DNA of 64,000 nucleotides from Nitrososphaerota archaeon (GTDB taxonomy: Archaea > Thermoproteota > Nitrososphaeria > Nitrososphaerales > Nitrosopumilaceae): NCBI GenBank assembly GCA_026708305.1, contig JAPOVD010000009.1, positions 43,992-107,991 of the forward strand. Reading direction: 5' to 3'. The notes under the pieces are model-generated. The model searched no databases and was not told where the DNA came from. It worked only from the letters and a program-made list of their open reading frames with translations. Positions 1 to 64,000 of the stretch are shown one piece after another (within the stretch, counting starts at the first letter, position 1; every line of letters starts with the position of its first letter). The position numbers were made by a program, and so were the translations under genes.

Positions 1-485
1 ATGATGTTACTAAAAAGTTTCCTGACACTGAATATCATCCTGATCAATTTCCAGGATTAGTTTTTAGATTAAATATGCCTAGAACTGCAACACTATTATT
101 TAGAACCGGAAAAATGGTATGCACAGGAGCAAAATCAGAAGAAATGGCGATAAAGGCAGTAAGGACAGTAGTACAAAAGCTTCGAAAAGGAGGTATTAAA
201 ATAAAAAACGATGCAGTGATAGCTGTACAAAACATTGTAGCAGCAATAAATCTAGGAGGTAAAATACATTTAGAATATGCAGCAAGGGTACTACCTAGAA
301 GCATGTATGAACCAGAACAATTTCCTGGATTAATACATAGAATGCTTGATCCAAAAACTGTGATTTTGTTGTTTGCGTCAGGAAAATTAGTTTGTACTGG
401 CGCTAAAAAAGAATCAGACGTATATAGATCAGTACATAATTTACATGCGCTACTAGAAGAAAAAAAGTTAATGATTTATAATTAA
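1..485 (+). CDS. tbp: TATA-box-binding protein (TBP), 5' end cut by the window
   Basis: TBP binds the TATA box and recruits TFB and RNA polymerase at archaeal promoters. The frame is open from base 3, well before the first visible ATG at 75, so the gene is truncated by the window edge. About 160 residues are visible. They show the two-fold repeat of the TBP saddle: QFPGLVFR and LLFRTGKMVCTGAKS in the first half, QFPGLIHRM and LLFASGKLVCTGAKKE in the second. A full archaeal TBP is about 180-190 residues, so only a short N-terminal part is missing. It converges on the transaldolase gene with a 24-base gap. The identification is firm; how many TBP copies the genome has cannot be seen here. Confidence 0.95.
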   Translation, partial: DVTKKFPDTEYHPDQFPGLVFRLNMPRTATLLFRTGKMVCTGAKSEEMAIKAVRTVVQKLRKGGIKIKNDAVIAVQNIVAAINLGGKIHLEYAARVLPRSMYEPEQFPGLIHRMLDPKTVILLFASGKLVCTGAKKESDVYRSVHNLHALLEEKKLMIYN

Positions 486-509
486 CTTCTGTTAAATTAT
501 GTACAAATT

Positions 510-1151
510 TTATTTAATTTGTTTCCAGTCAGAAAGGAACCTATCAAGGCCAGCTAAAGTCAAATTATGATTAAGCATCTTTTCTAAAATTGATGGCGGC
601 ATAGTTACTGCATCTGCACCTATTTTTGCAGCATCAATAACATGCATAGGATGTCTTACACTGGCTACCAGAATTTGTGTATCATAGTCATAATTTTGAA
701 AAATTTGTTTGATCTCAGCAATTATATTCATTCCATCATTTCCTATGTCATCTAGTCTACCTATAAACGGACTAACATATTTTGCCCCACATTTTGCTGC
801 AAGTATAGCTTGATTTGGAGAGAAAACCAAAGTTATATTAACTGGGATCTTATCATTACTCAAGGTTTTACACGCCATAAGTCCATCAGCTGTCATTGGA
901 CATTTTACAACTATGTTATCTCCATAATTTCTTAGCTTATGTCCTTCTTTTACCATTTCAGAATATGTAGTATTAATTACTTCTAAGCTTATATCACCTT
1001 TGACAATACTAGATATTGTTTTCATGATATCATGTGGGTTTCCATCTTCTTTTGAAAGCAGAGTTGGGTTGGTGGTTACTCCATCTATTAAACCTAAATC
1101 ATTATAAAATTTTATTGATTTTATATTGGCAGTGTCTAAAAATATTTTCAT
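510..1151 (-). CDS. tal: Transaldolase / fructose-6-phosphate aldolase family (MipB/TalC type)
   Basis: This 213-residue TIM-barrel aldolase is the size of the small TalC/MipB transaldolases. They carry out dihydroxyacetone or glyceraldehyde transfer in the non-oxidative pentose phosphate pathway. Visible motifs are MKIFLDTAN at the N terminus, DGVTTNPTLL, the VVKCPMT segment holding the Schiff-base lysine, NITLVFSPNQA and YVSPFIGRLDD. It is the last gene of a three-gene leftward operon and overlaps tktC by 4 bases, so translation is probably coupled. The context favours transaldolase over fructose-6-phosphate aldolase, because both transketolase subunits and an epimerase are encoded upstream. 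Sequence alone does not separate those two activities. Confidence 0.93.
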   Translation of the reverse strand: MKIFLDTANIKSIKFYNDLGLIDGVTTNPTLLSKEDGNPHDIMKTISSIVKGDISLEVINTTYSEMVKEGHKLRNYGDNIVVKCPMTADGLMACKTLSNDKIPVNITLVFSPNQAILAAKCGAKYVSPFIGRLDDIGNDGMNIIAEIKQIFQNYDYDTQILVASVRHPMHVIDAAKIGADAVTMPPSILEKMLNHNLTLAGLDRFLSDWKQIK

Positions 1152-2116
1152 TTTCGTACCTCTTTCACTTTACTTGCGATATCATTTGAAGTCAACTTAT
1201 GTTTTTTAAATAATAATGGCATTTCATGATCTCGTACAGATTCACCAAACTGATCTTTTATACCTATTCTTCTAATTGGTACTGGGTATGTATCAGCAAT
1301 TATTTCACATATTGCTGAACCCATACCTGCCATGGTGTTGTGTTCTTCGCATGTTATAATCAATCCAGTTTCACGAGCAGCCTTTTCTAATATTTTTTCG
1401 TCTAATGGTTTTATTGAAAACATATCAATAATTCTACAGGAAATGCCATCTTTTTGTAACAATCTAGCTGCATCCAATGCCATTTTTACCATTATCCCAC
1501 AAGCAGCTATTGTACAATCAGTACCATCACGTAAAGTTATTCCTTTACCTATTAAAAATTTTTGCGAATTGTTATAGATGATAGGAGTTTTCGATCTAGA
1601 CATTCTCATATAAAACGGCCCATATTTTTTAGACATTATATATGTAAGTTCAGAAACAGAGATGGAATCAGCAGGTATTAGGACTCTCATGTTAGGTATT
1701 GTTCTCATTATTGCAATATCTTCTAATTGTTGATGAGAACCTCCATCAGCTCCCACAGAAATACCACCATGAGAAACTACCAATTTTACATTCAAGCCTT
1801 TCTTTTTGTCACGAGAAGGATAAGCTATGGCATTTCGAATTTGGTCTACACATCTACCTGGAACAAATATTGCATATGTACTTGCAAATACAACTTTACC
1901 TGCATTAGATAATCCAGCTGCTATGGATACCAAATTAGCTTCAGCAATTCCAACATTAAAAAATCGATCTTGGAATATTTTTCCAAATGATGATATTTTT
2001 AATGAATTTGTAGTATCAGCTCCAACAACCACAATTTTTTTATTGGATTTTCCTAATTTTATTAACATGTTTCCATATGCAGTACGCATATCAGTTAATT
2101 TTGTGTTCATATTCAC
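1148..2116 (-). CDS. tktB: Transketolase, C-terminal subunit
   Basis: The 322-residue protein carries the pyrimidine-binding and C-terminal domains of a split transketolase. With the N-terminal subunit it forms the thiamine-diphosphate enzyme that moves two-carbon ketol units between sugars. Recognisable segments are RTAYGNMLIKLGKSN, the FFNVGIAEANLVSIAAGLS stretch that contains the catalytic glutamate, FASTYAIFV and VSHGGISVGADGGSHQ. The C-terminal part (about residues 195-320) carries IIDMFSIKPLD and a TCEEHNT-type segment. It overlaps the upstream fused gene by 4 bases and the downstream transaldolase by 4 bases, so the three genes form one compact operon. Split transketolases are usual in archaea. 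Confidence 0.95.
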   Translation of the reverse strand: MNMNTKLTDMRTAYGNMLIKLGKSNKKIVVVGADTTNSLKISSFGKIFQDRFFNVGIAEANLVSIAAGLSNAGKVVFASTYAIFVPGRCVDQIRNAIAYPSRDKKKGLNVKLVVSHGGISVGADGGSHQQLEDIAIMRTIPNMRVLIPADSISVSELTYIMSKKYGPFYMRMSRSKTPIIYNNSQKFLIGKGITLRDGTDCTIAACGIMVKMALDAARLLQKDGISCRIIDMFSIKPLDEKILEKAARETGLIITCEEHNTMAGMGSAICEIIADTYPVPIRRIGIKDQFGESVRDHEMPLLFKKHKLTSNDIASKVKEVRK

Positions 2117-3753
2117 AAATACCTCAGATCAGTAGCTATGTTGTTAAGCAAAGTGGTTTTTTCTTCATTGTGAAGGTTAATCCATTTAGTAACAAGATCT
2201 TTACCACCAATGCTATTTGCCTTAGACAAGAGTAAATTTTGGATTGTGTTAAAAATTATGTTTTTAAATTCTAAAATTGCATTTTTTACACTAGTTTGCC
2301 CCATGATCGCATTACCACCAACAAATACTCTAGCACCGTCAATAAAACATTGTCTTAAATTTGCATTACAAATTCCACCGTCTGCTTCAATATATCCACC
2401 AAATTTATGTTTACTAAGTAATTTTATGATCTTTTGAGTTTTAGAATGTGTGGATTCTATGTATTTTTGTCCTGATTTACCAGGGAATACAGACATTATG
2501 ACTAATTGATTTATAGTTGGTAAAAACTTATAAGACCATTTAGGAAGTTGCGTGTCGGGATTAATGGCCAACCCTATTCCCACGTTATTGTTTATTAATA
2601 TATCATGGATTTCTCCAAAAGATGATTCATTACATGATTCTGCATGTACACTTATTATATCACTTCCAGCATCTATGTACTTTTTCATATGCGTCAATGG
2701 GTTTGATATCATCAAATGTACATCAAAAGGCAAAGTTGTGATTTTTCTTAATTCCTTTATTTTTTTAAAATCAAACGTTTTATTTTTAACAAAAATTCCA
2801 TCCATTACATCAAGATGTATGCAATCAGCCTTAGCATCTTTACAAGCTTTAATTTTATGTTCTAAATCAATAGAACTTCCAGCAATTATTGACGGTGAAA
2901 TCATAAATTGCGATTCTAATTCCGTACTAATAATAGGTAGAAATTCATGTTTAGGAGCTTGACCATGCCAATTTGGATTTTGTTCCATATGTTTTATTCC
3001 TTTTCCTTTTATTGTATGTGCTATTATTATAGTAGGAGCATTCTTAGTTTTCTTGGATTCTTTTATCGCTTTGTCTATTTGTTCAATTTTATGTCCATCT
3101 ATGTCGATCACATTCCATCCAAATGATCTCCATTTGTCAGATACAGTATAGGTTTTGTTATTATTTTTTGAATGTATGTCTAGTGGCATTACATCTTCAG
3201 TTTGTGAGTCTTGTTGAACATAATTTCTATCTAATATCACAGTAATATTGTCAATTTGATACTTAGTTGCTGTCATTGCAGCTTCCCAAATTTGTCCTTC
3301 ATTAGATTCACCATCTCCAATAATGGTATAAATATGACGATCAGAATTATCTATTTTGGCTGCTAACGCGTCTCCTATTGAAAAAGATAATCCAATTCCT
3401 AAAGAGCCACCACAAAATTCAACTCCTGGACATTTTAGATCTGGATGGCCTTGTAATATACTACCAAATTTACGAAATGTATGTAGTTGTGAAGTTTTAA
3501 AGTATCCCATAATAGCTAAGTAAGAAAATAATCCTGGCGATCCATGTCCTTTAGAAAGAATTAATTTATCGCGTTTGTTCCAATAAGGTTTTTTTGGATC
3601 ATATTTGATATGATTATGAAATAAACATCCAAGAATTTCAACCATAGATAATGATCCTCCAGGATGTCCAGACCCTGCGTCAGAGATGCAGCTTACAATT
3701 AATTTACGTGCTTCTAACGCAGTCTTTTTTATCAAATAATAGTTTTTTGTCAC
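2113..3753 (-). CDS. Fusion: transketolase N-terminal subunit + ribulose-phosphate 3-epimerase
   Basis: One 546-codon frame joins two enzymes. Residues 1 to about 280 are the thiamine-diphosphate-binding transketolase subunit, with GSGHPGGSLS (27-36), SKGHGSPGLFSYLA (67-80), the cofactor motif GDGESNEGQ (146-154) and HTIKGKG. From about residue 284 the frame continues as a ribulose-phosphate 3-epimerase barrel: ISPSIIAGSS, CIHLDVMDGIF (metal and catalytic Asp), DVHLMISNP, MSVFPGKSGQKYI, EADGGI and GARVFVGGNAIM. A tail of about 40 residues after the barrel is not assigned. No stop or frameshift is visible at the junction. The fused enzyme would supply xylulose-5-phosphate directly to the transketolase half. 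It is first in the operon, ahead of tktB and tal. Confidence 0.93.
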   Translation of the reverse strand: MTKNYYLIKKTALEARKLIVSCISDAGSGHPGGSLSMVEILGCLFHNHIKYDPKKPYWNKRDKLILSKGHGSPGLFSYLAIMGYFKTSQLHTFRKFGSILQGHPDLKCPGVEFCGGSLGIGLSFSIGDALAAKIDNSDRHIYTIIGDGESNEGQIWEAAMTATKYQIDNITVILDRNYVQQDSQTEDVMPLDIHSKNNNKTYTVSDKWRSFGWNVIDIDGHKIEQIDKAIKESKKTKNAPTIIIAHTIKGKGIKHMEQNPNWHGQAPKHEFLPIISTELESQFMISPSIIAGSSIDLEHKIKACKDAKADCIHLDVMDGIFVKNKTFDFKKIKELRKITTLPFDVHLMISNPLTHMKKYIDAGSDIISVHAESCNESSFGEIHDILINNNVGIGLAINPDTQLPKWSYKFLPTINQLVIMSVFPGKSGQKYIESTHSKTQKIIKLLSKHKFGGYIEADGGICNANLRQCFIDGARVFVGGNAIMGQTSVKNAILEFKNIIFNTIQNLLLSKANSIGGKDLVTKWINLHNEEKTTLLNNIATDLRYL

Positions 3754-3912
3754 TATATTTTTGAATTTTAAAATACAATAAAAAGATTAATTTTCACTAG
3801 GATATCAAAACTCATCTAAAATACAATATCTATTTATTAGATTTAAAATTTTAGTTATTATTTAAGTTTGTAATTTGGACTTTAATGGTTTATAAATTTG
3901 ACTGGTTTCAAG

Positions 3913-3920
3913 TTTATAAA
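3913..3920 (+). promoter_or_regulatory. TATA box of the aminopeptidase gene
   Basis: TTTATAAA lies about 38-45 bases before the ATG at 3958 in the 204-base divergent spacer. A second identical octamer sits at 3889-3896. Archaeal TATA boxes are centred about 26 bases before the start site, so this one predicts a transcript starting near 3940-3946 with a short leader. The rest of the spacer is plain A+T-rich sequence with no further element I can support. Confidence 0.5.
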
Positions 3921-3957
3921 ACACAACAAATAATATCATATTCAAAGTAATTAAAAT

Positions 3958-5427
3958 ATGAAAATAACAGAACAAGTTGAAGATCCATTTCGTAAACAAA
4001 CTAATGCACTATGTTATTTTATTAATATTAATGAAAATCCAAAATGGCTTGTTAATATACATGGACGTTTAGCAGAAACACTAAAGCAAATAATAAAAAA
4101 TACAGAATGGAATGAAGGTGAAATAAGAATCATAAATACTCATGGATTAATTATAGCAGATAGAATAATACTAGTAGGGTTAGGAAACAAAAAAAAGTTA
4201 AAATCAGATACTGTTAGAAATACGTCTGGCAAATTAGTTAAAGAAATACAACATATTGGGTTAAATGAATATACTGTAATAATACCAGAAGATTTTAATG
4301 AAATACTAATTCAATCTGTTGTAGAAGGTGCAGAACTGTCTACATATAATTTTAACAAATATAAAACTAATAAAAAAAAGATTCCAGAATTATTCATTTT
4401 AGGGCATAACAAAAATATCAATACCATCATAGACAAAGCAAAAAAAATAAACAGCGGTGTTATATTTGCTAGAGATATTGCAAATTTGCCTCCTAATGAT
4501 TGTACTCCATCCACAATGGCAAAAATTTCTGAAACATTAACTAATGATAAACTAAAATGCAGAATTTTATCTAAAAACTATATAAAAAAACAAAATCTGA
4601 ATGGCATAATGTCAGTAGGAATGGGAAGTAAAAATGAACCTAAATTAATTTTTTTGGAATATAATTTAAAGAAGAATAGAAAACCCATAATCATAATTGG
4701 AAAAGCTGTTACTTTTGATACTGGAGGCATATCACTTAAACCAAGTGAAAAATTAGATGAGATGAAATTTGACAAGTGTGGCGGTTGTGTTGTTTTAGGA
4801 ATAATGAAATCAGTTTCTGAATTAGAACTGCCAATAAGCATAGTAGGAGTAATACCGACAGTGGAAAATATGCCAGGCGGAAGTTCATACAGACCTGGAG
4901 ATATTATAAAAATGTATAATGGCAAAATGGCAGAAATCATTAATACTGATGCTGAGGGACGATTAATTTTATCAGATGCAATATCATATAGTGAAAAAAA
5001 ATATTCTCCAAATTCAATAATTGATTTTGCTACTTTGACTGGCGCATGCATAGTTGCATTAGGTACTAATGTTGCAGGATTTGTTGCAAATGATTCATAT
5101 CTAGCAACAAAATTAAATGAATCTGCAGAAAGAAGTGATGAAGATATATGGAGATTACCTCTTAATGACGATTACATGAATATGATAAAATCAGATATTG
5201 CAGACATTAAAAATACTGGACCAAAGGGATCTGCAGGGACAATAACTGCCGCTGCATTTTTAGCATATTCAATAAGTAATAATACACCATGGGCCCATGT
5301 TGATATTGCTGGGACAGCATGGACACAACCTTCAACGAAATGCAGATCATATAACTCAAAAGGCGCTACTGGATTTGGAGTTAGATTAATGATTGATTAT
5401 TTAATTAATACAGAAGTAAAGAATTGA
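3958..5427 (+). CDS. pepA: Leucyl aminopeptidase, M17 family
   Basis: This 489-residue cytosolic metallopeptidase removes N-terminal amino acids from peptides. The catalytic domain is clear. GKAVTFDTGGISLKP (248-262) carries the metal-binding and catalytic lysine region, MKFDKCGG (269-276) follows, and the family signature NTDAEGRL (329-336) holds the metal ligands and the catalytic arginine. The N-terminal 160 residues are the less conserved regulatory domain. Length matches the bacterial enzymes (about 500). The ATG at 3958 follows a TATA box at a sensible distance. It is transcribed away from the transketolase operon and ends just before an unusual C10T11 tract. Confidence 0.95.
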   Translation: MKITEQVEDPFRKQTNALCYFININENPKWLVNIHGRLAETLKQIIKNTEWNEGEIRIINTHGLIIADRIILVGLGNKKKLKSDTVRNTSGKLVKEIQHIGLNEYTVIIPEDFNEILIQSVVEGAELSTYNFNKYKTNKKKIPELFILGHNKNINTIIDKAKKINSGVIFARDIANLPPNDCTPSTMAKISETLTNDKLKCRILSKNYIKKQNLNGIMSVGMGSKNEPKLIFLEYNLKKNRKPIIIIGKAVTFDTGGISLKPSEKLDEMKFDKCGGCVVLGIMKSVSELELPISIVGVIPTVENMPGGSSYRPGDIIKMYNGKMAEIINTDAEGRLILSDAISYSEKKYSPNSIIDFATLTGACIVALGTNVAGFVANDSYLATKLNESAERSDEDIWRLPLNDDYMNMIKSDIADIKNTGPKGSAGTITAAAFLAYSISNNTPWAHVDIAGTAWTQPSTKCRSYNSKGATGFGVRLMIDYLINTEVKN

Positions 5428-5438
5428 CGTGACCTATT

Positions 5439-5459
5439 CCCCCCCCCCTTTTTTTTTTT
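5439..5459 (+). terminator. C10-T11 homopolymer tract, probable pepA terminator
   Basis: Ten C residues (5439-5448) run directly into eleven T residues (5449-5459), twelve bases after the pepA stop. Archaeal RNA polymerase terminates at oligo-T on the coding strand, so the T11 run is a good terminator for pepA. The adjoining C10 run is very unusual in a genome this A+T rich. On the other strand the tract lies immediately downstream of the 5S rRNA as A11G10, which does not resemble a terminator. The exact lengths may be uncertain because such runs are hard to sequence. Confidence 0.6.
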
Positions 5460-5471
5460 GTGTCATGGTTA

Positions 5472-5587
5472 ATGCCAGCACTATTGCTTCCCAAGGGCTC
5501 TCGCACCTAAGTAACACAATAGCGACAATAGGTTTGACTTCCAGGTTCGGAATGGGACTGGGTCGCACCCTATTGCTATGACCGGCT
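5472..5587 (-). rRNA. rrf: 5S ribosomal RNA
   Basis: Read on the minus strand, the sequence starts with GCCGGUCAUAGCAA, continues through the conserved CCCAUUCCGAACCUGGAAGU loop region, and ends with CUGGC. The ends pair as helix I, and the size (about 115-120 bases) is right. No 16S or 23S rRNA is adjacent, so this is an unlinked 5S gene, which occurs in many Thaumarchaeota. The ends are set from the helix I pairing and could be off by a few bases. Confidence 0.93.
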
Positions 5588-5672
5588 TAATTAAAAGTAG
5601 ACATGATGTTCTATTAATGTAACTGATATACTATCTCCAAGAATTATAAATCAGAAATATTCAATATATCCT

Positions 5673-7454
5673 ATGACACATCGTGTAGCAGTACTTGATA
5701 AAGATTTATGCCAACCTAAAAAATGCGGCCTAGAATGCATAAAATATTGTCCAGTTAATAAATCAGGTTCTGATTGTATATTATTAAATAACGATATAAA
5801 GAAAGCACAAATTGATGAAAATTTATGCAATGGGTGTGGGATATGTGTAAAAGTTTGTCCATTTGATGCAATCACTATTGTGAATTTAGCTAACGAATTA
5901 TCATCACATAAAATTCACCAATATGGACAAAATTCTTTTAGATTATACAAATTACCAACTTTGAAAAAAGGGAGTGTAGTCGGACTGTTAGGAAGAAATG
6001 GAACTGGAAAAAGCACTGTAATTAATATTTTATCTGGGAAATTGGTGCCAAATTTAGGTAACTATAATAATGAAGAGGTTGGTTGGCAAGACGTAATAAA
6101 ATATTATAAAGGAACAGAGTTAAAAACATATTTTGAAAAAATACAAGAAAAACAAGTCAAAGTTTCAATTAAACCTCAACAAGTATATAATTTGCTCAAA
6201 ACTTTTAATGGAACAGGTAAAGAATTAATAGAAAAATATGATGAAAGAGGCATCAGTAATTATTTAATTAATAAATTGGATCTAAAAAAATCAGTAGAAT
6301 TTAATGTAGACAAAATAAGCGGTGGAGAATTACAAAGGTTAGTAATTGCTGCATCAATGGCAAAAGATGCAGATTTTTATTTCTTTGATGAACCATCTTC
6401 TTATAATGATATATACCAACGTACCAAAATATCAAGAATAATCAGAGAACTAGCTGTAGCTGGAAAAAGTATAATGATAGTTGAACATGATGTAACATTA
6501 TTAGATTATATTAGTGATTACATAGATGTTATATATGGAGAGCCAGGTTCATATGGAATAGTATCAGGAACACTATCAACTAAGGTTGGCGTTAATGTTT
6601 TTTTGGATGGCTATTTACCAAATGAAAATGTAAGATTCCGTGATCGAAAATTTGTTTTTGAACAGACATTAACATCTAATGAATTTCATAATGATGAAAT
6701 TGTTATGGAATATCCAAATCTTACCAAGAAGTATAAAAATTTTTCTGTAAATGTGGAGAAAGGTCAAATAAGACGTGGTGAGATAATAGGTATAATAGGT
6801 GCTAATGCACTGGGAAAAACCACGATGTTAAGAATGATCACAGGTAAAATTAAACCAGATCATGGCGAAATGAATAAAAAAATTTCAATCGCATATAAAC
6901 CTCAGTATCTTACAAATGATGTAGACATAGATGTTATCACATTATTAGAAAAAATAAATAGAGGTGTCGATGATATCGAAGAAAAGCAAATATTAGAATC
7001 ATTACGTTTAAAAAAATTATATAATAAATCTATAAAAAATTTATCTGGAGGAGAATTACAAAAGGTAGCTATTGCAATTACAATATTACAAAAAACCGAT
7101 CTATTTGCACTAGATGAACCATCTGCATTTTTAGATATAGAAGACAGAATCACAATATCAAAATTTCTCCAAAAATTTGTAAAAGATTATGGTAAATCAG
7201 CAATCATCATAGATCATGATTTACAATTGATAGATTTAATTTCAGACTCAATAATTATTTTTGATGGGATACCAAATGTAGTAGGTCATGGAACAATACC
7301 ATTAACAAAAAATGGGGCAATGAACAGATTTTTGAAATTATTAGATATTTCGTTTAGAAGAGATGAAAAAAGTAAAAGACCAAGAGTAAATAAACCAAAT
7401 AGCAGATTAGATAAGCAACAAAAAAAATGTGGCAATTTATATTACACAAATTGA
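5673..7454 (+). CDS. ABCE1 / RNase L inhibitor-type ribosome-recycling ATPase
   Basis: ABCE1 splits ribosomes after termination and is universal in archaea and eukaryotes. The 593-residue protein opens with the family's iron-sulfur domain: a cysteine cluster at residues 13-26 and a ferredoxin motif CNGCGICVKVCP (52-63). Two ABC ATPase halves follow. The first has Walker A GRNGTGKST (107-115) and signature SGGELQR; the second has GANALGKTT and SGGELQK. Each has a Walker B ending in DEP. The length matches the family (about 590-600). It starts after the 5S gene, which is on the opposite strand, and overlaps the next gene by 28 bases. Confidence 0.97.
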   Translation: MTHRVAVLDKDLCQPKKCGLECIKYCPVNKSGSDCILLNNDIKKAQIDENLCNGCGICVKVCPFDAITIVNLANELSSHKIHQYGQNSFRLYKLPTLKKGSVVGLLGRNGTGKSTVINILSGKLVPNLGNYNNEEVGWQDVIKYYKGTELKTYFEKIQEKQVKVSIKPQQVYNLLKTFNGTGKELIEKYDERGISNYLINKLDLKKSVEFNVDKISGGELQRLVIAASMAKDADFYFFDEPSSYNDIYQRTKISRIIRELAVAGKSIMIVEHDVTLLDYISDYIDVIYGEPGSYGIVSGTLSTKVGVNVFLDGYLPNENVRFRDRKFVFEQTLTSNEFHNDEIVMEYPNLTKKYKNFSVNVEKGQIRRGEIIGIIGANALGKTTMLRMITGKIKPDHGEMNKKISIAYKPQYLTNDVDIDVITLLEKINRGVDDIEEKQILESLRLKKLYNKSIKNLSGGELQKVAIAITILQKTDLFALDEPSAFLDIEDRITISKFLQKFVKDYGKSAIIIDHDLQLIDLISDSIIIFDGIPNVVGHGTIPLTKNGAMNRFLKLLDISFRRDEKSKRPRVNKPNSRLDKQQKKCGNLYYTN

Positions 7455-8281
7455 CCAAATTACTAAAAAAATGTTTGTTTGAGTTACTTCAAAAAAATGA
7501 AGTAGATTCATTATTTTCATCGTTTGATCAAATTGGAGATATAATAATAATTAGAATTCCAGATCTATTATTACATAAAAAAAAAGTTATTGGTGAAATG
7601 CTACTTAACAATGTAAAAAAAACTAAAACAGTATACCGCCAATCATCTACTATAAAAGGTGACTTCCGAATCAGAGATTTAGAATTATTAGCTGGCGTCG
7701 ATAATACTGAAACAGAGTATAAAGAATATGGATGTAGATTTAAGGTGGATGTAAAGAAAGTTTTTTTCTCTCCAAGATTATCAACTGAAAGGAATAGAAT
7801 CTCTAACTTAGTAAAAAAAAGCGAAACAGTAGTTAATATGTTTGGAGGGATTGGCATGTTTTCAATATTAATTGCAAAAAAAATAGACTGCAAAGTATAT
7901 AACATAGATATTAATCCAGATGCAATAACACAATGTAAAAAAAATATCGGATTGAATAGGCTTAAAGGCAATGTAGTTCCAATTCTTGGTAATGCATCAG
8001 AAATTATTGAGGAATTTCATAATCAATCTGACAGAACATTGATGTTATTACCTGAAAAATCAGATAACTTCATTAAACCTGCATTCAAAACTACAAAAAA
8101 TAATGGAATAATGCACTATTATTGCCATATTCATGGTAATAAGAGTAATGCAATAGACAACACAATTAGACATTATAACAATATTGCAAAAATTAAATCC
8201 AATATAATAAACTCAAGAATAGTAAGAGCAGTAGGTCCTAAGTATTATCAAACAGTATTAGATATCAAGATAACTAAATAA
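7427..8281 (+). CDS. trm5: Trm5-family tRNA (guanine-N1)-methyltransferase
   Basis: The 284-residue protein resembles Trm5/Taw2, SAM-dependent enzymes acting on guanosine 37 next to the tRNA anticodon. An N-terminal part carries the RQSSTIKGDFRIRDLELLAG segment typical of the family. The Rossmann domain follows, with FSPRLSTERNRI, the SAM-binding VVNMFGGIGMFSI and YNIDINPDA. The family usually has NPPY-like motif IV; here the matching place reads LLPEKSDNF, so catalytic motif IV looks altered and Trm5 versus Taw2-like function is open. The frame overlaps the ABCE1 gene by 28 bases. No later in-frame ATG precedes the conserved part, apart from TTG codons near 7445. It ends directly against the convergent next gene. 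Confidence 0.8.
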   Translation: MWQFILHKLTKLLKKCLFELLQKNEVDSLFSSFDQIGDIIIIRIPDLLLHKKKVIGEMLLNNVKKTKTVYRQSSTIKGDFRIRDLELLAGVDNTETEYKEYGCRFKVDVKKVFFSPRLSTERNRISNLVKKSETVVNMFGGIGMFSILIAKKIDCKVYNIDINPDAITQCKKNIGLNRLKGNVVPILGNASEIIEEFHNQSDRTLMLLPEKSDNFIKPAFKTTKNNGIMHYYCHIHGNKSNAIDNTIRHYNNIAKIKSNIINSRIVRAVGPKYYQTVLDIKITK

Positions 8282-8509
8282 TTATTTATTTTCATCTGAA
8301 GTTATAAATGATTTTGATTGTTGTGTAGTAGCCATAGTATAACCTAACCATGATAACGCTCCCAATATTCCTCCAGCGATCATTAGCATAGATAATTGTA
8401 ATACAACTGGACTCCATTCTGATAACATAATCAAATATGCATACACAAAAAATGTAGATATACACAAAATAAATATAGTAATTCCTAAAATACGTTGTTT
8501 AAATACCAT
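8282..8509 (-). CDS. Small membrane protein, function unknown
   Basis: A 75-residue protein with two predicted membrane helices (about residues 8-28 and 37-58) separated by a short loop and followed by a polar C-terminal tail rich in Ser, Thr and Lys. I do not recognise the family. Its stop codon touches the stop of the convergent methyltransferase gene with no gap, and it lies 33 bases downstream of rimI on the same strand, so the two may be cotranscribed. The regular hydrophobic pattern and tight fit between neighbours support a real gene. Confidence 0.6.
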   Translation of the reverse strand: MVFKQRILGITIFILCISTFFVYAYLIMLSEWSPVVLQLSMLMIAGGILGALSWLGYTMATTQQSKSFITSDENK

Positions 8510-8542
8510 TGTACTACAAAGTGGCTAATTATTTATTTAAAT

Positions 8543-9043
8543 CTAATAGTTGAATTCTATTGCCATAAGGTATGCATCTTCTCCATCTTTGTAATAAGTT
8601 TTAAGCATGTTTTTTACTACAAAACCTAATTTTTCGTATAATTTAACAGCTATTTCATTGCTACAACGTACTTCTAAATAAAGCTCATCGCATTTTTTTG
8701 ATTTGATACCAAAAAGAGCTCCAGTAATAAGCGCAGTTCCAATACCACGTCCACGATGATTTTCAAGAACTGCTATAGATACCACGTGTCCTTTTTTTAC
8801 GAAGCCCAATTTTTTAAAATTAGAAAAACCATATTCCATAGTGCACATTATATACCCGACACATTTATCAGAGATCTCTGCCACCAAAAATGCTTCAGGT
8901 AATTCTGTTAACAATGTTTCATAGAAATAATTTGTATAATTTTCTGGAAGAGTATTTACATTAACATCTATTACTGAAGATAGATCATCATTTTTACAGT
9001 TTCGTATTATGTAATTTCCTATTGATGATGATATAATTTGCAA
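8543..9043 (-). CDS. rimI: RimI-like GNAT N-acetyltransferase
   Basis: A 166-residue GNAT acetyltransferase of the kind that acetylates protein N termini (archaeal Ard1/RimI). The acetyl-CoA-binding motif A is visible as VSIAVLENHRGRGIGTALITGAL (Q/RxxGxG/A form), followed by YLEVRCSNEIAVKLYEKLGFVVKN, the classic motif B ending. The N-terminal half has the YFYETLLTELPEAFLVAE segment and a YIMCTMEYG strand. It diverges from the M50 protease gene across a 65-base spacer. The substrate cannot be told from sequence. Confidence 0.88.
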   Translation of the reverse strand: MQIISSSIGNYIIRNCKNDDLSSVIDVNVNTLPENYTNYFYETLLTELPEAFLVAEISDKCVGYIMCTMEYGFSNFKKLGFVKKGHVVSIAVLENHRGRGIGTALITGALFGIKSKKCDELYLEVRCSNEIAVKLYEKLGFVVKNMLKTYYKDGEDAYLMAIEFNY

Positions 9044-9108
9044 TATACATTATTTTTTTAACCGATATTTAATTTTAAACCAAAAAACAAAATAGGAGCT
9101 TTAAGTGT

Positions 9109-10197
9109 GTGCATTTTATGGATATTATTAAACGTAATCACGTAATGACAACAACAAAATCAATTTTTGATGTAATAAATACAATATCACACAATAATGA
9201 ATTGATATTTATAATTGCAGATAAACAAGTCGATAATAAATTTGCGTCACTAGTACAAAAATTAGAGTCTCAAAATATAATATGCAAATTAGAAAAAATA
9301 AATAATGAGTTACATATAATTATAAAAGAAAAAGCATACAAATCAAGCTTTATTTCAAGATCATCATGGGTACCTAGGATTCTTTTTGCAGTAGTAACAA
9401 TATTGGTTATGATAGATGGATATTATAAAACAATAGAAATAAATTTATCAATCTATATAGGAAATCCTATTTACATAGCATCTATTTATACTACTTCATT
9501 ACTTGGTATTTTAGGCACACATGAATTAGGACATCTAATCATTGCAAAGATGCACGGTATGAAAACAACGTGGCCATATTTTATACCAGGAATTCCAATT
9601 TTTGGAATTCCAACTTTTGGTGCTTTTATTAAATCAAGAAATCTTATCACGAATAGAAAAATTCTCTTCGATGTGGCTATAGCGGGGCCAATATTTGGAT
9701 TGATCACGACAATCATAGTATTAATTTATGGAGTATCAACTGCTCCCATTTTAGATGAAGAAACTATTCAAAACATGTTTTATGATAATCAGATCATAGA
9801 AATTAAAGAAAATTTTATAATGCTATTCATTTTCGATAAATTTAAAAATAATAATGAACATATATTAATGACTCCAATACTGTTTGCGTCGTGGATTGGG
9901 TTTTTGATCACTTTTTTGAATTTACTCCCTGCATGGCAATTAGATGGCGGTCATATGGCTAGATCTGCTTTTGGTTCCAAGATGCATAAGATACTAACGT
10001 ATTCAAGTATTGCTTTTTTATTTATATTAGGATATTTTGCTATGGGAATATTCATTATGTTGCTTTATTTACTAAACCCAACTATCGACATCTTAGATGA
10101 TGTTTCAAATTTGCCACTAAATAGAAAGGCGTTATATATTTTAGTAATTTTTTTAATACTAACATGTTTTCCAATACCACATAATTTACTATTTTAA
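9109..10197 (+). CDS. Membrane-embedded zinc metalloprotease, M50 (site-2 protease) family
   Basis: This 362-residue polytopic membrane protein has the two zinc-site motifs of intramembrane proteases: HELGH at 138-142 in a hydrophobic segment, and LDGGH in the PAWQLDGGHMARSAFG segment near residue 283. Such enzymes cleave transmembrane substrates, often to release regulators. About 85 N-terminal residues are soluble and unassigned; six or so hydrophobic segments follow. A GTG at 9109 is preceded by AGGAG at 9094-9098, and an ATG at 9118 is the alternative start. The 3' end overlaps the convergent LarA-like gene by 9 bases. Confidence 0.9.
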   Translation: MHFMDIIKRNHVMTTTKSIFDVINTISHNNELIFIIADKQVDNKFASLVQKLESQNIICKLEKINNELHIIIKEKAYKSSFISRSSWVPRILFAVVTILVMIDGYYKTIEINLSIYIGNPIYIASIYTTSLLGILGTHELGHLIIAKMHGMKTTWPYFIPGIPIFGIPTFGAFIKSRNLITNRKILFDVAIAGPIFGLITTIIVLIYGVSTAPILDEETIQNMFYDNQIIEIKENFIMLFIFDKFKNNNEHILMTPILFASWIGFLITFLNLLPAWQLDGGHMARSAFGSKMHKILTYSSIAFLFILGYFAMGIFIMLLYLLNPTIDILDDVSNLPLNRKALYILVIFLILTCFPIPHNLLF

Positions 10198-11265
10198 TAG
10201 AATACGACGAGCGTTAAAAACGACCGTAATTTTTTGTTTAATACCTTTATTGGAAAGTATATAATCTAATGAAGAGTTTCCGTTGTGGAATGAAAAAAGA
10301 TTGAGCTGGTTAATATAATATAATGGTAAAATAGATACCAATCCAATTTTAATTTTTTTATTTAATTCGCTAAGAAATAATAAATTTTCCATTCCATTGA
10401 TATATTCTATAGGATCTTTTAATGAATCCACATTAAATCTTCTTTCTATTAGACGTCGTATTGCATTAGAACCAATACCACAACTGCATTCAGAGATCAA
10501 AATAGCTATTCCGTTATTTGCTATAGTAGAACTACAATTCCATAAAGCTTCTAGAGTGTTTTGAAATGTGGGCTTTTCATTATTTCCATAGTTAATTATC
10601 ATAGCATTTTGTTTTCCAATATTAATACACGATGACATCAATGATTTTGATAATGACGATATAGATGAAGGGTGAGTTATTATTATGTCATGTACATTAT
10701 TAGAATCAGTGATTATTTCTATAGAAACAACATCTAAATTAGCAACAAATTCTCGTGCTAATTTTAATGGGATAGTTTGCTTTCCGGGAGCTGGCAAATC
10801 ACCATGGCGTTTTCTGTAAGCAGAAAGAAGTAAATCCTGCTTTTTGGATCTTTTTAGTAATTCAGTAGCAGCCGTAGAAAATCCAAATAAACCATCAAAA
10901 TGTGCATCGTTTATCAAAATAAACTTTTCATTAGGTATTTCACAAAATTTTTCTATTTTAGCTCGTGGTATTTTATTTTTAATAGATTGAAATATTTCAT
11001 CAGGCACTAATATTTGCGGTAGTAATTTTAATTTCTTATTAAAAATATCAAATATCAAATATATAATTTGTAATATGGTACCAGTGTCTTCAAATACAAC
11101 AATTTTAGTGAAATGTTCAATGTTAATGGAATTTAGTTTTTCAAAAATTTGTTGTTTGTTATTCATGGTAATGGGCATTGGTTTACATATTTGTCTATGA
11201 AGGTTCTCTGATCTAATATCTATAACTATTTCAGCTTGTCCATAATCCAACCATAGTTCTGGCAT
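10189..11265 (-). CDS. LarA-like (DUF2088-type) protein, divergent
   Basis: About 358 residues from the chosen ATG. It is weakly similar to the nickel-pincer lactate racemase family LarA. The N terminus reads MPELWLDYGQAEIVIDI, like the family's opening strand and YG motif. A middle segment DAHFDGLFGFSTAATELL resembles the family's PHxxAGFSGG region. The C-terminal part NNGIAILISECSCGIGS matches the typical GGxIILxAECxxGIGS motif. Most of the histidines and lysines that hold the cofactor in LarA are not evident, so racemase activity is doubtful. The frame could extend to 11406, but the first 47 codons would overlap pyrE on the other strand, so I chose the ATG at 11265. Function unknown. Confidence 0.6.
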   Translation of the reverse strand: MPELWLDYGQAEIVIDIRSENLHRQICKPMPITMNNKQQIFEKLNSINIEHFTKIVVFEDTGTILQIIYLIFDIFNKKLKLLPQILVPDEIFQSIKNKIPRAKIEKFCEIPNEKFILINDAHFDGLFGFSTAATELLKRSKKQDLLLSAYRKRHGDLPAPGKQTIPLKLAREFVANLDVVSIEIITDSNNVHDIIITHPSSISSLSKSLMSSCINIGKQNAMIINYGNNEKPTFQNTLEALWNCSSTIANNGIAILISECSCGIGSNAIRRLIERRFNVDSLKDPIEYINGMENLLFLSELNKKIKIGLVSILPLYYINQLNLFSFHNGNSSLDYILSNKGIKQKITVVFNARRILLK

Positions 11266-11314
11266 ACCACAACGTGATAAATAAACTAAAATAAATCTAA
11301 TGTACTTAAATTTC

Positions 11315-11872
11315 ATGTGTTTTAAAAAAGAATTAGCATTATTTTTGCGTGATAACGACATGATCAAGTTCGGTAATTTTAAACTTTCTAGTGGAAATGT
11401 TAGCAATTTTTATTTAGATATGAGAATGTTATATGGTTACCCGCAACAATTTTATAAAATCACACAACGACTTTTGAAAATGATCATCAATAAAACAGGA
11501 TTAGGTAATTTTGATTGTATAACAGCAATACCTACTAGTGGTTTAATAATAACATCAGCTTTAGCATTAGAATCAATGAAACCACTAATTTATGTTAGAA
11601 ATTACAAAAAAAAATACGGAATGTCCAAACAAATAGAAGGAAAAATGAGCAAAAATGTTAGGACAGTGATAATTGATGACGTAATGACTACTGGCGAATC
11701 AATAGAAAAATGCATAAAAATGCTAAGAAAAAACAGTATAATCGTTACTGACATATATATCATAGTAAACAGAAATTCAAAACCAAACAAATTCATAGAA
11801 TCAGAAAAAATTTGCATACACGAAGTAATTCATGTTGATGAAATTTTCAAATTTCTAAATATTAGAAAATGA
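11315..11872 (+). CDS. pyrE: Orotate phosphoribosyltransferase
   Basis: PyrE makes orotidine monophosphate from orotate and PRPP in pyrimidine synthesis. The protein opens with FKKELALFLRDNDMIKFGNF and LSSGNVSNFYLDMR, the usual substrate-contact region. It has the loop YVRNYKKKYGMSKQIEG, and the PRPP-binding signature VIIDDVMTTGES is complete. At about 185 residues it has the usual length. The ATG at 11315 puts the conserved FKKELA start right at the N terminus; an earlier ATG at 11300 is possible. It diverges from the LarA-like gene over about 50 bases. Confidence 0.95.
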   Translation: MCFKKELALFLRDNDMIKFGNFKLSSGNVSNFYLDMRMLYGYPQQFYKITQRLLKMIINKTGLGNFDCITAIPTSGLIITSALALESMKPLIYVRNYKKKYGMSKQIEGKMSKNVRTVIIDDVMTTGESIEKCIKMLRKNSIIVTDIYIIVNRNSKPNKFIESEKICIHEVIHVDEIFKFLNIRK

Positions 11873-11986
11873 TATTTAATGGCAAGCTCAGTCAAATGCC
11901 TTAACATCATATTTCAGAAATAACTCTGATTCTTCATTGCAGCCATTAATAATACCAGATATTAGTTTAAAAATTGTTTCTAAAAA

Positions 11987-12060
11987 TGGGCCCAAAGGGC
12001 TTCGATCCCTTGACTTACCGGTTATGAGCCGGTTACTCTACCAAGCTGAGTTACGGGCCC
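11987..12060 (-). tRNA. tRNA with CAU anticodon (Met or Ile2)
   Basis: The minus strand folds as a full cloverleaf of 74 bases: acceptor GGGCCCG/UGGGCCC, D stem ACUC/GAGU, anticodon stem ACCGG/CCGGU with loop CUCAUAA, T stem AAGGG/CCCUU, discriminator A. The anticodon is CAU. The anticodon stem lacks the three G-C pairs (GGG/CCC) typical of initiator tRNA. The GGGCCC acceptor suits the isoleucine tRNA whose C34 is converted to agmatidine, but elongator Met is also possible. The T loop reads AUCGAAG, with A at position 54 instead of the usual U. Confidence 0.9.
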
Positions 12061-12207
12061 GTAAAAACATGATATTTCAATAATGAATGTTATATTTTAA
12101 GTTAAACACAAGCAAAGAACAAATTGATTATGCATATACAAAAATATTTTAATTAATATAATAATTACAAAAGATTTTATTGACAAAATAACACGTGCAG
12201 ATCGTAT

Positions 12208-12283
12208 GCTCCTGTGGTGTAGACTGGTCAAGCATACCGCCCTTTCAAGGCGGTGATCCCGGGTTCAAATCTCGGCGGGAGCA
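12208..12283 (+). tRNA. tRNA-Glu (UUC)
   Basis: A 76-base cloverleaf: acceptor GCUCCUG/CGGGAGC, anticodon stem CCGCC/GGCGG with loop CUUUCAA giving anticodon UUC, T arm with loop UUCAAAU, discriminator A. There is no intron and no encoded CCA. It stands alone between the CAU tRNA (opposite strand) and the prenyl synthase gene. The 148-base spacer before it is A+T rich and must hold its promoter. Confidence 0.95.
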
Positions 12284-12328
12284 TCAAAATATTAATATTA
12301 ATAAGAAAGAAGATGATCATGTTGGTTT

Positions 12329-13183
12329 TTGGATAGAAACTTTACTATTAATTCATTGATTACAGGATATGAGAAATATGTTAATAACATTAATGCGTCA
12401 CTATACACCGAACTACAATCATATTCCAACTCTGAATTCATAGAACCACTTAAATATGCTTTATACAATGGAAAAAGAATCAGACCTCTAATTCTCATAT
12501 TAAGTGCAGAATGCATTGGCATAGTAAATAAAGAAGCATATATGGCTGCATGTGCAGTAGAGTTATTACATACAGAATCTATAATACACGACGATATAAT
12601 AGATAATGAATATGGAAGAAGAGGTAAAGAACCTTTTCATATAAAATATGGTTATAATACGAGTATTTTAACAGGAGATTTTGTACTTGGATTAATTTTA
12701 AACATTTCATCTAAGATAAATGATTATGTAGTAACTAAAAATCTTGCATCCACTGCAATGTTAATGAGCGAAGGAGAGATGATGGAAAATAAGTTACAAA
12801 CAAATGAGGACATAACATTTGACGATTACATAAAAGTGATAGAATATAAAACTGCAAGTGTTTTTGAAGCTTCATCAAAAATAGGCGCCATAATTGGTCA
12901 TGGAAACAAAGATGAAATAAACACAATGTCAGAATACGGTAAGAATATAGGAATAACATATCAAATAAAAGACGATTTGCATGATTGGAATAATGAAGAA
13001 AAACTATTCAATGTATTAATAAGAAATAGTACAGATCCACGAAATATTTTTAATCATATGGAAAATTTATTACACATATATTCAAAAAAAGCTGCACATA
13101 ATTTATCTATGTTTAATGAAAGTAATGCAAAAGGAAGTTTAGATAATTTAATAGAATTTACTAAATTTAACTCAAGAACATAG
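12329..13183 (+). CDS. Polyprenyl (geranylgeranyl) diphosphate synthase
   Basis: A trans-prenyltransferase that builds the isoprenoid chains of archaeal lipids from IPP and DMAPP. GKRIRP (48-53), the first aspartate-rich motif DDIID (88-92) and the second motif DDLHD (215-219) preceded by YQIK are all present. GDFVLGL and YKTA-type contacts lie between them. At 284 residues it is somewhat shorter than the usual 320 or so, mainly at the C terminus. Chain length cannot be fixed from sequence, though geranylgeranyl is expected in archaea. Its 3' end overlaps the convergent nuoN by 17 bases. Confidence 0.92.
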   Translation: MDRNFTINSLITGYEKYVNNINASLYTELQSYSNSEFIEPLKYALYNGKRIRPLILILSAECIGIVNKEAYMAACAVELLHTESIIHDDIIDNEYGRRGKEPFHIKYGYNTSILTGDFVLGLILNISSKINDYVVTKNLASTAMLMSEGEMMENKLQTNEDITFDDYIKVIEYKTASVFEASSKIGAIIGHGNKDEINTMSEYGKNIGITYQIKDDLHDWNNEEKLFNVLIRNSTDPRNIFNHMENLLHIYSKKAAHNLSMFNESNAKGSLDNLIEFTKFNSRT

Positions 13184-14642
13184 TCAATTGAAATATTATT
13201 TTATCAGTAAATTGAATTATAGGTTCAGGATAAACTCCAATACCCACTATAAATAGTATTGAAAAAATCATAACTGCAATAATGGATCTAGGTTCTTTAA
13301 TAGTAGTTATTTTTTCACCTTCAAAATACATTTTTCGTATAATCCATCCATAATAAGCTAATGACAAAGCACTGTTAAGGACTCCTGCTATAGCTAACCA
13401 ATACATCCACGAGTAAGTAGAACCTGCATCTAGAGCTGCTCCAAATAACATTAATTTACTCCAAAATCCATTTAAAGGTGGCACTCCAGCTAAAGCTAAT
13501 AGCGATATAGTAAATCCTAATGCTGTTATCGGCATTTTTATTCCTAAACCTTTTATTTTTTCTATGTAAGTGGTTTTTATTGCGATGAGAACTCCCGTAA
13601 TTGCTATAAAAGCAGTACATTTCATTATTGCATGGTTAAATATATGAAACAAAGATCCTTGCAATCCAATATTAGATAAAGGATATGTGGATAAACCAAT
13701 CAAAATATATCCAGCATGTCCAATACTTGAATATGCTAACATCCTAGTAAGATTTTTTTGCAAAATTGCAGCTATATTACCTATTGTCATTGTCATTATT
13801 GCGATAATGCCTAATGCCACCATCCAATCAAAATTTAATGCAATAGTACCAATTATAATAATCCTTATTGCAGCTGCAAATCCCGCTTTCTTAGTGCCAG
13901 CTGCTAGTAATGCAGTGATGGTAGGAGGTGCACCTTCATATGTGTCTGGAAGCCACATATGGAATGGAACTAATCCCATTTTAAATCCAAAACCAGCTAT
14001 GAACATAGATATAGCTAACAAAGATAAAGGCAGCATCTCGGCATCAATAGTAGAAAATATACGTATCACTTCTGTAATATTAGTAGAGCCAGTGAGTCCA
14101 TATGTTATAGATATACCATAAATTATTATAGCAGAAGATAATGCTCCAAACAAGAAATATTTTAATGCAGATTCATTAGAGCTGGGATTTTTTTTCAAAA
14201 ATCCAGCTAAAACATAAGTAGGAATACTCATCAACTCCCATGCTACAAAAAGCATTATCAAATCAGTTGAATATGCAACTAGTACCATACCAATAGTAGA
14301 CAATAAAATTAGTGAAAAATAAATTGATGAATGAGATTTTTTACGTATAAAATCCAATGAACCTACAGTTGTTAATATCGCTACTAGCAACATGGAAATA
14401 GCAAATAAATTACCTAGAAGGTCAATAGTTAAAACATCTTCTGAAAAAGTTGATAAAGTATCAGATGAAATTAATCTGTAAACGACATAAAATATAGAAA
14501 ACAATAAAGCTGTTAGAGAAATTATCCAATACAATGTAGAAGAGATAGTCTTTTTTTGTATTATGCTTATTATTGGTAAAAAAACACCAGCTGTTCCTAA
14601 GATGATTATTAAAATTATTGGCATAGATGTAATTTCAATCAT
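13167..14642 (-). CDS. nuoN: Complex I subunit N (proton-pumping membrane subunit)
   Basis: One of three antiporter-like subunits of respiratory complex I. The 491-residue protein has about 14 hydrophobic helices. It carries the family's central segment MLAYSSIGHAGYILIG and the ALKYFLFGALSSAIIIYG segment, with conserved glutamate and lysine positions in MLFVAWELMSIPTYVLAG and FHMWLPDTYEGAPP. It is the last gene of the nuoABCDHIJKMLN operon, four bases after nuoL. The 3' end overlaps the convergent prenyl synthase gene by 17 bases. Confidence 0.95.
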   Translation of the reverse strand: MIEITSMPIILIIILGTAGVFLPIISIIQKKTISSTLYWIISLTALLFSIFYVVYRLISSDTLSTFSEDVLTIDLLGNLFAISMLLVAILTTVGSLDFIRKKSHSSIYFSLILLSTIGMVLVAYSTDLIMLFVAWELMSIPTYVLAGFLKKNPSSNESALKYFLFGALSSAIIIYGISITYGLTGSTNITEVIRIFSTIDAEMLPLSLLAISMFIAGFGFKMGLVPFHMWLPDTYEGAPPTITALLAAGTKKAGFAAAIRIIIIGTIALNFDWMVALGIIAIMTMTIGNIAAILQKNLTRMLAYSSIGHAGYILIGLSTYPLSNIGLQGSLFHIFNHAIMKCTAFIAITGVLIAIKTTYIEKIKGLGIKMPITALGFTISLLALAGVPPLNGFWSKLMLFGAALDAGSTYSWMYWLAIAGVLNSALSLAYYGWIIRKMYFEGEKITTIKEPRSIIAVMIFSILFIVGIGVYPEPIIQFTDKIIFQLTMFLS

Positions 14643-14646
14643 AGTA

Positions 14647-16707
14647 TTACACCAATAATATCATAAGAATAAAAAGAAGTCCAGCTCCAAATACATAAAG
14701 ATATGATTGTACAATTCCAGTTTGTGTTTTATGTATAATATTAGAACTCCATTTTATAGCATATTCAAATCCATTATTCATACCCAAATCAATGACAGTT
14801 TTTTCAAAATATCTCCAAATTCTTCTTATCAGTAATAATGGGTATACTATGAAACACCAATAAATTAGTGTATTTAAGTACCACCTGTTTAGGATCAATT
14901 TATGAAACGAATAAAATACTAAATTTGAATTTACAAACTTGTTTGGATCTACATATTTACCTATATAAAAAATATAACCTAGAGCAAAACCAACGATAAA
15001 TGCTAATAATGAAAATACCACAGCTATGATGTTAAGATTGTCAAAGAATTCAGATTCTTCATTATTGATTGTATGGATTGAATGTATACCAAATGAATGG
15101 TCTAGGTATTCAGAGAACATATCATGAATGTTATTTTCGGCAGTAAGCCCAAATATACCAATACCAATTGTCAAAACAGCCAATATCCCATATGGAATCC
15201 ACATAATTTTGTCAACTTCATGAATGTTACTTCCTGATTCTTCCATTTTGGTTATGTGATCACTACGTTTACCAAAAAATATAATTCCAATCATTCTAGT
15301 TGTATAAAAAGATGTTATAATTGCTGTCAAAACTGCTATTATGAAAATAGGCAATGCAAAAACATGCTCAGATTCGTATATAGAAGCAAATATTGCATCC
15401 TTACTCCAAAATCCAGTAGTTATAAATGGCGCTCCCATCAAGGCTAATCCAGATGCCCAAACAAATATGTATGTTTTAGGAAGTGATTTTTTAAGTCCAC
15501 CCATATCAGTCATAAATCTAGAACCCACTACATGTATCAATGAACCAGCTGCCATAAATAATGACGCTTTAAACATGGCGTGAGACATTAAATGGAAAAA
15601 ACCAGCAGTATAGCCATCTACAAATTGTTCTGACAATCCTGCCATTCCAAGTGCCATCATCATGTAACCTATTTGAGACCCAGTAGAATATGCTAAAACT
15701 TTTTTTAATTCCATATTTACCATGCCTTGGGTTGCAAGTAGTAATGCTGTAATTGCACCAGTCAAAGCTACAATTTCAAAAAATTGATCTGCTAGTATTC
15801 CAGTCATACTCAAAGCAAATAATATTGGGCCTAATCTAGCAACTAAAAATACTCCAGCTTTAACCATAGTTGCGGCATGTATTAAGGCAGAAACAGCTGT
15901 TGGTCCAGTCATAGCTTCAAGTAGCCATTCATTTAATGGGAATTGTGCAGATTTTCCTACTGCGCCTCCAAATAATAAAACAATTGCAGGTATTAATAAT
16001 CCATTAGTAGCCATATTTGTAGCCCATGTAGTATCATCAATAAGCTCTCTAAATCCAAAAGTGCCTGCAAAGGAAAAAATTAAAAACATGCCAGCTAGCA
16101 TCATTATGTCTCCAACTTTTGTCATGATAAAAGCTTTCATGCCTGCATGAGTAGGTGAGTAATATTCAATTAATCCCAAAACCGCTCTATTTTCTGTTCC
16201 AACATGATGTTGTTTCTTGTCACGATACCAAAAACTGATCAGTGCATATGAAGCTAATCCTACTCCTTCCCAACCAAAAAACATTTGAAGTAAATTGTCA
16301 GATAAAACTATCAACTGCATAGAACCTATAAAAAACATCATCCAAAACCAAAATCTAACTTTGTCTTTATCTTCTTTCATATAACCTATGCTATAAACTG
16401 TAATGAGAAAAGAGATCCAAGCTACTATGTTAGCCATTAGAATAGATAATGGATCAGCTAACACTCCAGCTTTGAGATTAATACTTGATATCCATAGTAC
16501 TTGATTATGAACTTCATGAGATTCAAGAACGTGTGGCAAAAACGAAATTGCAGTTACAGCACTTAAAAATGCAAATCCGCTAGCGACGTATCCTACAATA
16601 TTAGTAGAATAACGTCCAATTAGAGGCATCATCATAGCTGCAACGAATGGTATAATCCAAATCATCCATGCAGTTAATTCATTAAGGTTTTGTTCCATAT
16701 ATTTCAC
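14647..16707 (-). CDS. nuoL: Complex I subunit L (proton-pumping membrane subunit)
   Basis: The 686-residue protein is the distal antiporter-like subunit of complex I. The core has FFGWEGVGLASYALISFWYRD, FPLNEWLLEAMTGPTAVSALIHAATMVKAGV and LAYSTGSQIGYMMMALG, all diagnostic of NuoL. The C-terminal region (from about residue 500) should hold the lateral helix that runs along subunits M and N in known structures, followed by further membrane segments. It lies between nuoM and nuoN with 4-base spacers. Length is normal for NuoL. Confidence 0.96.
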   Translation of the reverse strand: MKYMEQNLNELTAWMIWIIPFVAAMMMPLIGRYSTNIVGYVASGFAFLSAVTAISFLPHVLESHEVHNQVLWISSINLKAGVLADPLSILMANIVAWISFLITVYSIGYMKEDKDKVRFWFWMMFFIGSMQLIVLSDNLLQMFFGWEGVGLASYALISFWYRDKKQHHVGTENRAVLGLIEYYSPTHAGMKAFIMTKVGDIMMLAGMFLIFSFAGTFGFRELIDDTTWATNMATNGLLIPAIVLLFGGAVGKSAQFPLNEWLLEAMTGPTAVSALIHAATMVKAGVFLVARLGPILFALSMTGILADQFFEIVALTGAITALLLATQGMVNMELKKVLAYSTGSQIGYMMMALGMAGLSEQFVDGYTAGFFHLMSHAMFKASLFMAAGSLIHVVGSRFMTDMGGLKKSLPKTYIFVWASGLALMGAPFITTGFWSKDAIFASIYESEHVFALPIFIIAVLTAIITSFYTTRMIGIIFFGKRSDHITKMEESGSNIHEVDKIMWIPYGILAVLTIGIGIFGLTAENNIHDMFSEYLDHSFGIHSIHTINNEESEFFDNLNIIAVVFSLLAFIVGFALGYIFYIGKYVDPNKFVNSNLVFYSFHKLILNRWYLNTLIYWCFIVYPLLLIRRIWRYFEKTVIDLGMNNGFEYAIKWSSNIIHKTQTGIVQSYLYVFGAGLLFILMILLV

Positions 16708-16711
16708 AAAA

Positions 16712-18283
16712 TTAATTTATATTCAATATCTTCGTTGTTATTTCATTCATATATGGAACAATATCGTTCAAAAATATGTCTGGATATATACCTACAATTA
16801 TTGTCAGTACTGCTAATACAATCATAGGTGACAACATGTACCAATTCCCTTCTTTTACGTGTGTAAGAGTTTCAGGTAATTTTCCAAAAAATACTCTTTT
16901 AAGCATCCATAGCATGTAAGACATGGTAATAACTGTAGATATTAAACCTAGGCTAAATATTATTATTCGCAATGGTGAATCTTGGTCTATAGCTGTATCA
17001 ATGGACCCGTAAAATAGCATCCATTCTCCCATAAATCCACTTGTTGGTGGAACTCCCATTATGGTAAGTGCGCCTATTACAGCACAAACAGCTGTGATAG
17101 GAAGTTTGCTTGCTAATCCACCAAGCTTGGAAATACTACGCGTTTTGACTTGCACTATCAATATACCAGCTGTCATGAATAGCAATCCCTTTCCTAAGGC
17201 ATGAGTAATATACATCATTTCAGCTCCAGTCATACCCAAAACAGAATAAGAACCGATGCCAAACAATATGTATCCCATTTGACTTATGCTAGAATAAGCA
17301 AACAATCTTTTTATATCATCTTGCATCAATGCCATTATTCCACCGTATATCATAGTAACAAGACCCCATATATGGAGCCAAATTGCAAGTTCATGATAAG
17401 CGTTAGGCAAAAATTCAATTATCAATCTAAATAATCCATATGCACCGATTCCTATCATCGCAGGAGATAATAATGCACTTATTGGTGTAGGTGCAGCTCC
17501 ATGGGCATATGGTAACCAAATATGAAACATAAATGCTGCTAATTTTACTCCCAAACCTATAATAATTGCAATAGCAGATAACAACAAAATATTATTAGGT
17601 ATCTTAGATTCATCTATATCTGCGAAGTCAAAACTACCTACATTCAATCCAATTACTAAGAATCCTAAAAGTAAAATTACTGCTCCAACATGTGTCCAGA
17701 AAAAGAACATCAATGATATTCTACGTTTATCACCATCACCATAAAATGCAAGCAAAAAAAATGCAGGGATTAGCATCACTTCAAAGAAGATATAGAATTC
17801 AATTAAATTTGTTGCCAATACAGTTCCTAACATACCCATAGCAAAAACTAGATACAGTGCAAAATAGATACCAGATTGTTTATTTACGTATTCAGTCTTG
17901 CTTATTGTAACTATCATGGATTGTGTGTTTGATCCTAATTGTTTTTCGTTACTTTCAAGTGAATTAAAATTTTCTTGGAATTTATGAATCATATATGGTT
18001 TAGAATATAATGCTAAGATAGTACATAAAAGATAGATAACAATAGCAAATATTGAAGATAGTCCATCAAACAAAAACCCAAATTCTCCAAATAATTCTGT
18101 CCATACATAATGTTCTTCATAATCTCCGACAACAAATTGATGAATGATAAGCAAAGTACAATAAGCTAGAATGCTAAATGCAAACCACATTGTTATTGTC
18201 GGTCCTAATTTTTTTCCTAATATGTAAGCTAATGGAGATAATAATAATGGTAGAAATACAACTTGTAATGCTATATATTCCAT
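16712..18283 (-). CDS. nuoM: Complex I subunit M (proton-pumping membrane subunit)
   Basis: The 523-residue antiporter-like subunit has the NuoM hallmarks FEVMLIPAFFLLAFYG, FHIWLPYAHGAAPTPISALLSPAMIGIGAYGL and LFAYSSISQMGYILFGIG. An unusually polar loop at about residues 95-130, rich in Asn, Glu, Lys and Ser, lies between the early membrane helices. The final codon overlaps nothing downstream; the start overlaps the nuoK stop by one base. The order K-M-L-N differs from the bacterial K-L-M-N and is characteristic of thaumarchaeal operons as I recall them. Confidence 0.95.
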   Translation of the reverse strand: MEYIALQVVFLPLLLSPLAYILGKKLGPTITMWFAFSILAYCTLLIIHQFVVGDYEEHYVWTELFGEFGFLFDGLSSIFAIVIYLLCTILALYSKPYMIHKFQENFNSLESNEKQLGSNTQSMIVTISKTEYVNKQSGIYFALYLVFAMGMLGTVLATNLIEFYIFFEVMLIPAFFLLAFYGDGDKRRISLMFFFWTHVGAVILLLGFLVIGLNVGSFDFADIDESKIPNNILLLSAIAIIIGLGVKLAAFMFHIWLPYAHGAAPTPISALLSPAMIGIGAYGLFRLIIEFLPNAYHELAIWLHIWGLVTMIYGGIMALMQDDIKRLFAYSSISQMGYILFGIGSYSVLGMTGAEMMYITHALGKGLLFMTAGILIVQVKTRSISKLGGLASKLPITAVCAVIGALTIMGVPPTSGFMGEWMLFYGSIDTAIDQDSPLRIIIFSLGLISTVITMSYMLWMLKRVFFGKLPETLTHVKEGNWYMLSPMIVLAVLTIIVGIYPDIFLNDIVPYMNEITTKILNIN

Positions 18284-18594
18284 TAGCCTTTTAAACTCCT
18301 AAATTCTGCAATATCGATGTTTTTGTACATTCTGTAAGCAACAATTATTAATGCTAATCCAACTGCTACTTCTGCAGCAGCTATAGCAATTGAAAATAGT
18401 GTAAGTGTTTGACCGCTGCTATGTGGAAGAAATCTAGCAAATGATATCAAATTTAAATTAGCTGCATTAATGATTATTTCTATTGCAAATAACATTCTAA
18501 TAGCATTTCTCTTTACTGCAAGTCCATAAATTCCAATACTAAGTAAAGTTATTGAAACTATAACAAAGTCAATTAGTGTGTTGTTCATTTTCAA
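18283..18594 (-). CDS. nuoK: Complex I subunit K
   Basis: A 103-residue membrane subunit with three helices. It has the conserved MLFAIEIIINAANLNLISF segment carrying the membrane-buried glutamate, and LIIVAYRMYKN near the C terminus. NuoK connects NuoJ and the antiporter-like subunits in proton transfer. Its start overlaps the nuoJ end by 26 bases if the first ATG is used; a later ATG would reduce this. Length matches the family. Confidence 0.93.
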   Translation of the reverse strand: MKMNNTLIDFVIVSITLLSIGIYGLAVKRNAIRMLFAIEIIINAANLNLISFARFLPHSSGQTLTLFSIAIAAAEVAVGLALIIVAYRMYKNIDIAEFRSLKG

Positions 18595-19090
18595 TATTCT
18601 CTCTTCTTGCTAAAACAAGTGCACCTGTGATGGAGCTGGACAATATTAGTGCCATTATTACCAATGCAGGCCAATAATAAGTTAAAAAGTCTTCTCCTAT
18701 TTCATTGAAATCTATAGGCGCAGAATGTGTACTTATTGATTTTAATCCAGAATCCATTATAACAGATCCAAGTCCAACTATTAAAATCAACATCAATCCA
18801 ACTCCAATATATTTCCTTTTAGGATCTTCTATCTTAGTAAAAATTAATTCACGTTTAACCAACATCACAGTAAATAGAATCAATACTGCTATTGACCCTA
18901 CGTAAACAGCTACTTGAAACATAGCTACAAATGGTGCATCTAATAATAAGAAAAAAAAAGCTATTCCTAAAAGAGAACCCATTAATGCTATAGAACCATA
19001 AATTAATGATCGTAATTCTAAAGAGGCTATTGCACAAACAACTGTTAATACAGAAATCACCAAAAATGATATATCAACCATGAGTTGCAC
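18569..19090 (-). CDS. nuoJ: Complex I subunit J
   Basis: A 173-residue membrane subunit with five predicted helices. The conserved LLDAPFVAMFQVAVYVGSIAVLILFTVML segment marks NuoJ. It is the subunit whose third helix distorts during coupling in known structures. The first ATG overlaps nuoI by 17 bases; an ATG at 19081 would overlap by 8. A periplasmic-type loop of about 25 residues follows helix 4. Confidence 0.93.
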   Translation of the reverse strand: MQLMVDISFLVISVLTVVCAIASLELRSLIYGSIALMGSLLGIAFFFLLLDAPFVAMFQVAVYVGSIAVLILFTVMLVKRELIFTKIEDPKRKYIGVGLMLILIVGLGSVIMDSGLKSISTHSAPIDFNEIGEDFLTYYWPALVIMALILSSSITGALVLARRENIENEQHTN

Positions 19091-19571
19091 CTCTATCGTC
19101 TATTTTTATTTCTGCATCTTGTTCAATATTTGGTTTAACTTGTAGTTGTGCAGGAGTATAAATTAATCCTTCTTTACTAAATGATGATAATTCATAATCA
19201 TTGGTCATGTATAATGCATAAAATGGACAGGCGTCTACACATAAACCACAAAACACACATTTACCATAATCTATTTGTGGCATAATAGATTTTTTATTTT
19301 GTTTCCATTTTTCATTAACTTTCACCATAGAAATTGCTTCTGCAATGCCCTCACAAGCTATAGAACATAATTGACATCCTGTACATTTATCATGAAATAG
19401 TATATGTCTACCTTTTAATCCTGCAACACCAACTCCAGAAACTGGATCGAATTGGTATCCATCTCCAACAAATTTCAATTTTTCTTCTGGATATCTTAAT
19501 GTAAATCTTTTAATTGCGATATGCTTGATTCCAGAATTCAATGCCTTGATTATTCCACTAGCAGTACCCAA
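19074..19571 (-). CDS. nuoI: Complex I iron-sulfur subunit I
   Basis: This 165-residue peripheral subunit carries two four-cysteine clusters, CTGCQLCSIAC and CVFCGLCVDACP, which bind clusters N6a and N6b. These pass electrons toward NuoB and the quinone. The spacing is the standard ferredoxin form, with the second C of the first set followed by a less usual SIACEGIAEAI instead of CP. It stands between nuoH and nuoJ, as in most complex I operons. No NuoE, F or G genes are present, so a ferredoxin or another reductant may feed it. Confidence 0.95.
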   Translation of the reverse strand: MGTASGIIKALNSGIKHIAIKRFTLRYPEEKLKFVGDGYQFDPVSGVGVAGLKGRHILFHDKCTGCQLCSIACEGIAEAISMVKVNEKWKQNKKSIMPQIDYGKCVFCGLCVDACPFYALYMTNDYELSSFSKEGLIYTPAQLQVKPNIEQDAEIKIDDRGATHG

Positions 19572-19572
19572 T

Positions 19573-20871
19573 TTACATCATTCCGCCAGGACCTAATACT
19601 CCAGAATATAATAAACTTAATGATATAAAGATGTTAACGAATGCTAAACCTATTAATTTATACCATCCAATATGCAATAAAAGATCTATTCTTATACGTG
19701 GAAATACACCTCTTGGTATTAAAATAAAAAATATAACACCAATAGTTTTTATTGTAAACCAAAACGTACCATTTATCATTTCTGGAGTAAATAATGGCAA
19801 TCCTGGTATAGTCACTGAAATAGGTCCTAATTCAATGCCTTCAGTAATTATTTCTTGTGGAAATTGCGGCATTATCATAGGTCCGTTCCACCCACCTAAA
19901 AATAATACTACAAAAATTGCAGCAAAAGCATATAATTTAAGATACGAACCTAATTGTACTAAACCATACATCATTCCTGAAAATTCAGTCAACCAACCGG
20001 CTACAATTTCACTCTCTGCTTCTGGCAAATCAAAAGGTATTCTTTCAAGTTCTGCTAACATTGCTATGAAAAAAACTATTGCACCTATAGGCATAAATAT
20101 AATCCATGGAAAATTAGATTGACTTTCTACAATTTCAGACAGATTTAATGTACCTGTCAATATGACAATTCCCAATAATGATAGGATTAGTGGGATTTCA
20201 AATGACACCATTTGATGTAAGGCTCTGATTCCTCCTATAAATGGAAATTTGCTATTTGCAGACCATGACGCAAGCACTGTTATAATTGGAAAAAAACCTA
20301 TTATTGCAAAAAATGCAAGTAATCCAACATCTAGATCTGCTATTACCCATCCAGGAGATACGGGTATTAACGAAATGAACGCAGCAGCTGCACCTACAAA
20401 TAACAATGGCGCAGCCCAAAATATTGGTTTATCTGCTTTAGCAGGTATTATTATTTCTTTAGATATTAGTTTAAGTCCATCTCCCATGAGTTGTAAAATA
20501 CCTTCTAATTTGCCACAATAAAAAGGGCCTACTCTCAGTTGAAGTTTTGCTAGTAACTTTCGTTCAATAAAAATTGTACCAGCAGCCAATAATGCAGCAA
20601 AGCCAAATCCTGGAAACACAGCAATTTTAAAAAAATCTGTTTGCATCAAAGCTTTAATTATAGGCAATGTACGTGATGGATCAGCTAGCCATGTGAGTGC
20701 AAGAAAAGGAGTAAGTAATTCACCTTCAATTACTGGCAAATCTATAAAAAACAATACCACTTGTATTGCTGGTATTCCAATCAGTGTAAGCAAAATGATT
20801 ATCCAAAATACATTATCTAATAGAGATTTGATGAAATATCCTAATCTAAATCTTGGTGCTATAATCGACAT
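19573..20871 (-). CDS. nuoH: Complex I subunit H
   Basis: A 432-residue membrane subunit that forms much of the quinone-binding chamber. The signature GGIRALHQMVSFEIPLILS and the AELERIPFDLPEAESEIVAGWLTEFSGM segment are intact, including the acidic residues lining the channel. The N terminus is longer than the bacterial protein (about 325 residues), with an extra membrane segment and a loop before RKLLAKLQLRVGPFYCG. An inserted loop of about 30 residues after the PMIMPQF segment is also extra. Confidence 0.95.
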   Translation of the reverse strand: MSIIAPRFRLGYFIKSLLDNVFWIIILLTLIGIPAIQVVLFFIDLPVIEGELLTPFLALTWLADPSRTLPIIKALMQTDFFKIAVFPGFGFAALLAAGTIFIERKLLAKLQLRVGPFYCGKLEGILQLMGDGLKLISKEIIIPAKADKPIFWAAPLLFVGAAAAFISLIPVSPGWVIADLDVGLLAFFAIIGFFPIITVLASWSANSKFPFIGGIRALHQMVSFEIPLILSLLGIVILTGTLNLSEIVESQSNFPWIIFMPIGAIVFFIAMLAELERIPFDLPEAESEIVAGWLTEFSGMMYGLVQLGSYLKLYAFAAIFVVLFLGGWNGPMIMPQFPQEIITEGIELGPISVTIPGLPLFTPEMINGTFWFTIKTIGVIFFILIPRGVFPRIRIDLLLHIGWYKLIGLAFVNIFISLSLLYSGVLGPGGMM

Positions 20872-22001
20872 TATCTATCAGCTTCCACCGGCCAATAGTT
20901 TAGGCTCCAATAAACTGCAGGCATATTTCCAAGCTTTTCACCTTTTAATAAATATGGTAGGCATATAAGATTTCGAAAAGATCCAACACTTATTTTAACT
21001 CTATATGGTTCAGGTTTGCCATTAGAAATGATATACATGCCAAGAGAACCTCTTCCAGATTCCACTCTTTTATATGTTTCAACATTTCCAGCTTTAGGAT
21101 TTGGTTTTAGTTTAACTCTAACGGATCCTGATTTCGGAATTTTTTCAAGAGCGTTTCTAATTATTCTGCAGCTTTCTAACATATCCAGCCATGGTATTTT
21201 AGACCTAGCATATGAATCACCACTTTTCAAAGTATTACTCTGAAAATCTAGATTATCATATACATCGTAAGGTTCTTTTTTACGGACATCAAAATCAACT
21301 CCACTAGCACGTAATACAGAACCAGTAGCACCTAAACTAATAGCATCTTGTTGTGCAAGTACACCAGTTTTAATTGTTCGTGATTTTAAAATAGGATTGC
21401 TATAAAATATAGAATCGTATTGTTTTATTCTTTTTTCAAAATAATTTATTTGCCTAATACAGACATCCTCAAAATTTGCAGGCATATCATTTCTCACACC
21501 ACCTGGTATAAAATATGCATGAGTAACTCGTGCGCCACTTAACTTTTCTAACAAATCAATTAATAATTCTCGATCTCCAGTTGGCCACATAAACATAGTA
21601 GAATGACCTAAAAAAATACCATATATAGCTAGCCAATACAATGTATACACGCATCTATTTAACTCCGAAGCGATAACACGAATATATTTTGCTCTTTCTG
21701 GTACTTCTAATCCAAGTATTTCTTCTACTCCCAAACAATATGGATATAATATATTACATGAGTCATGTATCACTGGTCGTTCTAGATGAGGTATGTTTGT
21801 AATGTAGTTTCTATATTCGGCCATTTTTTCTTCGCCTCTATGTACATAACCAGGATCAGGATCACAAGATACTATGTAATCACCATCGATTTTAACAATA
21901 ATACGCATATGCCCAGAACCAGGATGTTGCGGACCAACGTTTAATGTCATTATCTTATCGTCTTCTTTTTCCAGTTTTATTCCAGGAGGTAATTCACTCA
22001 T
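20871..22001 (-). CDS. nuoD: Complex I subunit D (49-kDa homologue)
   Basis: The 376-residue peripheral subunit holds part of the quinone site and is related to the large subunit of NiFe hydrogenases. LNVGPQHPGSGHMR near the N terminus carries the conserved histidine that contacts the quinone head, and GYVHRGEEK and HAYFIPGGVRNDMP follow. The usual hydrogenase nickel-binding cysteines are absent, as expected for complex I. It is separate from nuoC, not fused, with a 3-base spacer. Length is normal for the family (about 380-400). Confidence 0.96.
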   Translation of the reverse strand: MSELPPGIKLEKEDDKIMTLNVGPQHPGSGHMRIIVKIDGDYIVSCDPDPGYVHRGEEKMAEYRNYITNIPHLERPVIHDSCNILYPYCLGVEEILGLEVPERAKYIRVIASELNRCVYTLYWLAIYGIFLGHSTMFMWPTGDRELLIDLLEKLSGARVTHAYFIPGGVRNDMPANFEDVCIRQINYFEKRIKQYDSIFYSNPILKSRTIKTGVLAQQDAISLGATGSVLRASGVDFDVRKKEPYDVYDNLDFQSNTLKSGDSYARSKIPWLDMLESCRIIRNALEKIPKSGSVRVKLKPNPKAGNVETYKRVESGRGSLGMYIISNGKPEPYRVKISVGSFRNLICLPYLLKGEKLGNMPAVYWSLNYWPVEADR

Positions 22002-22004
22002 AAT

Positions 22005-22589
22005 CTAACGACCTTTTATCTTGAAGTCTTTTCTAAGAGGCGGTATATCAGCCCAATCCTCTGGTAATAATAATCTTCTATTATCAGGGTGATTCTCAAA
22101 ATAAACTCCCAACATTTCAAAACATTCTCGCTCATGAAATTCTACACTATAAAAGACATTACGAAGACTTGGCAATTTAGTCCTATCTGAACCAGGAGTA
22201 GGATCATCTTCTCTTATTGCGCTAGTAGACAAAGCTAGTATTTGGTTAGATAGATTATCTTCGTAAGAACCAAGGTGATAAACTACTTCTATTTCATTTT
22301 GTTCTGGATAATCTATTCCAGTAACAGCTTCAGCATGATCAAATTTCATGTTTAAACTGATAAATTTTGCAATTTCTACAATGTTTTCTTTTTGTACATT
22401 TACTTTGATTCTATTTTTTTTTATAAAATCAATTTTGATTTTTTCTCCAAAATTATGTAATAATGTATTAGCAAGATTTGTTTCAAATTCAGGTCGATCA
22501 TCTTCTTTTTTATCAATAGAATTGCTATCAGTGTTTTTGTGGATATGTACATCACCATTTAAGTTAGATTTATTTTGTGTATTACTCAT
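22005..22589 (-). CDS. nuoC: Complex I subunit C (30-kDa homologue)
   Basis: A 194-residue peripheral subunit. The conserved C-terminal signature lies in YSVEFHERECFEMLGVYFENHPDNRRLLLPEDW and is followed by PPLRKDF. The first 40 residues are polar and low in complexity (many Asn, Asp, Lys), a likely disordered extension before the conserved domain. It sits between nuoB and nuoD with 2- and 3-base spacers. Confidence 0.94.
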   Translation of the reverse strand: MSNTQNKSNLNGDVHIHKNTDSNSIDKKEDDRPEFETNLANTLLHNFGEKIKIDFIKKNRIKVNVQKENIVEIAKFISLNMKFDHAEAVTGIDYPEQNEIEVVYHLGSYEDNLSNQILALSTSAIREDDPTPGSDRTKLPSLRNVFYSVEFHERECFEMLGVYFENHPDNRRLLLPEDWADIPPLRKDFKIKGR

Positions 22590-22591
22590 AT

Positions 22592-23107
22592 CTACCTAGC
22601 TTTCATACATTTTATTTTTTCTTGAAGCAGCATACATCCTTGTATTAATGTTTCTGGTCTTGGAGGACATCCAGGAACATAAACATCCACAGGCAAAACA
22701 CCATCTATCCCAGGTAAAACATTATAAGAATCAAAGTATAATCCTCCAGTTATTGCACACGCCCCCATAGCTATTACATATTTTGGATCTGGCATCTGAT
22801 CATATACTAATCTAAGTCTTGGAGCCATTTTACGTGTTATCGTACCTTGTACAACAACTAAATCACATTGACGTAATGAACCAAATGCTTCTATGATTCC
22901 AAATCTTTCAACATCATAACGTGGTCCAGAAGCAGCTCCAAATTCAACACTACAACATGCAGTTTCTATGTGTACTGGCCACAATGACCATATGCGTCCC
23001 CAATTAATAGCATAACCTAAAGGTTGATCTATAGCTTTAACTAAAATATCACCTAATTTAGAAACAAATACATTAGCATTTTGTGGCATCACAAGATCTT
23101 TTAACAA
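22592..23107 (-). CDS. nuoB: Complex I iron-sulfur subunit B
   Basis: A 171-residue subunit carrying the terminal cluster N2 that reduces quinone. Cysteines in ETACCSVEFGAA, GACAITGG and VPGCPPRPE are the expected four ligands, with the tandem cysteine pair intact. The SLWPVHIETACC start of the domain is typical. It follows nuoA after 40 bases, the largest gap inside the operon. Confidence 0.96.
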   Translation of the reverse strand: MLKDLVMPQNANVFVSKLGDILVKAIDQPLGYAINWGRIWSLWPVHIETACCSVEFGAASGPRYDVERFGIIEAFGSLRQCDLVVVQGTITRKMAPRLRLVYDQMPDPKYVIAMGACAITGGLYFDSYNVLPGIDGVLPVDVYVPGCPPRPETLIQGCMLLQEKIKCMKAR

Positions 23108-23147
23108 GTTTCACTCCCTTTTACATACATTATAATACTATAAAAAA

Positions 23148-23534
23148 TTACCATATATTACGCCTTTTGGATTGATATAGTGCATATGCCATTGCAGCAA
23201 ACATTATTCCAAGAAATACAATTATTGGAAGAGTAGAAGTTCGTTCTAGATTTAATATTGTGCTGCCCCAAGAATATAAGAAAATAGCCATGACATCAAA
23301 TACAACAAACATAAGAACATAGGAATAATATTGCATCATAAAATGTGTTCTTCCTTCACCTTTTGGCACCTGTCCGCATTCCATTGGAAGAAATTTAATC
23401 GGATTATTTCTTCTTTTAGGAGATATCATTTTTGACAATAATAAAGCAGGTGCAGTAGCTATTATGGCGAATCCAAACATCATCAAGATATTATCATATC
23501 CATTAATTATTTCTCCTACCAAAGTAGCTAACAA
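23148..23534 (-). CDS. nuoA: Complex I subunit A
   Basis: A 128-residue membrane subunit with three helices. It has the MECGQVPKGEGRTHFMMQYYSYVLMFVVFDVMAIFLYSW region typical of NuoA, including the conserved cysteine loop and the acidic residue in helix 2. It is first in the operon; its promoter must lie in the 70 or so bases before the divergent peroxiredoxin gene. Confidence 0.95.
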   Translation of the reverse strand: MLATLVGEIINGYDNILMMFGFAIIATAPALLLSKMISPKRRNNPIKFLPMECGQVPKGEGRTHFMMQYYSYVLMFVVFDVMAIFLYSWGSTILNLERTSTLPIIVFLGIMFAAMAYALYQSKRRNIW

Positions 23535-23605
23535 CCTAATAAATTATATAAAAATCTATTCACTAATCAAAGATTCAAATAATTGCTAGACATTAGATGA
23601 TATAT

Positions 23606-24073
23606 ATGGCATTAAAAATTGGCGATCTAGCACCTAAATTCGAATTAGTAGATACAGAATTAAATATTATAACAATGGATGAGTTTCAAGGTAAAAAATT
23701 AATGTTAGTTTTTTTTGTAGCTGCTGATTCACCAGTATGTAAAAAAGAAATATGCACCTTTCAGAAATATTTAAACCAGATATCAAATTTAAATGTTCAA
23801 TTGCTTGGTATTAGCAACGATGGACCTTTTGCTAATAAGGCGTTTGCTGATAAATACGACATAAAATTTCCAATCCTTGGAGATTATACTAGTACTACAA
23901 TAAAAAAATACGGAGTTTTAATGAAAGATCTGCTGCATATAAAAAACTACAATGCAGCTAAAAGATCAATATTCATAATAAATGAGAAAGGCATAATTGT
24001 ATATATATGGATATCAGATGATCCTTTAGTTGAACCTAAATATGACAAAATAAAAGAATTTTTAGAGCAGTAA
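23606..24073 (+). CDS. Peroxiredoxin (AhpC/TSA family, BCP-like)
   Basis: A thiol peroxidase that removes hydrogen peroxide and organic peroxides. The start MALKIGDLAPKFEL is typical, so the ATG at 23606 is preferred over 23597. The peroxidatic cysteine lies in AADSPVCKKEI, where the family usually has TPxCTKE; the threonine of the active site is replaced by serine, which some members share. GISNDGPFANKAFADKY and FPILGDY follow. It diverges from nuoA. Confidence 0.88.
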   Translation: MALKIGDLAPKFELVDTELNIITMDEFQGKKLMLVFFVAADSPVCKKEICTFQKYLNQISNLNVQLLGISNDGPFANKAFADKYDIKFPILGDYTSTTIKKYGVLMKDLLHIKNYNAAKRSIFIINEKGIIVYIWISDDPLVEPKYDKIKEFLEQ

Positions 24074-24079
24074 TATCAA

Positions 24080-24592
24080 TTACTCTATTTCTGCTATTAT
24101 ATCGTTCTTAGCTACTGTAGATCCAGTTTTGGCATTAATTTTTTTTACCAACCCATCTTTATGTGATTTTACAGTTACTTGCATTTTCATTGATTCTAAT
24201 ACGCATACAATATCTCCTTTTTTTATTTCTTCTTTTTCGTTAATTTTAACAGAAATGACTTTACCAGGAATTTGACTGATCAAGTTTATTTGCGAGTCTG
24301 TTATAGATCCTCCAGAATTTTTGTATACTATTTCATTGAGACCATAATTAGTATTTAATACTATAGAAACGTCATCTATCAAAATCTTTATTTCAGATGT
24401 GGATCTTTCTATAATTCTTGCAACATGATAAACATTATCTAACTTAAATTCAATATAATCTTCAGAAACATCAAGTATGTTCACTATCTTTTCATTATTA
24501 TTAATGTTAACAAGATATTCCATGGTAGATATTTGTTTAATTATTTTGGCATGGCCAGTTTTGTCAATATTTTTGATTTTATATTCTGTCAT
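24080..24592 (-). CDS. Biotin carboxyl carrier protein of acyl-CoA carboxylase
   Basis: The last 75 residues are a biotinyl domain with the biotin attachment motif ESMKMQ, in which the lysine is biotinylated. It shuttles carboxyl groups from the biotin carboxylase to the transferase. The first 90 residues form a less conserved domain. The ATG at 24592 overlaps the upstream TGA as ATGA, a 4-base coupling like others in this window; an earlier in-frame ATG at 24616 is less likely. It is the third gene of the carboxylase operon. Confidence 0.92.
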   Translation of the reverse strand: MTEYKIKNIDKTGHAKIIKQISTMEYLVNINNNEKIVNILDVSEDYIEFKLDNVYHVARIIERSTSEIKILIDDVSIVLNTNYGLNEIVYKNSGGSITDSQINLISQIPGKVISVKINEKEEIKKGDIVCVLESMKMQVTVKSHKDGLVKKINAKTGSTVAKNDIIAEIE

Positions 24593-26082
24593 AACCCATA
24601 CATTTGATGATTCCAATTTGGATCTTGCTTATAGTTAATATTTATCTTAGTGCGGTATAATAATGAATGTAATGTTGCCGCTGCTAAAGCTGCATCTTGT
24701 TTTTCTATAATTTCATTTTTTATGTTTTTTTCTAATCTATCCAGTATATCGAATCTATCTAGAAAATCAGTAGATAAATCACCGTGTATAAACTCAGGGC
24801 TATTTAAGATGGTCTTATACAATGATATAGACGTATCTATTCCTTGTATATAAAAATCTCCTAATGCATTACTCATCCTTTTTCGTGCCTCTTCGAAATT
24901 TTGACCCCAAGAATTCAGTTTTGCAATTAAAGAATCATAAAATGGAGAAACAGTACATTTCGGATATAGGTATGTGTCAGTTCTAATTCCGGGACCAGAT
25001 GGAATACTAACATCTTTTACTAACCCTGTAGACGGTGCAAAATCTAAAAATGTATTTTCTGCATTTATTCTACATTCTATTGCACATCCATTAAGTTTCA
25101 AGTCACTTTGATTAAATGGTATTTTCTCACCATTAGCTATATCAATTTGTAACTTAACTAGATCAAGTCCAGATACTAATTCCGTTACTGGATGTTCAAC
25201 CTGCAACCTAGCATTAATTTCAATGAAGTAAAATGTACCGTCATCAAGTCTAAGAAACTCAACAGTTCCAAGATTGCTATATTCTACGGCGTTGATTGCA
25301 TTTATTGCAAGTTGCCCTACTTCATCTCGAACTTTTCGATCAACTACAGGAGAAGGAGATAATTCAATTAATTTTTGGTGTCTTCTTTGTATTGAACATT
25401 CCCTTTCAAATATGTGTACAGTGTTGCCATATTTATCACGAGCTAATTGGAATTCAATATGCCTAATTTTTGGCAAAAACTTTTCTACAAGTAATGCAGA
25501 CTTTCCAAAAGCAGTCATAGATTCTTTAGTAGCTAATTCGAATGCATTTCGTAATTCATTGTCGTTATTTACCAATCGAATACCTCTACCACCACCTCCA
25601 AAAACTGATTTAAGTAAAACAGGATAACCTATATTATTAGCATTATCTAATGCTGTTTCAACATTTTGCACTAGATCAAAACTTCCTGGCACAGTTGGGA
25701 CTTGAGCATTTTTCATTATTTTTTTACATTCCATCTTATCTCCACATAATTTCATGGAATCTGAAGAAGGTCCGATAAAAACAATATTGTTTTTTTCACA
25801 AAGTTCAGCAAAATCTGAATTTTCAGATAAAAATCCGTATCCTGGATGTATTGCATCAGCCCCAGCTGACAAAGCCAATTCGATTATACGTTTTTGATTC
25901 AAATAACTTTGTGCAGGGACAGCACTTCCTACGTAATATGATTCACTAGATTTTTTTACATGTAAAGAATTAACATCTTCATCAGAGTATATACTCACTG
26001 ACTTGATATTTAATACTCTACATGTTTTGATTATACGGAGAGCAATTTCTCCTCTATTAGCAATTAGTATTTTTTTTATCAT
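24589..26082 (-). CDS. accC: Biotin carboxylase subunit of acetyl/propionyl-CoA carboxylase
   Basis: The 497-residue ATP-grasp enzyme carboxylates the biotin of the carrier protein using bicarbonate. It opens with KKILIANRGEIALRII and has the glycine-rich ATP lid GGGGRGIRLV, RECSIQRRHQKLIE and EINARLQVEHPVTE, all expected for catalysis. In Thaumarchaeota this carboxylase acts on acetyl-CoA and propionyl-CoA in the 3-hydroxypropionate/4-hydroxybutyrate cycle. It lies 6 bases after the transferase gene and overlaps the carrier gene by 4. Confidence 0.96.
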   Translation of the reverse strand: MIKKILIANRGEIALRIIKTCRVLNIKSVSIYSDEDVNSLHVKKSSESYYVGSAVPAQSYLNQKRIIELALSAGADAIHPGYGFLSENSDFAELCEKNNIVFIGPSSDSMKLCGDKMECKKIMKNAQVPTVPGSFDLVQNVETALDNANNIGYPVLLKSVFGGGGRGIRLVNNDNELRNAFELATKESMTAFGKSALLVEKFLPKIRHIEFQLARDKYGNTVHIFERECSIQRRHQKLIELSPSPVVDRKVRDEVGQLAINAINAVEYSNLGTVEFLRLDDGTFYFIEINARLQVEHPVTELVSGLDLVKLQIDIANGEKIPFNQSDLKLNGCAIECRINAENTFLDFAPSTGLVKDVSIPSGPGIRTDTYLYPKCTVSPFYDSLIAKLNSWGQNFEEARKRMSNALGDFYIQGIDTSISLYKTILNSPEFIHGDLSTDFLDRFDILDRLEKNIKNEIIEKQDAALAAATLHSLLYRTKININYKQDPNWNHQMYGL

Positions 26083-26088
26083 GATCTA

Positions 26089-27642
26089 TCACAAATTAAT
26101 GTTACCATGTTTGCGAGGAAGTTGTCGGTCTCTTTTATTTGAAAGTAAATCTAATGCTTTGATTAACATAGGTCTAGTTTCAGATGGATTTATTATTGAA
26201 TCTATTTTACCATGAGAAGCAGCTACGTAAGGGTTAGAAAATTTTTTAGTGAAATCATCAGTAAGTTGTTTCCTTAATTCTTCAGGATTTTCTGAATTAG
26301 CTAAATCTTTTCTGTTCATTATTCGTACTGCCGCATCTGAACCTAATACAGCTATTTTAGCAGTTGGCCATGCGTAATTTATGTCAGTTCTAAGATTTTT
26401 GCTGCCCATTGCAATATATGCACCTCCATATGCTTTGCCTATTACCAATGTTATTTTTGGCACGCTCGCTTCACAGTAAGCATAAAGCAATTTGCTACCA
26501 TGTCTTATTATCCCATTATGTTCTTGATCAGTCCCAGGCATATATCCAGGAGTATCTACAATAGTTATAATTGGAATATTATAACAATCACAAAATCTGA
26601 TAAAACGAGCGGCTTTATTAGATGAATCTATATCCAATGCACCTGCTAAGTAAAGAGGTTGATTAGCCACAATTCCTATTGACTTGCCATTAAGACGACC
26701 AAAACCAACTACAATATTTTGTGCAAACATCTTATGAATTTCAAAAAATTCATTATTATCTAAAACAGATAAGATTATTTTAGTTACATCATATGGTTGC
26801 AGATGATTTTCAGGTATATAATTTATTAAATTATTATCAATTCTATTTGGATCATCATTATTAATGACAATCAATGGTTTCTCAGTGTTATTTTGTGGAA
26901 TGTAAGAAAGTAGTTTTTTAACATAATCCATACATTCAAATTCATTTTGTGCTACAAAATGAGCTACCCCACTTTTTGTTCCATGTGTCATTGCACCACC
27001 TAATTGATCAAACGATACAGTTTCTCCAAGTACAGTTTTAACTACATCAGGTCCAGTAACAAACATACTAGCTGTTTTATTCACCATAACTACAAAGTCA
27101 GTAATAGCTGGAGAATAAACAGCTCCACCTGCTGATGGTCCAATACTTGCAGTTATTTGTGGTACTATTCCAGAAGCCAATTCATTATGATAAAAAATAT
27201 CAGCGAATCCATCTAAACTTAATATACCTTCTTGTATTCTTGCGCCACCAGAATCTATTACTCCAATTATCGGACAGCCAATTTTGAGTGCGTGATCCAT
27301 TAATTTTGTTATTTTTTTTGCACCCATATCACTTAATGTACCACCAAGAACAGTAAAATCATAAGCAAATATGCATACTTGCCTTCCATTTATTTTACCA
27401 TAACCAGTTATGACACCGTCTCCAAAAAATTTTCTTTGCTGCATATCAAATTCATAATAATGATGAGTAGTTAGTTTATCTAACTCTACAAAACTATCGT
27501 CGTCCAATAAGATATTTAATCTTTCTCTTGCTGTAAGTTTACCTTTCTCATGTTGAGATGCGATTCTATCTTTTCCTCCTCCATTATTTGCCTGTTCAAT
27601 CTTTTGCATCATCTCATTAATTTTATCAACATGTAAAGTCAA
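26089..27642 (-). CDS. pccB: Carboxyltransferase subunit of acetyl/propionyl-CoA carboxylase
   Basis: The 517-residue transferase passes carbon dioxide from carboxybiotin to acyl-CoA. It has both crotonase-like halves and the family segments FAYDFTVLGGTLSDMGAKKI, VIDSGGARIQEG, SIGPSAGGAVYSPA and TPGYMPGTDQEHNGIIRHG. The length is that of propionyl-CoA carboxylase beta chains. It is the first gene of the operon and precedes the biotin carboxylase and carrier genes, as in other Thaumarchaeota. Substrate preference cannot be fixed from sequence. Confidence 0.96.
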   Translation of the reverse strand: MTLHVDKINEMMQKIEQANNGGGKDRIASQHEKGKLTARERLNILLDDDSFVELDKLTTHHYYEFDMQQRKFFGDGVITGYGKINGRQVCIFAYDFTVLGGTLSDMGAKKITKLMDHALKIGCPIIGVIDSGGARIQEGILSLDGFADIFYHNELASGIVPQITASIGPSAGGAVYSPAITDFVVMVNKTASMFVTGPDVVKTVLGETVSFDQLGGAMTHGTKSGVAHFVAQNEFECMDYVKKLLSYIPQNNTEKPLIVINNDDPNRIDNNLINYIPENHLQPYDVTKIILSVLDNNEFFEIHKMFAQNIVVGFGRLNGKSIGIVANQPLYLAGALDIDSSNKAARFIRFCDCYNIPIITIVDTPGYMPGTDQEHNGIIRHGSKLLYAYCEASVPKITLVIGKAYGGAYIAMGSKNLRTDINYAWPTAKIAVLGSDAAVRIMNRKDLANSENPEELRKQLTDDFTKKFSNPYVAASHGKIDSIINPSETRPMLIKALDLLSNKRDRQLPRKHGNINL

Positions 27643-27676
27643 ATTAAATACATCTCCTCATTACATATCAACATTC

Positions 27677-27991
27677 TCACACTCGTAATTTATCACGACC
27701 ACCTTTTGCATTTCTAAATACATTCATACCAATATAATAATTTTCATATAAACAGTTTAAAGTTTTTATATCTTCCACAACGTTATAGATTTGATGTGAT
27801 GGCGATTTATCATTAACCAATTTCTGTAACTTATGGTTAGAATTATTTATAAGATCTTGTATTCCCATTTCATAATTAGATTTCCCTTCAAATTCAGGAC
27901 TCAATACATGATCTGGAGAATAAATTGGAGTATGATATGCTATTTGTGCATCATTAGCATGTGATTCTTTTTCTTGTTTTTTCTCAATCAT
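27677..27991 (-). CDS. Uncharacterised small protein
   Basis: A 104-residue protein, acidic and basic residues mixed, with no membrane segment, signal peptide or cysteine motif. The N-terminal 20 residues are polar (KKQEKESHAND); a helical region at about 45-80 follows. I do not recognise the family. It lies between the carboxylase operon and a small zinc protein on the same strand, 18 bases after the latter, so these genes may be transcribed together with rfcL. The uniform codon use and tight spacing support a real gene. Confidence 0.6.
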   Translation of the reverse strand: MIEKKQEKESHANDAQIAYHTPIYSPDHVLSPEFEGKSNYEMGIQDLINNSNHKLQKLVNDKSPSHQIYNVVEDIKTLNCLYENYYIGMNVFRNAKGGRDKLRV

Positions 27992-28009
27992 GTGTATTTT
28001 GTATCCTAG

Positions 28010-28306
28010 TTAAATTTTAATATTGTGCAAAGATTTTTTGTATATATCTAAAAAATTATTAACATCACGGCAATTTTCACATGCACATTGCAAAATAGTT
28101 TTTCTGTCACAATAATTAGCAAATTCACATAAATTACAATCTACGTTGTTATTACATATTATACAATTTATTGGCTTGTCTTCAAAACATTTTTTATGTT
28201 TTATGCCAACGTCCTTTGCCCAAAATCCTTCTTCTCCCCGTGGTAAAGACAATCCACAAGTAATGCATTTACCAGCAAATTTCATTTTTATTTTATACCA
28301 TTTCAT
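28010..28306 (-). CDS. Small cysteine-rich, zinc-binding-type protein
   Basis: About 98 residues with cysteine pairs. CITCGLSLPRGEEGFWAKDVGIKHKKC forms a likely four-ligand zinc site (CxxC...H..C). CIICNNNVDCNLCEFANYC and CACENC add up to eight further cysteines. It could bind nucleic acid or protein, but no function can be named. Several starts fit: an ATG at 28315, 28306 or 28285. The first two overlap the end of rfcL, the third follows its stop. It is probably cotranscribed with rfcL. Confidence 0.65.
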   Translation of the reverse strand: MKWYKIKMKFAGKCITCGLSLPRGEEGFWAKDVGIKHKKCFEDKPINCIICNNNVDCNLCEFANYCDRKTILQCACENCRDVNNFLDIYKKSLHNIKI

Positions 28307-29429
28307 GTAACTCATCTAATTCATCAACATCATGATGTTTTTTTGTATTATTAATGTAAAATAACATGTATGGAAGATAATAAAGTTTAAATTTATTACT
28401 AGAAGCATGAAATTTTTTTGCCAAAGCTAAAGATATTTTATTAATTTTACTACCATTAAATCTTATCTTATTAATCAACTGCCAACTTAAATTAAATTTA
28501 GAATATGTTATAGGATATTTGTAAATATACAAGCCAATAAGAATTTCATTTAAATATCTAAGCAGATGCCATGATTGAGTTTGTAAAATTTGTTTGTATA
28601 AAATATCGGCATCAGAAATAATCATAAACATTTTAGTTAGATCACTTACCTGTACATCACTATTAATTATACTAGAATAAAACACATTAATTTTTGTATA
28701 TGGATCAACTTTCAACGTATACAAAATATGTCTTGCATCTGTTATTGATGAAGATGCAAAAAAATTACTGATGCATTTTTCAATACTTAATTCAAATGAT
28801 TTTTCTTGTTGAGGTTTAAATCCTGTTACTGCTGTTTGTAATGAGTTGATCATAAATCTTGCATCACCATTTGATTTTATTACAATATCATTAAGTTTGT
28901 TAGTAGATAAAAGAGATTTTTCTCTATTTAATATACTTAATGCATATAATAAAAGTAATCTTGGTGCAATACGATGAAAATATATCGGGATTGTTAATTT
29001 TTTTATGTTTTTGATTTTATCAGTTTCATAATTAGCTGCTAATATAATTGGAACTACCGGAATTTTTAAAATTTTGATTAATGCTTCTGTACCACCATAA
29101 TCATACCGTCCATGTATACCATCTACTTCATCAACAAAAACTATTGTTTTTCCGAATAAACCTAAATTGTTTATAGTAGGATTTATGACATCTTCTATTT
29201 GTTGTTTATTTCTTATATCACTAGCATTGAGACAAATTATGTCATAATCTAATTTTTTTGCAATTATGTTTACAATAGTAGTTTTTCCTACTCCAGGAGG
29301 ACCGATCAGTATAATTGGTTTTGTTCCTTTTTCCCAATTTTTTATCCAAGTTACTACTAACGATCGAGCATACTCATTCCCAATCATATCTATAGTGTCC
29401 TTAGGTTTATATTTTTCAGACCAAATCAT
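28293..29429 (-). CDS. rfcL: Replication factor C large subunit
   Basis: The large clamp-loader subunit opens the PCNA ring with RfcS. It is an AAA+ protein with WSEKYKPK at the start, Walker A GPPGVGKT (43-50), Walker B VDEVDG (99-104) and a sensor-type SNGDARFMINSLQ. At 378 residues it is shorter than many archaeal homologues (about 450-480) and ends in HDVDELDELHEMV, with no PCNA-binding box visible at the C terminus. It overlaps the upstream uncharacterised gene by 4 bases. Confidence 0.92.
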   Translation of the reverse strand: MIWSEKYKPKDTIDMIGNEYARSLVVTWIKNWEKGTKPIILIGPPGVGKTTIVNIIAKKLDYDIICLNASDIRNKQQIEDVINPTINNLGLFGKTIVFVDEVDGIHGRYDYGGTEALIKILKIPVVPIILAANYETDKIKNIKKLTIPIYFHRIAPRLLLLYALSILNREKSLLSTNKLNDIVIKSNGDARFMINSLQTAVTGFKPQQEKSFELSIEKCISNFFASSSITDARHILYTLKVDPYTKINVFYSSIINSDVQVSDLTKMFMIISDADILYKQILQTQSWHLLRYLNEILIGLYIYKYPITYSKFNLSWQLINKIRFNGSKINKISLALAKKFHASSNKFKLYYLPYMLFYINNTKKHHDVDELDELHEMV

Positions 29430-30529
29430 TTTGGAATCACAAATTCATTAAGATTCTCTTTCTTTAATTGATTATACCAAAAATGATTATAATGCTCAAC
29501 TGTAAGAAATAAAAATTCTAAAAATTCAGAATATGGGAAATTTGTTGGTAATAATTCTATAGCAATTCGTGCTTCTTCCATGTAGATCTCACTTTTTTTT
29601 AATGTTAAATCAAAACATTTTTGGATATCATTAGTGAGCGAATAAAAATATAATGGCCATGATGGAGTTTTAAGTGATTTGTTATTTATTGCATCTTCAA
29701 TTTCGTTTCCACATCCTGTACATTCAGCAGCTTTTGCCATTCCTAAATAAAATATTTCTCCGAGAGGAAACCTACACAAAGCCATATTTTTTCCTGCAGT
29801 TCCAATAACTGCACGATATTTTTGATAACAGTTATTCATATTTTCTTCATTTATAGCAGCGTTTTTAGATTTTAATTCATGATCTACTTTTTGTCCTTTT
29901 ATAGCTTCTTTGAAACCATGATTGAACTCATCAAATACAATTTTACCACATTTTGATATCATATAATTAGCTAATCTTAGAATATAAGGATTTAAGAATT
30001 TGTAATCTTCTAAATAATCTAGGTCTTCGTCTTTATCAGTTATTCTATCCATTGGCTCACTAAGATCAATCGCTACCAAATGACCATATATTAGATTTTC
30101 ACGCAGTTCTAGGTTGTCATCTCCATAAAATTTAGAAGCTGAATCATAGAGTGCCATGAATATTGGCATGGTCATTTTTATAAAATTTGAGTTAAGTATA
30201 CGAGACGCCCTATCTCTTAGTATTTCAATATTTTCGAATTTTATTCTGATAGAATCTATTAAAGATTTTCCTAACATAAATTCTGTTCCATACGAATCAG
30301 AAAATTGTTTTTGTGTATCATATATGTTGACGTCCTGTTTAATCAAATTAAATAGATCATTAGTAAATTTGATTGTGAATTTTGGAAATTCTTTGGCGGA
30401 TTGATTTTGATATTTAATAAATTGTTCGTACCCTTTTGTTTTGAACAGTCTATTTTTGATTATTTTTTTTCCAGGTTTAGTATTTAATAGAGATTCTTTT
30501 CTGAATACCACATCATTTTTACTACTCAC
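29426..30529 (-). CDS. Uncharacterised protein next to rfcL
   Basis: A 367-residue soluble protein with a helical look and no membrane segment. One CxxC pair occurs in AECTGCGNEI near residue 275. Basic residues dominate the first 35 positions (KKIIKNRLFKTKG). I do not recognise a domain. It overlaps rfcL by 4 bases and is probably the first gene of the operon that includes rfcL. It diverges from the inositol-phosphatase-like gene across 27 bases, so the two promoters must overlap. Confidence 0.75.
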   Translation of the reverse strand: MSSKNDVVFRKESLLNTKPGKKIIKNRLFKTKGYEQFIKYQNQSAKEFPKFTIKFTNDLFNLIKQDVNIYDTQKQFSDSYGTEFMLGKSLIDSIRIKFENIEILRDRASRILNSNFIKMTMPIFMALYDSASKFYGDDNLELRENLIYGHLVAIDLSEPMDRITDKDEDLDYLEDYKFLNPYILRLANYMISKCGKIVFDEFNHGFKEAIKGQKVDHELKSKNAAINEENMNNCYQKYRAVIGTAGKNMALCRFPLGEIFYLGMAKAAECTGCGNEIEDAINNKSLKTPSWPLYFYSLTNDIQKCFDLTLKKSEIYMEEARIAIELLPTNFPYSEFLEFLFLTVEHYNHFWYNQLKKENLNEFVIPK

Positions 30530-30556
30530 ATTAATGAAGAATAAGAATTATTATTT

Positions 30557-31411
30557 ATGCTTTCAATAGTAATTAAAATTAAATTACTACAACAAATTAA
30601 ATACTATGTGAAAATTATTGAAATTCTTACTAATGCATCTTTATTAGTATATGAAGAAATTAACAAAATTCTTGGTACAAGAAAAGCTACAATTAAGTGT
30701 GGTGTTGGAGCTGGTGGAGATGTATCTAGGAAAATAGATATTGTTGCTGAAAAAACAATCATTGATTATTTTAAAAAAATAGATTTTGAATGTGCAATAT
30801 TTGGAGAAGAATGTGGAAAAATTGAATTATCAAAAAAATCCAATGGTATTTTAATAATGGATGCACTTGATGGTACTACAAATGCGATATGTGGTATTCC
30901 ATTCTTTTGTTGTTCACTGGCATATTCAACAAAAGAAGATTTCAGATCAATAAATGATTGCGTTATAATGGATCTAGTTTCAAAGGATATTTATCACGCG
31001 TCTAAAGGAAAAGGAGCATATTATAATAACAAAAAAATTAAAATCAATAAAAAAAAAACAGACGAAATAATTGTAAGTGTGAATATATCTGGTTCAACAG
31101 ATATACTAACAAAATTATTACCAATATTTGAAACACATAGTCATATGAGACATTTTGGAGCTAATGCTTTAGAAATGGCATTTTTTGCACGCGGATTAAT
31201 CGATATAGTTTTGGATTTAAGATCTAAAATTAGAATACAAGATATTGCTGCTGGTTATTTGTTAATAGACGAAGCAGGAGGATTAATTCTAAATAGATAT
31301 TTGAAATCATTAAATGGTAGTTTTTATGATAAAGATCTATCTTTTATTGCTGCCAATAAAGAAATAATAAAGTTCATATCAAAACGTGTAAACGCCCTCG
31401 GCGGGATTTGA
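30557..31411 (+). CDS. Inositol monophosphatase / archaeal fructose-1,6-bisphosphatase family
   Basis: The 284-residue protein has the metal-site motifs of the lithium-sensitive phosphatases: GEECG (83-87), MDALDGTTN (101-109), and a C-terminal RIQDIAAGYLLIDEAGG where the family has WDxAAG. The tryptophan of that last motif is replaced by Gln-Asp, but the aspartate stays. In archaea such enzymes can dephosphorylate inositol phosphate, fructose bisphosphate or NADP. Its last six codons and stop (31391-31411) lie in the antisense of tRNA-Asp, giving an unusual C terminus NALGGI. It is also unusual in that the first 10 residues are hydrophobic and may not be translated. Confidence 0.85.
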   Translation: MLSIVIKIKLLQQIKYYVKIIEILTNASLLVYEEINKILGTRKATIKCGVGAGGDVSRKIDIVAEKTIIDYFKKIDFECAIFGEECGKIELSKKSNGILIMDALDGTTNAICGIPFFCCSLAYSTKEDFRSINDCVIMDLVSKDIYHASKGKGAYYNNKKIKINKKKTDEIIVSVNISGSTDILTKLLPIFETHSHMRHFGANALEMAFFARGLIDIVLDLRSKIRIQDIAAGYLLIDEAGGLILNRYLKSLNGSFYDKDLSFIAANKEIIKFISKRVNALGGI

Positions 31412-31467
31412 ACACGCGTCTCAGCCGTGACAGGGCCGAATTCTAGACCAGGCTATACTACAAGGGC
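31393..31467 (-). tRNA. tRNA-Asp (GUC)
   Basis: A 75-base cloverleaf: acceptor GCCCUUG/CGAGGGC, anticodon stem CGGCC/GGCUG with loop CUGUCAC giving anticodon GUC, T loop UUCAAAU, discriminator G as expected for Asp. The 3' half overlaps the end of the convergent phosphatase gene by 19 bases. No intron, no encoded CCA. Confidence 0.95.
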
Positions 31468-31549
31468 GCGTTATAAATTAATGATAACATGATTTTAAAA
31501 CATTACTAATAGAAAAGACTAATTTAGACAATGAGTAAAAAAGTATTGT

Positions 31550-31623
31550 GGGTCTATAGCTCAGCCAGGTAGAGTACCGGACTTTTAATCCGGCTGTCGA
31601 GGGTCCGACTCCCTCTAGACCCG
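31550..31623 (+). tRNA. tRNA-Lys (UUU)
   Basis: A 74-base cloverleaf: acceptor GGGUCUA/UAGACCC, anticodon stem CCGGA/UCCGG with loop CUUUUAA giving anticodon UUU, T loop UCCGACU, discriminator G. The T loop differs from the usual UUCRANU pattern at position 55 (C for U). The 3' end overlaps the argH stop codon by 9 bases. It diverges from tRNA-Asp across about 80 bases. Confidence 0.93.
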
Positions 31624-33084
31624 ATTTATAGTTTTTTTGATCTCAGCAGAAAAATTAGTAATTGCATCTTTTATTTCGTTTCTACGTTTATTAATTTTTA
31701 ATTTATATGATTTAATTTTTTTTAATCTTTCATCTATCATTTTTTCTTGTTCATAGAATCCTGATGAGCCATAAGACATTCTATTGGATAATGATGATTC
31801 CAATGTCACAGAGTTGATAATTTTTATTAGTAGTTCAGGGGTACAATGATTATCATGTTCTACAGAATTTTTTATTTCGTTTACAGTAAGCTTTGAAAGC
31901 GGTTTATTAAGTTCATATGCAATTTGTACTAATTTTCCGACTATTTTATGTGCTGTTCGAAACGCAATTTTTTTCTTCACTAATGCTTCTGCAATGTCCA
32001 ATGATGTTAAATATCCTTCAGAAGAAATGCTTCTCATTCTAGATTTTTTAATGATTAAACTTTTTAGTATCATTTTAAAAATAAAAATGGTTTGTATAGA
32101 TATTTCAGACGAAGACCACAAAGGCTTTTTTATTTCTTGTAGATCACGATTATAACCAGAAGGAAGACTTTTTAAAATTGTTAAAACACAAATATTGTTT
32201 CCGATAACACAAGATGTTTTTCCTCTTGCTATCTCTAGCACATCACAGTTTTTTTTTTGAGGCATGATGCTGGATGTGGACGTAAACTCATCAGCTAACT
32301 CTATGAATGAGAACTCAGAAGTAGACCAAATTATGAAATCTTCTGCCATCCTGCTAATGTTTGTCATTAAAATAGATGTAAGTGATAAATATTCAACTAC
32401 AAAGTCTCTTGTACTAGTTGCATCTATAGAATTGCTAATTAATTTTTTAAACTTTAACTTTTTCATTATAAATTTTCTATCTATAGGCATACTAGTTCCA
32501 CCTATAGGTCCAGAGCCTAATGGACATTCATTTATTCTATCATATGATGCATATAATCTATCAAAATCTCTAAGTAATGAATCTGCATACGATAACAAAT
32601 AATGTGAAAAAAGTCCAATTTGTGCTTGTTGAAGATGGGTATATAATGGCATGATAGTTCTTTTATTTTTATTTGCAAGCAAAATTAAAACGTCAATCAA
32701 ATCAATTAAATAAAAACATAACATGTTGACATCTTCACGTAACTTTAATCTCAAATCAAGTGAAATTTGATCGTTTCTGGAACGTCCAGTATGCATTTTT
32801 CCACCACATTTAATTCCCAGTTTATTTATTATCATTGATTCAATCAATTCATGCACATCGTCATACTTCAAATTATTTTTAATTTTGAGTTTCTTTAGTT
32901 CTTCTAAAGCTATAAGTATTTTTATAGAATCGTTTTTTGGAATTATATTATTTTTATATAACATTAGGACATGTGCTTGGCTACCGATAATGTCGTATAA
33001 AATAATTGCAGCATCATCAGTAGTTGATGAAGTGTAGTCTAAAGAATACTTATTTAAATCAACATTAAATCTAGATCTATACAT
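31615..33084 (-). CDS. argH: Argininosuccinate lyase
   Basis: ArgH releases arginine and fumarate from argininosuccinate. The 489-residue protein has DVHELIESM, HTGRSRNDQISLDLRL (substrate site), THLQQAQ, CPLGSGPIGGTSMPIDR and the catalytic loop TSSIMPQKKNCDVLE. The canonical loop reads GSSxMPQKKNPD, so proline is replaced by cysteine here. Length is normal (about 460-490). The last codon and stop lie inside the acceptor stem of the antisense tRNA-Lys gene. Confidence 0.95.
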   Translation of the reverse strand: MYRSRFNVDLNKYSLDYTSSTTDDAAIILYDIIGSQAHVLMLYKNNIIPKNDSIKILIALEELKKLKIKNNLKYDDVHELIESMIINKLGIKCGGKMHTGRSRNDQISLDLRLKLREDVNMLCFYLIDLIDVLILLANKNKRTIMPLYTHLQQAQIGLFSHYLLSYADSLLRDFDRLYASYDRINECPLGSGPIGGTSMPIDRKFIMKKLKFKKLISNSIDATSTRDFVVEYLSLTSILMTNISRMAEDFIIWSTSEFSFIELADEFTSTSSIMPQKKNCDVLEIARGKTSCVIGNNICVLTILKSLPSGYNRDLQEIKKPLWSSSEISIQTIFIFKMILKSLIIKKSRMRSISSEGYLTSLDIAEALVKKKIAFRTAHKIVGKLVQIAYELNKPLSKLTVNEIKNSVEHDNHCTPELLIKIINSVTLESSLSNRMSYGSSGFYEQEKMIDERLKKIKSYKLKINKRRNEIKDAITNFSAEIKKTINRV

Positions 33085-33124
33085 AAACTTAATTTAAAAT
33101 GGTTATATATAGCATCAGCGTTTT

Positions 33125-33463
33125 GTGCATATGGATAAAGATCTAAATAAAATGCGAATAAAAATTTTTGATACGTTATCTAGAATAGTAGATCCAGAGA
33201 TAAACACATCAATTACAGAATTGGAATTAATCGATGAAGTTAATATAGATAAAGATAAAGTCAAGGTAGATTTGCATTTAACTAGTCCTTTTTGCCCAGC
33301 TGTATTTGGATTTAAAATATGTCAAGATATACATGATAATTTATTACAAATTGATGGTATAGATAAAGTAAAAGTGAATGTTTCGAACCATTTTATGGCA
33401 GAACAGATTAATAACCAAGTTAACAATAGTCCAAATCCAAGTATAAATAGTAAAACTATCTGA
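33125..33463 (+). CDS. MIP18 / DUF59-family iron-sulfur assembly protein
   Basis: A 112-residue protein of the family that includes SufT, PaaD and the eukaryotic Cia2/MIP18, which take part in iron-sulfur cluster targeting. The core IFDTLSRIVDPEINTSITELELI and the CPA motif in LTSPFCPAVFG, with its reactive cysteine, are intact. The last 20 residues are an Asn/Ser-rich tail. It diverges from argH and overlaps the convergent sdhB by 8 bases. The family identification is good; the target protein is unknown. Confidence 0.85.
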   Translation: MHMDKDLNKMRIKIFDTLSRIVDPEINTSITELELIDEVNIDKDKVKVDLHLTSPFCPAVFGFKICQDIHDNLLQIDGIDKVKVNVSNHFMAEQINNQVNNSPNPSINSKTI

Positions 33464-34226
33464 ATCCTAGTAAATAACCACGTAAAAATTGAATGGCCAT
33501 AGCAGGATCTACTCCTTTAGGACATACCTTACTACATGATCCTGCAAAATGACATCTCCATATTCCATGTTTATCATCAATTATTTTAAGACGTGTTTTT
33601 TTACCTTTATCCCTATTATCAGATACATATCTATACGCTTGAGTTAGAGCTTGGGGCCCAATAAATGATGAGTCAGTAGCCATAGTAGGACAAACAGAAT
33701 TACAGAGACCGCATTTTATACAATTTGCAAATTGAATGTATTGTTCTATAGAATCAGGATCTTGCAAAAATTCTTTTGATGTACTGAAATCAGGTATCTC
33801 AGAATCACTTCGAATTATGTACGGCTTTAATTTTTTATGGTTTCTAAACATTTTTGTAAGATCAACTGCTAAATCTCTAATAATAGGAAAATTATTCATA
33901 GGCTCTATTCTAATTACATCAGATTTTACTTCATTTATCTTAGTGAAACATGCAAGTCGAGGTTTACCATTAATCATCATTCCACATGAACCGCAAGATG
34001 CTTGTCTGCATGAATAACGTAAAGCTAATGATGGATCAATTTTATGTTTTATCATTAGAAGCGCGTCTAACACAGTACTCCAGTTTTCATATTCTACTTT
34101 GTAATCAATGAATTTCATACGTAAATCAGTGACTGGATTAAATCTTGCTATTTTAAATAAAACTGTAGGCAATGTCTTATTTCTAAAATTAGATTTATTG
34201 TCTTCGTTAGATTTTACAGCAGCCAT
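33456..34226 (-). CDS. sdhB: Succinate dehydrogenase iron-sulfur subunit
   Basis: The 256-residue protein carries the [2Fe-2S] site CRQASCGSCGMMINGKPRLAC and two further cysteine sets, CIKCGLCNSVCP and CHFAGSCSKVCPKG. These pass electrons from the flavin to the quinone. The first 25 residues are polar and variable. It is the last gene of the sdhACDB operon, directly after sdhD. The 3' end overlaps the convergent MIP18 gene by 8 bases. Confidence 0.96.
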   Translation of the reverse strand: MAAVKSNEDNKSNFRNKTLPTVLFKIARFNPVTDLRMKFIDYKVEYENWSTVLDALLMIKHKIDPSLALRYSCRQASCGSCGMMINGKPRLACFTKINEVKSDVIRIEPMNNFPIIRDLAVDLTKMFRNHKKLKPYIIRSDSEIPDFSTSKEFLQDPDSIEQYIQFANCIKCGLCNSVCPTMATDSSFIGPQALTQAYRYVSDNRDKGKKTRLKIIDDKHGIWRCHFAGSCSKVCPKGVDPAMAIQFLRGYLLGFR

Positions 34227-34227
34227 T

Positions 34228-34584
34228 TTATATCATACCCATACTAGTCATCAAGATTGTTCTAGATCCATAAGTAATAAGTACTATCATAGAAGCTAAA
34301 CATCCATATGTAACAATATTTTCATAAATTTTACCTTGATTTAGTTCTAATAAAATTATTCTTAATCCATTAAAACCGTGTATTGAGATCAATATTAAAA
34401 TTGATTCCAATAATATAGAATATGATAATATGGAGTAATTTATTAAAACATTATCAAATTGTAATGAATCATGAAAGTTTTGTGTTAATCTAAACATTAT
34501 ATGGATTGCTACTAGTGCTACTGATCCCAGAGCTGTTGAATAATGAATTTTCATTACGACGCTTTCTTTGAACATATTATTCAC
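34228..34584 (-). CDS. sdhD: Succinate dehydrogenase membrane anchor D
   Basis: A 118-residue protein with three predicted membrane helices. A histidine in SVALVAIHIMFRL of the first helix region is a candidate heme ligand, and ISIHGFNGLRIILLEL in the middle resembles other anchor subunits. Assignment rests on size, hydrophobicity and position between sdhC and sdhB; the sequence itself is weakly conserved. It overlaps sdhC by 8 bases. Confidence 0.85.
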   Translation of the reverse strand: MNNMFKESVVMKIHYSTALGSVALVAIHIMFRLTQNFHDSLQFDNVLINYSILSYSILLESILILISIHGFNGLRIILLELNQGKIYENIVTYGCLASMIVLITYGSRTILMTSMGMI

Positions 34585-35011
34585 TAAACATTATTTCGGC
34601 ACCATATAACATCGCTAATGCGGCTAATCCAATAGCTGCATATATACAAAGTTTGTTTTTCATATTTTGTGATTTTGGCAAATATGGATAGTCAGGTCTT
34701 CCAGGTTTTCCTACTCCAATTCCTCCATGTCCTAACATTATTCTGATGCCGTTGATTGCATGGAACGTAGACATTCCAATAACTATCATTAATATTATAT
34801 GGCCTTCAGTTGTTTGTGTAAGTTCTAACATTTTATTCCATGCAGCTTTTCCATCAAGTATTGAACTAGTTTCATAAATATGAATTATGAAATAAATAAG
34901 CAGCCCAATACCAGTGATTCTCATTAACCAGTATGCAATACGTTCTATTCCATAACCCCATGGGTTTAACCATGATTTTATTCCGGATCTGTTTTTTTGA
35001 AATTTATTCAT
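34577..35011 (-). CDS. sdhC: Succinate dehydrogenase membrane anchor C
   Basis: A 144-residue protein with three hydrophobic helices. It has RIAYWLMRITGIGLLIYFIIHIYETS near the N terminus, containing a typical SdhC helix with a histidine, and FHAINGIRIMLGHGGIG, the conserved HxxNGxR-like motif of cytochrome b anchors. It overlaps the sdhA stop by one base and sdhD by 8. The anchors fix the complex in the membrane and bind heme and quinone. Confidence 0.92.
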   Translation of the reverse strand: MNKFQKNRSGIKSWLNPWGYGIERIAYWLMRITGIGLLIYFIIHIYETSSILDGKAAWNKMLELTQTTEGHIILMIVIGMSTFHAINGIRIMLGHGGIGVGKPGRPDYPYLPKSQNMKNKLCIYAAIGLAALAMLYGAEIMFSE

Positions 35012-36726
35012 CAGTATTTTCTCTCCACAGGTTTGTATTTAGTTATAGTAACTGGATGTTTTTTCATGATGGGTTCATTTAGATTATGATAGATAAGCGT
35101 GTGATGTAAAAAGTTTTTGTCGTCTCTTTGTGGATAGTCTGTTCTAGCATGTGAACCTCTAGATTCTTTTCTATGTATAGCACCAAGTAAAATTACTTCA
35201 GCTACACGAAACATAGAATCTAATTCCATTACATTAATAAAATTAGTATTGTATTCTTTTGCATGATCATCTACATGCTTCCATGACGTGCTTCGTAATT
35301 GACGAATTTTTTTTAGTCCTTCTATCAATTCAAGCTCATTTCTATATACATATGCTTTATCATTTAATACATTAGTTAATTGTTCTCGTATTTCATATGG
35401 ATTTTCCTTTCCTTTTCCTCTAAATATATTATCAAAAATTCTTTTTTCTTCTGAATCTATAAGATGTGTTGGGAATTGACGTTCCAGATTTGTTTTTGCT
35501 ATGTAATCAACTGCAAGATTTGCAGTTATTTTTCCCCATACTATGCATTCAGATGTAGAATTGGCCCCCAACCTATTTGCACCATGAGTGCTATTACATG
35601 CAGCTTCTCCAGCTGCCCAAATACCATGTATTTCTGTAGCACCGTTGATATTAGTATGTATGCCACCCATCATGTAATGACATACTGGCCTAATGTATAA
35701 TGGTTCTTTGGAAGGATCTATGTTTGAGAATTTTAATGATATTTCTCTAATTGCGCCTAATTTTTCTTTAATTATTTCATCACCAATATGTCTCAGATCC
35801 AATTGCATGCATTTTATGCCCGTTTCATGAGTAAATCCTCGATCATTTTTAATCTCCGTCATAATAGCACGAGACACTATATCGCGTGGAGCTAATTCCA
35901 TTTTCTTCGATGCATATCTTTTCATAAATCTTTCTCCATTTTTATTTATTAAGTAACCTCCTTCTCCTCTGGCTCCTTCTGTTATTAAAATTCCAGATGG
36001 TAAAATTCCAGTAGGATGGAATTGTACAAATTCCATATCTTTTAATGCCATACCAGCTCTATATGCCATGTCCAATCCATCAGGAGTTGAAGATAAAGCA
36101 TATGTAGAATAACTATACATTCTACCTGCACCACCACTAGCTATTATCAAAGCTGTTCCTTTAATAGTATAAAATGTTCCAGTAGATATTTCAATAGCAG
36201 TTACACCTCTAAATTTTTCTTCATCATGTATTATTGAAGTTACATACCATTCATTAAAGAATTTTATATTATCAAACTTTAAGCATGTATCATATAAAGT
36301 TTGCATTTCAAAAAATCCAACTTTATCTGAGGCGTATGTAGCACGAGGGTAGCTATAACCACCAAAATTTCTTTGAGATATTTTACCATCCTTTCTTCTA
36401 GACCATGGCATTCCCCAATGTTCTAATTGGTAAATTTCTTTTGGAATTTCTAAACATAATTTTTCTGCCACATCCTGATCTGCCAAAAAGTCACTTCCTT
36501 TAATTGTATCATAAATATGAGATTCCATATTATCACCTTCATCTTCAAAAAGAACAGCTGCAGTGCCACCCTCAGCAGAGACTGAATGAGAACGCATAGC
36601 TTGCACTTTAGAAATTACTGCAATTCTCAATTTATTATTTTTTTTTGCGGATTCAATAGCAGCACGAAGTCCGGCTATTCCTGATCCAACTATTAATAGA
36701 TCATATTCAATGAATTCTGTCATCAA
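35011..36726 (-). CDS. sdhA: Succinate dehydrogenase flavoprotein subunit
   Basis: The 571-residue flavoprotein oxidises succinate to fumarate. The FAD-binding start is DLLIVGSGIAGLRAAIE, and the covalent-FAD region reads RSHSVSAEGGTAAVL. The substrate site has QFHPTG and the arginine-containing EGARGEGGYLIN; HYMMGGIHTN and GANRLGANS follow. It is first in the operon sdhACDB. The 60-75 bases before it, shared with the PadR-type gene, contain a TATA-like CATATTTAA (minus strand, about 36750-36760) and two inverted repeats. Confidence 0.97.
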   Translation of the reverse strand: MMTEFIEYDLLIVGSGIAGLRAAIESAKKNNKLRIAVISKVQAMRSHSVSAEGGTAAVLFEDEGDNMESHIYDTIKGSDFLADQDVAEKLCLEIPKEIYQLEHWGMPWSRRKDGKISQRNFGGYSYPRATYASDKVGFFEMQTLYDTCLKFDNIKFFNEWYVTSIIHDEEKFRGVTAIEISTGTFYTIKGTALIIASGGAGRMYSYSTYALSSTPDGLDMAYRAGMALKDMEFVQFHPTGILPSGILITEGARGEGGYLINKNGERFMKRYASKKMELAPRDIVSRAIMTEIKNDRGFTHETGIKCMQLDLRHIGDEIIKEKLGAIREISLKFSNIDPSKEPLYIRPVCHYMMGGIHTNINGATEIHGIWAAGEAACNSTHGANRLGANSTSECIVWGKITANLAVDYIAKTNLERQFPTHLIDSEEKRIFDNIFRGKGKENPYEIREQLTNVLNDKAYVYRNELELIEGLKKIRQLRSTSWKHVDDHAKEYNTNFINVMELDSMFRVAEVILLGAIHRKESRGSHARTDYPQRDDKNFLHHTLIYHNLNEPIMKKHPVTITKYKPVERKY

Positions 36727-36727
36727 A

Positions 36728-36745
36728 AATTAAGATTTCTTAATT
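36728..36745. promoter_or_regulatory. Inverted repeat just upstream of sdhA
   Basis: AATTAAGA and TCTTAATT are 8-base arms separated by two T residues, a perfect inverted repeat. It starts one base before the sdhA ATG (36726, minus strand) and lies between that start and the sdhA TATA-like element at about 36750-36760. A protein bound here would block the transcription start, so it is a candidate repressor site. The alternative is chance in A+T-rich DNA; its place at the start site argues against chance. Confidence 0.5.
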
Positions 36746-36783
36746 GGTTAAATATGTAACACACAATAGATTTATATTAATCT

Positions 36784-36803
36784 CTAGTGATATCACTAGT
36801 GAT
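36784..36803. promoter_or_regulatory. Overlapping palindromes upstream of the PadR gene
   Basis: CTAGTGATATCACTAG (36784-36799) is a perfect 16-base palindrome, and ATCACTAGTGAT (36792-36803) is a perfect 12-base palindrome overlapping it. Together they give three half-sites ATCACTAG/CTAGTGAT in a row. They lie between a TATA box TTTATATTA (36771-36779) and the ATG at 36802, exactly where an autorepressor would bind. A PadR-type winged-helix dimer is the natural candidate. Confidence 0.7.
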
Positions 36804-37305
36804 GATAAATAATTGGATAAAACGAGTTGGCAGTTCAGTACCAAGAGGATTTTCAAGATATTTTATACTGGACATATTAAAAAATAGAACATGCACAGGT
36901 AAGGAAATAATAAACATAGCTATCGAACAAAGTAATGGAGTATGGAATCCATCTCCAGGATTAATATACCCATTACTGAAAAGACTACAGGAAGAAAAAT
37001 TAATAGAAGAAACTAGCGGAAACAAATATAGAATTACAACAAAAGGCAAATCCACTACAGAAGATCTTGATACAATAAACAATATAATAAAGAAACAAAT
37101 GGATGTGCTTTTTAGAGTTGGCAATATAGGAAGGTTTATAGCTATGGATGTTTTAGAACGAGTAAAAATTATGGGAACGTTACTTAGTTCAAATGTATCC
37201 AACCTAACAAAAGATGAAACAAATAAATACAAAGAATTTTTACAATCAGAATTGCAGAAAATAAATTCTGGTAATAATGATTGGAAAAATATACCAGTAG
37301 ACTAA
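36802..37305 (+). CDS. PadR-family transcriptional regulator
   Basis: A 167-residue winged-helix regulator. The DNA-binding domain (about residues 10-80) has FSRYFILDILKNRTCTGKEIINIA, SPGLIYPLLKRLQEEKLIEE and YRITTKGK, the PadR pattern with its SPxxxYPxLxxLxxxG/KLI motif. The C-terminal half is a helical dimerisation region. The ATG at 36802 sits about 26 bases after the TATA box, suggesting a leaderless transcript; a GTG at 36787 is in frame but lies inside the palindrome. It diverges from the sdh operon, which it may control. Ligand unknown. Confidence 0.9.
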   Translation: MINNWIKRVGSSVPRGFSRYFILDILKNRTCTGKEIINIAIEQSNGVWNPSPGLIYPLLKRLQEEKLIEETSGNKYRITTKGKSTTEDLDTINNIIKKQMDVLFRVGNIGRFIAMDVLERVKIMGTLLSSNVSNLTKDETNKYKEFLQSELQKINSGNNDWKNIPVD

Positions 37306-37373
37306 AATCAATAACAATTTTTTATATGATTTATCAAATTTAGAAAAAGAAAAAGTCAAGTGAAGAGCGTAGT

Positions 37374-37676
37374 TTATGATGTATTATTCCTTTTTACTTC
37401 TATTTCTATAGTAGAAACATTTCTAGTTTTGCCATCTTTTGATTCTAGAGTTTCAGAACCTATTTTGATATTCCCTATGGAATATCCAGCATTTTCTGTT
37501 TTACGTGATATTATTTGCGCTACATCAACTGCACGACCTATGCTAAGACCTCTAGCTTTAATATTTACTACAGGCAAATTGGCCAGCTGTATAAGTGTAG
37601 AGGTTACATAAGCCATCAATGGTTTCTTACCAATGAATATGGTGTCTCTGCTGTCATTAGACATGTTACTCATCAT
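37374..37676 (-). CDS. albA: Alba, archaeal DNA/RNA-binding chromatin protein
   Basis: A 100-residue Alba protein that packages DNA and binds RNA. The IFIGKKPLMAYVTSTLIQL start corresponds to the conserved lysine region (KPxMxYV) that contacts DNA, and the lysine there can be acetylated in Sulfolobus. IKARGLSIGRAVDVAQII and IKIGSE follow as expected. The second ATG may be the real start (MSNMSND). It lies convergent to padR with a 68-base gap. Confidence 0.95.
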   Translation of the reverse strand: MMSNMSNDSRDTIFIGKKPLMAYVTSTLIQLANLPVVNIKARGLSIGRAVDVAQIISRKTENAGYSIGNIKIGSETLESKDGKTRNVSTIEIEVKRNNTS

Positions 37677-37748
37677 ATTGTGGATAATTTAAATCTAAGA
37701 ATACATAACTAAGACTAATAAATATAATTGAATTAATAATATTATTAT

Positions 37749-38264
37749 ATGCATACAAAAAATGTGGTTAATTTTTTAAAATCATGTAAACAAAAAGATG
37801 ATATAAAAACCATATAAAAGATTATTTCTCTATTAGATGATGATAGTCTAGAAATACGTGGTGAAGTTTTTTGAACAATACTAGCAAGTAATAAAAAAAT
37901 TACTGATGTGTTAATTAAGAATACAAAAAACAAGTAGCAATAACGTAAAAGCATTAGTATTGATACTAGCAAATAGAAAGGAATATGAAAAGCTGTTCCC
38001 AAAATTTCATATTTAACAAATGACCAAAGTTTTCTAGTAAGATCATGTATTATTTCAGTTTTAGGATATCTAAGAGCTCTGAATGTAGAGAAAAAATACA
38101 TCGATGTCTTGATCAAAATTTGTAAGTTAGACGAGTGCATTAAAAACCATAATTGATTTGCATGATGAATTATCGAAGACGAAATTCACAGTCTTGCAAA
38201 TGAAACAGATCGACAGATTAAGAAGCTAATGAAGATAGTATTTGATGGACCGAGAGGGATTTGA
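37749..38264 (+). pseudogene. Decayed HEAT-repeat-like protein gene
   Basis: A broken coding sequence can be followed in one main frame from the ATG at 37749 to a TGA at 38262. Frame stops lie at 37815, 37872, 37935, 38154, 38163 and 38166. The stretch 37939-38013 reads sensibly only in the +1 frame, implying two compensating frameshifts. The remnants look like alpha-helical repeats: IISLLDDDSLEIRGEVF, NNVKALVLILANRKEYEKL, NDQSFLVRSCIISVLGYL and EDEIHSLANETDRQIKKLM. The LxDxxxxVRxxxIxxLGxL pattern suggests a HEAT-repeat protein. A 131-codon minus-strand frame over the same DNA is hydrophobic because it is the antisense. The final stop lies in the antisense of tRNA-Ala. Confidence 0.72.
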
Positions 38265-38319
38265 ACCCACGATCTCGCCCATGCCAAGGGCGCATCTTGC
38301 CAGTCTAGACGATCGGCCC
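38246..38319 (-). tRNA. tRNA-Ala (GGC)
   Basis: A 74-base cloverleaf: acceptor GGGCCGA/UCGGUCC with the G3-U70 wobble pair that marks alanine tRNAs, anticodon stem CGCCC/GGGCG with loop UUGGCAU giving anticodon GGC, T loop UUCAAAU, discriminator A. It overlaps the last codons of the upstream pseudogene on the opposite strand. Confidence 0.95.
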
Positions 38320-38431
38320 GTAAAAAGTATAATCAATACAGAACAAGATTTTAATCTTTTTATACAAAAATACTATTATAGATGGATGCTTTAGCATAAG
38401 ATATTTAAATATTGTATTGTAGGTATATTAA

Positions 38432-39274
38432 TTGGTTACAGATAATAAAGCAATAATTTCTTTCATACAAGTACTGAAAGATGATTTATCTATTTTTAGA
38501 TTAAACCCAATAGACGGAAAAGTACCAGATTACCAAGCTGGTCAGTTTATAACTATCGGTTTAGAAAACCCATCTGAAAACAATAAACTAGTAAGGCGAG
38601 CATATTCTATTGCATCTAATCCAGAAAATCGTAGATATATAGAATTATACATACGTTGGGTAAGAAAACCATTACCAGGAAGGCTTACTACTATGTTATT
38701 TAATTCTAAAGCAGGAGACCAAATAAATTGGTTGAAACCGACAGGAGCGTTTACTATAAACGAAAAGTTAGCAAATGGAGAAAAAGATAACAGAAGAATT
38801 GTTTGCATAGGGGGCGGTACAGGACTTGCTCCTTTTGTTAGCTATGCAAAACATTTGTACAAAATAGGAGATAAAAGGGAAATAATTGTGTTACATGGAG
38901 CTAGTTATGTAGATGAACTTAGTTACAAGGACACTCTAACAGATTTGGAATATGAAAGCATAGATATAGGTAAAGATAAATGGAATTTTAAATATAGAGC
39001 ATCCATAAGCAGACCACAAGAACATACTAATAGATCATGGTCTGGTCAAAAGGGAAGAGTTGAAACATTTTTGAGATCTAAAGAAGAAGATGAATCACCT
39101 CTTGAATCACTAATAGGCGAAAAAATAACAAAAGATAATACTATATTCTATATTTGCGGATGGCAGGGCACAATTGATGGAGTGATGGATTTCTTAAAAC
39201 CAAAAGGTTTTGTCACAGAAAGAGAAAAGCGTGCTGATGGTAGTTTTGAAGTTAAATACGAATCTTACGGTTAA
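38432..39274 (+). CDS. Ferredoxin/flavodoxin-NADP reductase-like FAD oxidoreductase
   Basis: A 280-residue protein with the two-domain plan of ferredoxin-NADP reductases. The FAD domain has GQFITIGL and the flavin motif RRAYSIAS (RxYS type); a mid segment reads LPGRLTTMLFN and LKPTGAFT. The NAD(P) domain has IVCIGGGTGLAPFVSYAKHL and YICGWQGTIDGVMDFL near the end. It would move electrons between NAD(P)H and ferredoxin. The first codon is TTG at 38432, following the TATA-like ATATTTAAATAT at 38401-38412, so the transcript is probably leaderless. The partner may be the ferredoxin at 45.9 kb. Confidence 0.85.
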   Translation: MVTDNKAIISFIQVLKDDLSIFRLNPIDGKVPDYQAGQFITIGLENPSENNKLVRRAYSIASNPENRRYIELYIRWVRKPLPGRLTTMLFNSKAGDQINWLKPTGAFTINEKLANGEKDNRRIVCIGGGTGLAPFVSYAKHLYKIGDKREIIVLHGASYVDELSYKDTLTDLEYESIDIGKDKWNFKYRASISRPQEHTNRSWSGQKGRVETFLRSKEEDESPLESLIGEKITKDNTIFYICGWQGTIDGVMDFLKPKGFVTEREKRADGSFEVKYESYG

Positions 39275-39295
39275 GATAAAATGATTTAAGTTTTT

Positions 39296-39369
39296 GGGGA
39301 TGTAGGTTAGCATGGAATACTGCCAGTCTCGGGCTCTGGAGGGCATGGGTTCAAGTCCCATCATCCCCA
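39296..39369 (+). tRNA. tRNA-Pro (CGG)
   Basis: A 74-base cloverleaf: acceptor GGGGAUG/CAUCCCC, anticodon stem CCAGU/UCUGG with a U-U mismatch next to the loop, loop CUCGGGC giving anticodon CGG, T loop UUCAAGU, discriminator A. G37 after the anticodon is usual for proline. No intron. It lies 21 bases after the reductase gene. Confidence 0.92.
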
Positions 39370-39382
39370 TATTATTGGTTAT

Positions 39383-40003
39383 ATGACAACTATAATTTAC
39401 CTAGCACATCTAAACCCAGTTACTAATTCACACGCGGAGATAATAGAGGAGTTAAAAAATAGTTATGAAAATGTAATTGTAATGCCAGTGATTTTTTTGA
39501 AAAATAACATGGAAATAAACAGTCGTAGCTTTCCTTTTAATTTCAAAATTAGGAAAGAAATGTTAAAATCCATTTTTAAAAATTCCATATCAATATCATC
39601 TAATTATACTTTTCATGCACCATATTGGAGATACTTACCTCCATTAATTTCTCCTATGTCTTGGGTTTTAAAAAAAAAAATACTGGATGGAATAGGTAAA
39701 AACTATCTGACATATACTGGAGATAAATCAGAATGGTATTTATTAAAAGTATATGGGTTTAATCCAAAAATTGGTACTAGAAAAGCGATATCTGCTACAA
39801 CAGTAAAAGAAAAAATATATAATGCTGCAATTGGAAAAAAGACAAATTGGACAGAATATCTTCCAGATGAAATAATATGTATAATAAACAAAAATTGGAA
39901 TATAATAAAGGAATTTGCAGATAAAAAAGATGCAACTATAAAAATTACTGGTATGAAATTTCCAAAGGATGGCTATTGGTCAAAACGTATAAAAGAAGAG
40001 TAG
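39383..40003 (+). CDS. Cytidylyltransferase-like (nucleotidyltransferase-fold) protein
   Basis: The 206-residue protein starts TTIIYLAHLNPVTNSHAEII, which matches the (T/H)xGH loop of nucleotidyltransferases in altered form (HLNPVTNSH). Near residue 137 ISATTVKEKIYNAAIG resembles the ISGTKIR motif of NMN adenylyltransferases. The protein therefore probably joins a nucleotide to a small phosphate substrate; NMN adenylyltransferase (NAD synthesis) is one option, but the middle part is not typical and I do not assign a substrate. It is followed by ilvE after 5 bases. Confidence 0.65.
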   Translation: MTTIIYLAHLNPVTNSHAEIIEELKNSYENVIVMPVIFLKNNMEINSRSFPFNFKIRKEMLKSIFKNSISISSNYTFHAPYWRYLPPLISPMSWVLKKKILDGIGKNYLTYTGDKSEWYLLKVYGFNPKIGTRKAISATTVKEKIYNAAIGKKTNWTEYLPDEIICIINKNWNIIKEFADKKDATIKITGMKFPKDGYWSKRIKEE

Positions 40004-40008
40004 ATTTG

Positions 40009-40920
40009 ATGAATGTAGCAAAGTTTGTTTGGTTCAATGGCAAATATGTGATTAAAACCAAAGCACTAGTACCAATTACTACACATGCAATACATTATGG
40101 TACATCAATATTTGAAGGAATTAGAGCTTATTGGAACCATAACAATTTATACATATTCAGATTAAACGATCACATAACAAGATTTAGGAATTCTGGTAAA
40201 TTTTATTCTATGACATTCAAATTTTCAAACATGGAGATAAAGGATGCAATAATAAATTTATGTATCAAAAATAAAATTACTGAGTCATGTTACATACGAC
40301 CCATTTGTTTTATTGGAGAACATGGAATAAGTTTACATGTTACTAATAAATCACCCACTCATGTTGCTATATTTATGTTTCCAATGAATAATTTATTTGA
40401 TAAAAATGGTATAAATGCGTGCGTATCATCATGGAGAAAATTTGATAATTCATATTTGTATACCTTAGCTAAAATGGGAGGAAATTATCTTAATTCAATT
40501 TTAGCTACTCAAGAATCAAAAAACAATGGATATGATGAAGCCATATTATTAGACAATCAAAATAATGTTAGTGAATCCCCTGGTGAGAATATATTCCTAG
40601 TTAAAAATAATATTATAATGACACCATCACTAAGCTCTTCAATATTGGATGGGATAACCAGAGATACTGTAATAAAATTAGCTCAAAATATAGGTTATGA
40701 AATAATAGAAAAAAGAATTACTCGTAGTGAATTATATTTATCAGATGAAGTTTTTTTAACAGGCACGGCTGCAGAATTAACACCAATTATCAAAATAGAT
40801 AATAAAATAGTGGGCGATGGAAAAAAAGGCAGAATAACCAAAGAACTAATGTCAAAGTATAATAAAGTCACAGTAGGTAATGATGTTAAGTTTAATAATT
40901 GGGCGACCAAGGTGTATTAG
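40009..40920 (+). CDS. ilvE: Branched-chain amino acid aminotransferase
   Basis: A fold-type IV PLP enzyme making leucine, isoleucine and valine. It begins KFVWFNGKYV, followed by HYGTSIFEGIRAYW, the substrate-side arginine in YIRPICFIG, and KMGGNYLNSILATQESKNNGYDEAILLD holding the PLP lysine. NVSESPGENIFLVKNN and SSSILDGITRDTVIKLA complete the fold. The ATG at 40009 gives a normal 303-residue protein; the frame also extends upstream to 39976 inside the previous gene. It overlaps the next frame by about 40 bases. Confidence 0.96.
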   Translation: MNVAKFVWFNGKYVIKTKALVPITTHAIHYGTSIFEGIRAYWNHNNLYIFRLNDHITRFRNSGKFYSMTFKFSNMEIKDAIINLCIKNKITESCYIRPICFIGEHGISLHVTNKSPTHVAIFMFPMNNLFDKNGINACVSSWRKFDNSYLYTLAKMGGNYLNSILATQESKNNGYDEAILLDNQNNVSESPGENIFLVKNNIIMTPSLSSSILDGITRDTVIKLAQNIGYEIIEKRITRSELYLSDEVFLTGTAAELTPIIKIDNKIVGDGKKGRITKELMSKYNKVTVGNDVKFNNWATKVY

Positions 40921-41821
40921 TATAAAAGCAATCCACATCGGTATAAATAAAAATGATAAACAATATATTGATATTTTAAAAAATTTAGTTAAATCAATTA
41001 CAATATGTAATGTTACGAATATGAATAAGGCCAGTGAAATGTTACAAGTAAAAAGCTATCAAACAATATATGAATTACTAAAATTTGAGAAGTTTGACAC
41101 GGCATTCATATATATAAATGATAAAAATGATATGTCCATTATCAATCACTTAATATCACTTAAAAAAAATATTTTTATAGAAAATCCAAATGCTATTATC
41201 GGAGAGTGGAGCAATTTAAAAAATAGAATTAACAATACCGATGTCATACTAGACTATAGTTTTATTGGAAGTACAGATCGAATTGCAATCATAATAAAGA
41301 ATTTTATAGCTTCAAAAAAATGTGGAAAATTATTAATGCTACAATCACATAACATGAGTAAGATACAATTTAAAATTAAGTATAAAATGCTAGACGAATT
41401 ATTGGCGTCAAACGTAAATTCCACAATATGTTTATTTGGAGAAATACCAGAAGTGGTATATGGCATAATAAACAATATAAAAAATAAACACAAGAATGAT
41501 TTTGTATCAATAATACTTGAATTTAAAAATAATAAAACTGCAACAATTTCTTTTGATTTAATCAGTGAATCAGAAATAAAAAATTTTATTGCAATTTATG
41601 ATAATGAAATTATTACAAATTATAGTCTCGAAGTAATTGAATGTGATGTTGACAAGTATATTAAAAACCAAGTCTCATACGAAATTCAGAATTTTTTACA
41701 ATCTATAAACAAAAAAAACAAACAGTCAAAAAAACTAGATAAGATAATAGAGATAGAAAATATTATCAACGCTATATATGTTTCTAGTAAGAAGTATATT
41801 CCAATATATTTAAACATATAA
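40883..41821 (+). CDS. Gfo/Idh/MocA-like oxidoreductase, degenerate
   Basis: A 312-residue protein of Rossmann-like character. The segment FDTAFIYINDKNDMSIINHLISLKKNIFIENP follows the pattern of Gfo/Idh/MocA dehydrogenases (DxVxxxTPxxxHxxxxxxALxxGKxVxxEKP), with the final lysine before proline replaced by asparagine. The N-terminal glycine-rich NAD motif is not clear. It may therefore be a non-catalytic or very divergent member. The sequence is unusually rich in Ile, Asn and Lys. It overlaps ilvE by 38 bases with the ATG at 40883 (40880 is also possible). Confidence 0.6.
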   Translation: MLSLIIGRPRCISIKAIHIGINKNDKQYIDILKNLVKSITICNVTNMNKASEMLQVKSYQTIYELLKFEKFDTAFIYINDKNDMSIINHLISLKKNIFIENPNAIIGEWSNLKNRINNTDVILDYSFIGSTDRIAIIIKNFIASKKCGKLLMLQSHNMSKIQFKIKYKMLDELLASNVNSTICLFGEIPEVVYGIINNIKNKHKNDFVSIILEFKNNKTATISFDLISESEIKNFIAIYDNEIITNYSLEVIECDVDKYIKNQVSYEIQNFLQSINKKNKQSKKLDKIIEIENIINAIYVSSKKYIPIYLNI

Positions 41822-41822
41822 A

Positions 41823-42095
41823 ATGAATAAAAAATTATTAAATATTTTAGCATGTCCCATTGATAAATATTTTCCATTAGAATGTTTTGAATTAGAAATG
41901 AAAAAAACCGATGTGGTAGAAAAAGGAGTATTGTATTGTAAAAAATGTACACGATTCTATTTAGTTATAGATCAAATTCCAATATTGTTACCAGATGAAT
42001 TTCGATCTGAACAAGACGAAAAAAAATTTTTGTTAGAAAATCAAAAAAAATTACCTCATAAAATAACTAACGAAGCACATCCATGGCATATATAA
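41823..42095 (+). CDS. Trm112-family methyltransferase activator
   Basis: A 90-residue protein. It begins KKLLNILACPIDKYFPLECFELEM and has a second pair CKKCTRFYLVIDQIPILLPDEFR, the pattern of Trm112, a small zinc protein that activates tRNA, rRNA and protein methyltransferases (the first cysteine stands alone before P, the second pair is CxxC). In archaea Trm112 partners with several methyltransferases; the partner here cannot be inferred. It ends 22 bases before the convergent MCM gene. Confidence 0.85.
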   Translation: MNKKLLNILACPIDKYFPLECFELEMKKTDVVEKGVLYCKKCTRFYLVIDQIPILLPDEFRSEQDEKKFLLENQKKLPHKITNEAHPWHI

Positions 42096-42117
42096 AAATA
42101 CAGCTAGTAAATTTTAA

Positions 42118-44196
42118 TCAAACTCTATTGTAATGACCAGGTTTAGATTCATAAATAGATGCTTCATAAAGCATTTTCCTAATGTAACTTTTAGCTTCTT
42201 CTTCTTTGAATCTGTTTGATTTAATCAATTCGTCTACAAATAATTTCTCTTCTACTGGTTTTTTGTTGTCGCCTTCTAACGCTTTTAATGTATCCATAAA
42301 AAATTGCATTTTGGATATTTCACTTCTTGGTTTACCTTGTAATACACCAAGATCAACTTTACCAGTATTAACATCAACACCAGCATTTTCTAACATGCTC
42401 TGAATCAGATGTATTGCATTCTCTGCATCATCAGCGTCCACTCGATCTTTCATTAGTAATTTTGCCCTAGCTGTAGATAATCTTATTAATCCTTCTAATT
42501 GTCGTGGTGTCACTGTAATCATGTCTTCTGACTCCACGTTTCTCATTTTCATATAATATTTCAATATTCTTTTTTCTGCATCTTGAGTGAGTATAGGATC
42601 TGATTTTTTTGCATGAGATAAATATTTAGTTAAAATATCTACGTCTATAGATTCATCATATTCATTTTTTGTTAATGAATGCAAATTAATTATATGTTTT
42701 GCGATTTGTGTGTCTTTTTCTCTAGAAGGAATATCGCGTACTACAAATATTAGATCAAATCTAGTTAACAATGGTATTGGTAAATTCACATTTTCTGTAA
42801 TATTTTTAAATGGATCATATTTTCCATACATTGGATTAGCAGCTGCTAATATTGATGTTCGTGCATTTAACGTAGCAACTATGCCACCTTTTGCAATGCT
42901 AACTGTTTGTTGTTCCATTACTTCGTGTAACGCGCTACGATCTTCTGGTTTCATTTTATCGAATTCATCTATACACACTAATCCTTGATCACCAAGAACT
43001 ACAGCACCAGCTTCAAGCATCATGATGCCAATTTTATCACGAACTATCGCAGCTGTTAAACCAGCAGCTGTTGATCCTCTTCCAGAAGTATATAACCCAC
43101 GTGGAGCTACACGAGCACAAAATTTTAGCATTTCACTTTTTGCAGTACCAGGATCACCTACTAGAAAAATGTTAATATCTCCACGTATCTTAGTTCCATC
43201 TGCAAGAATTTTTTTTGTAGAACCAACTATTAGTAATAGTATAGCTTCTTTGATTAATGAATGTCCATGTATATGAGGTGCAAATGAGTTTATTAATTTG
43301 TGATATATGTTAGGAGATTCAGAAAGTGATTTTATTATTTTTGCTTCTTCCAGTGAAATTTCTTCTCTTTCGATACTTCTGGATGTTTGTGTTCCTCTAC
43401 CTCCAAGAAATTCAATATTGTTTCCATCTATTCTTAGTCGATACAATGCACTATTTGTTTTTGCTCCAGGTAGTGGATCTTGTTCAATTCTTACTATTCC
43501 AGTTAAAATTATACGGTCTCCAGGTCTAGCGTTATCAACTAGATCTTGCTTGACTGTTACATCTATGTAATGCGGTAATTGTCCAGGAGGAAGATCTTCA
43601 GGCAATTCTTGCAATCTAACAATTTGAAAGTCTATGAATTTACTAGATTCTGATTCTATTCCAAGATCCCTATGTTTACATTTATCATGAGAACATTTTG
43701 GCGGTGGCGTTATCTTCAATCCTCGTTCTAAGATAATGTTAGTAATATGACCATCAGGACAAACATAAACTAATTCTCTAGCTAATGGTTTTATCTCAGA
43801 TGCACGAACTACCATACCAGAAATACTGGCCATTTTACTAATTAGCTCAGCATTAATTTGTCTAATGCTACGTTGTATTGGATAATTAGTAATTCTAGTA
43901 CGTATTTCATGTTGTATTTTTTCTGCATATTGAGGAAACCTTTCTTGCAATATTTCCTTAATTGCTCTTTTAAAAGCGTCTAAAATTTTATCAGCCTGTT
44001 CTTCAAATTTTATTTCTATATCACGGTTTGATACAAGATCATTATAATCTATTACAGCATATTGTACATGCTTAGCCATCATTTCATCTATTTGTTCTAC
44101 ATATTTGTAAGATCCATTATTATCTTTAAATTGTGCAAGGAATTTTTTTACTAAATCTGATAAAGCTGAAGGAGTATATGTTTTGGTGATACTCAT
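42118..44196 (-). CDS. mcm: MCM replicative helicase
   Basis: The 692-residue hexameric helicase unwinds DNA at the fork. The N-terminal half has a zinc site built from CPDGH and CSHDKCKH around residues 150-180. The AAA+ part carries Walker A GDPGTAKSEMLKF, Walker B LVCIDEFDKM, sensor 1 AAANPMYGKYDP and the arginine-finger region LLTRFDLIF. A C-terminal winged-helix domain ends the protein. GINS lies just upstream with a 4-base overlap, a common archaeal replication arrangement. Confidence 0.97.
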   Translation of the reverse strand: MSITKTYTPSALSDLVKKFLAQFKDNNGSYKYVEQIDEMMAKHVQYAVIDYNDLVSNRDIEIKFEEQADKILDAFKRAIKEILQERFPQYAEKIQHEIRTRITNYPIQRSIRQINAELISKMASISGMVVRASEIKPLARELVYVCPDGHITNIILERGLKITPPPKCSHDKCKHRDLGIESESSKFIDFQIVRLQELPEDLPPGQLPHYIDVTVKQDLVDNARPGDRIILTGIVRIEQDPLPGAKTNSALYRLRIDGNNIEFLGGRGTQTSRSIEREEISLEEAKIIKSLSESPNIYHKLINSFAPHIHGHSLIKEAILLLIVGSTKKILADGTKIRGDINIFLVGDPGTAKSEMLKFCARVAPRGLYTSGRGSTAAGLTAAIVRDKIGIMMLEAGAVVLGDQGLVCIDEFDKMKPEDRSALHEVMEQQTVSIAKGGIVATLNARTSILAAANPMYGKYDPFKNITENVNLPIPLLTRFDLIFVVRDIPSREKDTQIAKHIINLHSLTKNEYDESIDVDILTKYLSHAKKSDPILTQDAEKRILKYYMKMRNVESEDMITVTPRQLEGLIRLSTARAKLLMKDRVDADDAENAIHLIQSMLENAGVDVNTGKVDLGVLQGKPRSEISKMQFFMDTLKALEGDNKKPVEEKLFVDELIKSNRFKEEEAKSYIRKMLYEASIYESKPGHYNRV

Positions 44197-44711
44197 TTCA
44201 AATCTCCAAATATTTGTTTAGTAAAAATTGTACTAGCTTTATGAATTTGATTATAAAATTCAATTTCTTCAATAGTCAGCTTGTGTGTTAATTCATTTGT
44301 CAGTTTTGATGAATCTGCAAATTGGATTATTTTTCCATGTCTTTTTCTAAATAATGATTTTAATAAGCTTTCTAATTCGTCACGTTCTTGTTTTTGAATC
44401 CTCTTAAAATATGAATTAATTTTAATATAGAAATGATCATCAAGTGTTGATAAGTTAAATTCATCTTGAGAATTTTCTTTTACTAATGATTGTTTAAGAT
44501 CTTCTACAATTTTGTCATCTTGAATTTTTACATAACCATTAGCTTCTAATATGTTAGCTATCCATCTAGGTATATTTAACATTTCTCCATATTTACCATG
44601 GACTTTTATGCCACATATTTCAATTTTAATATCTGTTCTAAACAATACTTTAACATCTTGAAGTTCATGTCCTATCTTATGTAATTTAATTAATTCTTTC
44701 ATTTTGATCAT
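44193..44711 (-). CDS. GINS replication complex subunit (Gins23-like)
   Basis: A 172-residue protein located directly upstream of mcm. The N-terminal 60 residues form a small beta domain with KVLFRTDIKIEICGIKVHGKYG and LNIPRWIANILEANGYVKIQ; the rest is helical. A beta domain before the helical domain is the order found in Psf2/Psf3 and archaeal Gins23, so I prefer that name over Gins51. GINS stimulates MCM as part of the CMG helicase. The start could be the second ATG (44702). Confidence 0.8.
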   Translation of the reverse strand: MIKMKELIKLHKIGHELQDVKVLFRTDIKIEICGIKVHGKYGEMLNIPRWIANILEANGYVKIQDDKIVEDLKQSLVKENSQDEFNLSTLDDHFYIKINSYFKRIQKQERDELESLLKSLFRKRHGKIIQFADSSKLTNELTHKLTIEEIEFYNQIHKASTIFTKQIFGDLK

Positions 44712-44816
44712 AATATAATTTGGTTTAATGAAATTTATTAATCAATTCAATTAACAATTAGCTTTGATTATTTGATCCGGATATGATTTATTACGGTAAT
44801 AGCCAAAAAATAATGA

Positions 44817-45767
44817 ATGTATAAAAATATCATGTGGATAGAAAAATATAGACCATACAAAATAGCAGACATAGCCAACCAAAAAGAAATTATTTCTAGT
44901 TTAAAATCATTGTTAAAAAAAGAATTAGAATTACCGCATATGTTATTTTCTGGAACAGCAGGAATTGGTAAAACTACCACAGCTTTATGCATGGTGAGAG
45001 AAATTCTTGGTAGTAATTGGAAAGATTTTACTTTGGAACTTAATGCATCAGATGAACGTGGAATTAACATGGTAAGAGAAAGAGTTAAAAAATTTTCTAA
45101 ATTTTATAGTCTAAGTACAGAAATTCCATTCAAGATGATAATATTAGATGAAGCTGACGAAATGACTTCAGATGCACAAACAGCATTACGTAGAATAATA
45201 GAAGATGCATCATTACATTGTAGATTTATACTTATTGCAAATAATGTATCAAAAATTATAGAACCGCTTCAAAGTAGATGCGCAGTATTTAAGTTTTCAA
45301 AGATTTCAGACATTAATATTGTAGAACATTTAAAGAAAATTTCGAAATTAGAAAATATAAAATTTGATGATTCTGGTTTGAAGATGATAACAAATTATGT
45401 TAATGGTGACTTGAGGCATGCAATAAATATACTACAAGCAACATCAAGTCTAGGTGCCATAACTACTAAAAATGCAAAAGTTGTTTTAGGTTTAACTAAA
45501 GATAAGCATGTAGATCTAGTATTAAAACTTGCTTTAGATGGTAACATATTTCAAGCTAGGACAAAAATGATTGAGCTAATCAAAATACAAGGAATGTCAG
45601 AAACTGATTTTTTAAAGTTAATCAATCAAGCTGTTTTCAAATCTAAAATAAATGACTTAAGCGAGGCAATAAAAATAATTGCAAAATACGATTATAGAGT
45701 TTTAGTAGGTGCAAATCCAGAAATTCAATTAACAGCTTTATTGTCCGAATTAGGTAATTTAAAATAA
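44817..45767 (+). CDS. rfcS: Replication factor C small subunit
   Basis: The small clamp-loader subunit; four copies join one RfcL. The 316-residue AAA+ protein has WIEKYRPYKIADI, Walker A SGTAGIGKTT (45-54), Walker B ILDEADEMT, and the SRC motif LQSRCAVFKF holding the arginine finger. The ATG at 44817 or the one at 44832 could start it; a TATA-like GATTTATTA at 44785-44793 fits a short or absent leader. The stop directly abuts the antisense tRNA-Ser gene with no spacer. Confidence 0.96.
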   Translation: MYKNIMWIEKYRPYKIADIANQKEIISSLKSLLKKELELPHMLFSGTAGIGKTTTALCMVREILGSNWKDFTLELNASDERGINMVRERVKKFSKFYSLSTEIPFKMIILDEADEMTSDAQTALRRIIEDASLHCRFILIANNVSKIIEPLQSRCAVFKFSKISDINIVEHLKKISKLENIKFDDSGLKMITNYVNGDLRHAINILQATSSLGAITTKNAKVVLGLTKDKHVDLVLKLALDGNIFQARTKMIELIKIQGMSETDFLKLINQAVFKSKINDLSEAIKIIAKYDYRVLVGANPEIQLTALLSELGNLK

Positions 45768-45851
45768 CGCAGAGAGAGGGATTTGAACCCTCGAGTGTAA
45801 CAACACACAGGCTCTCAAGGCCAGCGCCATGCCATACTAAGCGACCTCTGC
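45768..45851 (-). tRNA. tRNA-Ser (UGA)
   Basis: An 84-base cloverleaf with a long variable arm: acceptor GCAGAGG/CUCUCUGC region, anticodon stem CUGGC/GCCUG with a U-U mismatch at the second pair, loop CUUGAGA giving anticodon UGA, T loop UUCAAAU, discriminator G typical of serine. It starts one base after the convergent rfcS stop codon. Confidence 0.93.
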
Positions 45852-45912
45852 ATACGTAATTATGAATGACTATTAAAATTTGTTTAATTTTGATTGAAAA
45901 AAAATAAAAAAG

Positions 45913-46467
<555 letters not shown>

Positions 46468-46517
46468 TTATTATTTAAATCTAGCATAATAATAAATTAC
46501 TAGATGTATAAACAATT

Positions 46518-47201
46518 TTGTTGGTTAATAAGATACCAGAAGTAATAAAATATAATGCGTATAGGAATTCTAACATAGGAATATATTTAAATTCTAATGA
46601 TGATTTTGTTTTTGTTCCTCCTGGCTTTGAGAAAACAAAAGCTAAAAAAATATCAATGCATCTTAGAAATAATTATATCCATACATCTATTGCCAATACA
46701 AGATTATTAGGTATTTTAATGGCTGTTAATAATTATGGGATAATATTACCAAAAATAAGCACGTTAGATGAAGTCGAATATTTAAAAAAAACCACAAAAA
46801 TGAATATTAAGATATTGGATAGTAAATACACAGCTATAGGAAATATTATTTGTATTAATGATAGTGGAGGCATAATATCACCATTGGTTACTAAAAGAGA
46901 AGTAAAACAGATACAAGACATAATGGGAGTAGAAATAATACAAATGAAAGTATCAGACTATCATCAGGTTGGTGCAATGATAGTTGCTAATTCATATGGA
47001 GGAATAATTCATCCAGGAGCTGGTGAAAAAGATGTGAAAGCAATATCAAAAATATTAAAAGTCAATTTAGAGCATTCTACCATAAACAATGGCGTAAAAT
47101 TTGTATCATCCGGAATTCTAATTAATAACAAGTCTATCATAGTAGGAGAGTTAACAAGTGGATCTGAAATCATAACAATAAATAGATCATTCTCTAGATA
47201 A
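46518..47201 (+). CDS. eif6: Translation initiation factor aIF6
   Basis: aIF6 binds the 50S subunit and keeps it from joining the 30S too early. The 227-residue protein has the five-fold repeated structure of the family, visible as repeats such as NIGIYLNSND, GILMAVNNYGIILP, GNIICINDSGGIISP and GAMIVANSYGGIIHPGA. No ATG fits the N terminus, so the TTG at 46518 is the likely start. The 3' end overlaps the convergent hisS by 15 bases. Confidence 0.95.
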   Translation: MLVNKIPEVIKYNAYRNSNIGIYLNSNDDFVFVPPGFEKTKAKKISMHLRNNYIHTSIANTRLLGILMAVNNYGIILPKISTLDEVEYLKKTTKMNIKILDSKYTAIGNIICINDSGGIISPLVTKREVKQIQDIMGVEIIQMKVSDYHQVGAMIVANSYGGIIHPGAGEKDVKAISKILKVNLEHSTINNGVKFVSSGILINNKSIIVGELTSGSEIITINRSFSR

Positions 47202-48452
47202 AATCATTTTAAGATGAGAGGTTAGTTGCGATAGAGCCATTTTATATTCATTATTCATATTGTCCTTTATTATTACAAATCCAGAAGTAAATTCTTTAGG
47301 TGCTATTATAATCATATATTTATAATTTTGAGAATGCAATTGCTTTTTAAAAGATTTTGGTTCAGATACATCTACTGAAATTTTTTCGTGTCTTAATTTT
47401 GAAGCTAAAATCAAAGCTTGTTTACGTATTTCATTATTTACAGAAACAATCAATATTCTTGGTAACGACAAATAATTAAAAATCGCATGTTTATCAAGTG
47501 ATGATACTATACGTTCTACACCACCAGCTACTCCTATTGCAGTTAAATCTTTTCGCCCAAACGACTTTAATAGCATATCATATCGTCCTCCTCCTGCTAA
47601 TGCTATATTTGTAGTATCATCAAATACTTCAAAAACTATTCCAGAATAATAATCTAGACCGCGTACAATACTAAAATTTATTTTAATATTAGTAATATTA
47701 AGAGTATGAAGGAAATAAAATAAATCTTTTAATTCATTCCAACCATCTAGACTATCCACATGGAAGTTTTTTTCTATTTCCATTGGATCTCCACAAAGAT
47801 TTGCAAATTTTAAAATCTTATGTAATCTGTTTGCATCATATCCTTTAGCTTTATATTCGTTCAAAATTTCCATTAATTTTTTTTTCTGTGTTTTATCTAT
47901 TGCTCTACATATATCACTAATAAGTTCTACATCATTTGAATTGAAAATTTCATTTATATAAGATTCAATTATTTTTTTGTGAGATATATGGATCATTACA
48001 TTAGATAATCCTAAATTACAAAAAAAATCATGTATAAATTCTATTACTTCATAGTCATGTTCAATATTTGGTTTACCATATATTTCAATATTCCATTGAT
48101 GAAAAAATCTATATCTATTCTTCTGTGGTTCGTCATATCTCCATACACCACCAAATGTAGCTGTTTTAATTGGTAGTTTTATGGATTTATTTGCAGCAAC
48201 GTGTCTAGTCACTCCCATAGTAAAATCAAATCGTAATGCTATCTCTCTATTGCTTTTATCTCTAAAAAAATAGATTTCATTTCTAATTGCCTGACCGCTT
48301 TTGATTTCTAACATTGACAAGAATTCTATTGTTGACGGTTCCATTAATTCAAATCCAAAAATTTGACATGTAGTAATAAATTTTTTTCGTATATGTTCAA
48401 TTTTAGAATAATCTTCAAAATTAAAATCTTTCATTCCACGGGGTAATTTCAA
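47187..48452 (-). CDS. hisS: Histidyl-tRNA synthetase
   Basis: A class II synthetase that charges tRNA-His. The 421-residue protein has motif 1 (near LPRGMKDF and EPSTIEF), motif 2 FGGVWRYDEPQKNRYRFFHQWNIEIYG, the histidine-A loop IVRGLDYYSGIVFE, and motif 3 GGGRYDMLLKSFG and AIGVAGGVERI. A C-terminal anticodon-binding domain follows from about residue 330. Length is usual (about 420). It overlaps the convergent aIF6 by 15 bases. Confidence 0.95.
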   Translation of the reverse strand: MKLPRGMKDFNFEDYSKIEHIRKKFITTCQIFGFELMEPSTIEFLSMLEIKSGQAIRNEIYFFRDKSNREIALRFDFTMGVTRHVAANKSIKLPIKTATFGGVWRYDEPQKNRYRFFHQWNIEIYGKPNIEHDYEVIEFIHDFFCNLGLSNVMIHISHKKIIESYINEIFNSNDVELISDICRAIDKTQKKKLMEILNEYKAKGYDANRLHKILKFANLCGDPMEIEKNFHVDSLDGWNELKDLFYFLHTLNITNIKINFSIVRGLDYYSGIVFEVFDDTTNIALAGGGRYDMLLKSFGRKDLTAIGVAGGVERIVSSLDKHAIFNYLSLPRILIVSVNNEIRKQALILASKLRHEKISVDVSEPKSFKKQLHSQNYKYMIIIAPKEFTSGFVIIKDNMNNEYKMALSQLTSHLKMILSRE

Positions 48453-48532
48453 ATTAATTGAAATTTCAGATAATTTAATTTAGGCTTTGATAAAGATTTA
48501 ATTATAATTACTTGAAATTAATAAGGTTATGA

Positions 48533-48949
48533 TTGTCGTATAGATATTTAGAGCATAAAACTGATGTATTCATAGATGTAATTGCAAATACGTTAGAAGA
48601 AGCATTAATAACTTCGGCATATGCTACAATTGAAACCATGTTAGACAGAAAAAATGTTAAAAATATAATGAAAAAAATCATTAAGGTAAGAGGTGTTGAT
48701 TTATATCAGTTATTGTATAATTGGTTGGAAGAAATAACAATATTAACCATAACAGATTGTTTTGCAATTAATAACTTGACAATACAAATAAAAAAAAACA
48801 CTAATTATTTTATTTGTGCTACAATTTATGGTGAAAAATTACAAATTCAAAAACATAATTTTAAACTGGAAATAAAGTCACCAACATTTCATCTAATGAG
48901 CATTACATGTAATGATAAAGTTAACATCAGATTTATTTTAGATATATAA
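48533..48949 (+). CDS. Archease
   Basis: A 138-residue protein of the archease family, which activates the RNA ligase RtcB by helping its guanylylation. It opens YRYLEHKTDVFIDVIANTLEEAL, containing the HxxD metal motif, and has VDLYQLLYNWLEEITIL and KSPTFHLMS. The first codon is TTG at 48533; no in-frame ATG precedes the conserved HKTD. An A+T box GATTTAATTATAAT at about 48495-48509 could be its TATA element. No RtcB gene is in this window. Confidence 0.9.
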   Translation: MSYRYLEHKTDVFIDVIANTLEEALITSAYATIETMLDRKNVKNIMKKIIKVRGVDLYQLLYNWLEEITILTITDCFAINNLTIQIKKNTNYFICATIYGEKLQIQKHNFKLEIKSPTFHLMSITCNDKVNIRFILDI

Positions 48950-48991
48950 TGAATGAATCATTGCACATGTGTCATTTAATATTTGAATAGT

Positions 48992-50770
48992 TTAATACCC
49001 ATATGCAGGATCTCGTTTTCGTTTTAATTCGATTATTTCATTAAGAATTTTTATTTCGCTATGATTTAACTTATGTAGAAGTTTAAGTAATTGTTTTACA
49101 TCGTTAGAAGTTGGCGACGTATAAAAAACATCATTTTCAAAAATCTGTCTCCCTATTGTCACGTCATGCATAGAACAAGCTGCTTCTTGCCCTTCTTTTA
49201 TTACATCCATTGTTTTACCGTCTTTTTGTAATTGATGAATGACTCCTATTTTTTCACCTTGTTTATTCATGATTGGTACTTTTTGTTTTAATACACCAAC
49301 ATCTACTCGTATTCCAAATACTGCAGGATTACTATTTCGAAAAATGCAACCATCTATAAAGGTGAATTTAGAAATAGGAGTCAATTCTGAGAATATGGAT
49401 TCTTCTTCATTTGCAATGTCAAACTTAACCCATTTGGTATAATTATCAAGCAAAGAATAGATTATTTGATCATTAAATATTTTAACATGATTGTTGTCTG
49501 CTTCCATTTTAGCGTCAATAAGTATTTTGACATTAAAAGATAGAATAACTCCTAAATGACTGTTGTTTTCTTTTATTGTTTTTGCTTCAATTACATCACG
49601 TCTATTAACAGGTCCTATATTTGCATAAGATATAGGTATTTTTTCTTTTTTTAGCATTTCAGTTAATACTTCCAATGAGCCTATTGTATCGCATTTTAAT
49701 ATGACACCAACAATATCAGTTTTTATAAAAACTTCGTTTAATTCTGATTTTAATAATTTTTGTAATTTTGGTAGATCTGCTTTATTTTTAGTGGCATAAA
49801 TTGTACTTCCTGGCAACACGCCATCAAGGTCTTGTGATACAATTTTAATTCCAGCAGCAGCATTAACTTGATCTACATGTAAAAATTTATCCTTCATGCC
49901 AGGTTTTTTTTCATTAGGTTTTGGTAATAATATAGTTTTTAATTTTGTGATTATAACTGAATTATGTTTAGCAGCAATCAAATGATCTGTTTTTCTAATT
50001 TTTCCATCAATTAGAATTACATTAGCAGTCGCTCCTAATCCTTCTTCATTTTTTATTTCTATTATTATACCCCTAGTTATTTTATTATGTCCTGATAATT
50101 TTTTTTGCATATATTGTTGTGTCAAGCCAATTAATACCATCATCAATTCCGGTATTCCTATTCCCAATACAGCACTAATAGGTATTATTGATATTTCTTT
50201 GGTGAAATCACTTATACGAGAAAACATTTCAGACCTATAACCAAATTTAGACATTGTTCCAATAACTTCATATAGATGTTCGTCAAAAACTTTTTTTGTA
50301 TAATCATCTTGTTGGTCAATTATTTTCAAAATAAATTTGCTTTTTGTTTTTCTCCATCCCTTAATCATGTCTATTTTGTTTAGAGCAATAATAAATGGCA
50401 CTTTACTATTTTCTAATATCTTCAAACTTTCTATTGTTTGTTGTTGAAAACCAGAATTAATATCTATCACTAAAATTGCAATATCAGCAGCAGATCCACC
50501 ACGTGTTCTTAAATTAGTGAAAATTTCATGCCCTGGAGTATCTATTAGTAAAATACCTGGTATTTTTTCAGAATCAACTTTTTGATTTAGTTTTTTATAT
50601 AATTCACCACATAAATTTTTAATTATTGTACTAGTAAGAAAACTAGCTCCGATATGTTGGGTGATTCCACCAGCTTCTTTTTGTTGTATTTTAGTACCAC
50701 GAATATTATCCAAAATGGATGTCTTACCGGAATCAACATGGCCTAATATAGTTACAATAGGTTGTCTCAT
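48992..50770 (-). CDS. infB: Translation initiation factor IF2 / aIF5B
   Basis: A GTPase that joins subunits and positions the initiator tRNA. The 592-residue protein begins directly with the G domain: GHVDSGKTS (G1), IDTPGHE (G3) and NKIDMI (G4). The switch segment AGGITQHIGA is typical. Domains 2-4 follow, ending with a Lys-rich helix. There is no long N-terminal extension, as usual in archaea. It overlaps ndk by 4 bases and belongs to the L7Ae operon. Confidence 0.96.
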   Translation of the reverse strand: MRQPIVTILGHVDSGKTSILDNIRGTKIQQKEAGGITQHIGASFLTSTIIKNLCGELYKKLNQKVDSEKIPGILLIDTPGHEIFTNLRTRGGSAADIAILVIDINSGFQQQTIESLKILENSKVPFIIALNKIDMIKGWRKTKSKFILKIIDQQDDYTKKVFDEHLYEVIGTMSKFGYRSEMFSRISDFTKEISIIPISAVLGIGIPELMMVLIGLTQQYMQKKLSGHNKITRGIIIEIKNEEGLGATANVILIDGKIRKTDHLIAAKHNSVIITKLKTILLPKPNEKKPGMKDKFLHVDQVNAAAGIKIVSQDLDGVLPGSTIYATKNKADLPKLQKLLKSELNEVFIKTDIVGVILKCDTIGSLEVLTEMLKKEKIPISYANIGPVNRRDVIEAKTIKENNSHLGVILSFNVKILIDAKMEADNNHVKIFNDQIIYSLLDNYTKWVKFDIANEEESIFSELTPISKFTFIDGCIFRNSNPAVFGIRVDVGVLKQKVPIMNKQGEKIGVIHQLQKDGKTMDVIKEGQEAACSMHDVTIGRQIFENDVFYTSPTSNDVKQLLKLLHKLNHSEIKILNEIIELKRKRDPAYGY

Positions 50771-51174
50771 TTTAAACTATTAAATATAATGTTAGATTCA
50801 ATTTCAAAACTTTGTTTAGAATCAGAAGCGTGTATTATGTTAGAAGTTATACCCAATGAATAATCACCTCTAATTGAACCAGGAGAAGCATCAAATGATT
50901 TTGTAGAGCCTACCATAATCCTAGTAGTTTGAATCGCATGATCACCTTCAATTATAACAGCTACTGCAGCTCCAGATGTTATAAATGAAATCAATTCGTT
51001 AAAAAATGATTTTTCTTTATGAATAGAATAAAATTCTTTGGCCACATCATTAGTAAAAGCAAACATTTTTAATTTAATAATTTTAAAATTTTTATTTTCA
51101 AACCGTTTTATTATTTCTCCAACCAAACGCCTTTTGACAGCATCTGGTTTAATTATAAATAGTGTCTGTTCCAA
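50767..51174 (-). CDS. ndk: Nucleoside diphosphate kinase
   Basis: A 135-residue enzyme that exchanges phosphate among nucleoside di- and triphosphates. IIKPDAVKRRLVGEII is the nucleotide-binding start, and GSIRGDYSLGITSNIIHASDS holds the phosphorylated histidine in the NIIHASDS context. Canonical forms read PGTIRGD and NVIHGSDS. Slightly shorter than bacterial Ndk (about 140). It lies between the L24e and IF2 genes. Confidence 0.95.
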   Translation of the reverse strand: MEQTLFIIKPDAVKRRLVGEIIKRFENKNFKIIKLKMFAFTNDVAKEFYSIHKEKSFFNELISFITSGAAVAVIIEGDHAIQTTRIMVGSTKSFDASPGSIRGDYSLGITSNIIHASDSKQSFEIESNIIFNSLK

Positions 51175-51366
51175 TTATTTAACCTTAATTCCACCCTTCA
51201 CATATTTAGCAGTCCATCTTAATTTTCTAGGGTCTCGTTTTAATACTAACATGTTTTTTTTGCATTTGGAAGAACAAAATAACAATATTGTGCCATCATT
51301 CTTTGCGAAAATTGTTCCAGATCCTAATGATACGTTACCGCCGCAAAATTTACAAGGTTGAGACAA
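51175..51366 (-). CDS. rpl24e: Ribosomal protein L24e
   Basis: A 63-residue zinc ribosomal protein of the large subunit. CKFCGGNV and CSSKCKKN supply the four cysteines; FCSSKCKKNMLVLKRDPRKLRWT is diagnostic. Its stop touches the ndk start and it follows S28e after 6 bases, all in the L7Ae-S28e-L24e-Ndk-IF2 operon, which is widespread in archaea. Confidence 0.96.
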   Translation of the reverse strand: MSQPCKFCGGNVSLGSGTIFAKNDGTILLFCSSKCKKNMLVLKRDPRKLRWTAKYVKGGIKVK

Positions 51367-51372
51367 TTAATA

Positions 51373-51582
51373 TCACTTTATTTTTTTAGCTTCTCTTTCA
51401 GTTTCTCTTAACATCAATATATCAGACATTCTGATTGAACCTTTAACATTTCTTGTAATTATCCTTCCTTTATCCTTTCCAGATATTAGTTTTACTCTCA
51501 CTTGTATAACTTCACCTGCTAATCCAGTTCTTCCGATTATTTGTATAACTTCAGCAGGAGTTGGTTTTGTTTCTTCACTCAA
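51373..51582 (-). CDS. rps28e: Ribosomal protein S28e
   Basis: A 69-residue small-subunit protein with the OB fold. [25 protein letters not shown] and [18 protein letters not shown] are the family segments, and the C terminus [14 protein letters not shown] is typical. It overlaps L7Ae by 4 bases. Confidence 0.96.
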
Positions 51583-51971
51583 CCACTATCTCCTTTTTTG
51601 ATTTTTGAAATAGATGCAACTACTTGCTCCACTATGTGTTTTGCATCACCTGGATCCAAAATAGCTGCTGCAGAAGCTATAATGTCAATTCCTAATGATT
51701 TACCTAATTCTTGTTTATGCGGCACAAATACGTATTCTGTTTTTTGTTCTTCGCATATTATTGGTATGTGTGCTACTACTTCAGGCGGTTCAACATCTTC
51801 AGCTATCACCACCAATTTACTAACACCACGTTCTATTGCTTTGGTAGTTTCATTGGTACCTTTTTTAACTTTTCCAGTTTGTGCAGCTAATCGTACTGCT
51901 TCATAAATTGGACTTACAAGATCTTGAGGAACATCAAATTTTACATAATAAGCTTTACCCATCCATATCAC
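51579..51971 (-). CDS. rpl7ae: Ribosomal protein L7Ae
   Basis: A 130-residue kink-turn-binding protein shared by the ribosome, box C/D and H/ACA guide RNPs and RNase [34 protein letters not shown] is the family core. The first eight residues read MIWMGKAY, so the second ATG (MGKAYYVKF) at 51962 may be the real start. The 3' end overlaps S28e by 4 bases. Confidence 0.95.
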
Positions 51972-53367
51972 CAGTTTGATCTTTTTGCATGTGTGATGTT
52001 TTAGTTTTTGGTTTAAAAATGTTATCTACTAGATTTTGAATTTTGTTTACATAATGCGAAACAATTTTGTCGAGTTTTTCTTTATTATCACTTTCTGCAT
52101 AAATTCTTAATAATGGTTCCGTACCACTTTGTCTAACCATTATCCAAGTTTTAGAATCAAGAGAAATTTTTATTCCGTCAGTATCATCAAAATTATTATG
52201 TGTATCTTTAAGTGCGGAAATTATTTTTGTACCCAAACTATCTGGGCAGCATATTTTGGTTTTACCAACAAAGGAATGTGGTAATTTTGATAGTTTTTGA
52301 GATAAAGTTTGTTGTGAACATGACAACATGTCTAACATCAATGCCATGGTCATTGCACCATCACGAACTTCTAGATGCGGTTTAAACATAAACCCTCCAT
52401 TTTCTTCAAATCCAATTATGGCATTTGTCGATTTCATAGTTCTAGAAACAGATACACTACCAACTTTTGTTCTAATCAAGGTAGATTGTCTTTTGGAAAC
52501 TATTTTATCTATATTAGAAGGAGTATTAATACATGTGATTACAGTAGAATTTGGCCTCTTTTTCAGTATATAATCAGCTAACATTAGAGCAGATTCAGAT
52601 CCATTTATAATTTTTCCATCATTAGTACAAAAAATGCTTCTATCACCATCTCCATCAAAAGCTATTCCAATATCTGCGTTGCGTTTAATTACTGTCGATG
52701 ATAACTGCTCCAGATTATCAACAGTAGGTTCAGAGCCTCGTCCTGGGAATAAACCATCTATTCTTTTATTAATTATTGTTACATCACATCCTAGATCTTT
52801 ACAGATTTTAGGAACAGTCAAAGATTGGACTCCATTACCTGGATCTAAAACCACAACAAATTTTTTTGGAATAATATTTTTTATGCTAACATTAGACTTT
52901 ATATCTTCAATGTAAGTTTGAATTGCATTATTCTCAACTTTGGTATTTCCAAATTTTTTTATGTTTTTCCATTTTCTATTAAAATATATGTTTTCTATTA
53001 CTAATTGAGTCTGTTCTGATATTTCTATTCCATCTTCAGACACTATTTTAAGCCCATTATATTGTGGAGGGTTATGAGATGCTGTTATCATTATTCCACC
53101 ATCATATTCCATCTTTTTTATTGCTAATTGTAAACATGGAGTAGGAACCATACCTGCTAATTTACAATTCAGATTACAATAATTTAATGTTGAACAAATT
53201 ATTTTGGAAATCAATTTGCTAGACAATCTACAATCATATCCTACTAATATTGTACCATGATCGAAATACGTTGCTATAGCCAATGTTACATCATGTAGCA
53301 AATCTAAAGTAAGATCTTCACCAAATATGCCACGTATTCCATTAGTACCAAATAATTTTTTCTGCAT
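51955..53367 (-). CDS. glmM: Phosphoglucosamine mutase / phosphohexomutase
   Basis: An alpha-D-phosphohexomutase of about 470 residues. It begins KKLFGTNGIRGIFGEDLT, typical of archaeal GlmM, and has the phosphoserine loop ITASHNPPQYNG, the metal loop FDGDGDRS, and the sugar-binding GFEENGGFMFKPHLEVRDG and RQSGTEPLLRIYAE. The reaction is interconversion of glucosamine or hexose phosphates for surface glycans. The frame extends to 53523 over the antisense of tRNA-Leu, so I chose the ATG at 53367. It overlaps L7Ae by 17 bases. Confidence 0.93.
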   Translation of the reverse strand: MQKKLFGTNGIRGIFGEDLTLDLLHDVTLAIATYFDHGTILVGYDCRLSSKLISKIICSTLNYCNLNCKLAGMVPTPCLQLAIKKMEYDGGIMITASHNPPQYNGLKIVSEDGIEISEQTQLVIENIYFNRKWKNIKKFGNTKVENNAIQTYIEDIKSNVSIKNIIPKKFVVVLDPGNGVQSLTVPKICKDLGCDVTIINKRIDGLFPGRGSEPTVDNLEQLSSTVIKRNADIGIAFDGDGDRSIFCTNDGKIINGSESALMLADYILKKRPNSTVITCINTPSNIDKIVSKRQSTLIRTKVGSVSVSRTMKSTNAIIGFEENGGFMFKPHLEVRDGAMTMALMLDMLSCSQQTLSQKLSKLPHSFVGKTKICCPDSLGTKIISALKDTHNNFDDTDGIKISLDSKTWIMVRQSGTEPLLRIYAESDNKEKLDKIVSHYVNKIQNLVDNIFKPKTKTSHMQKDQTGDMDG

Positions 53368-53417
53368 TACTTTTTTTATCAATAATAGATAAATTTGTGT
53401 GTATGCGAAAGAATCCT

Positions 53418-53501
53418 GCGGAAGTTGCCAAGATTGGTCAAAGGCGCAAGGCTTAGGACCTTGTCCTAAGTGGTTCATGGGTTCAAATCCCATCTTCCGC
53501 A
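53418..53501 (+). tRNA. tRNA-Leu (UAG)
   Basis: An 84-base cloverleaf: acceptor GCGGAAG/CUUCCGC, anticodon stem CAAGG/CCUUG with loop CUUAGGA giving anticodon UAG, a long variable arm, T loop UUCAAAU, discriminator A. It lies between the divergent glmM and purU genes, and open frames of both neighbours extend over it. Confidence 0.95.
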
Positions 53502-53539
53502 TAATTACATGTATTAATAACATATTATTTCAAAAATTA

Positions 53540-54385
53540 TTGAACAAAAAAATTGTTAGTATAACAGTGGTAGGCAAAGACAAAGAAGGAATAGTAGCTG
53601 CTTTTACTAGTTGTATATTTAAAAACAGAGGAAATATAGAAAAAATTAATCAAAATGTCATAAAAGGTTTGTTTGGGATGTATATAACTGCATCATTCAA
53701 TGAAAAAAAAAAGCTAGAAAAATTACATTCAGAATTAAATGACATAGCAGAGATGTACAAGATGGAAGTTAATTTATTTAATGAAAGCAATGCTGATAAA
53801 AATATAGCAATACTTGCTACTAAAGAAATACATTGTATCAACGCTATTTTAAATGCAAGCATTAAAAATACATTAAAAGGTAAAGTATGCGTAGTAGTAG
53901 GAACAAGTAAATCCTTGTGTGATCAAATTAATCTACGAGGAATACCATTTTTCCTTATTGAAGATAAAGAACAAGCAAACGCAGAAGAAAAACTATTAAC
54001 ATTAAGTAAGAAGTACAAAATAGATTTGATAGTATTAGCTAGATATATGAGAATATTGACTCCTAATTTTGTATGGAGGTATCCAAATAGAATAATAAAT
54101 ATACATCCTTCTCTGTTGCCTTCTTTTCCTGGAGCTAATGCATATGCACAAGCATATGAGAGAGGCACTAAAATAATAGGAGTAACTGCCCATTATGTTA
54201 CAGAAAATCTAGATCAAGGTCCAATCATACTTCAAGATTCATTTAAAATAAAATCAGACGACTCTTTCTTATTTATTAAAAATAAAGGTCAGAAATTAGA
54301 AGCTAAGACCTTGTTGACAGCAACGAAGCTACATTTAGAAAATAAGTTAGTAGTTAGTTGGAGAAAAGTACATATAAAGAACTAG
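53540..54385 (+). CDS. purU: Formyltetrahydrofolate deformylase
   Basis: PurU hydrolyses 10-formyltetrahydrofolate to formate and tetrahydrofolate. An N-terminal ACT domain (about residues 3-75) has VVGKDKEGIVAAFTS, and the formyltransferase-like domain ends with RIINIHPSLLPSFPGANAYAQAYERG, GVTAHYVTENLDQGPII, with the catalytic Asn, His and Asp present. The TTG at 53540 gives the normal N terminus; the frame upstream runs through tRNA-Leu and is not coding. It is followed by a creatininase-family gene after 7 bases. Confidence 0.92.
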   Translation: MNKKIVSITVVGKDKEGIVAAFTSCIFKNRGNIEKINQNVIKGLFGMYITASFNEKKKLEKLHSELNDIAEMYKMEVNLFNESNADKNIAILATKEIHCINAILNASIKNTLKGKVCVVVGTSKSLCDQINLRGIPFFLIEDKEQANAEEKLLTLSKKYKIDLIVLARYMRILTPNFVWRYPNRIINIHPSLLPSFPGANAYAQAYERGTKIIGVTAHYVTENLDQGPIILQDSFKIKSDDSFLFIKNKGQKLEAKTLLTATKLHLENKLVVSWRKVHIKN

Positions 54386-54392
54386 AATCAGA

Positions 54393-55103
54393 ATGGAACT
54401 ACAAAATCAATTTGATCCAAACCTCAGAAACATTATTTCAAACAAAAATGTTACAGCGTTACTACCAATAGGATCCATAGAACAACATGGAGCACATCTT
54501 CCTGTTTCTACAGACTCTGACATTGTATTTAGCATATCCAAAATTTTAGCTAAAAAATGCAATTTTATGTTGTTGCCAATTTTAAAATATGGTTGTTCAA
54601 ATGAACACTCACCGTATTTTAATATCAGTCTAAAAAAAAGCACTATACGATCTCTCCTATTAGATATATGTACATCTTTATATAAAAATAAAATTAAAAA
54701 AGTTTTTATTTTGAATGGTCATTATGGCAATATAAAAAAAATATATAGAGTTGAAAAAAAATTAAGGCATAACAAGCTAAAAATTAGCATATTTTCGTAT
54801 TGGGATTTTTTGGCTTATAAAATGGATCACGGAGGCTTTGTAGAAACATCTTTAATGTTAGCAATTTCAAACAAAACCAATATGGCAGTTGCGTCAAAAG
54901 GCTTAGCATTAGAAGATCTACCAACAAAAATCAAATTGCGATACAAAAAAATTTTAACTAAATCCTTTCCAAGAGTTACAAAAAATGGAATAATTGGAGA
55001 CCCAACACATGCTAGTGCAGTAGCAGGAAGAAAAATGATCAATGAAATAATCAAGAATTTTATTGAACTTGTTAATAAAAATACAACAAAAATGAAATTT
55101 TAA
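54393..55103 (+). CDS. Creatininase-family amidohydrolase (ArfB/MftE type)
   Basis: The 236-residue metal enzyme belongs to the family of creatininase, archaeal FAPy deformylase ArfB (flavin and F420 synthesis) and MftE. Metal-site segments are LPIGSIEQHGAHLPVSTD, LNGHYGN and DHGGFVETSLML, which hold Glu, His, Asp and Glu ligands. In an archaeon ArfB is the most likely role, with formate release in riboflavin/F420 biosynthesis. The pairing with purU, another formate-releasing hydrolase, is a suggestive context but not proof. Confidence 0.82.
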   Translation: MELQNQFDPNLRNIISNKNVTALLPIGSIEQHGAHLPVSTDSDIVFSISKILAKKCNFMLLPILKYGCSNEHSPYFNISLKKSTIRSLLLDICTSLYKNKIKKVFILNGHYGNIKKIYRVEKKLRHNKLKISIFSYWDFLAYKMDHGGFVETSLMLAISNKTNMAVASKGLALEDLPTKIKLRYKKILTKSFPRVTKNGIIGDPTHASAVAGRKMINEIIKNFIELVNKNTTKMKF

Positions 55104-55135
55104 TATAATGCGCCCTATAGAATTGTTTGAGTAAG

Positions 55136-55366
55136 ATGTCTGTAGATATGGCAGTAAAAGTTTTGAATGAAAGTATCGATAAAGTAGTACTTATTAAATT
55201 AAAGGGCAATAAGACGATAAGAGGTAGTTTATTAGGATTTGATCAACATATGAACTTGTTGTTATCACAATCCGAAGAGATCTCTACTAACGAGACAAAA
55301 AATCTTGGAACAATAGTAGTGCGAGGTGATAACGTAATCATGATTTCGCCCCCACCTAGCAAGTGA
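55136..55366 (+). CDS. LSm / Sm-like archaeal RNA-binding protein
   Basis: A 76-residue Sm-fold protein forming RNA-binding rings. Sm1 is in [27 protein letters not shown] and Sm2 is the conserved [17 protein letters not shown]. The ATG at 55136 ([10 protein letters not shown]) is the best start; a TTG lies three codons earlier. It is followed by the L37e gene after 4 bases, a pairing common in archaea. Confidence 0.95.
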
Positions 55367-55370
55367 TCTT

Positions 55371-55538
55371 ATGGTAAAGGGAACTACTTCAATGGGTGGG
55401 TTTACAAAGAAAAAAACCCATATAAGATGTAGGCGTTGTGGTAATAATTCATACCATAAGCGTCATGGTAAATGTGCAAATTGTGGTTTTCCAGATTCAA
55501 AATTGAGGAAGTATTCATGGGTGAAATGGTATGTATAA
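55371..55538 (+). CDS. rpl37e: Ribosomal protein L37e
   Basis: A 55-residue zinc ribosomal protein of the large subunit. It starts [19 protein letters not shown], continues [20 protein letters not shown] and ends [10 protein letters not shown]. Zinc ligands are C20, C23, C35 and C38. It lies 4 bases after LSm, and the next gene starts on the base after its stop. Basic residues are dense, as expected for rRNA binding. Confidence 0.95.
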
Positions 55539-56147
55539 ATGCATGAAATCATAATATACATAATTGTATTTTTAATTAGTGTATTTTTTATATTATTATT
55601 ACAAATTAGAAAAAGCGATCAATACAAATTTAATATTAATAATAAAATGTATTTAAAAACTAAGCAAAATTTTATAAAGAAAATGATAGGTAGAATAAAC
55701 AATTCTAATCTTATTTATACTGATAAATTAAAACTATTAAACAAATACAACAAAAATTTGAGTGACGCATACAATGAAACAAAATTTGAAGACAAAAATA
55801 GTGATGTTACTGCAGATAAAATTAAATCTATTATAGATGAACGTTTTTTAAAATTTGAAGACAAAAATAGTGATGTTACTGCAGATAAAATTAAATCTAT
55901 TATAGATGAACGTTTTTTAAAATTTGAAAATCAACTACTAGAAATAAGAAAAAAATCAAATATAATAAATCCAGCTTATGCAAATAACAAAAAAAATATT
56001 ATTGATAGAAATTGTACAGAAAAAAAAGAATATAAAAACCAGCCAATAGAAAAAAATGATAAAATAAATTATGATGACGAAGTGAAAAAAATCAAATCAG
56101 AAATAATTGAAACTCTATCCAAATTGGATGAAATAGAAATTGAATAA
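55539..56147 (+). CDS. Uncharacterised membrane-anchored protein with a tandem repeat
   Basis: A 202-residue protein. Residues 4-23 form one hydrophobic helix, and the remainder is highly charged and helical, probably a coiled-coil-like stalk facing the cytoplasm. Two identical 23-residue units beginning with KFEDKNSDVTADKIKS are encoded by an exact 69-base duplication. I do not recognise the family. It starts on the base after the L37e stop and overlaps rpiA by 8 bases, so it belongs to the LSm-L37e-rpiA operon. Confidence 0.7.
   Translation: MHEIIIYIIVFLISVFFILLLQIRKSDQYKFNINNKMYLKTKQNFIKKMIGRINNSNLIYTDKLKLLNKYNKNLSDAYNETKFEDKNSDVTADKIKSIIDERFLKFEDKNSDVTADKIKSIIDERFLKFENQLLEIRKKSNIINPAYANNKKNIIDRNCTEKKEYKNQPIEKNDKINYDDEVKKIKSEIIETLSKLDEIEIE
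55781..55928 (+). repeat. 69-base exact tandem duplication
   Basis: Copies at 55781-55849 and 55850-55918 are identical in all 69 bases, and a third partial copy continues for about 10 more bases before diverging. The unit is 23 codons, so the reading frame is kept. Exact identity at the DNA level means a recent event. It duplicates a charged helical segment. Confidence 0.95.
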
Positions 56148-56823
56148 TTCTTTTGTTGATGCGTTAACAAACATATCAAAAGATGCATTAAAATTTATCA
56201 CAAATGATTCAATTATCGCTTTAGGTAGTGGTAATGCAGCAACCATATTCACTAAAACATTATCAAAATTTGTAAACACGAGCAAAATTAGAATAAAAAT
56301 AATTCCTACATCATTACAAATAAAATTAATTATTGAAAAAAACCCTGAGGCGCAGCTTATGGAATCAAGTTATCTAAATGAGGTAGATATTATGTTTGAT
56401 GGAGCAGATCAAATAGATAGTCAAAAAAATTTAGTAAAAGGTGGTGGTGGCGCATTACTAAGAGAAAACATATTGATGAACATGGCTAAAAAAGTTATTA
56501 TCATTGCAGATAGTTCTAAATTTGTTAACAAATTGAATACAAATATACCAATAGAGATTCATCAATCAGCTAGAGAATATGTCATAAAGAAATTAATCGA
56601 AATAAAAGGCGCACCATTACTTCGTGTTGCGGCAAAAGGATATCCTGTAATAACAGAAAACGGAAACATAATAATAGATTGTAATTTTGATGAAATAGAT
56701 AATCCACAAAAACTTTCGAAAGAAATAATTAGCATAGCTGGAGTATTAGAAGTAGGTATTTTTAAGAAAAAACCAGATGTTATATATAAAGCTAATCTAG
56801 ATGGGAGTTTTGATATTCTGTAA
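56140..56823 (+). CDS. rpiA: Ribose-5-phosphate isomerase A
   Basis: RpiA interconverts ribose-5-phosphate and ribulose-5-phosphate. The 227-residue protein has IIALGSGNAATIFTK, the DGADQIDSQKNLVKGGGGALLREN block with the catalytic and phosphate-binding residues, and IADSSKFVNKL. It probably starts with the TTG at 56140, which overlaps the upstream gene by 8 bases. Together with the fused epimerase and transketolase at 2-4 kb it completes the pentose phosphate interconversions. Its 3' end overlaps the convergent amidohydrolase by 32 bases. Confidence 0.95.
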   Translation: MNNSFVDALTNISKDALKFITNDSIIALGSGNAATIFTKTLSKFVNTSKIRIKIIPTSLQIKLIIEKNPEAQLMESSYLNEVDIMFDGADQIDSQKNLVKGGGGALLRENILMNMAKKVIIIADSSKFVNKLNTNIPIEIHQSAREYVIKKLIEIKGAPLLRVAAKGYPVITENGNIIIDCNFDEIDNPQKLSKEIISIAGVLEVGIFKKKPDVIYKANLDGSFDIL

Positions 56824-58207
56824 TACATCGTTTAATTATTTTTCCATATCCACTAGTTCCAACAACCTTAAAATTATCAGCGATTATCTTACCTCGTAAT
56901 AATGTTTTAATTGGCCAGCCTTTTAATTTCATATCATCATAAACACCATAATCAGAATAACCACCAAAATCAATATCTTGTACTTTTATTTCTTTTTTTA
57001 GATCTACTAATGTGATATCAGCATCAGAATTTTTTTGTAATGAACCTTTATTTGGATGCATGCCAAAAATTTTAGCTGTGTTAGTGCTAGTTAATTTAAC
57101 TAGTTGAAATAATGATATTTTGTTTTTATTTATGCCTTCACTTAATAATATAGATAAATATGTTCCCAAACCTGGGAACCCTGCTAATGAATCCCAAATA
57201 TTCTTGCCGATTTTAAGATCTAATTTGTTAGCCACGTGATCAGTACCAATTGTATCAATTTCATTATTACTCAACGAATTCCAGATATAATTGACATCAC
57301 GTATGGATCTAATAGGAGGCATAACTTTTGCTTTATAATCATGATATGTATCATAAGACAATGTTAGATAATGAGGGCATGTCTCGACATAAATTTTAGT
57401 TCCTTTTTTTTTCTCTTGCATTATTTGTTTCATTGCAAAAATAGATCCAATATGTACAAAATACAATATACAATTAAATTCTCGTGCTAATTCAGAAATA
57501 TTTTTTATTGCTAATGCTTCTGAGCTTCCAGATCTACAAGTAGACCATGTTTTTAATCCATCGGTGTTTTTAGATCTAGCTCGTTTTTCGTTATGATAAC
57601 ATAATTCATGATCTTCAGCATGTACTAAAACAGGACAATTAAATAACGCAGCCTTTTTTATCACATATTTGATGAGATCATAATTCATTTCCACTATAGA
57701 TTCTTGAATAGTATTTGTTGTTGTATCCATGTCCATATGTATTTTTCCTGTTCCAGATCCCAAATTCAAATATAGTTTAAAAGACATCACGTCATGATTA
57801 ATACAGTAGCTGATTTCATCTGCTTGTTGTTCATTAAATATAGATGCATGTATTGAATAATCAGTATAATGAGAATTAGAAGATATTGATAAATTAGATG
57901 GCAATACATCAGAAAATAATTTTGTAGTTCGAAACATTCTCATAATTGATGTAATACCTCCAATTGCAGCTACATGAGATTCTGTAGATGCAGCTTGTTT
58001 AATTGGAGAATAAACCCCATAATGAACATGTGGATCAATTACTCCTGGTATTGAAATCAGTCCTGTAGCGTTTATTTTGATGTCACATTGCGGATTGTCG
58101 TTTGTGATAGATATTATTTTTCCCTCATCAATAACAATGTTTTTTTCTATTATTTTATTTGGTAAAACAATGTGAGAATTAGTTATGATCACATCATAAG
58201 TAGGCAT
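56792..58207 (-). CDS. Cyclic amidohydrolase (dihydroorotase/hydantoinase family)
   Basis: A metal-dependent amidohydrolase of about 470 residues. The metal motif is DPHVHYGVYSP, the carboxylated lysine is in SFKLYLN, histidines lie in LVHAEDHELC and VHIG, and the late aspartate in GTDHVAN. The C-terminal GYSDYGVYDDMKLKGWPIKTLLRGK resembles hydantoinases and dihydropyrimidinases more than short dihydroorotases. Dihydroorotase remains possible, since pyrimidine synthesis genes are otherwise only partly present here. The ATG at 58207 (MPTYDVII) suits the family; the frame reaches 58228. It overlaps rpiA by 32 bases at the 3' end. Confidence 0.82.
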   Translation of the reverse strand: MPTYDVIITNSHIVLPNKIIEKNIVIDEGKIISITNDNPQCDIKINATGLISIPGVIDPHVHYGVYSPIKQAASTESHVAAIGGITSIMRMFRTTKLFSDVLPSNLSISSNSHYTDYSIHASIFNEQQADEISYCINHDVMSFKLYLNLGSGTGKIHMDMDTTTNTIQESIVEMNYDLIKYVIKKAALFNCPVLVHAEDHELCYHNEKRARSKNTDGLKTWSTCRSGSSEALAIKNISELAREFNCILYFVHIGSIFAMKQIMQEKKKGTKIYVETCPHYLTLSYDTYHDYKAKVMPPIRSIRDVNYIWNSLSNNEIDTIGTDHVANKLDLKIGKNIWDSLAGFPGLGTYLSILLSEGINKNKISLFQLVKLTSTNTAKIFGMHPNKGSLQKNSDADITLVDLKKEIKVQDIDFGGYSDYGVYDDMKLKGWPIKTLLRGKIIADNFKVVGTSGYGKIIKRCITEYQNSHLD

Positions 58208-58259
58208 ATACATATAAAATAAATTCATAAATAAATACTAAATTATAGTTTCATATTTA

Positions 58260-58331
58260 GGGCCGGTGGTTTATTGGTATAATGCTACGTTCGCAACGTG
58301 GAGGTAGAGGGTTCAATTCCCTTCCGGTCCA
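58260..58331 (+). tRNA. tRNA-Ala (CGC)
   Basis: A 72-base cloverleaf: acceptor GGGCCGG/CCGGUCC with the G3-U70 alanine marker, anticodon stem CUACG/CGUGG with loop UUCGCAA giving anticodon CGC, T loop UUCAAUU, discriminator A. It is the second alanine tRNA in the window. Confidence 0.95.
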
Positions 58332-58367
58332 TTAACTATATTATATCCATTATAGAACTATTCACAA

Positions 58368-58718
58368 ATGAAAGTTTTTAATTCAAAAATAGCAGCAGAA
58401 GAATATATGTCAAATCATACATTAACTTTTTCTACTCCAGAATTAACCTTATTACGATACTCATTTTGGCTTGGAGATATAGTCCCAGATCCAAAAGATA
58501 AAGAAAAAACAATACCAAGGCTGATGACATATTTAGAAGAAAAAAGCGAAAACACAGTTGTAAATATTATTGATGACGATAAATACGTACCAAGTGGAGC
58601 TGTAAAAAAGATAGGTACTAATATGAATAATGACATTAAGTATTGCCCAGAATGTGGGAAAGATAATTCAATACAAGCAAGGTTTTGTATAGAATGCGGT
58701 AAAAATCAAGAAGAGTAA
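58368..58718 (+). CDS. Zinc-ribbon protein, function unknown
   Basis: A 116-residue protein with a C-terminal zinc ribbon: CPECGKDNSIQARFCIECGK (CxxC-x12-CxxC). The N-terminal 75 residues form a small acidic domain that I do not recognise. Single C-terminal zinc ribbons like this often bind protein or nucleic acid. It is one of three zinc-ribbon genes within 2.1 kb. Confidence 0.75.
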   Translation: MKVFNSKIAAEEYMSNHTLTFSTPELTLLRYSFWLGDIVPDPKDKEKTIPRLMTYLEEKSENTVVNIIDDDKYVPSGAVKKIGTNMNNDIKYCPECGKDNSIQARFCIECGKNQEE

Positions 58719-58730
58719 AATATAACGAAA

Positions 58731-59258
58731 CTAAACTTTCTTACCACACTTTGTACAAAATTTAGCACGTGGTCGTAGTGACATGCCACAGGAACCACAT
58801 TTTTTTGTTGATTGTAGAGATTGTAAAGAAGGATCAGGAGTAGGAAGTGTTCCGACATTAGAAAAATCATTTTTTGAAGATATTATGTTTGGAGGAGCTC
58901 CAACAGGATTTTGTGTTGTTCCTAGTTGTTGATGTTGAAAATTATTAAAATTAGAACCAAAGTTTTTAGACGTGTTTGTCATGAGTCCAGGAGATTGTGT
59001 AGCACCTATATTCTTAGCGTTTGGTATTTTGTCAATTGCTTTTTTAATTTCAAATATTACTTTGATTGACAAAAACTCTAATGCAGAATATGCTACTACA
59101 TAATCACCTAATTTTTTGAAGAAATCGTTGTCGCTAATTTGATCATTTTTATAAAGCGTGTTTGCGTCTAAAAACGTTTCATAATAATTTTGTGTTTGAT
59201 TAAATAAATCATTAAGTTTTTCTGTTAATAAATTTAAGGTATCAACAATATCAGACAT
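58731..59258 (-). CDS. Zinc-ribbon protein with helical N-terminal domain
   Basis: The 175-residue protein has an N-terminal helical region (about residues 1-75), a Pro/Asn/Ser-rich linker (about 80-145), and a C-terminal zinc ribbon CGSCGMSLRPRAKFCTKCGKK. The ribbon closely resembles those of the two neighbouring proteins. Function unknown. It faces the zinc-ribbon gene at 58368 convergently with a 12-base gap. Confidence 0.75.
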   Translation of the reverse strand: MSDIVDTLNLLTEKLNDLFNQTQNYYETFLDANTLYKNDQISDNDFFKKLGDYVVAYSALEFLSIKVIFEIKKAIDKIPNAKNIGATQSPGLMTNTSKNFGSNFNNFQHQQLGTTQNPVGAPPNIISSKNDFSNVGTLPTPDPSLQSLQSTKKCGSCGMSLRPRAKFCTKCGKKV

Positions 59259-59303
59259 ATACGGAATAACTTAGTTAATTATTAATAGTTTTATTTAGTT
59301 TGT

Positions 59304-59633
59304 TTAGTTTTCCAATATTTTATTAATCATATTCCTGAATGATTCTTTAGATGCAGCTCCTACTTGTTGGTTGATTAGTTTCCCTTTATTAAATATTAAT
59401 AATGTTGGTATACTGAAGACGTTATATTTAGATGCCAATTCATTAGATTCATCAACATTAACTTTAACGAAGTTAATTTTTCCATCATATTCTGCAGCCA
59501 ATTCCTCAACAACAGGACCAATCATTCTACATGGACCACACCATTCAGCCCAGAAATCTACAAATACAGGTAGTGATGAATTAATTACTAACGATTCCCA
59601 ATTTTCCATATCTTTGACTTTTATGATTGACAT
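59304..59633 (-). CDS. trxA: Thioredoxin
   Basis: A 109-residue thioredoxin with the active-site WCGPC (residues 31-35) in FVDFWAEWCGPCRM, the buried FVKVNVDESNELASKYNV region and the cis-proline loop SIPTLLIFNKGK. It reduces disulfides in the cytosol, including those of peroxiredoxins such as the one at 23.6 kb. Length is normal. Confidence 0.97.
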   Translation of the reverse strand: MSIIKVKDMENWESLVINSSLPVFVDFWAEWCGPCRMIGPVVEELAAEYDGKINFVKVNVDESNELASKYNVFSIPTLLIFNKGKLINQQVGAASKESFRNMINKILEN

Positions 59634-59724
59634 AACCTAGATAATCTATTACACATCTAAATATGTTTTTGTTATTCAAAGTTAAAATTCAAGTATATAT
59701 ATCAATAATTTTATAATAGAAAAG

Positions 59725-60429
59725 ATGTCAGAATTAAAAATTAAGAAATTACGTGGATCTGGAGGCTACGTAATGGCCAAGATCAGTGAAGACGAACAAC
59801 AAAAAGGAAATTTAGGCGGTCCAGATTTATTTTTAGCGCCTTTAGCACGATTAGATTCAATAAAGATTTCAAAATATTATTGCAATGTATGTGAAAAAGA
59901 CTATCAAGGAGCTCCAAAAATAGAATTCAGTAATCCAAATGAAGAAGTAGCTGAAAATTTATTACTAATAGAAAAGGGTCAATATATTTGTAATGAATGT
60001 TCTTCTATAATTGCAGAATATAGAGAATTTAGAAAGCCAAAAGATAATAACAATGTAGGAAATGCAATAAGTGAAGAAGTGAGATCAGACAATATTTCAG
60101 AACAATCAATAAAAAAAAATGGAGATAAAGATAACGTATCATTTAATTCTATAATAGGAATGTATGTCTATGATGAAAATGCAATTAAAATTGGAATAGC
60201 TAAACAAGTAGGGATAGATTCTTCACAGTCAATAGTTTTAGCAGTAGCTAAAGAAGATGGCACAACAACCACTATAAATTGGAACAGAATTAAAAAAATA
60301 GGCGAAATCATTATGTTAAGTGATGATAAAATAGAAAATAATACTTCACATTTAAAATGCAGTAATTGCAATTTTATTAATAAACAAGGTTCAAAATTTT
60401 GTGAAAAATGTGGAACAAATGTTAGCTAG
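59725..60429 (+). CDS. PRC-barrel protein with two zinc ribbons
   Basis: A 234-residue protein. The first half has a treble-clef-like pair CNVCEKDYQG and CNECSSII; residues about 140-200 form a PRC-barrel-like beta domain with IGMYVYDENAIKIGIAKQVG; the end has a zinc ribbon CSNCNFINKQGSKFCEKCG. PRC-barrel domains occur in the archaeal division protein CdvA, but the rest of CdvA is not seen here. I infer a role as an adaptor protein but cannot name it. It lies 10 bases upstream of the signal peptidase gene. Confidence 0.75.
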   Translation: MSELKIKKLRGSGGYVMAKISEDEQQKGNLGGPDLFLAPLARLDSIKISKYYCNVCEKDYQGAPKIEFSNPNEEVAENLLLIEKGQYICNECSSIIAEYREFRKPKDNNNVGNAISEEVRSDNISEQSIKKNGDKDNVSFNSIIGMYVYDENAIKIGIAKQVGIDSSQSIVLAVAKEDGTTTTINWNRIKKIGEIIMLSDDKIENNTSHLKCSNCNFINKQGSKFCEKCGTNVS

Positions 60430-60439
60430 TTAGTCACAT

Positions 60440-60949
60440 ATGAAAAATTGCATAGTATCAAAAAAATCTCTGAAAGATATCATATTAGTCGTTGTGATTA
60501 TTTTTGCCATATGGATATTCATGCAAATAATTTTTGGCACGTATAATCCATTTTATGTAGTGTCAAGTGGAAGTATGATGCCGGAATTACAAGTTTTTGA
60601 TGTTTTAGTAGTACAAGGCAATTATGACTTTAAGAAAGTAGAAACAGGAGACATAATAGTTTTCGATAAACCTATAAGCCTCGATAGAGCGATAGTGCAT
60701 CGTGTAAGTTCTATTATTAACGACGAGCCAAAAGTTATTAAAACAAAAGGAGATGCAAATATAGCATCCATACCAGGAGTGGATTTTCCAATAACAGAAT
60801 CAGAATATAGAGGTAAAGTAATCTATGTAATACCACATATAGGACATATTATAAGATTTTTGGCTCCACCAATTAATTATATAATAGTAACAGTGATAAT
60901 AATATGGATGATCTATAATAAGATATTTAAGAAAAAAAAGAAATGCTAA
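60440..60949 (+). CDS. Signal peptidase I (archaeal type)
   Basis: A 169-residue membrane-bound protease that cuts signal peptides from secreted proteins. The N-terminal helix (residues 13-32) is followed by the catalytic serine motif SSGSMMPEL with S45, and by RAIVHRVSS with H87. Archaeal enzymes use Ser and His, with an aspartate, not the bacterial lysine. A second membrane helix near the C terminus ends in a lysine-rich tail. It is probably in an operon with the PRC-barrel gene. Confidence 0.93.
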   Translation: MKNCIVSKKSLKDIILVVVIIFAIWIFMQIIFGTYNPFYVVSSGSMMPELQVFDVLVVQGNYDFKKVETGDIIVFDKPISLDRAIVHRVSSIINDEPKVIKTKGDANIASIPGVDFPITESEYRGKVIYVIPHIGHIIRFLAPPINYIIVTVIIIWMIYNKIFKKKKKC

Positions 60950-60993
60950 AATTTTAACATAAGTTAATTACGAAAAATTAGATCAAAAAATAA

Positions 60994-62505
60994 TTAGTTT
61001 TTTGTGTTTGGTATTTTGAAAACACGTTTGAAGTAGTCAGAATACACGTCTGTTTCTTTATCATCGTAGTCAACGCCGGCTAATTTTTTAGCCAAGTTTT
61101 TTTTATATATTAATTGCATTTGTTTTGCTATTTGAATTCTTTGTGCTTGTGGAGAGCCAGCGCCATGCATAGATTCTGTTAAGTAACCTACAGCGTTTCT
61201 TCCAAGTGTCATGTTTTCTATCAATCTTAAAATGCGCATTCTATCTTCTACATCTATTCCGTTTCTGCCAACTAGATATTTTCTTAATATAGGACCGATC
61301 TCACTATTCTTAAAATCTTTTTCTGAAGGCATAGTAACAACTAGTCCACCTGCAATATCTTGTGCCAATCTACCAATTTCATATGGAAATCTTGTTACAT
61401 TATGTTTACAAACTTGAGCTAACATGTCATCATTTAGCCATACTCCTGATTTCATTTTTTGTGCTTGATATGACGATGCAATTCCAGCAGCGTATATAGA
61501 CTCGTTCAGATGAGTCATTTCTATAAGTTTATCTTTAATATGAGATGTTTTTGATAATCCGTTATAATCTGCAATTGCTGCTGCTGCACCTATAAGTACA
61601 TCTCCCAATCCAGTTTTACAAACATAGCTACGTCTATGATAACAGGTAAATCTTTCTATTAACATGGACGCAAATTCATGTTCTCCATACATGAATATTT
61701 TATCCCATGGAATTAACACGTTATCAAAAATTATTATTGCTTCTTGACCTGCAAATTTTGTGTTTCCAGGATCGATGTCACCTCCTTCGGCACTTCTTGT
61801 GTCACAAGATTGTCGTCCATATATGTAAGTGATTCCTTTTGCATCAACTGGTATAGCACCCACAATTGCATAATCTTTATCATTTTCAGTTAATCTGACT
61901 GTTGGCATAATAATGATCCAATGCGAATTAATACAACCAGTTTGGTGTGCTTTAGATCCTTTGATTATTACACCTTCATCATTCTTTTCAACCACATGTA
62001 CAAATAAATCAGGATCAGTTTGTTCTGACGGTGTTTTGCTCCTATCACCTTTAGGATCAGTCATTGCACCTCCAATAACAAGATTTTCTTCTTGCATCAT
62101 TTTTATGAAGTCTATTAATTTACTATGGTATTTCGTTTTATATTTTTGATCTATTTCTATTGTGACAGAGTGAAGAGCATTAAGTGCATCCATACCAACA
62201 CATCTTTGGAAGCATGTACCTGTATTTTGTCCCATTTTACGTTGCATTTTATTTTGTAAAACTAGATCAGCTGCGCTTTCAGCTATATGTAAAAAACGAT
62301 TAACTTTTTTTCCAGATATTGATGAATTAGCTGTAGCCAATTCCTCCTCACGAATAGCAAGATCGTAAGTTTCTGCAACTGCATTTATAGATGGTTTTAT
62401 AATTGGATTTTCTGTTGGTTCTTTAATTAATTCACCAAAAAGATAGACTTTAATATTTCTATTTTTTAGGCTGTTTATATAATCTTCTCCTGTTTTTATT
62501 ACCAT
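60994..62505 (-). CDS. 4-Hydroxybutyryl-CoA dehydratase
   Basis: This radical-forming flavoenzyme converts 4-hydroxybutyryl-CoA to crotonyl-CoA in the 3-hydroxypropionate/4-hydroxybutyrate cycle. The family's cluster ligands are visible as CFQRC (C98 and C102 counted from the ATG at 62505), H290 in CYHRRSYVC, and C296. In the known clostridial enzyme, as I recall, the last two ligands are one residue further apart. The frame extends to 62556, but the ATG at 62505 (MVIKTGEDYI) fits the family. It lies beside the acyl-CoA synthetase gene, consistent with the pathway. Confidence 0.93.
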   Translation of the reverse strand: MVIKTGEDYINSLKNRNIKVYLFGELIKEPTENPIIKPSINAVAETYDLAIREEELATANSSISGKKVNRFLHIAESAADLVLQNKMQRKMGQNTGTCFQRCVGMDALNALHSVTIEIDQKYKTKYHSKLIDFIKMMQEENLVIGGAMTDPKGDRSKTPSEQTDPDLFVHVVEKNDEGVIIKGSKAHQTGCINSHWIIIMPTVRLTENDKDYAIVGAIPVDAKGITYIYGRQSCDTRSAEGGDIDPGNTKFAGQEAIIIFDNVLIPWDKIFMYGEHEFASMLIERFTCYHRRSYVCKTGLGDVLIGAAAAIADYNGLSKTSHIKDKLIEMTHLNESIYAAGIASSYQAQKMKSGVWLNDDMLAQVCKHNVTRFPYEIGRLAQDIAGGLVVTMPSEKDFKNSEIGPILRKYLVGRNGIDVEDRMRILRLIENMTLGRNAVGYLTESMHGAGSPQAQRIQIAKQMQLIYKKNLAKKLAGVDYDDKETDVYSDYFKRVFKIPNTKN

Positions 62506-62561
62506 GTAAATACAATAATGTTCTAATATAAATATTCTAAAAACATAAACCAACAATATAT

Positions 62562-64000
62562 TTAAATACTCATTCTCACATCTAAAATTTTACAACCGAT
62601 GCCTTTTTTTAGTACTTTAATTGGATTTAGATCAAGCTCACTAATTTCTTCAAAATCATCCACTAGTTGTGAAAGTCTTTGTATATATTCAGATAATATT
62701 TTGATATCAGATTGTGGCATTCCACGTATTCCATATAATATTTTTTTTACTTTAATCGAATCTATCATTAAGTCAGCTTCTTTATTTGTAATAGGAGTAA
62801 GCTGGAATGTTACATCTTTAAAAACTTCAACATATATTCCTCCCATTCCTAACATGATAACATTTCCAAAACCTGGCTCTCTTTTTGATCCTAATATCAT
62901 TTCATGACCATTATTGATCATTTCTGTTATTAATATTCCACAAATTACAGCTTTATTATTATATTTTTTAACATTTTTGATTATTGTGTCAAACGCAATT
63001 ATTGCTTCTTGATCATTTTTAATTCCTATTTTAACTCCTTTAGCATCAGATTTATGTATAATTTGTGGAGATGCTATCTTCATAACAACTGGGTAGCCAA
63101 TTTTTTTTGCAATTTTAGTTACTTCATTTTTTGTTTTTGCTAGTTTACTTTTTGGTAATTTAAATCCATATGCACGTAATATTTCTTGTCCTTCTTCTTC
63201 CAAAAGATTTTTCCTTCCGTCGTTTTTGGCTTTTTTGATAATCCTCTTGACTTTATCTTTATTAACTACATATTTAGTAATTTTTCCATTTGTTGTTTTT
63301 ATCCATTTAACAAAGTTTACCATAGTTTGTAATGTTCGAACTGCATCTTCAGAATAATTATAATATGGTATGTTCCCTGCCATTAAAATTTCTTTGTTTT
63401 TTTTACCTTCATCTAAACCCATTAAACTAGCTAATACGGTTTTTTTATATTTTTTTGATTTTTGTACTATAACATTTGCAAGTTCATCATAATTCAACGT
63501 TGCAGATGGAGTACACATAACAATTACCGATCCAACATTTTTATGAGAAAGTATTAAATCTAAAACTATTTTGAATCTTTCGTGATCTGCATCCCCTACT
63601 AGATCAATTGGGTTGCGAGAGCTTCCCCATGGAGGTATAGTTTCATTTATTTGTGGCCGTATAGTACTTATATCAGCCATTTTAATTTTAAATTTAGAAC
63701 ATGCATCAGTAGATATTATTGCAGGACCTCCAGCATTAGAAAGTATCACTAAATCACCTTTAAGTGGCAATGGTTGTTTTGAGAAAGCAGTAGAATAGTC
63801 AAACAATTCTTGTATTGTGTCTACTCTAATGGCTCCAGATTGTTTTAATACAGCATCATATATTTTATCAGAACCCATTATTGCTCCAGTATGAGACATA
63901 GCTGCTTTAGCTCCTTCAGGACTTCTACCTGATTTCAATACCAATATCGGTTTCTTGATTTTATTTTTTTTAGTTATGTTATTACAAACAGCAATAAATT
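62562..64000 (-). CDS. ADP-forming acyl-CoA synthetase, probable 4-hydroxybutyryl-CoA synthetase, truncated
   Basis: About 479 residues are visible and the frame stays open past the window edge. The first visible part belongs to the CoA-ligase region with KSGRSPEGAKAAMSHTGAIMGSDKIYDAVLKQSGAIR and LSNAGGPAIISTDACS, the typical ADP-forming acetate-CoA ligase segments. The C-terminal part is an ATP-grasp domain with SPQIIHKSDAKGVKIGI. It ends 56 bases before the dehydratase start on the same strand. Its neighbour supports 4-hydroxybutyrate as substrate; another acyl substrate is possible. The N-terminal CoA-binding domain is missing from the window. Confidence 0.9.
   Translation of the reverse strand, partial: FIAVCNNITKKNKIKKPILVLKSGRSPEGAKAAMSHTGAIMGSDKIYDAVLKQSGAIRVDTIQELFDYSTAFSKQPLPLKGDLVILSNAGGPAIISTDACSKFKIKMADISTIRPQINETIPPWGSSRNPIDLVGDADHERFKIVLDLILSHKNVGSVIVMCTPSATLNYDELANVIVQKSKKYKKTVLASLMGLDEGKKNKEILMAGNIPYYNYSEDAVRTLQTMVNFVKWIKTTNGKITKYVVNKDKVKRIIKKAKNDGRKNLLEEEGQEILRAYGFKLPKSKLAKTKNEVTKIAKKIGYPVVMKIASPQIIHKSDAKGVKIGIKNDQEAIIAFDTIIKNVKKYNNKAVICGILITEMINNGHEMILGSKREPGFGNVIMLGMGGIYVEVFKDVTFQLTPITNKEADLMIDSIKVKKILYGIRGMPQSDIKILSEYIQRLSQLVDDFEEISELDLNPIKVLKKGIGCKILDVRMSI

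Follow-up and report, generated by a model that had tools for sequence, protein, structure and literature searches.

Does a single gene of a Nitrososphaerota archaeon encode both the N-terminal half of a transketolase and a ribulose-phosphate 3-epimerase, and would both parts be active? The question arises from the 64,000-nucleotide stretch of DNA analysed here (the window, to which positions refer unless the contig is named). On its minus strand a frame of 546 amino acids runs from a GTG start to a TGA stop (3753 to 2113) with no internal stop, as a sequence-only reading of this DNA had claimed. That reading had named a stop or frameshift near 2900 as evidence against a fusion; none is present in the assembled sequence here or in the fused relatives. 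Pfam places Transketolase_N (PF00456) at residues 13–269 (E=3.5e-48, 164.7 bits against a cut-off of 22) and Ribul_P_3_epim (PF00834) at residues 285–483 (E=9.5e-46, 156.1 bits against 21.1), close to the barrel start proposed at about residue 284, and NCBIfam concurs on both domains. The observation of a transketolase-half/epimerase fusion in one gene is confirmed. Our preferred reading, to which we give a probability of about 0.88, is that the product would serve the non-oxidative pentose phosphate pathway as a bifunctional subunit with two active domains, and that the fusion arose once by loss of a stop codon and gained its C-terminal tail alongside. The main features are as follows.

2113–3753, minus strand: fused gene, transketolase N-half and ribulose-phosphate 3-epimerase (ORF, Pfam/NCBIfam, full-length homologues)
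2947–3717, minus strand: transketolase N-terminal (thiamine diphosphate, PP) domain, residues 13–269 (PF00456, fold match to 6yak_AAA, invariant residues)
2305–2901, minus strand: ribulose-phosphate 3-epimerase barrel, residues 285–483 (PF00834, fold match to 2fli, invariant residues)
1148–2116, minus strand: transketolase C-half, pyrimidine and C-terminal domains, GTG start (PF02779, PF02780)
510–1151, minus strand: transaldolase/fructose-6-phosphate aldolase family (fsa_talC_mipB), FSA/TAL-type (TIGR00875, PF00923)

The fused gene heads a tight operon in which the C-half and then the transaldolase each overlap the preceding gene by 4 bp. Both had been predicted as operon partners, and Pfam and NCBIfam confirm them on the same strand. 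The presumed catalytic Glu of the C-half lies in a VGIAEAN motif, and the transaldolase matches TIGR00875 with 290.7 bits (cut-off 245.95).

Distribution and origin of the fusion

The fusion is already known from a survey published in 2024, in which a fusion of the Tkt N-terminus to Rpe (cluster 341.1; Padalko et al., 2024; PMC11237513) is reported for 73 of 98 assemblies of Thaumarchaeota. The present gene has the same two domains in the same order in the same archaeal group, with the N-half first in one frame and amoA in the genome, and is a further example of this thaumarchaeal fusion. As far as its account of this cluster goes, the survey counts assemblies; our modest additions concern the fusion's single origin, its ancestral operon, the tail linked to it and the likely direction of flux. 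A literature search of open-licence papers turned up no biochemical or other experimental work on the fused protein.

The search covered 101 relatives and was then widened to 400 genomes from the order and 398 from the phylum. Among these, full-length uninterrupted matches were confined to two families, f1 and f8, which correspond, by the named loci that share their clades, to Nitrosopumilus, Nitrosopelagicus, Nitrosotalea and kin (f1) and to Nitrososphaera, Nitrosocosmicus and Nitrosopolaris (f8). Congeners carry the fused gene at 76–77% identity over its whole length. Proteins spanning both halves, for which the sequence-only reading had proposed a database search, are the rule in these two ammonia-oxidizer families, and the genes are split elsewhere: no fusion was present outside f1 and f8 among the 398 genomes sampled across the phylum, nor in other lineages among the 80 best loci of a named-genome scan, where the loci from other lineages were split. 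The fusion belongs to the normal gene set of two large archaeal families and is ordinary for the lineage; nothing in it overturns known biology. It provides a usable rare genomic change that sets the Nitrosopumilaceae and Nitrososphaeraceae lineages apart from amoA-bearing families with split genes.

Two such amoA-bearing families, f2 and f3, encode the N-half, the epimerase, the C-half and the transaldolase separately and in this order, all in one orientation. The same arrangement is found in f9 and f10, in whose listed genomes amoA gave no match. Genes, order and orientation of this unfused operon are those of the fused one, but its epimerase is a gene of its own and has no tail. Apparent fusions in f9 and f10, each visible as one long match, were rejected, since every case checked proved to be two neighbouring genes separated by an in-frame stop. 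The epimerase of f14 is located elsewhere. In f72, which lies outside the order, the N-half is directly followed by an epimerase gene (G696:C34:54631-56099 and G675:C13:34876-36344), so that the adjacency of the two genes may predate the order.

For the origin of the fusion we used a tree of the C-half, the independently encoded neighbour of the fused gene. A branch with support 99/97 sets the 59 fused rows apart from the others, and one change is required; a quick tree of the N-half and the epimerase gave the same single fused clade. Together with a junction of the same length in 60 of 61 loci, this makes a single fusion event likely. It would have taken place in an ancestor shared by the Nitrosopumilaceae and Nitrososphaeraceae lineages, where loss of a stop codon would have joined two genes already adjacent in an operon of N-half, epimerase, C-half and transaldolase, and the helical tail would have been gained together with the fusion. 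One locus labelled Nitrososphaeraceae (L057, JAICOU010000003.1) falls within the Nitrosopumilus-type group in both trees and is probably a mislabelled bin.

Junction and C-terminal tail

Two further segments of the fused protein were delimited.

2887–2970, minus strand: junction from WHG to PSI, residues 262–289 (28-residue spacing; ends of separate N-halves compared)
2116–2289, minus strand: C-terminal tail, residues 489–546, with helices at 489–525 (long) and 530–542

The junction is essentially linker-free: barrel strand 1 follows directly on the C-terminal helix of the N-half. The WHG-to-PSI distance is 28 residues in all fused loci except the one in which the motif search gave no match. 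In the closest relatives without the fusion, the separate N-halves stop about 20 residues past WHG, and the short C-terminal helix of stand-alone N-halves is retained in the fused proteins ahead of barrel strand 1. Because this terminal segment still precedes the barrel, the fusion looks end-to-end and not like an insertion. For the same reason we rejected the tail as a displaced C-terminus of the N-half; nor does it, by eye, resemble a leftover of the N-terminus of the C-half.

The sequence-only reading had described a tail of 40 residues as a curiosity of this gene. It is instead about 50–58 residues long and occurs in every fused relative examined. Counted from the equivalent of residue 488, 49–61 residues (median 59) follow the barrel in fused proteins, compared with 14–38 (median 19) in 23 separate epimerases; in this sample all fused epimerases have the tail and the separate ones lack it. 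AlphaFold2 predicts both tail helices at high confidence, and its model of the fused protein (pLDDT 92.9, pTM 0.92 overall) suggests a fixed arrangement of the domains. The tail segment aligns throughout f1, and less strongly with f8. It evolves faster than either domain, with a within-genus dN of 0.20–0.27 compared with 0.07–0.12 for the N-half and 0.10–0.16 for the barrel (dS near or above 1). Tail and fusion have an equal distribution in the sample and may share one cause, and a tail seen only with the fusion poses a specific structural question.

Two ideas about what the fusion does bear on this question. It may represent neutral compaction of the operon, such that both domains are active and the join does nothing but fix their stoichiometry at 1:1, with neither channelling nor regulation. 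The genes were adjacent and ordered before the fusion, and the fusion is limited to a single clade, both of which fit neutral compaction; the long retention in two large families and a tail conserved only with the fusion hint instead at structural integration. We rate neutral compaction a little short of an even chance. If tethering brings a benefit, the tail could be an assembly clamp that holds the barrel to the transketolase core, and the fused protein and the C-half would then form a defined multi-enzyme particle that hands xylulose-5-phosphate directly from one active site to the other. We consider this proposal improbable.

Conservation of both domains

Our preferred reading, with or without such a benefit, requires two active domains. 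Both halves had been called complete-looking, and each is complete by profile with its catalytic residues kept. The transketolase motifs claimed at residues 27–36, 67–80 and 146–154 are in place as SGHPGGSLS (28–36), SKGHGSPGLFSYLA (67–80) and GDGESNEGQ (146–154). In 34 fused proteins aligned with one another, the PP-domain motifs GHPGG, SKGH, LQGHP, GDGE..N and WHG are invariant, as are H30, K68, H70, H103, D147, G148, E149, N177 and H263. These residues match the ligands of TPP and metal and the substrate histidines of transketolase, with roles assigned from the active-site description of the Carboxydothermus enzyme (PMC7661550). The split transketolase of Carboxydothermus hydrogenoformans is active as an alpha2beta2 assembly (PMC7661550), and its N-subunit, 6yak, is the closest solved N-half by sequence (E=1.4e-73); Foldseek matches the N-half part of our model to 6yak_AAA with a TM of 0.90 on the target. 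Both transketolases consist of two chains, but the Carboxydothermus N-half stands alone, without an epimerase. The present enzyme is likewise of the split type, with PF00456 above its cut-off and the C-half coded separately by the next gene, and no further PF00456 match that could be a second N-half was found in the 95%-complete genome. By analogy, the N-half would be a working transketolase subunit once paired with the C-half.

In the barrel, S288, H313, D315, H346, M348, D458, G459 and G460 are invariant in the same alignment. We take positions 288, 313, 315, 346, 348 and 458–460 to be the Ser of the epimerase SPSI motif, the two metal-binding His, the two catalytic Asp, the Met of HLM and the glycines of DGG; these roles were assigned partly from general knowledge of epimerases. 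The closest solved epimerase by sequence is plant 1rpx (E=9e-35), and the barrel part of the model matches 2fli with a TM of 0.93 on the target. The stand-alone epimerases 1rpx, 2fli and 1tqj have the barrel and the catalytic residues in common with the fused protein but are unfused, lack the long helical tail and carry a loop of the SVNPGFGGQ type. The fused barrel has SVFPGKSGQ at this loop, and its kinetics may therefore differ. All of the 50 best Foldseek matches listed were transketolases or epimerases, and no chain among them combined both domains. The epimerase half exceeds NF004076 (184 versus 165 bits) and stays below the curated cut-off of the equivalog TIGR01163 (165.1 versus 212.6 bits), which makes its exact substrate less certain but not its family; judged by PF00834, NF004076 and the residues, it is a divergent archaeal form.

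An independent full epimerase elsewhere, with degeneration of the C-terminal half, had been named as counter-evidence; genome search and residue alignment revealed neither. No second epimerase was found in the 95%-complete genome, although one could lie in the unassembled part. The one other PF00834 match (19 bits, sub-threshold) was rejected as tryptophan synthase alpha, TrpA beside TrpB. The barrel would act as a ribulose-5-phosphate 3-epimerase.

A genuine fusion with one domain reduced to a non-catalytic scaffold would fit the departures of some barrel loops from classical epimerases (PGKSGQ versus PGFGGQ). However, every catalytic or metal residue inspected, in either domain, is invariant, and the genome searches revealed no further gene for either activity. 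Both domains also look to be under purifying selection, dN being well below dS in ratios that are indicative, as dS is near saturation. We regard a scaffold role as very improbable, and the fused gene very probably works. An artefact, in which a missed stop or indel merged adjacent genes during sequencing or assembly, can be dismissed: the f9 and f10 pairs are adjacent, some in compatible frames that read through with 1–2 stops, so that a single error could join such a pair, but independent genomes with the same frame and junction spacing were found (60 of 61 fused loci, in many assemblies including single-contig genomes), congeners matching over the whole length among them.

Probable pathway role and genome context

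A further gene of the pathway and one RNA gene lie in the window.

56299–56802, plus strand: ribose-5-phosphate isomerase A (RpiA) domain (PF06026, E=2.3e-49)
5470–5589, minus strand: 5S rRNA gene

The RpiA domain (100290–100793 on the contig) completes the non-oxidative pentose phosphate pathway. Searches for G6PDH, 6PGDH and hexulose-phosphate synthase (HPS), all of which gave matches in control genomes, found none in the 95%-complete genome. With RpiA present and neither an oxidative branch nor HPS found, the non-oxidative pathway is likely the sole pentose route in the genome. The fusion points to this pathway as the source of pentoses and erythrose-4-phosphate in globally abundant autotrophs.

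The sequence-only reading had the two activities consecutive in the pathway, which holds, and the epimerase supplying xylulose-5-phosphate as the transketolase donor, which is probably the wrong way round. Since no oxidative pentose pathway was found, we infer a net flux from fructose-6-phosphate and glyceraldehyde-3-phosphate to pentoses, in which transketolase probably yields xylulose-5-phosphate and the epimerase consumes it toward ribulose-5-phosphate and ribose-5-phosphate. We suggest that the N-terminal domain pairs with the separately coded C-half to give a split transketolase of the alpha2beta2 type. Fructose-6-phosphate and glyceraldehyde-3-phosphate would enter and xylulose-5-phosphate would be released; the tethered barrel, as the cell's presumed sole ribulose-5-phosphate 3-epimerase, would convert it to ribulose-5-phosphate, from which RpiA would form ribose-5-phosphate.

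Upstream of the fused gene lies a divergent leucyl aminopeptidase gene (M17, 3958–5427), an arrangement common to many f1 and f8 genomes. Homopolymers at 5438–5460 (about 10 C, then about 11 T), between the aminopeptidase end (5427) and the 5S rRNA gene, are a possible assembly-sensitive spot. The genome (837 kb, 95% complete, archaeal amoA present) and those of two congeners (about 800 kb) are far smaller than those of most well-assembled family relatives, typically 1.1–2.0 Mb. A small genome that keeps amoA and the full non-oxidative pentose pathway suggests a strongly reduced ammonia oxidizer.
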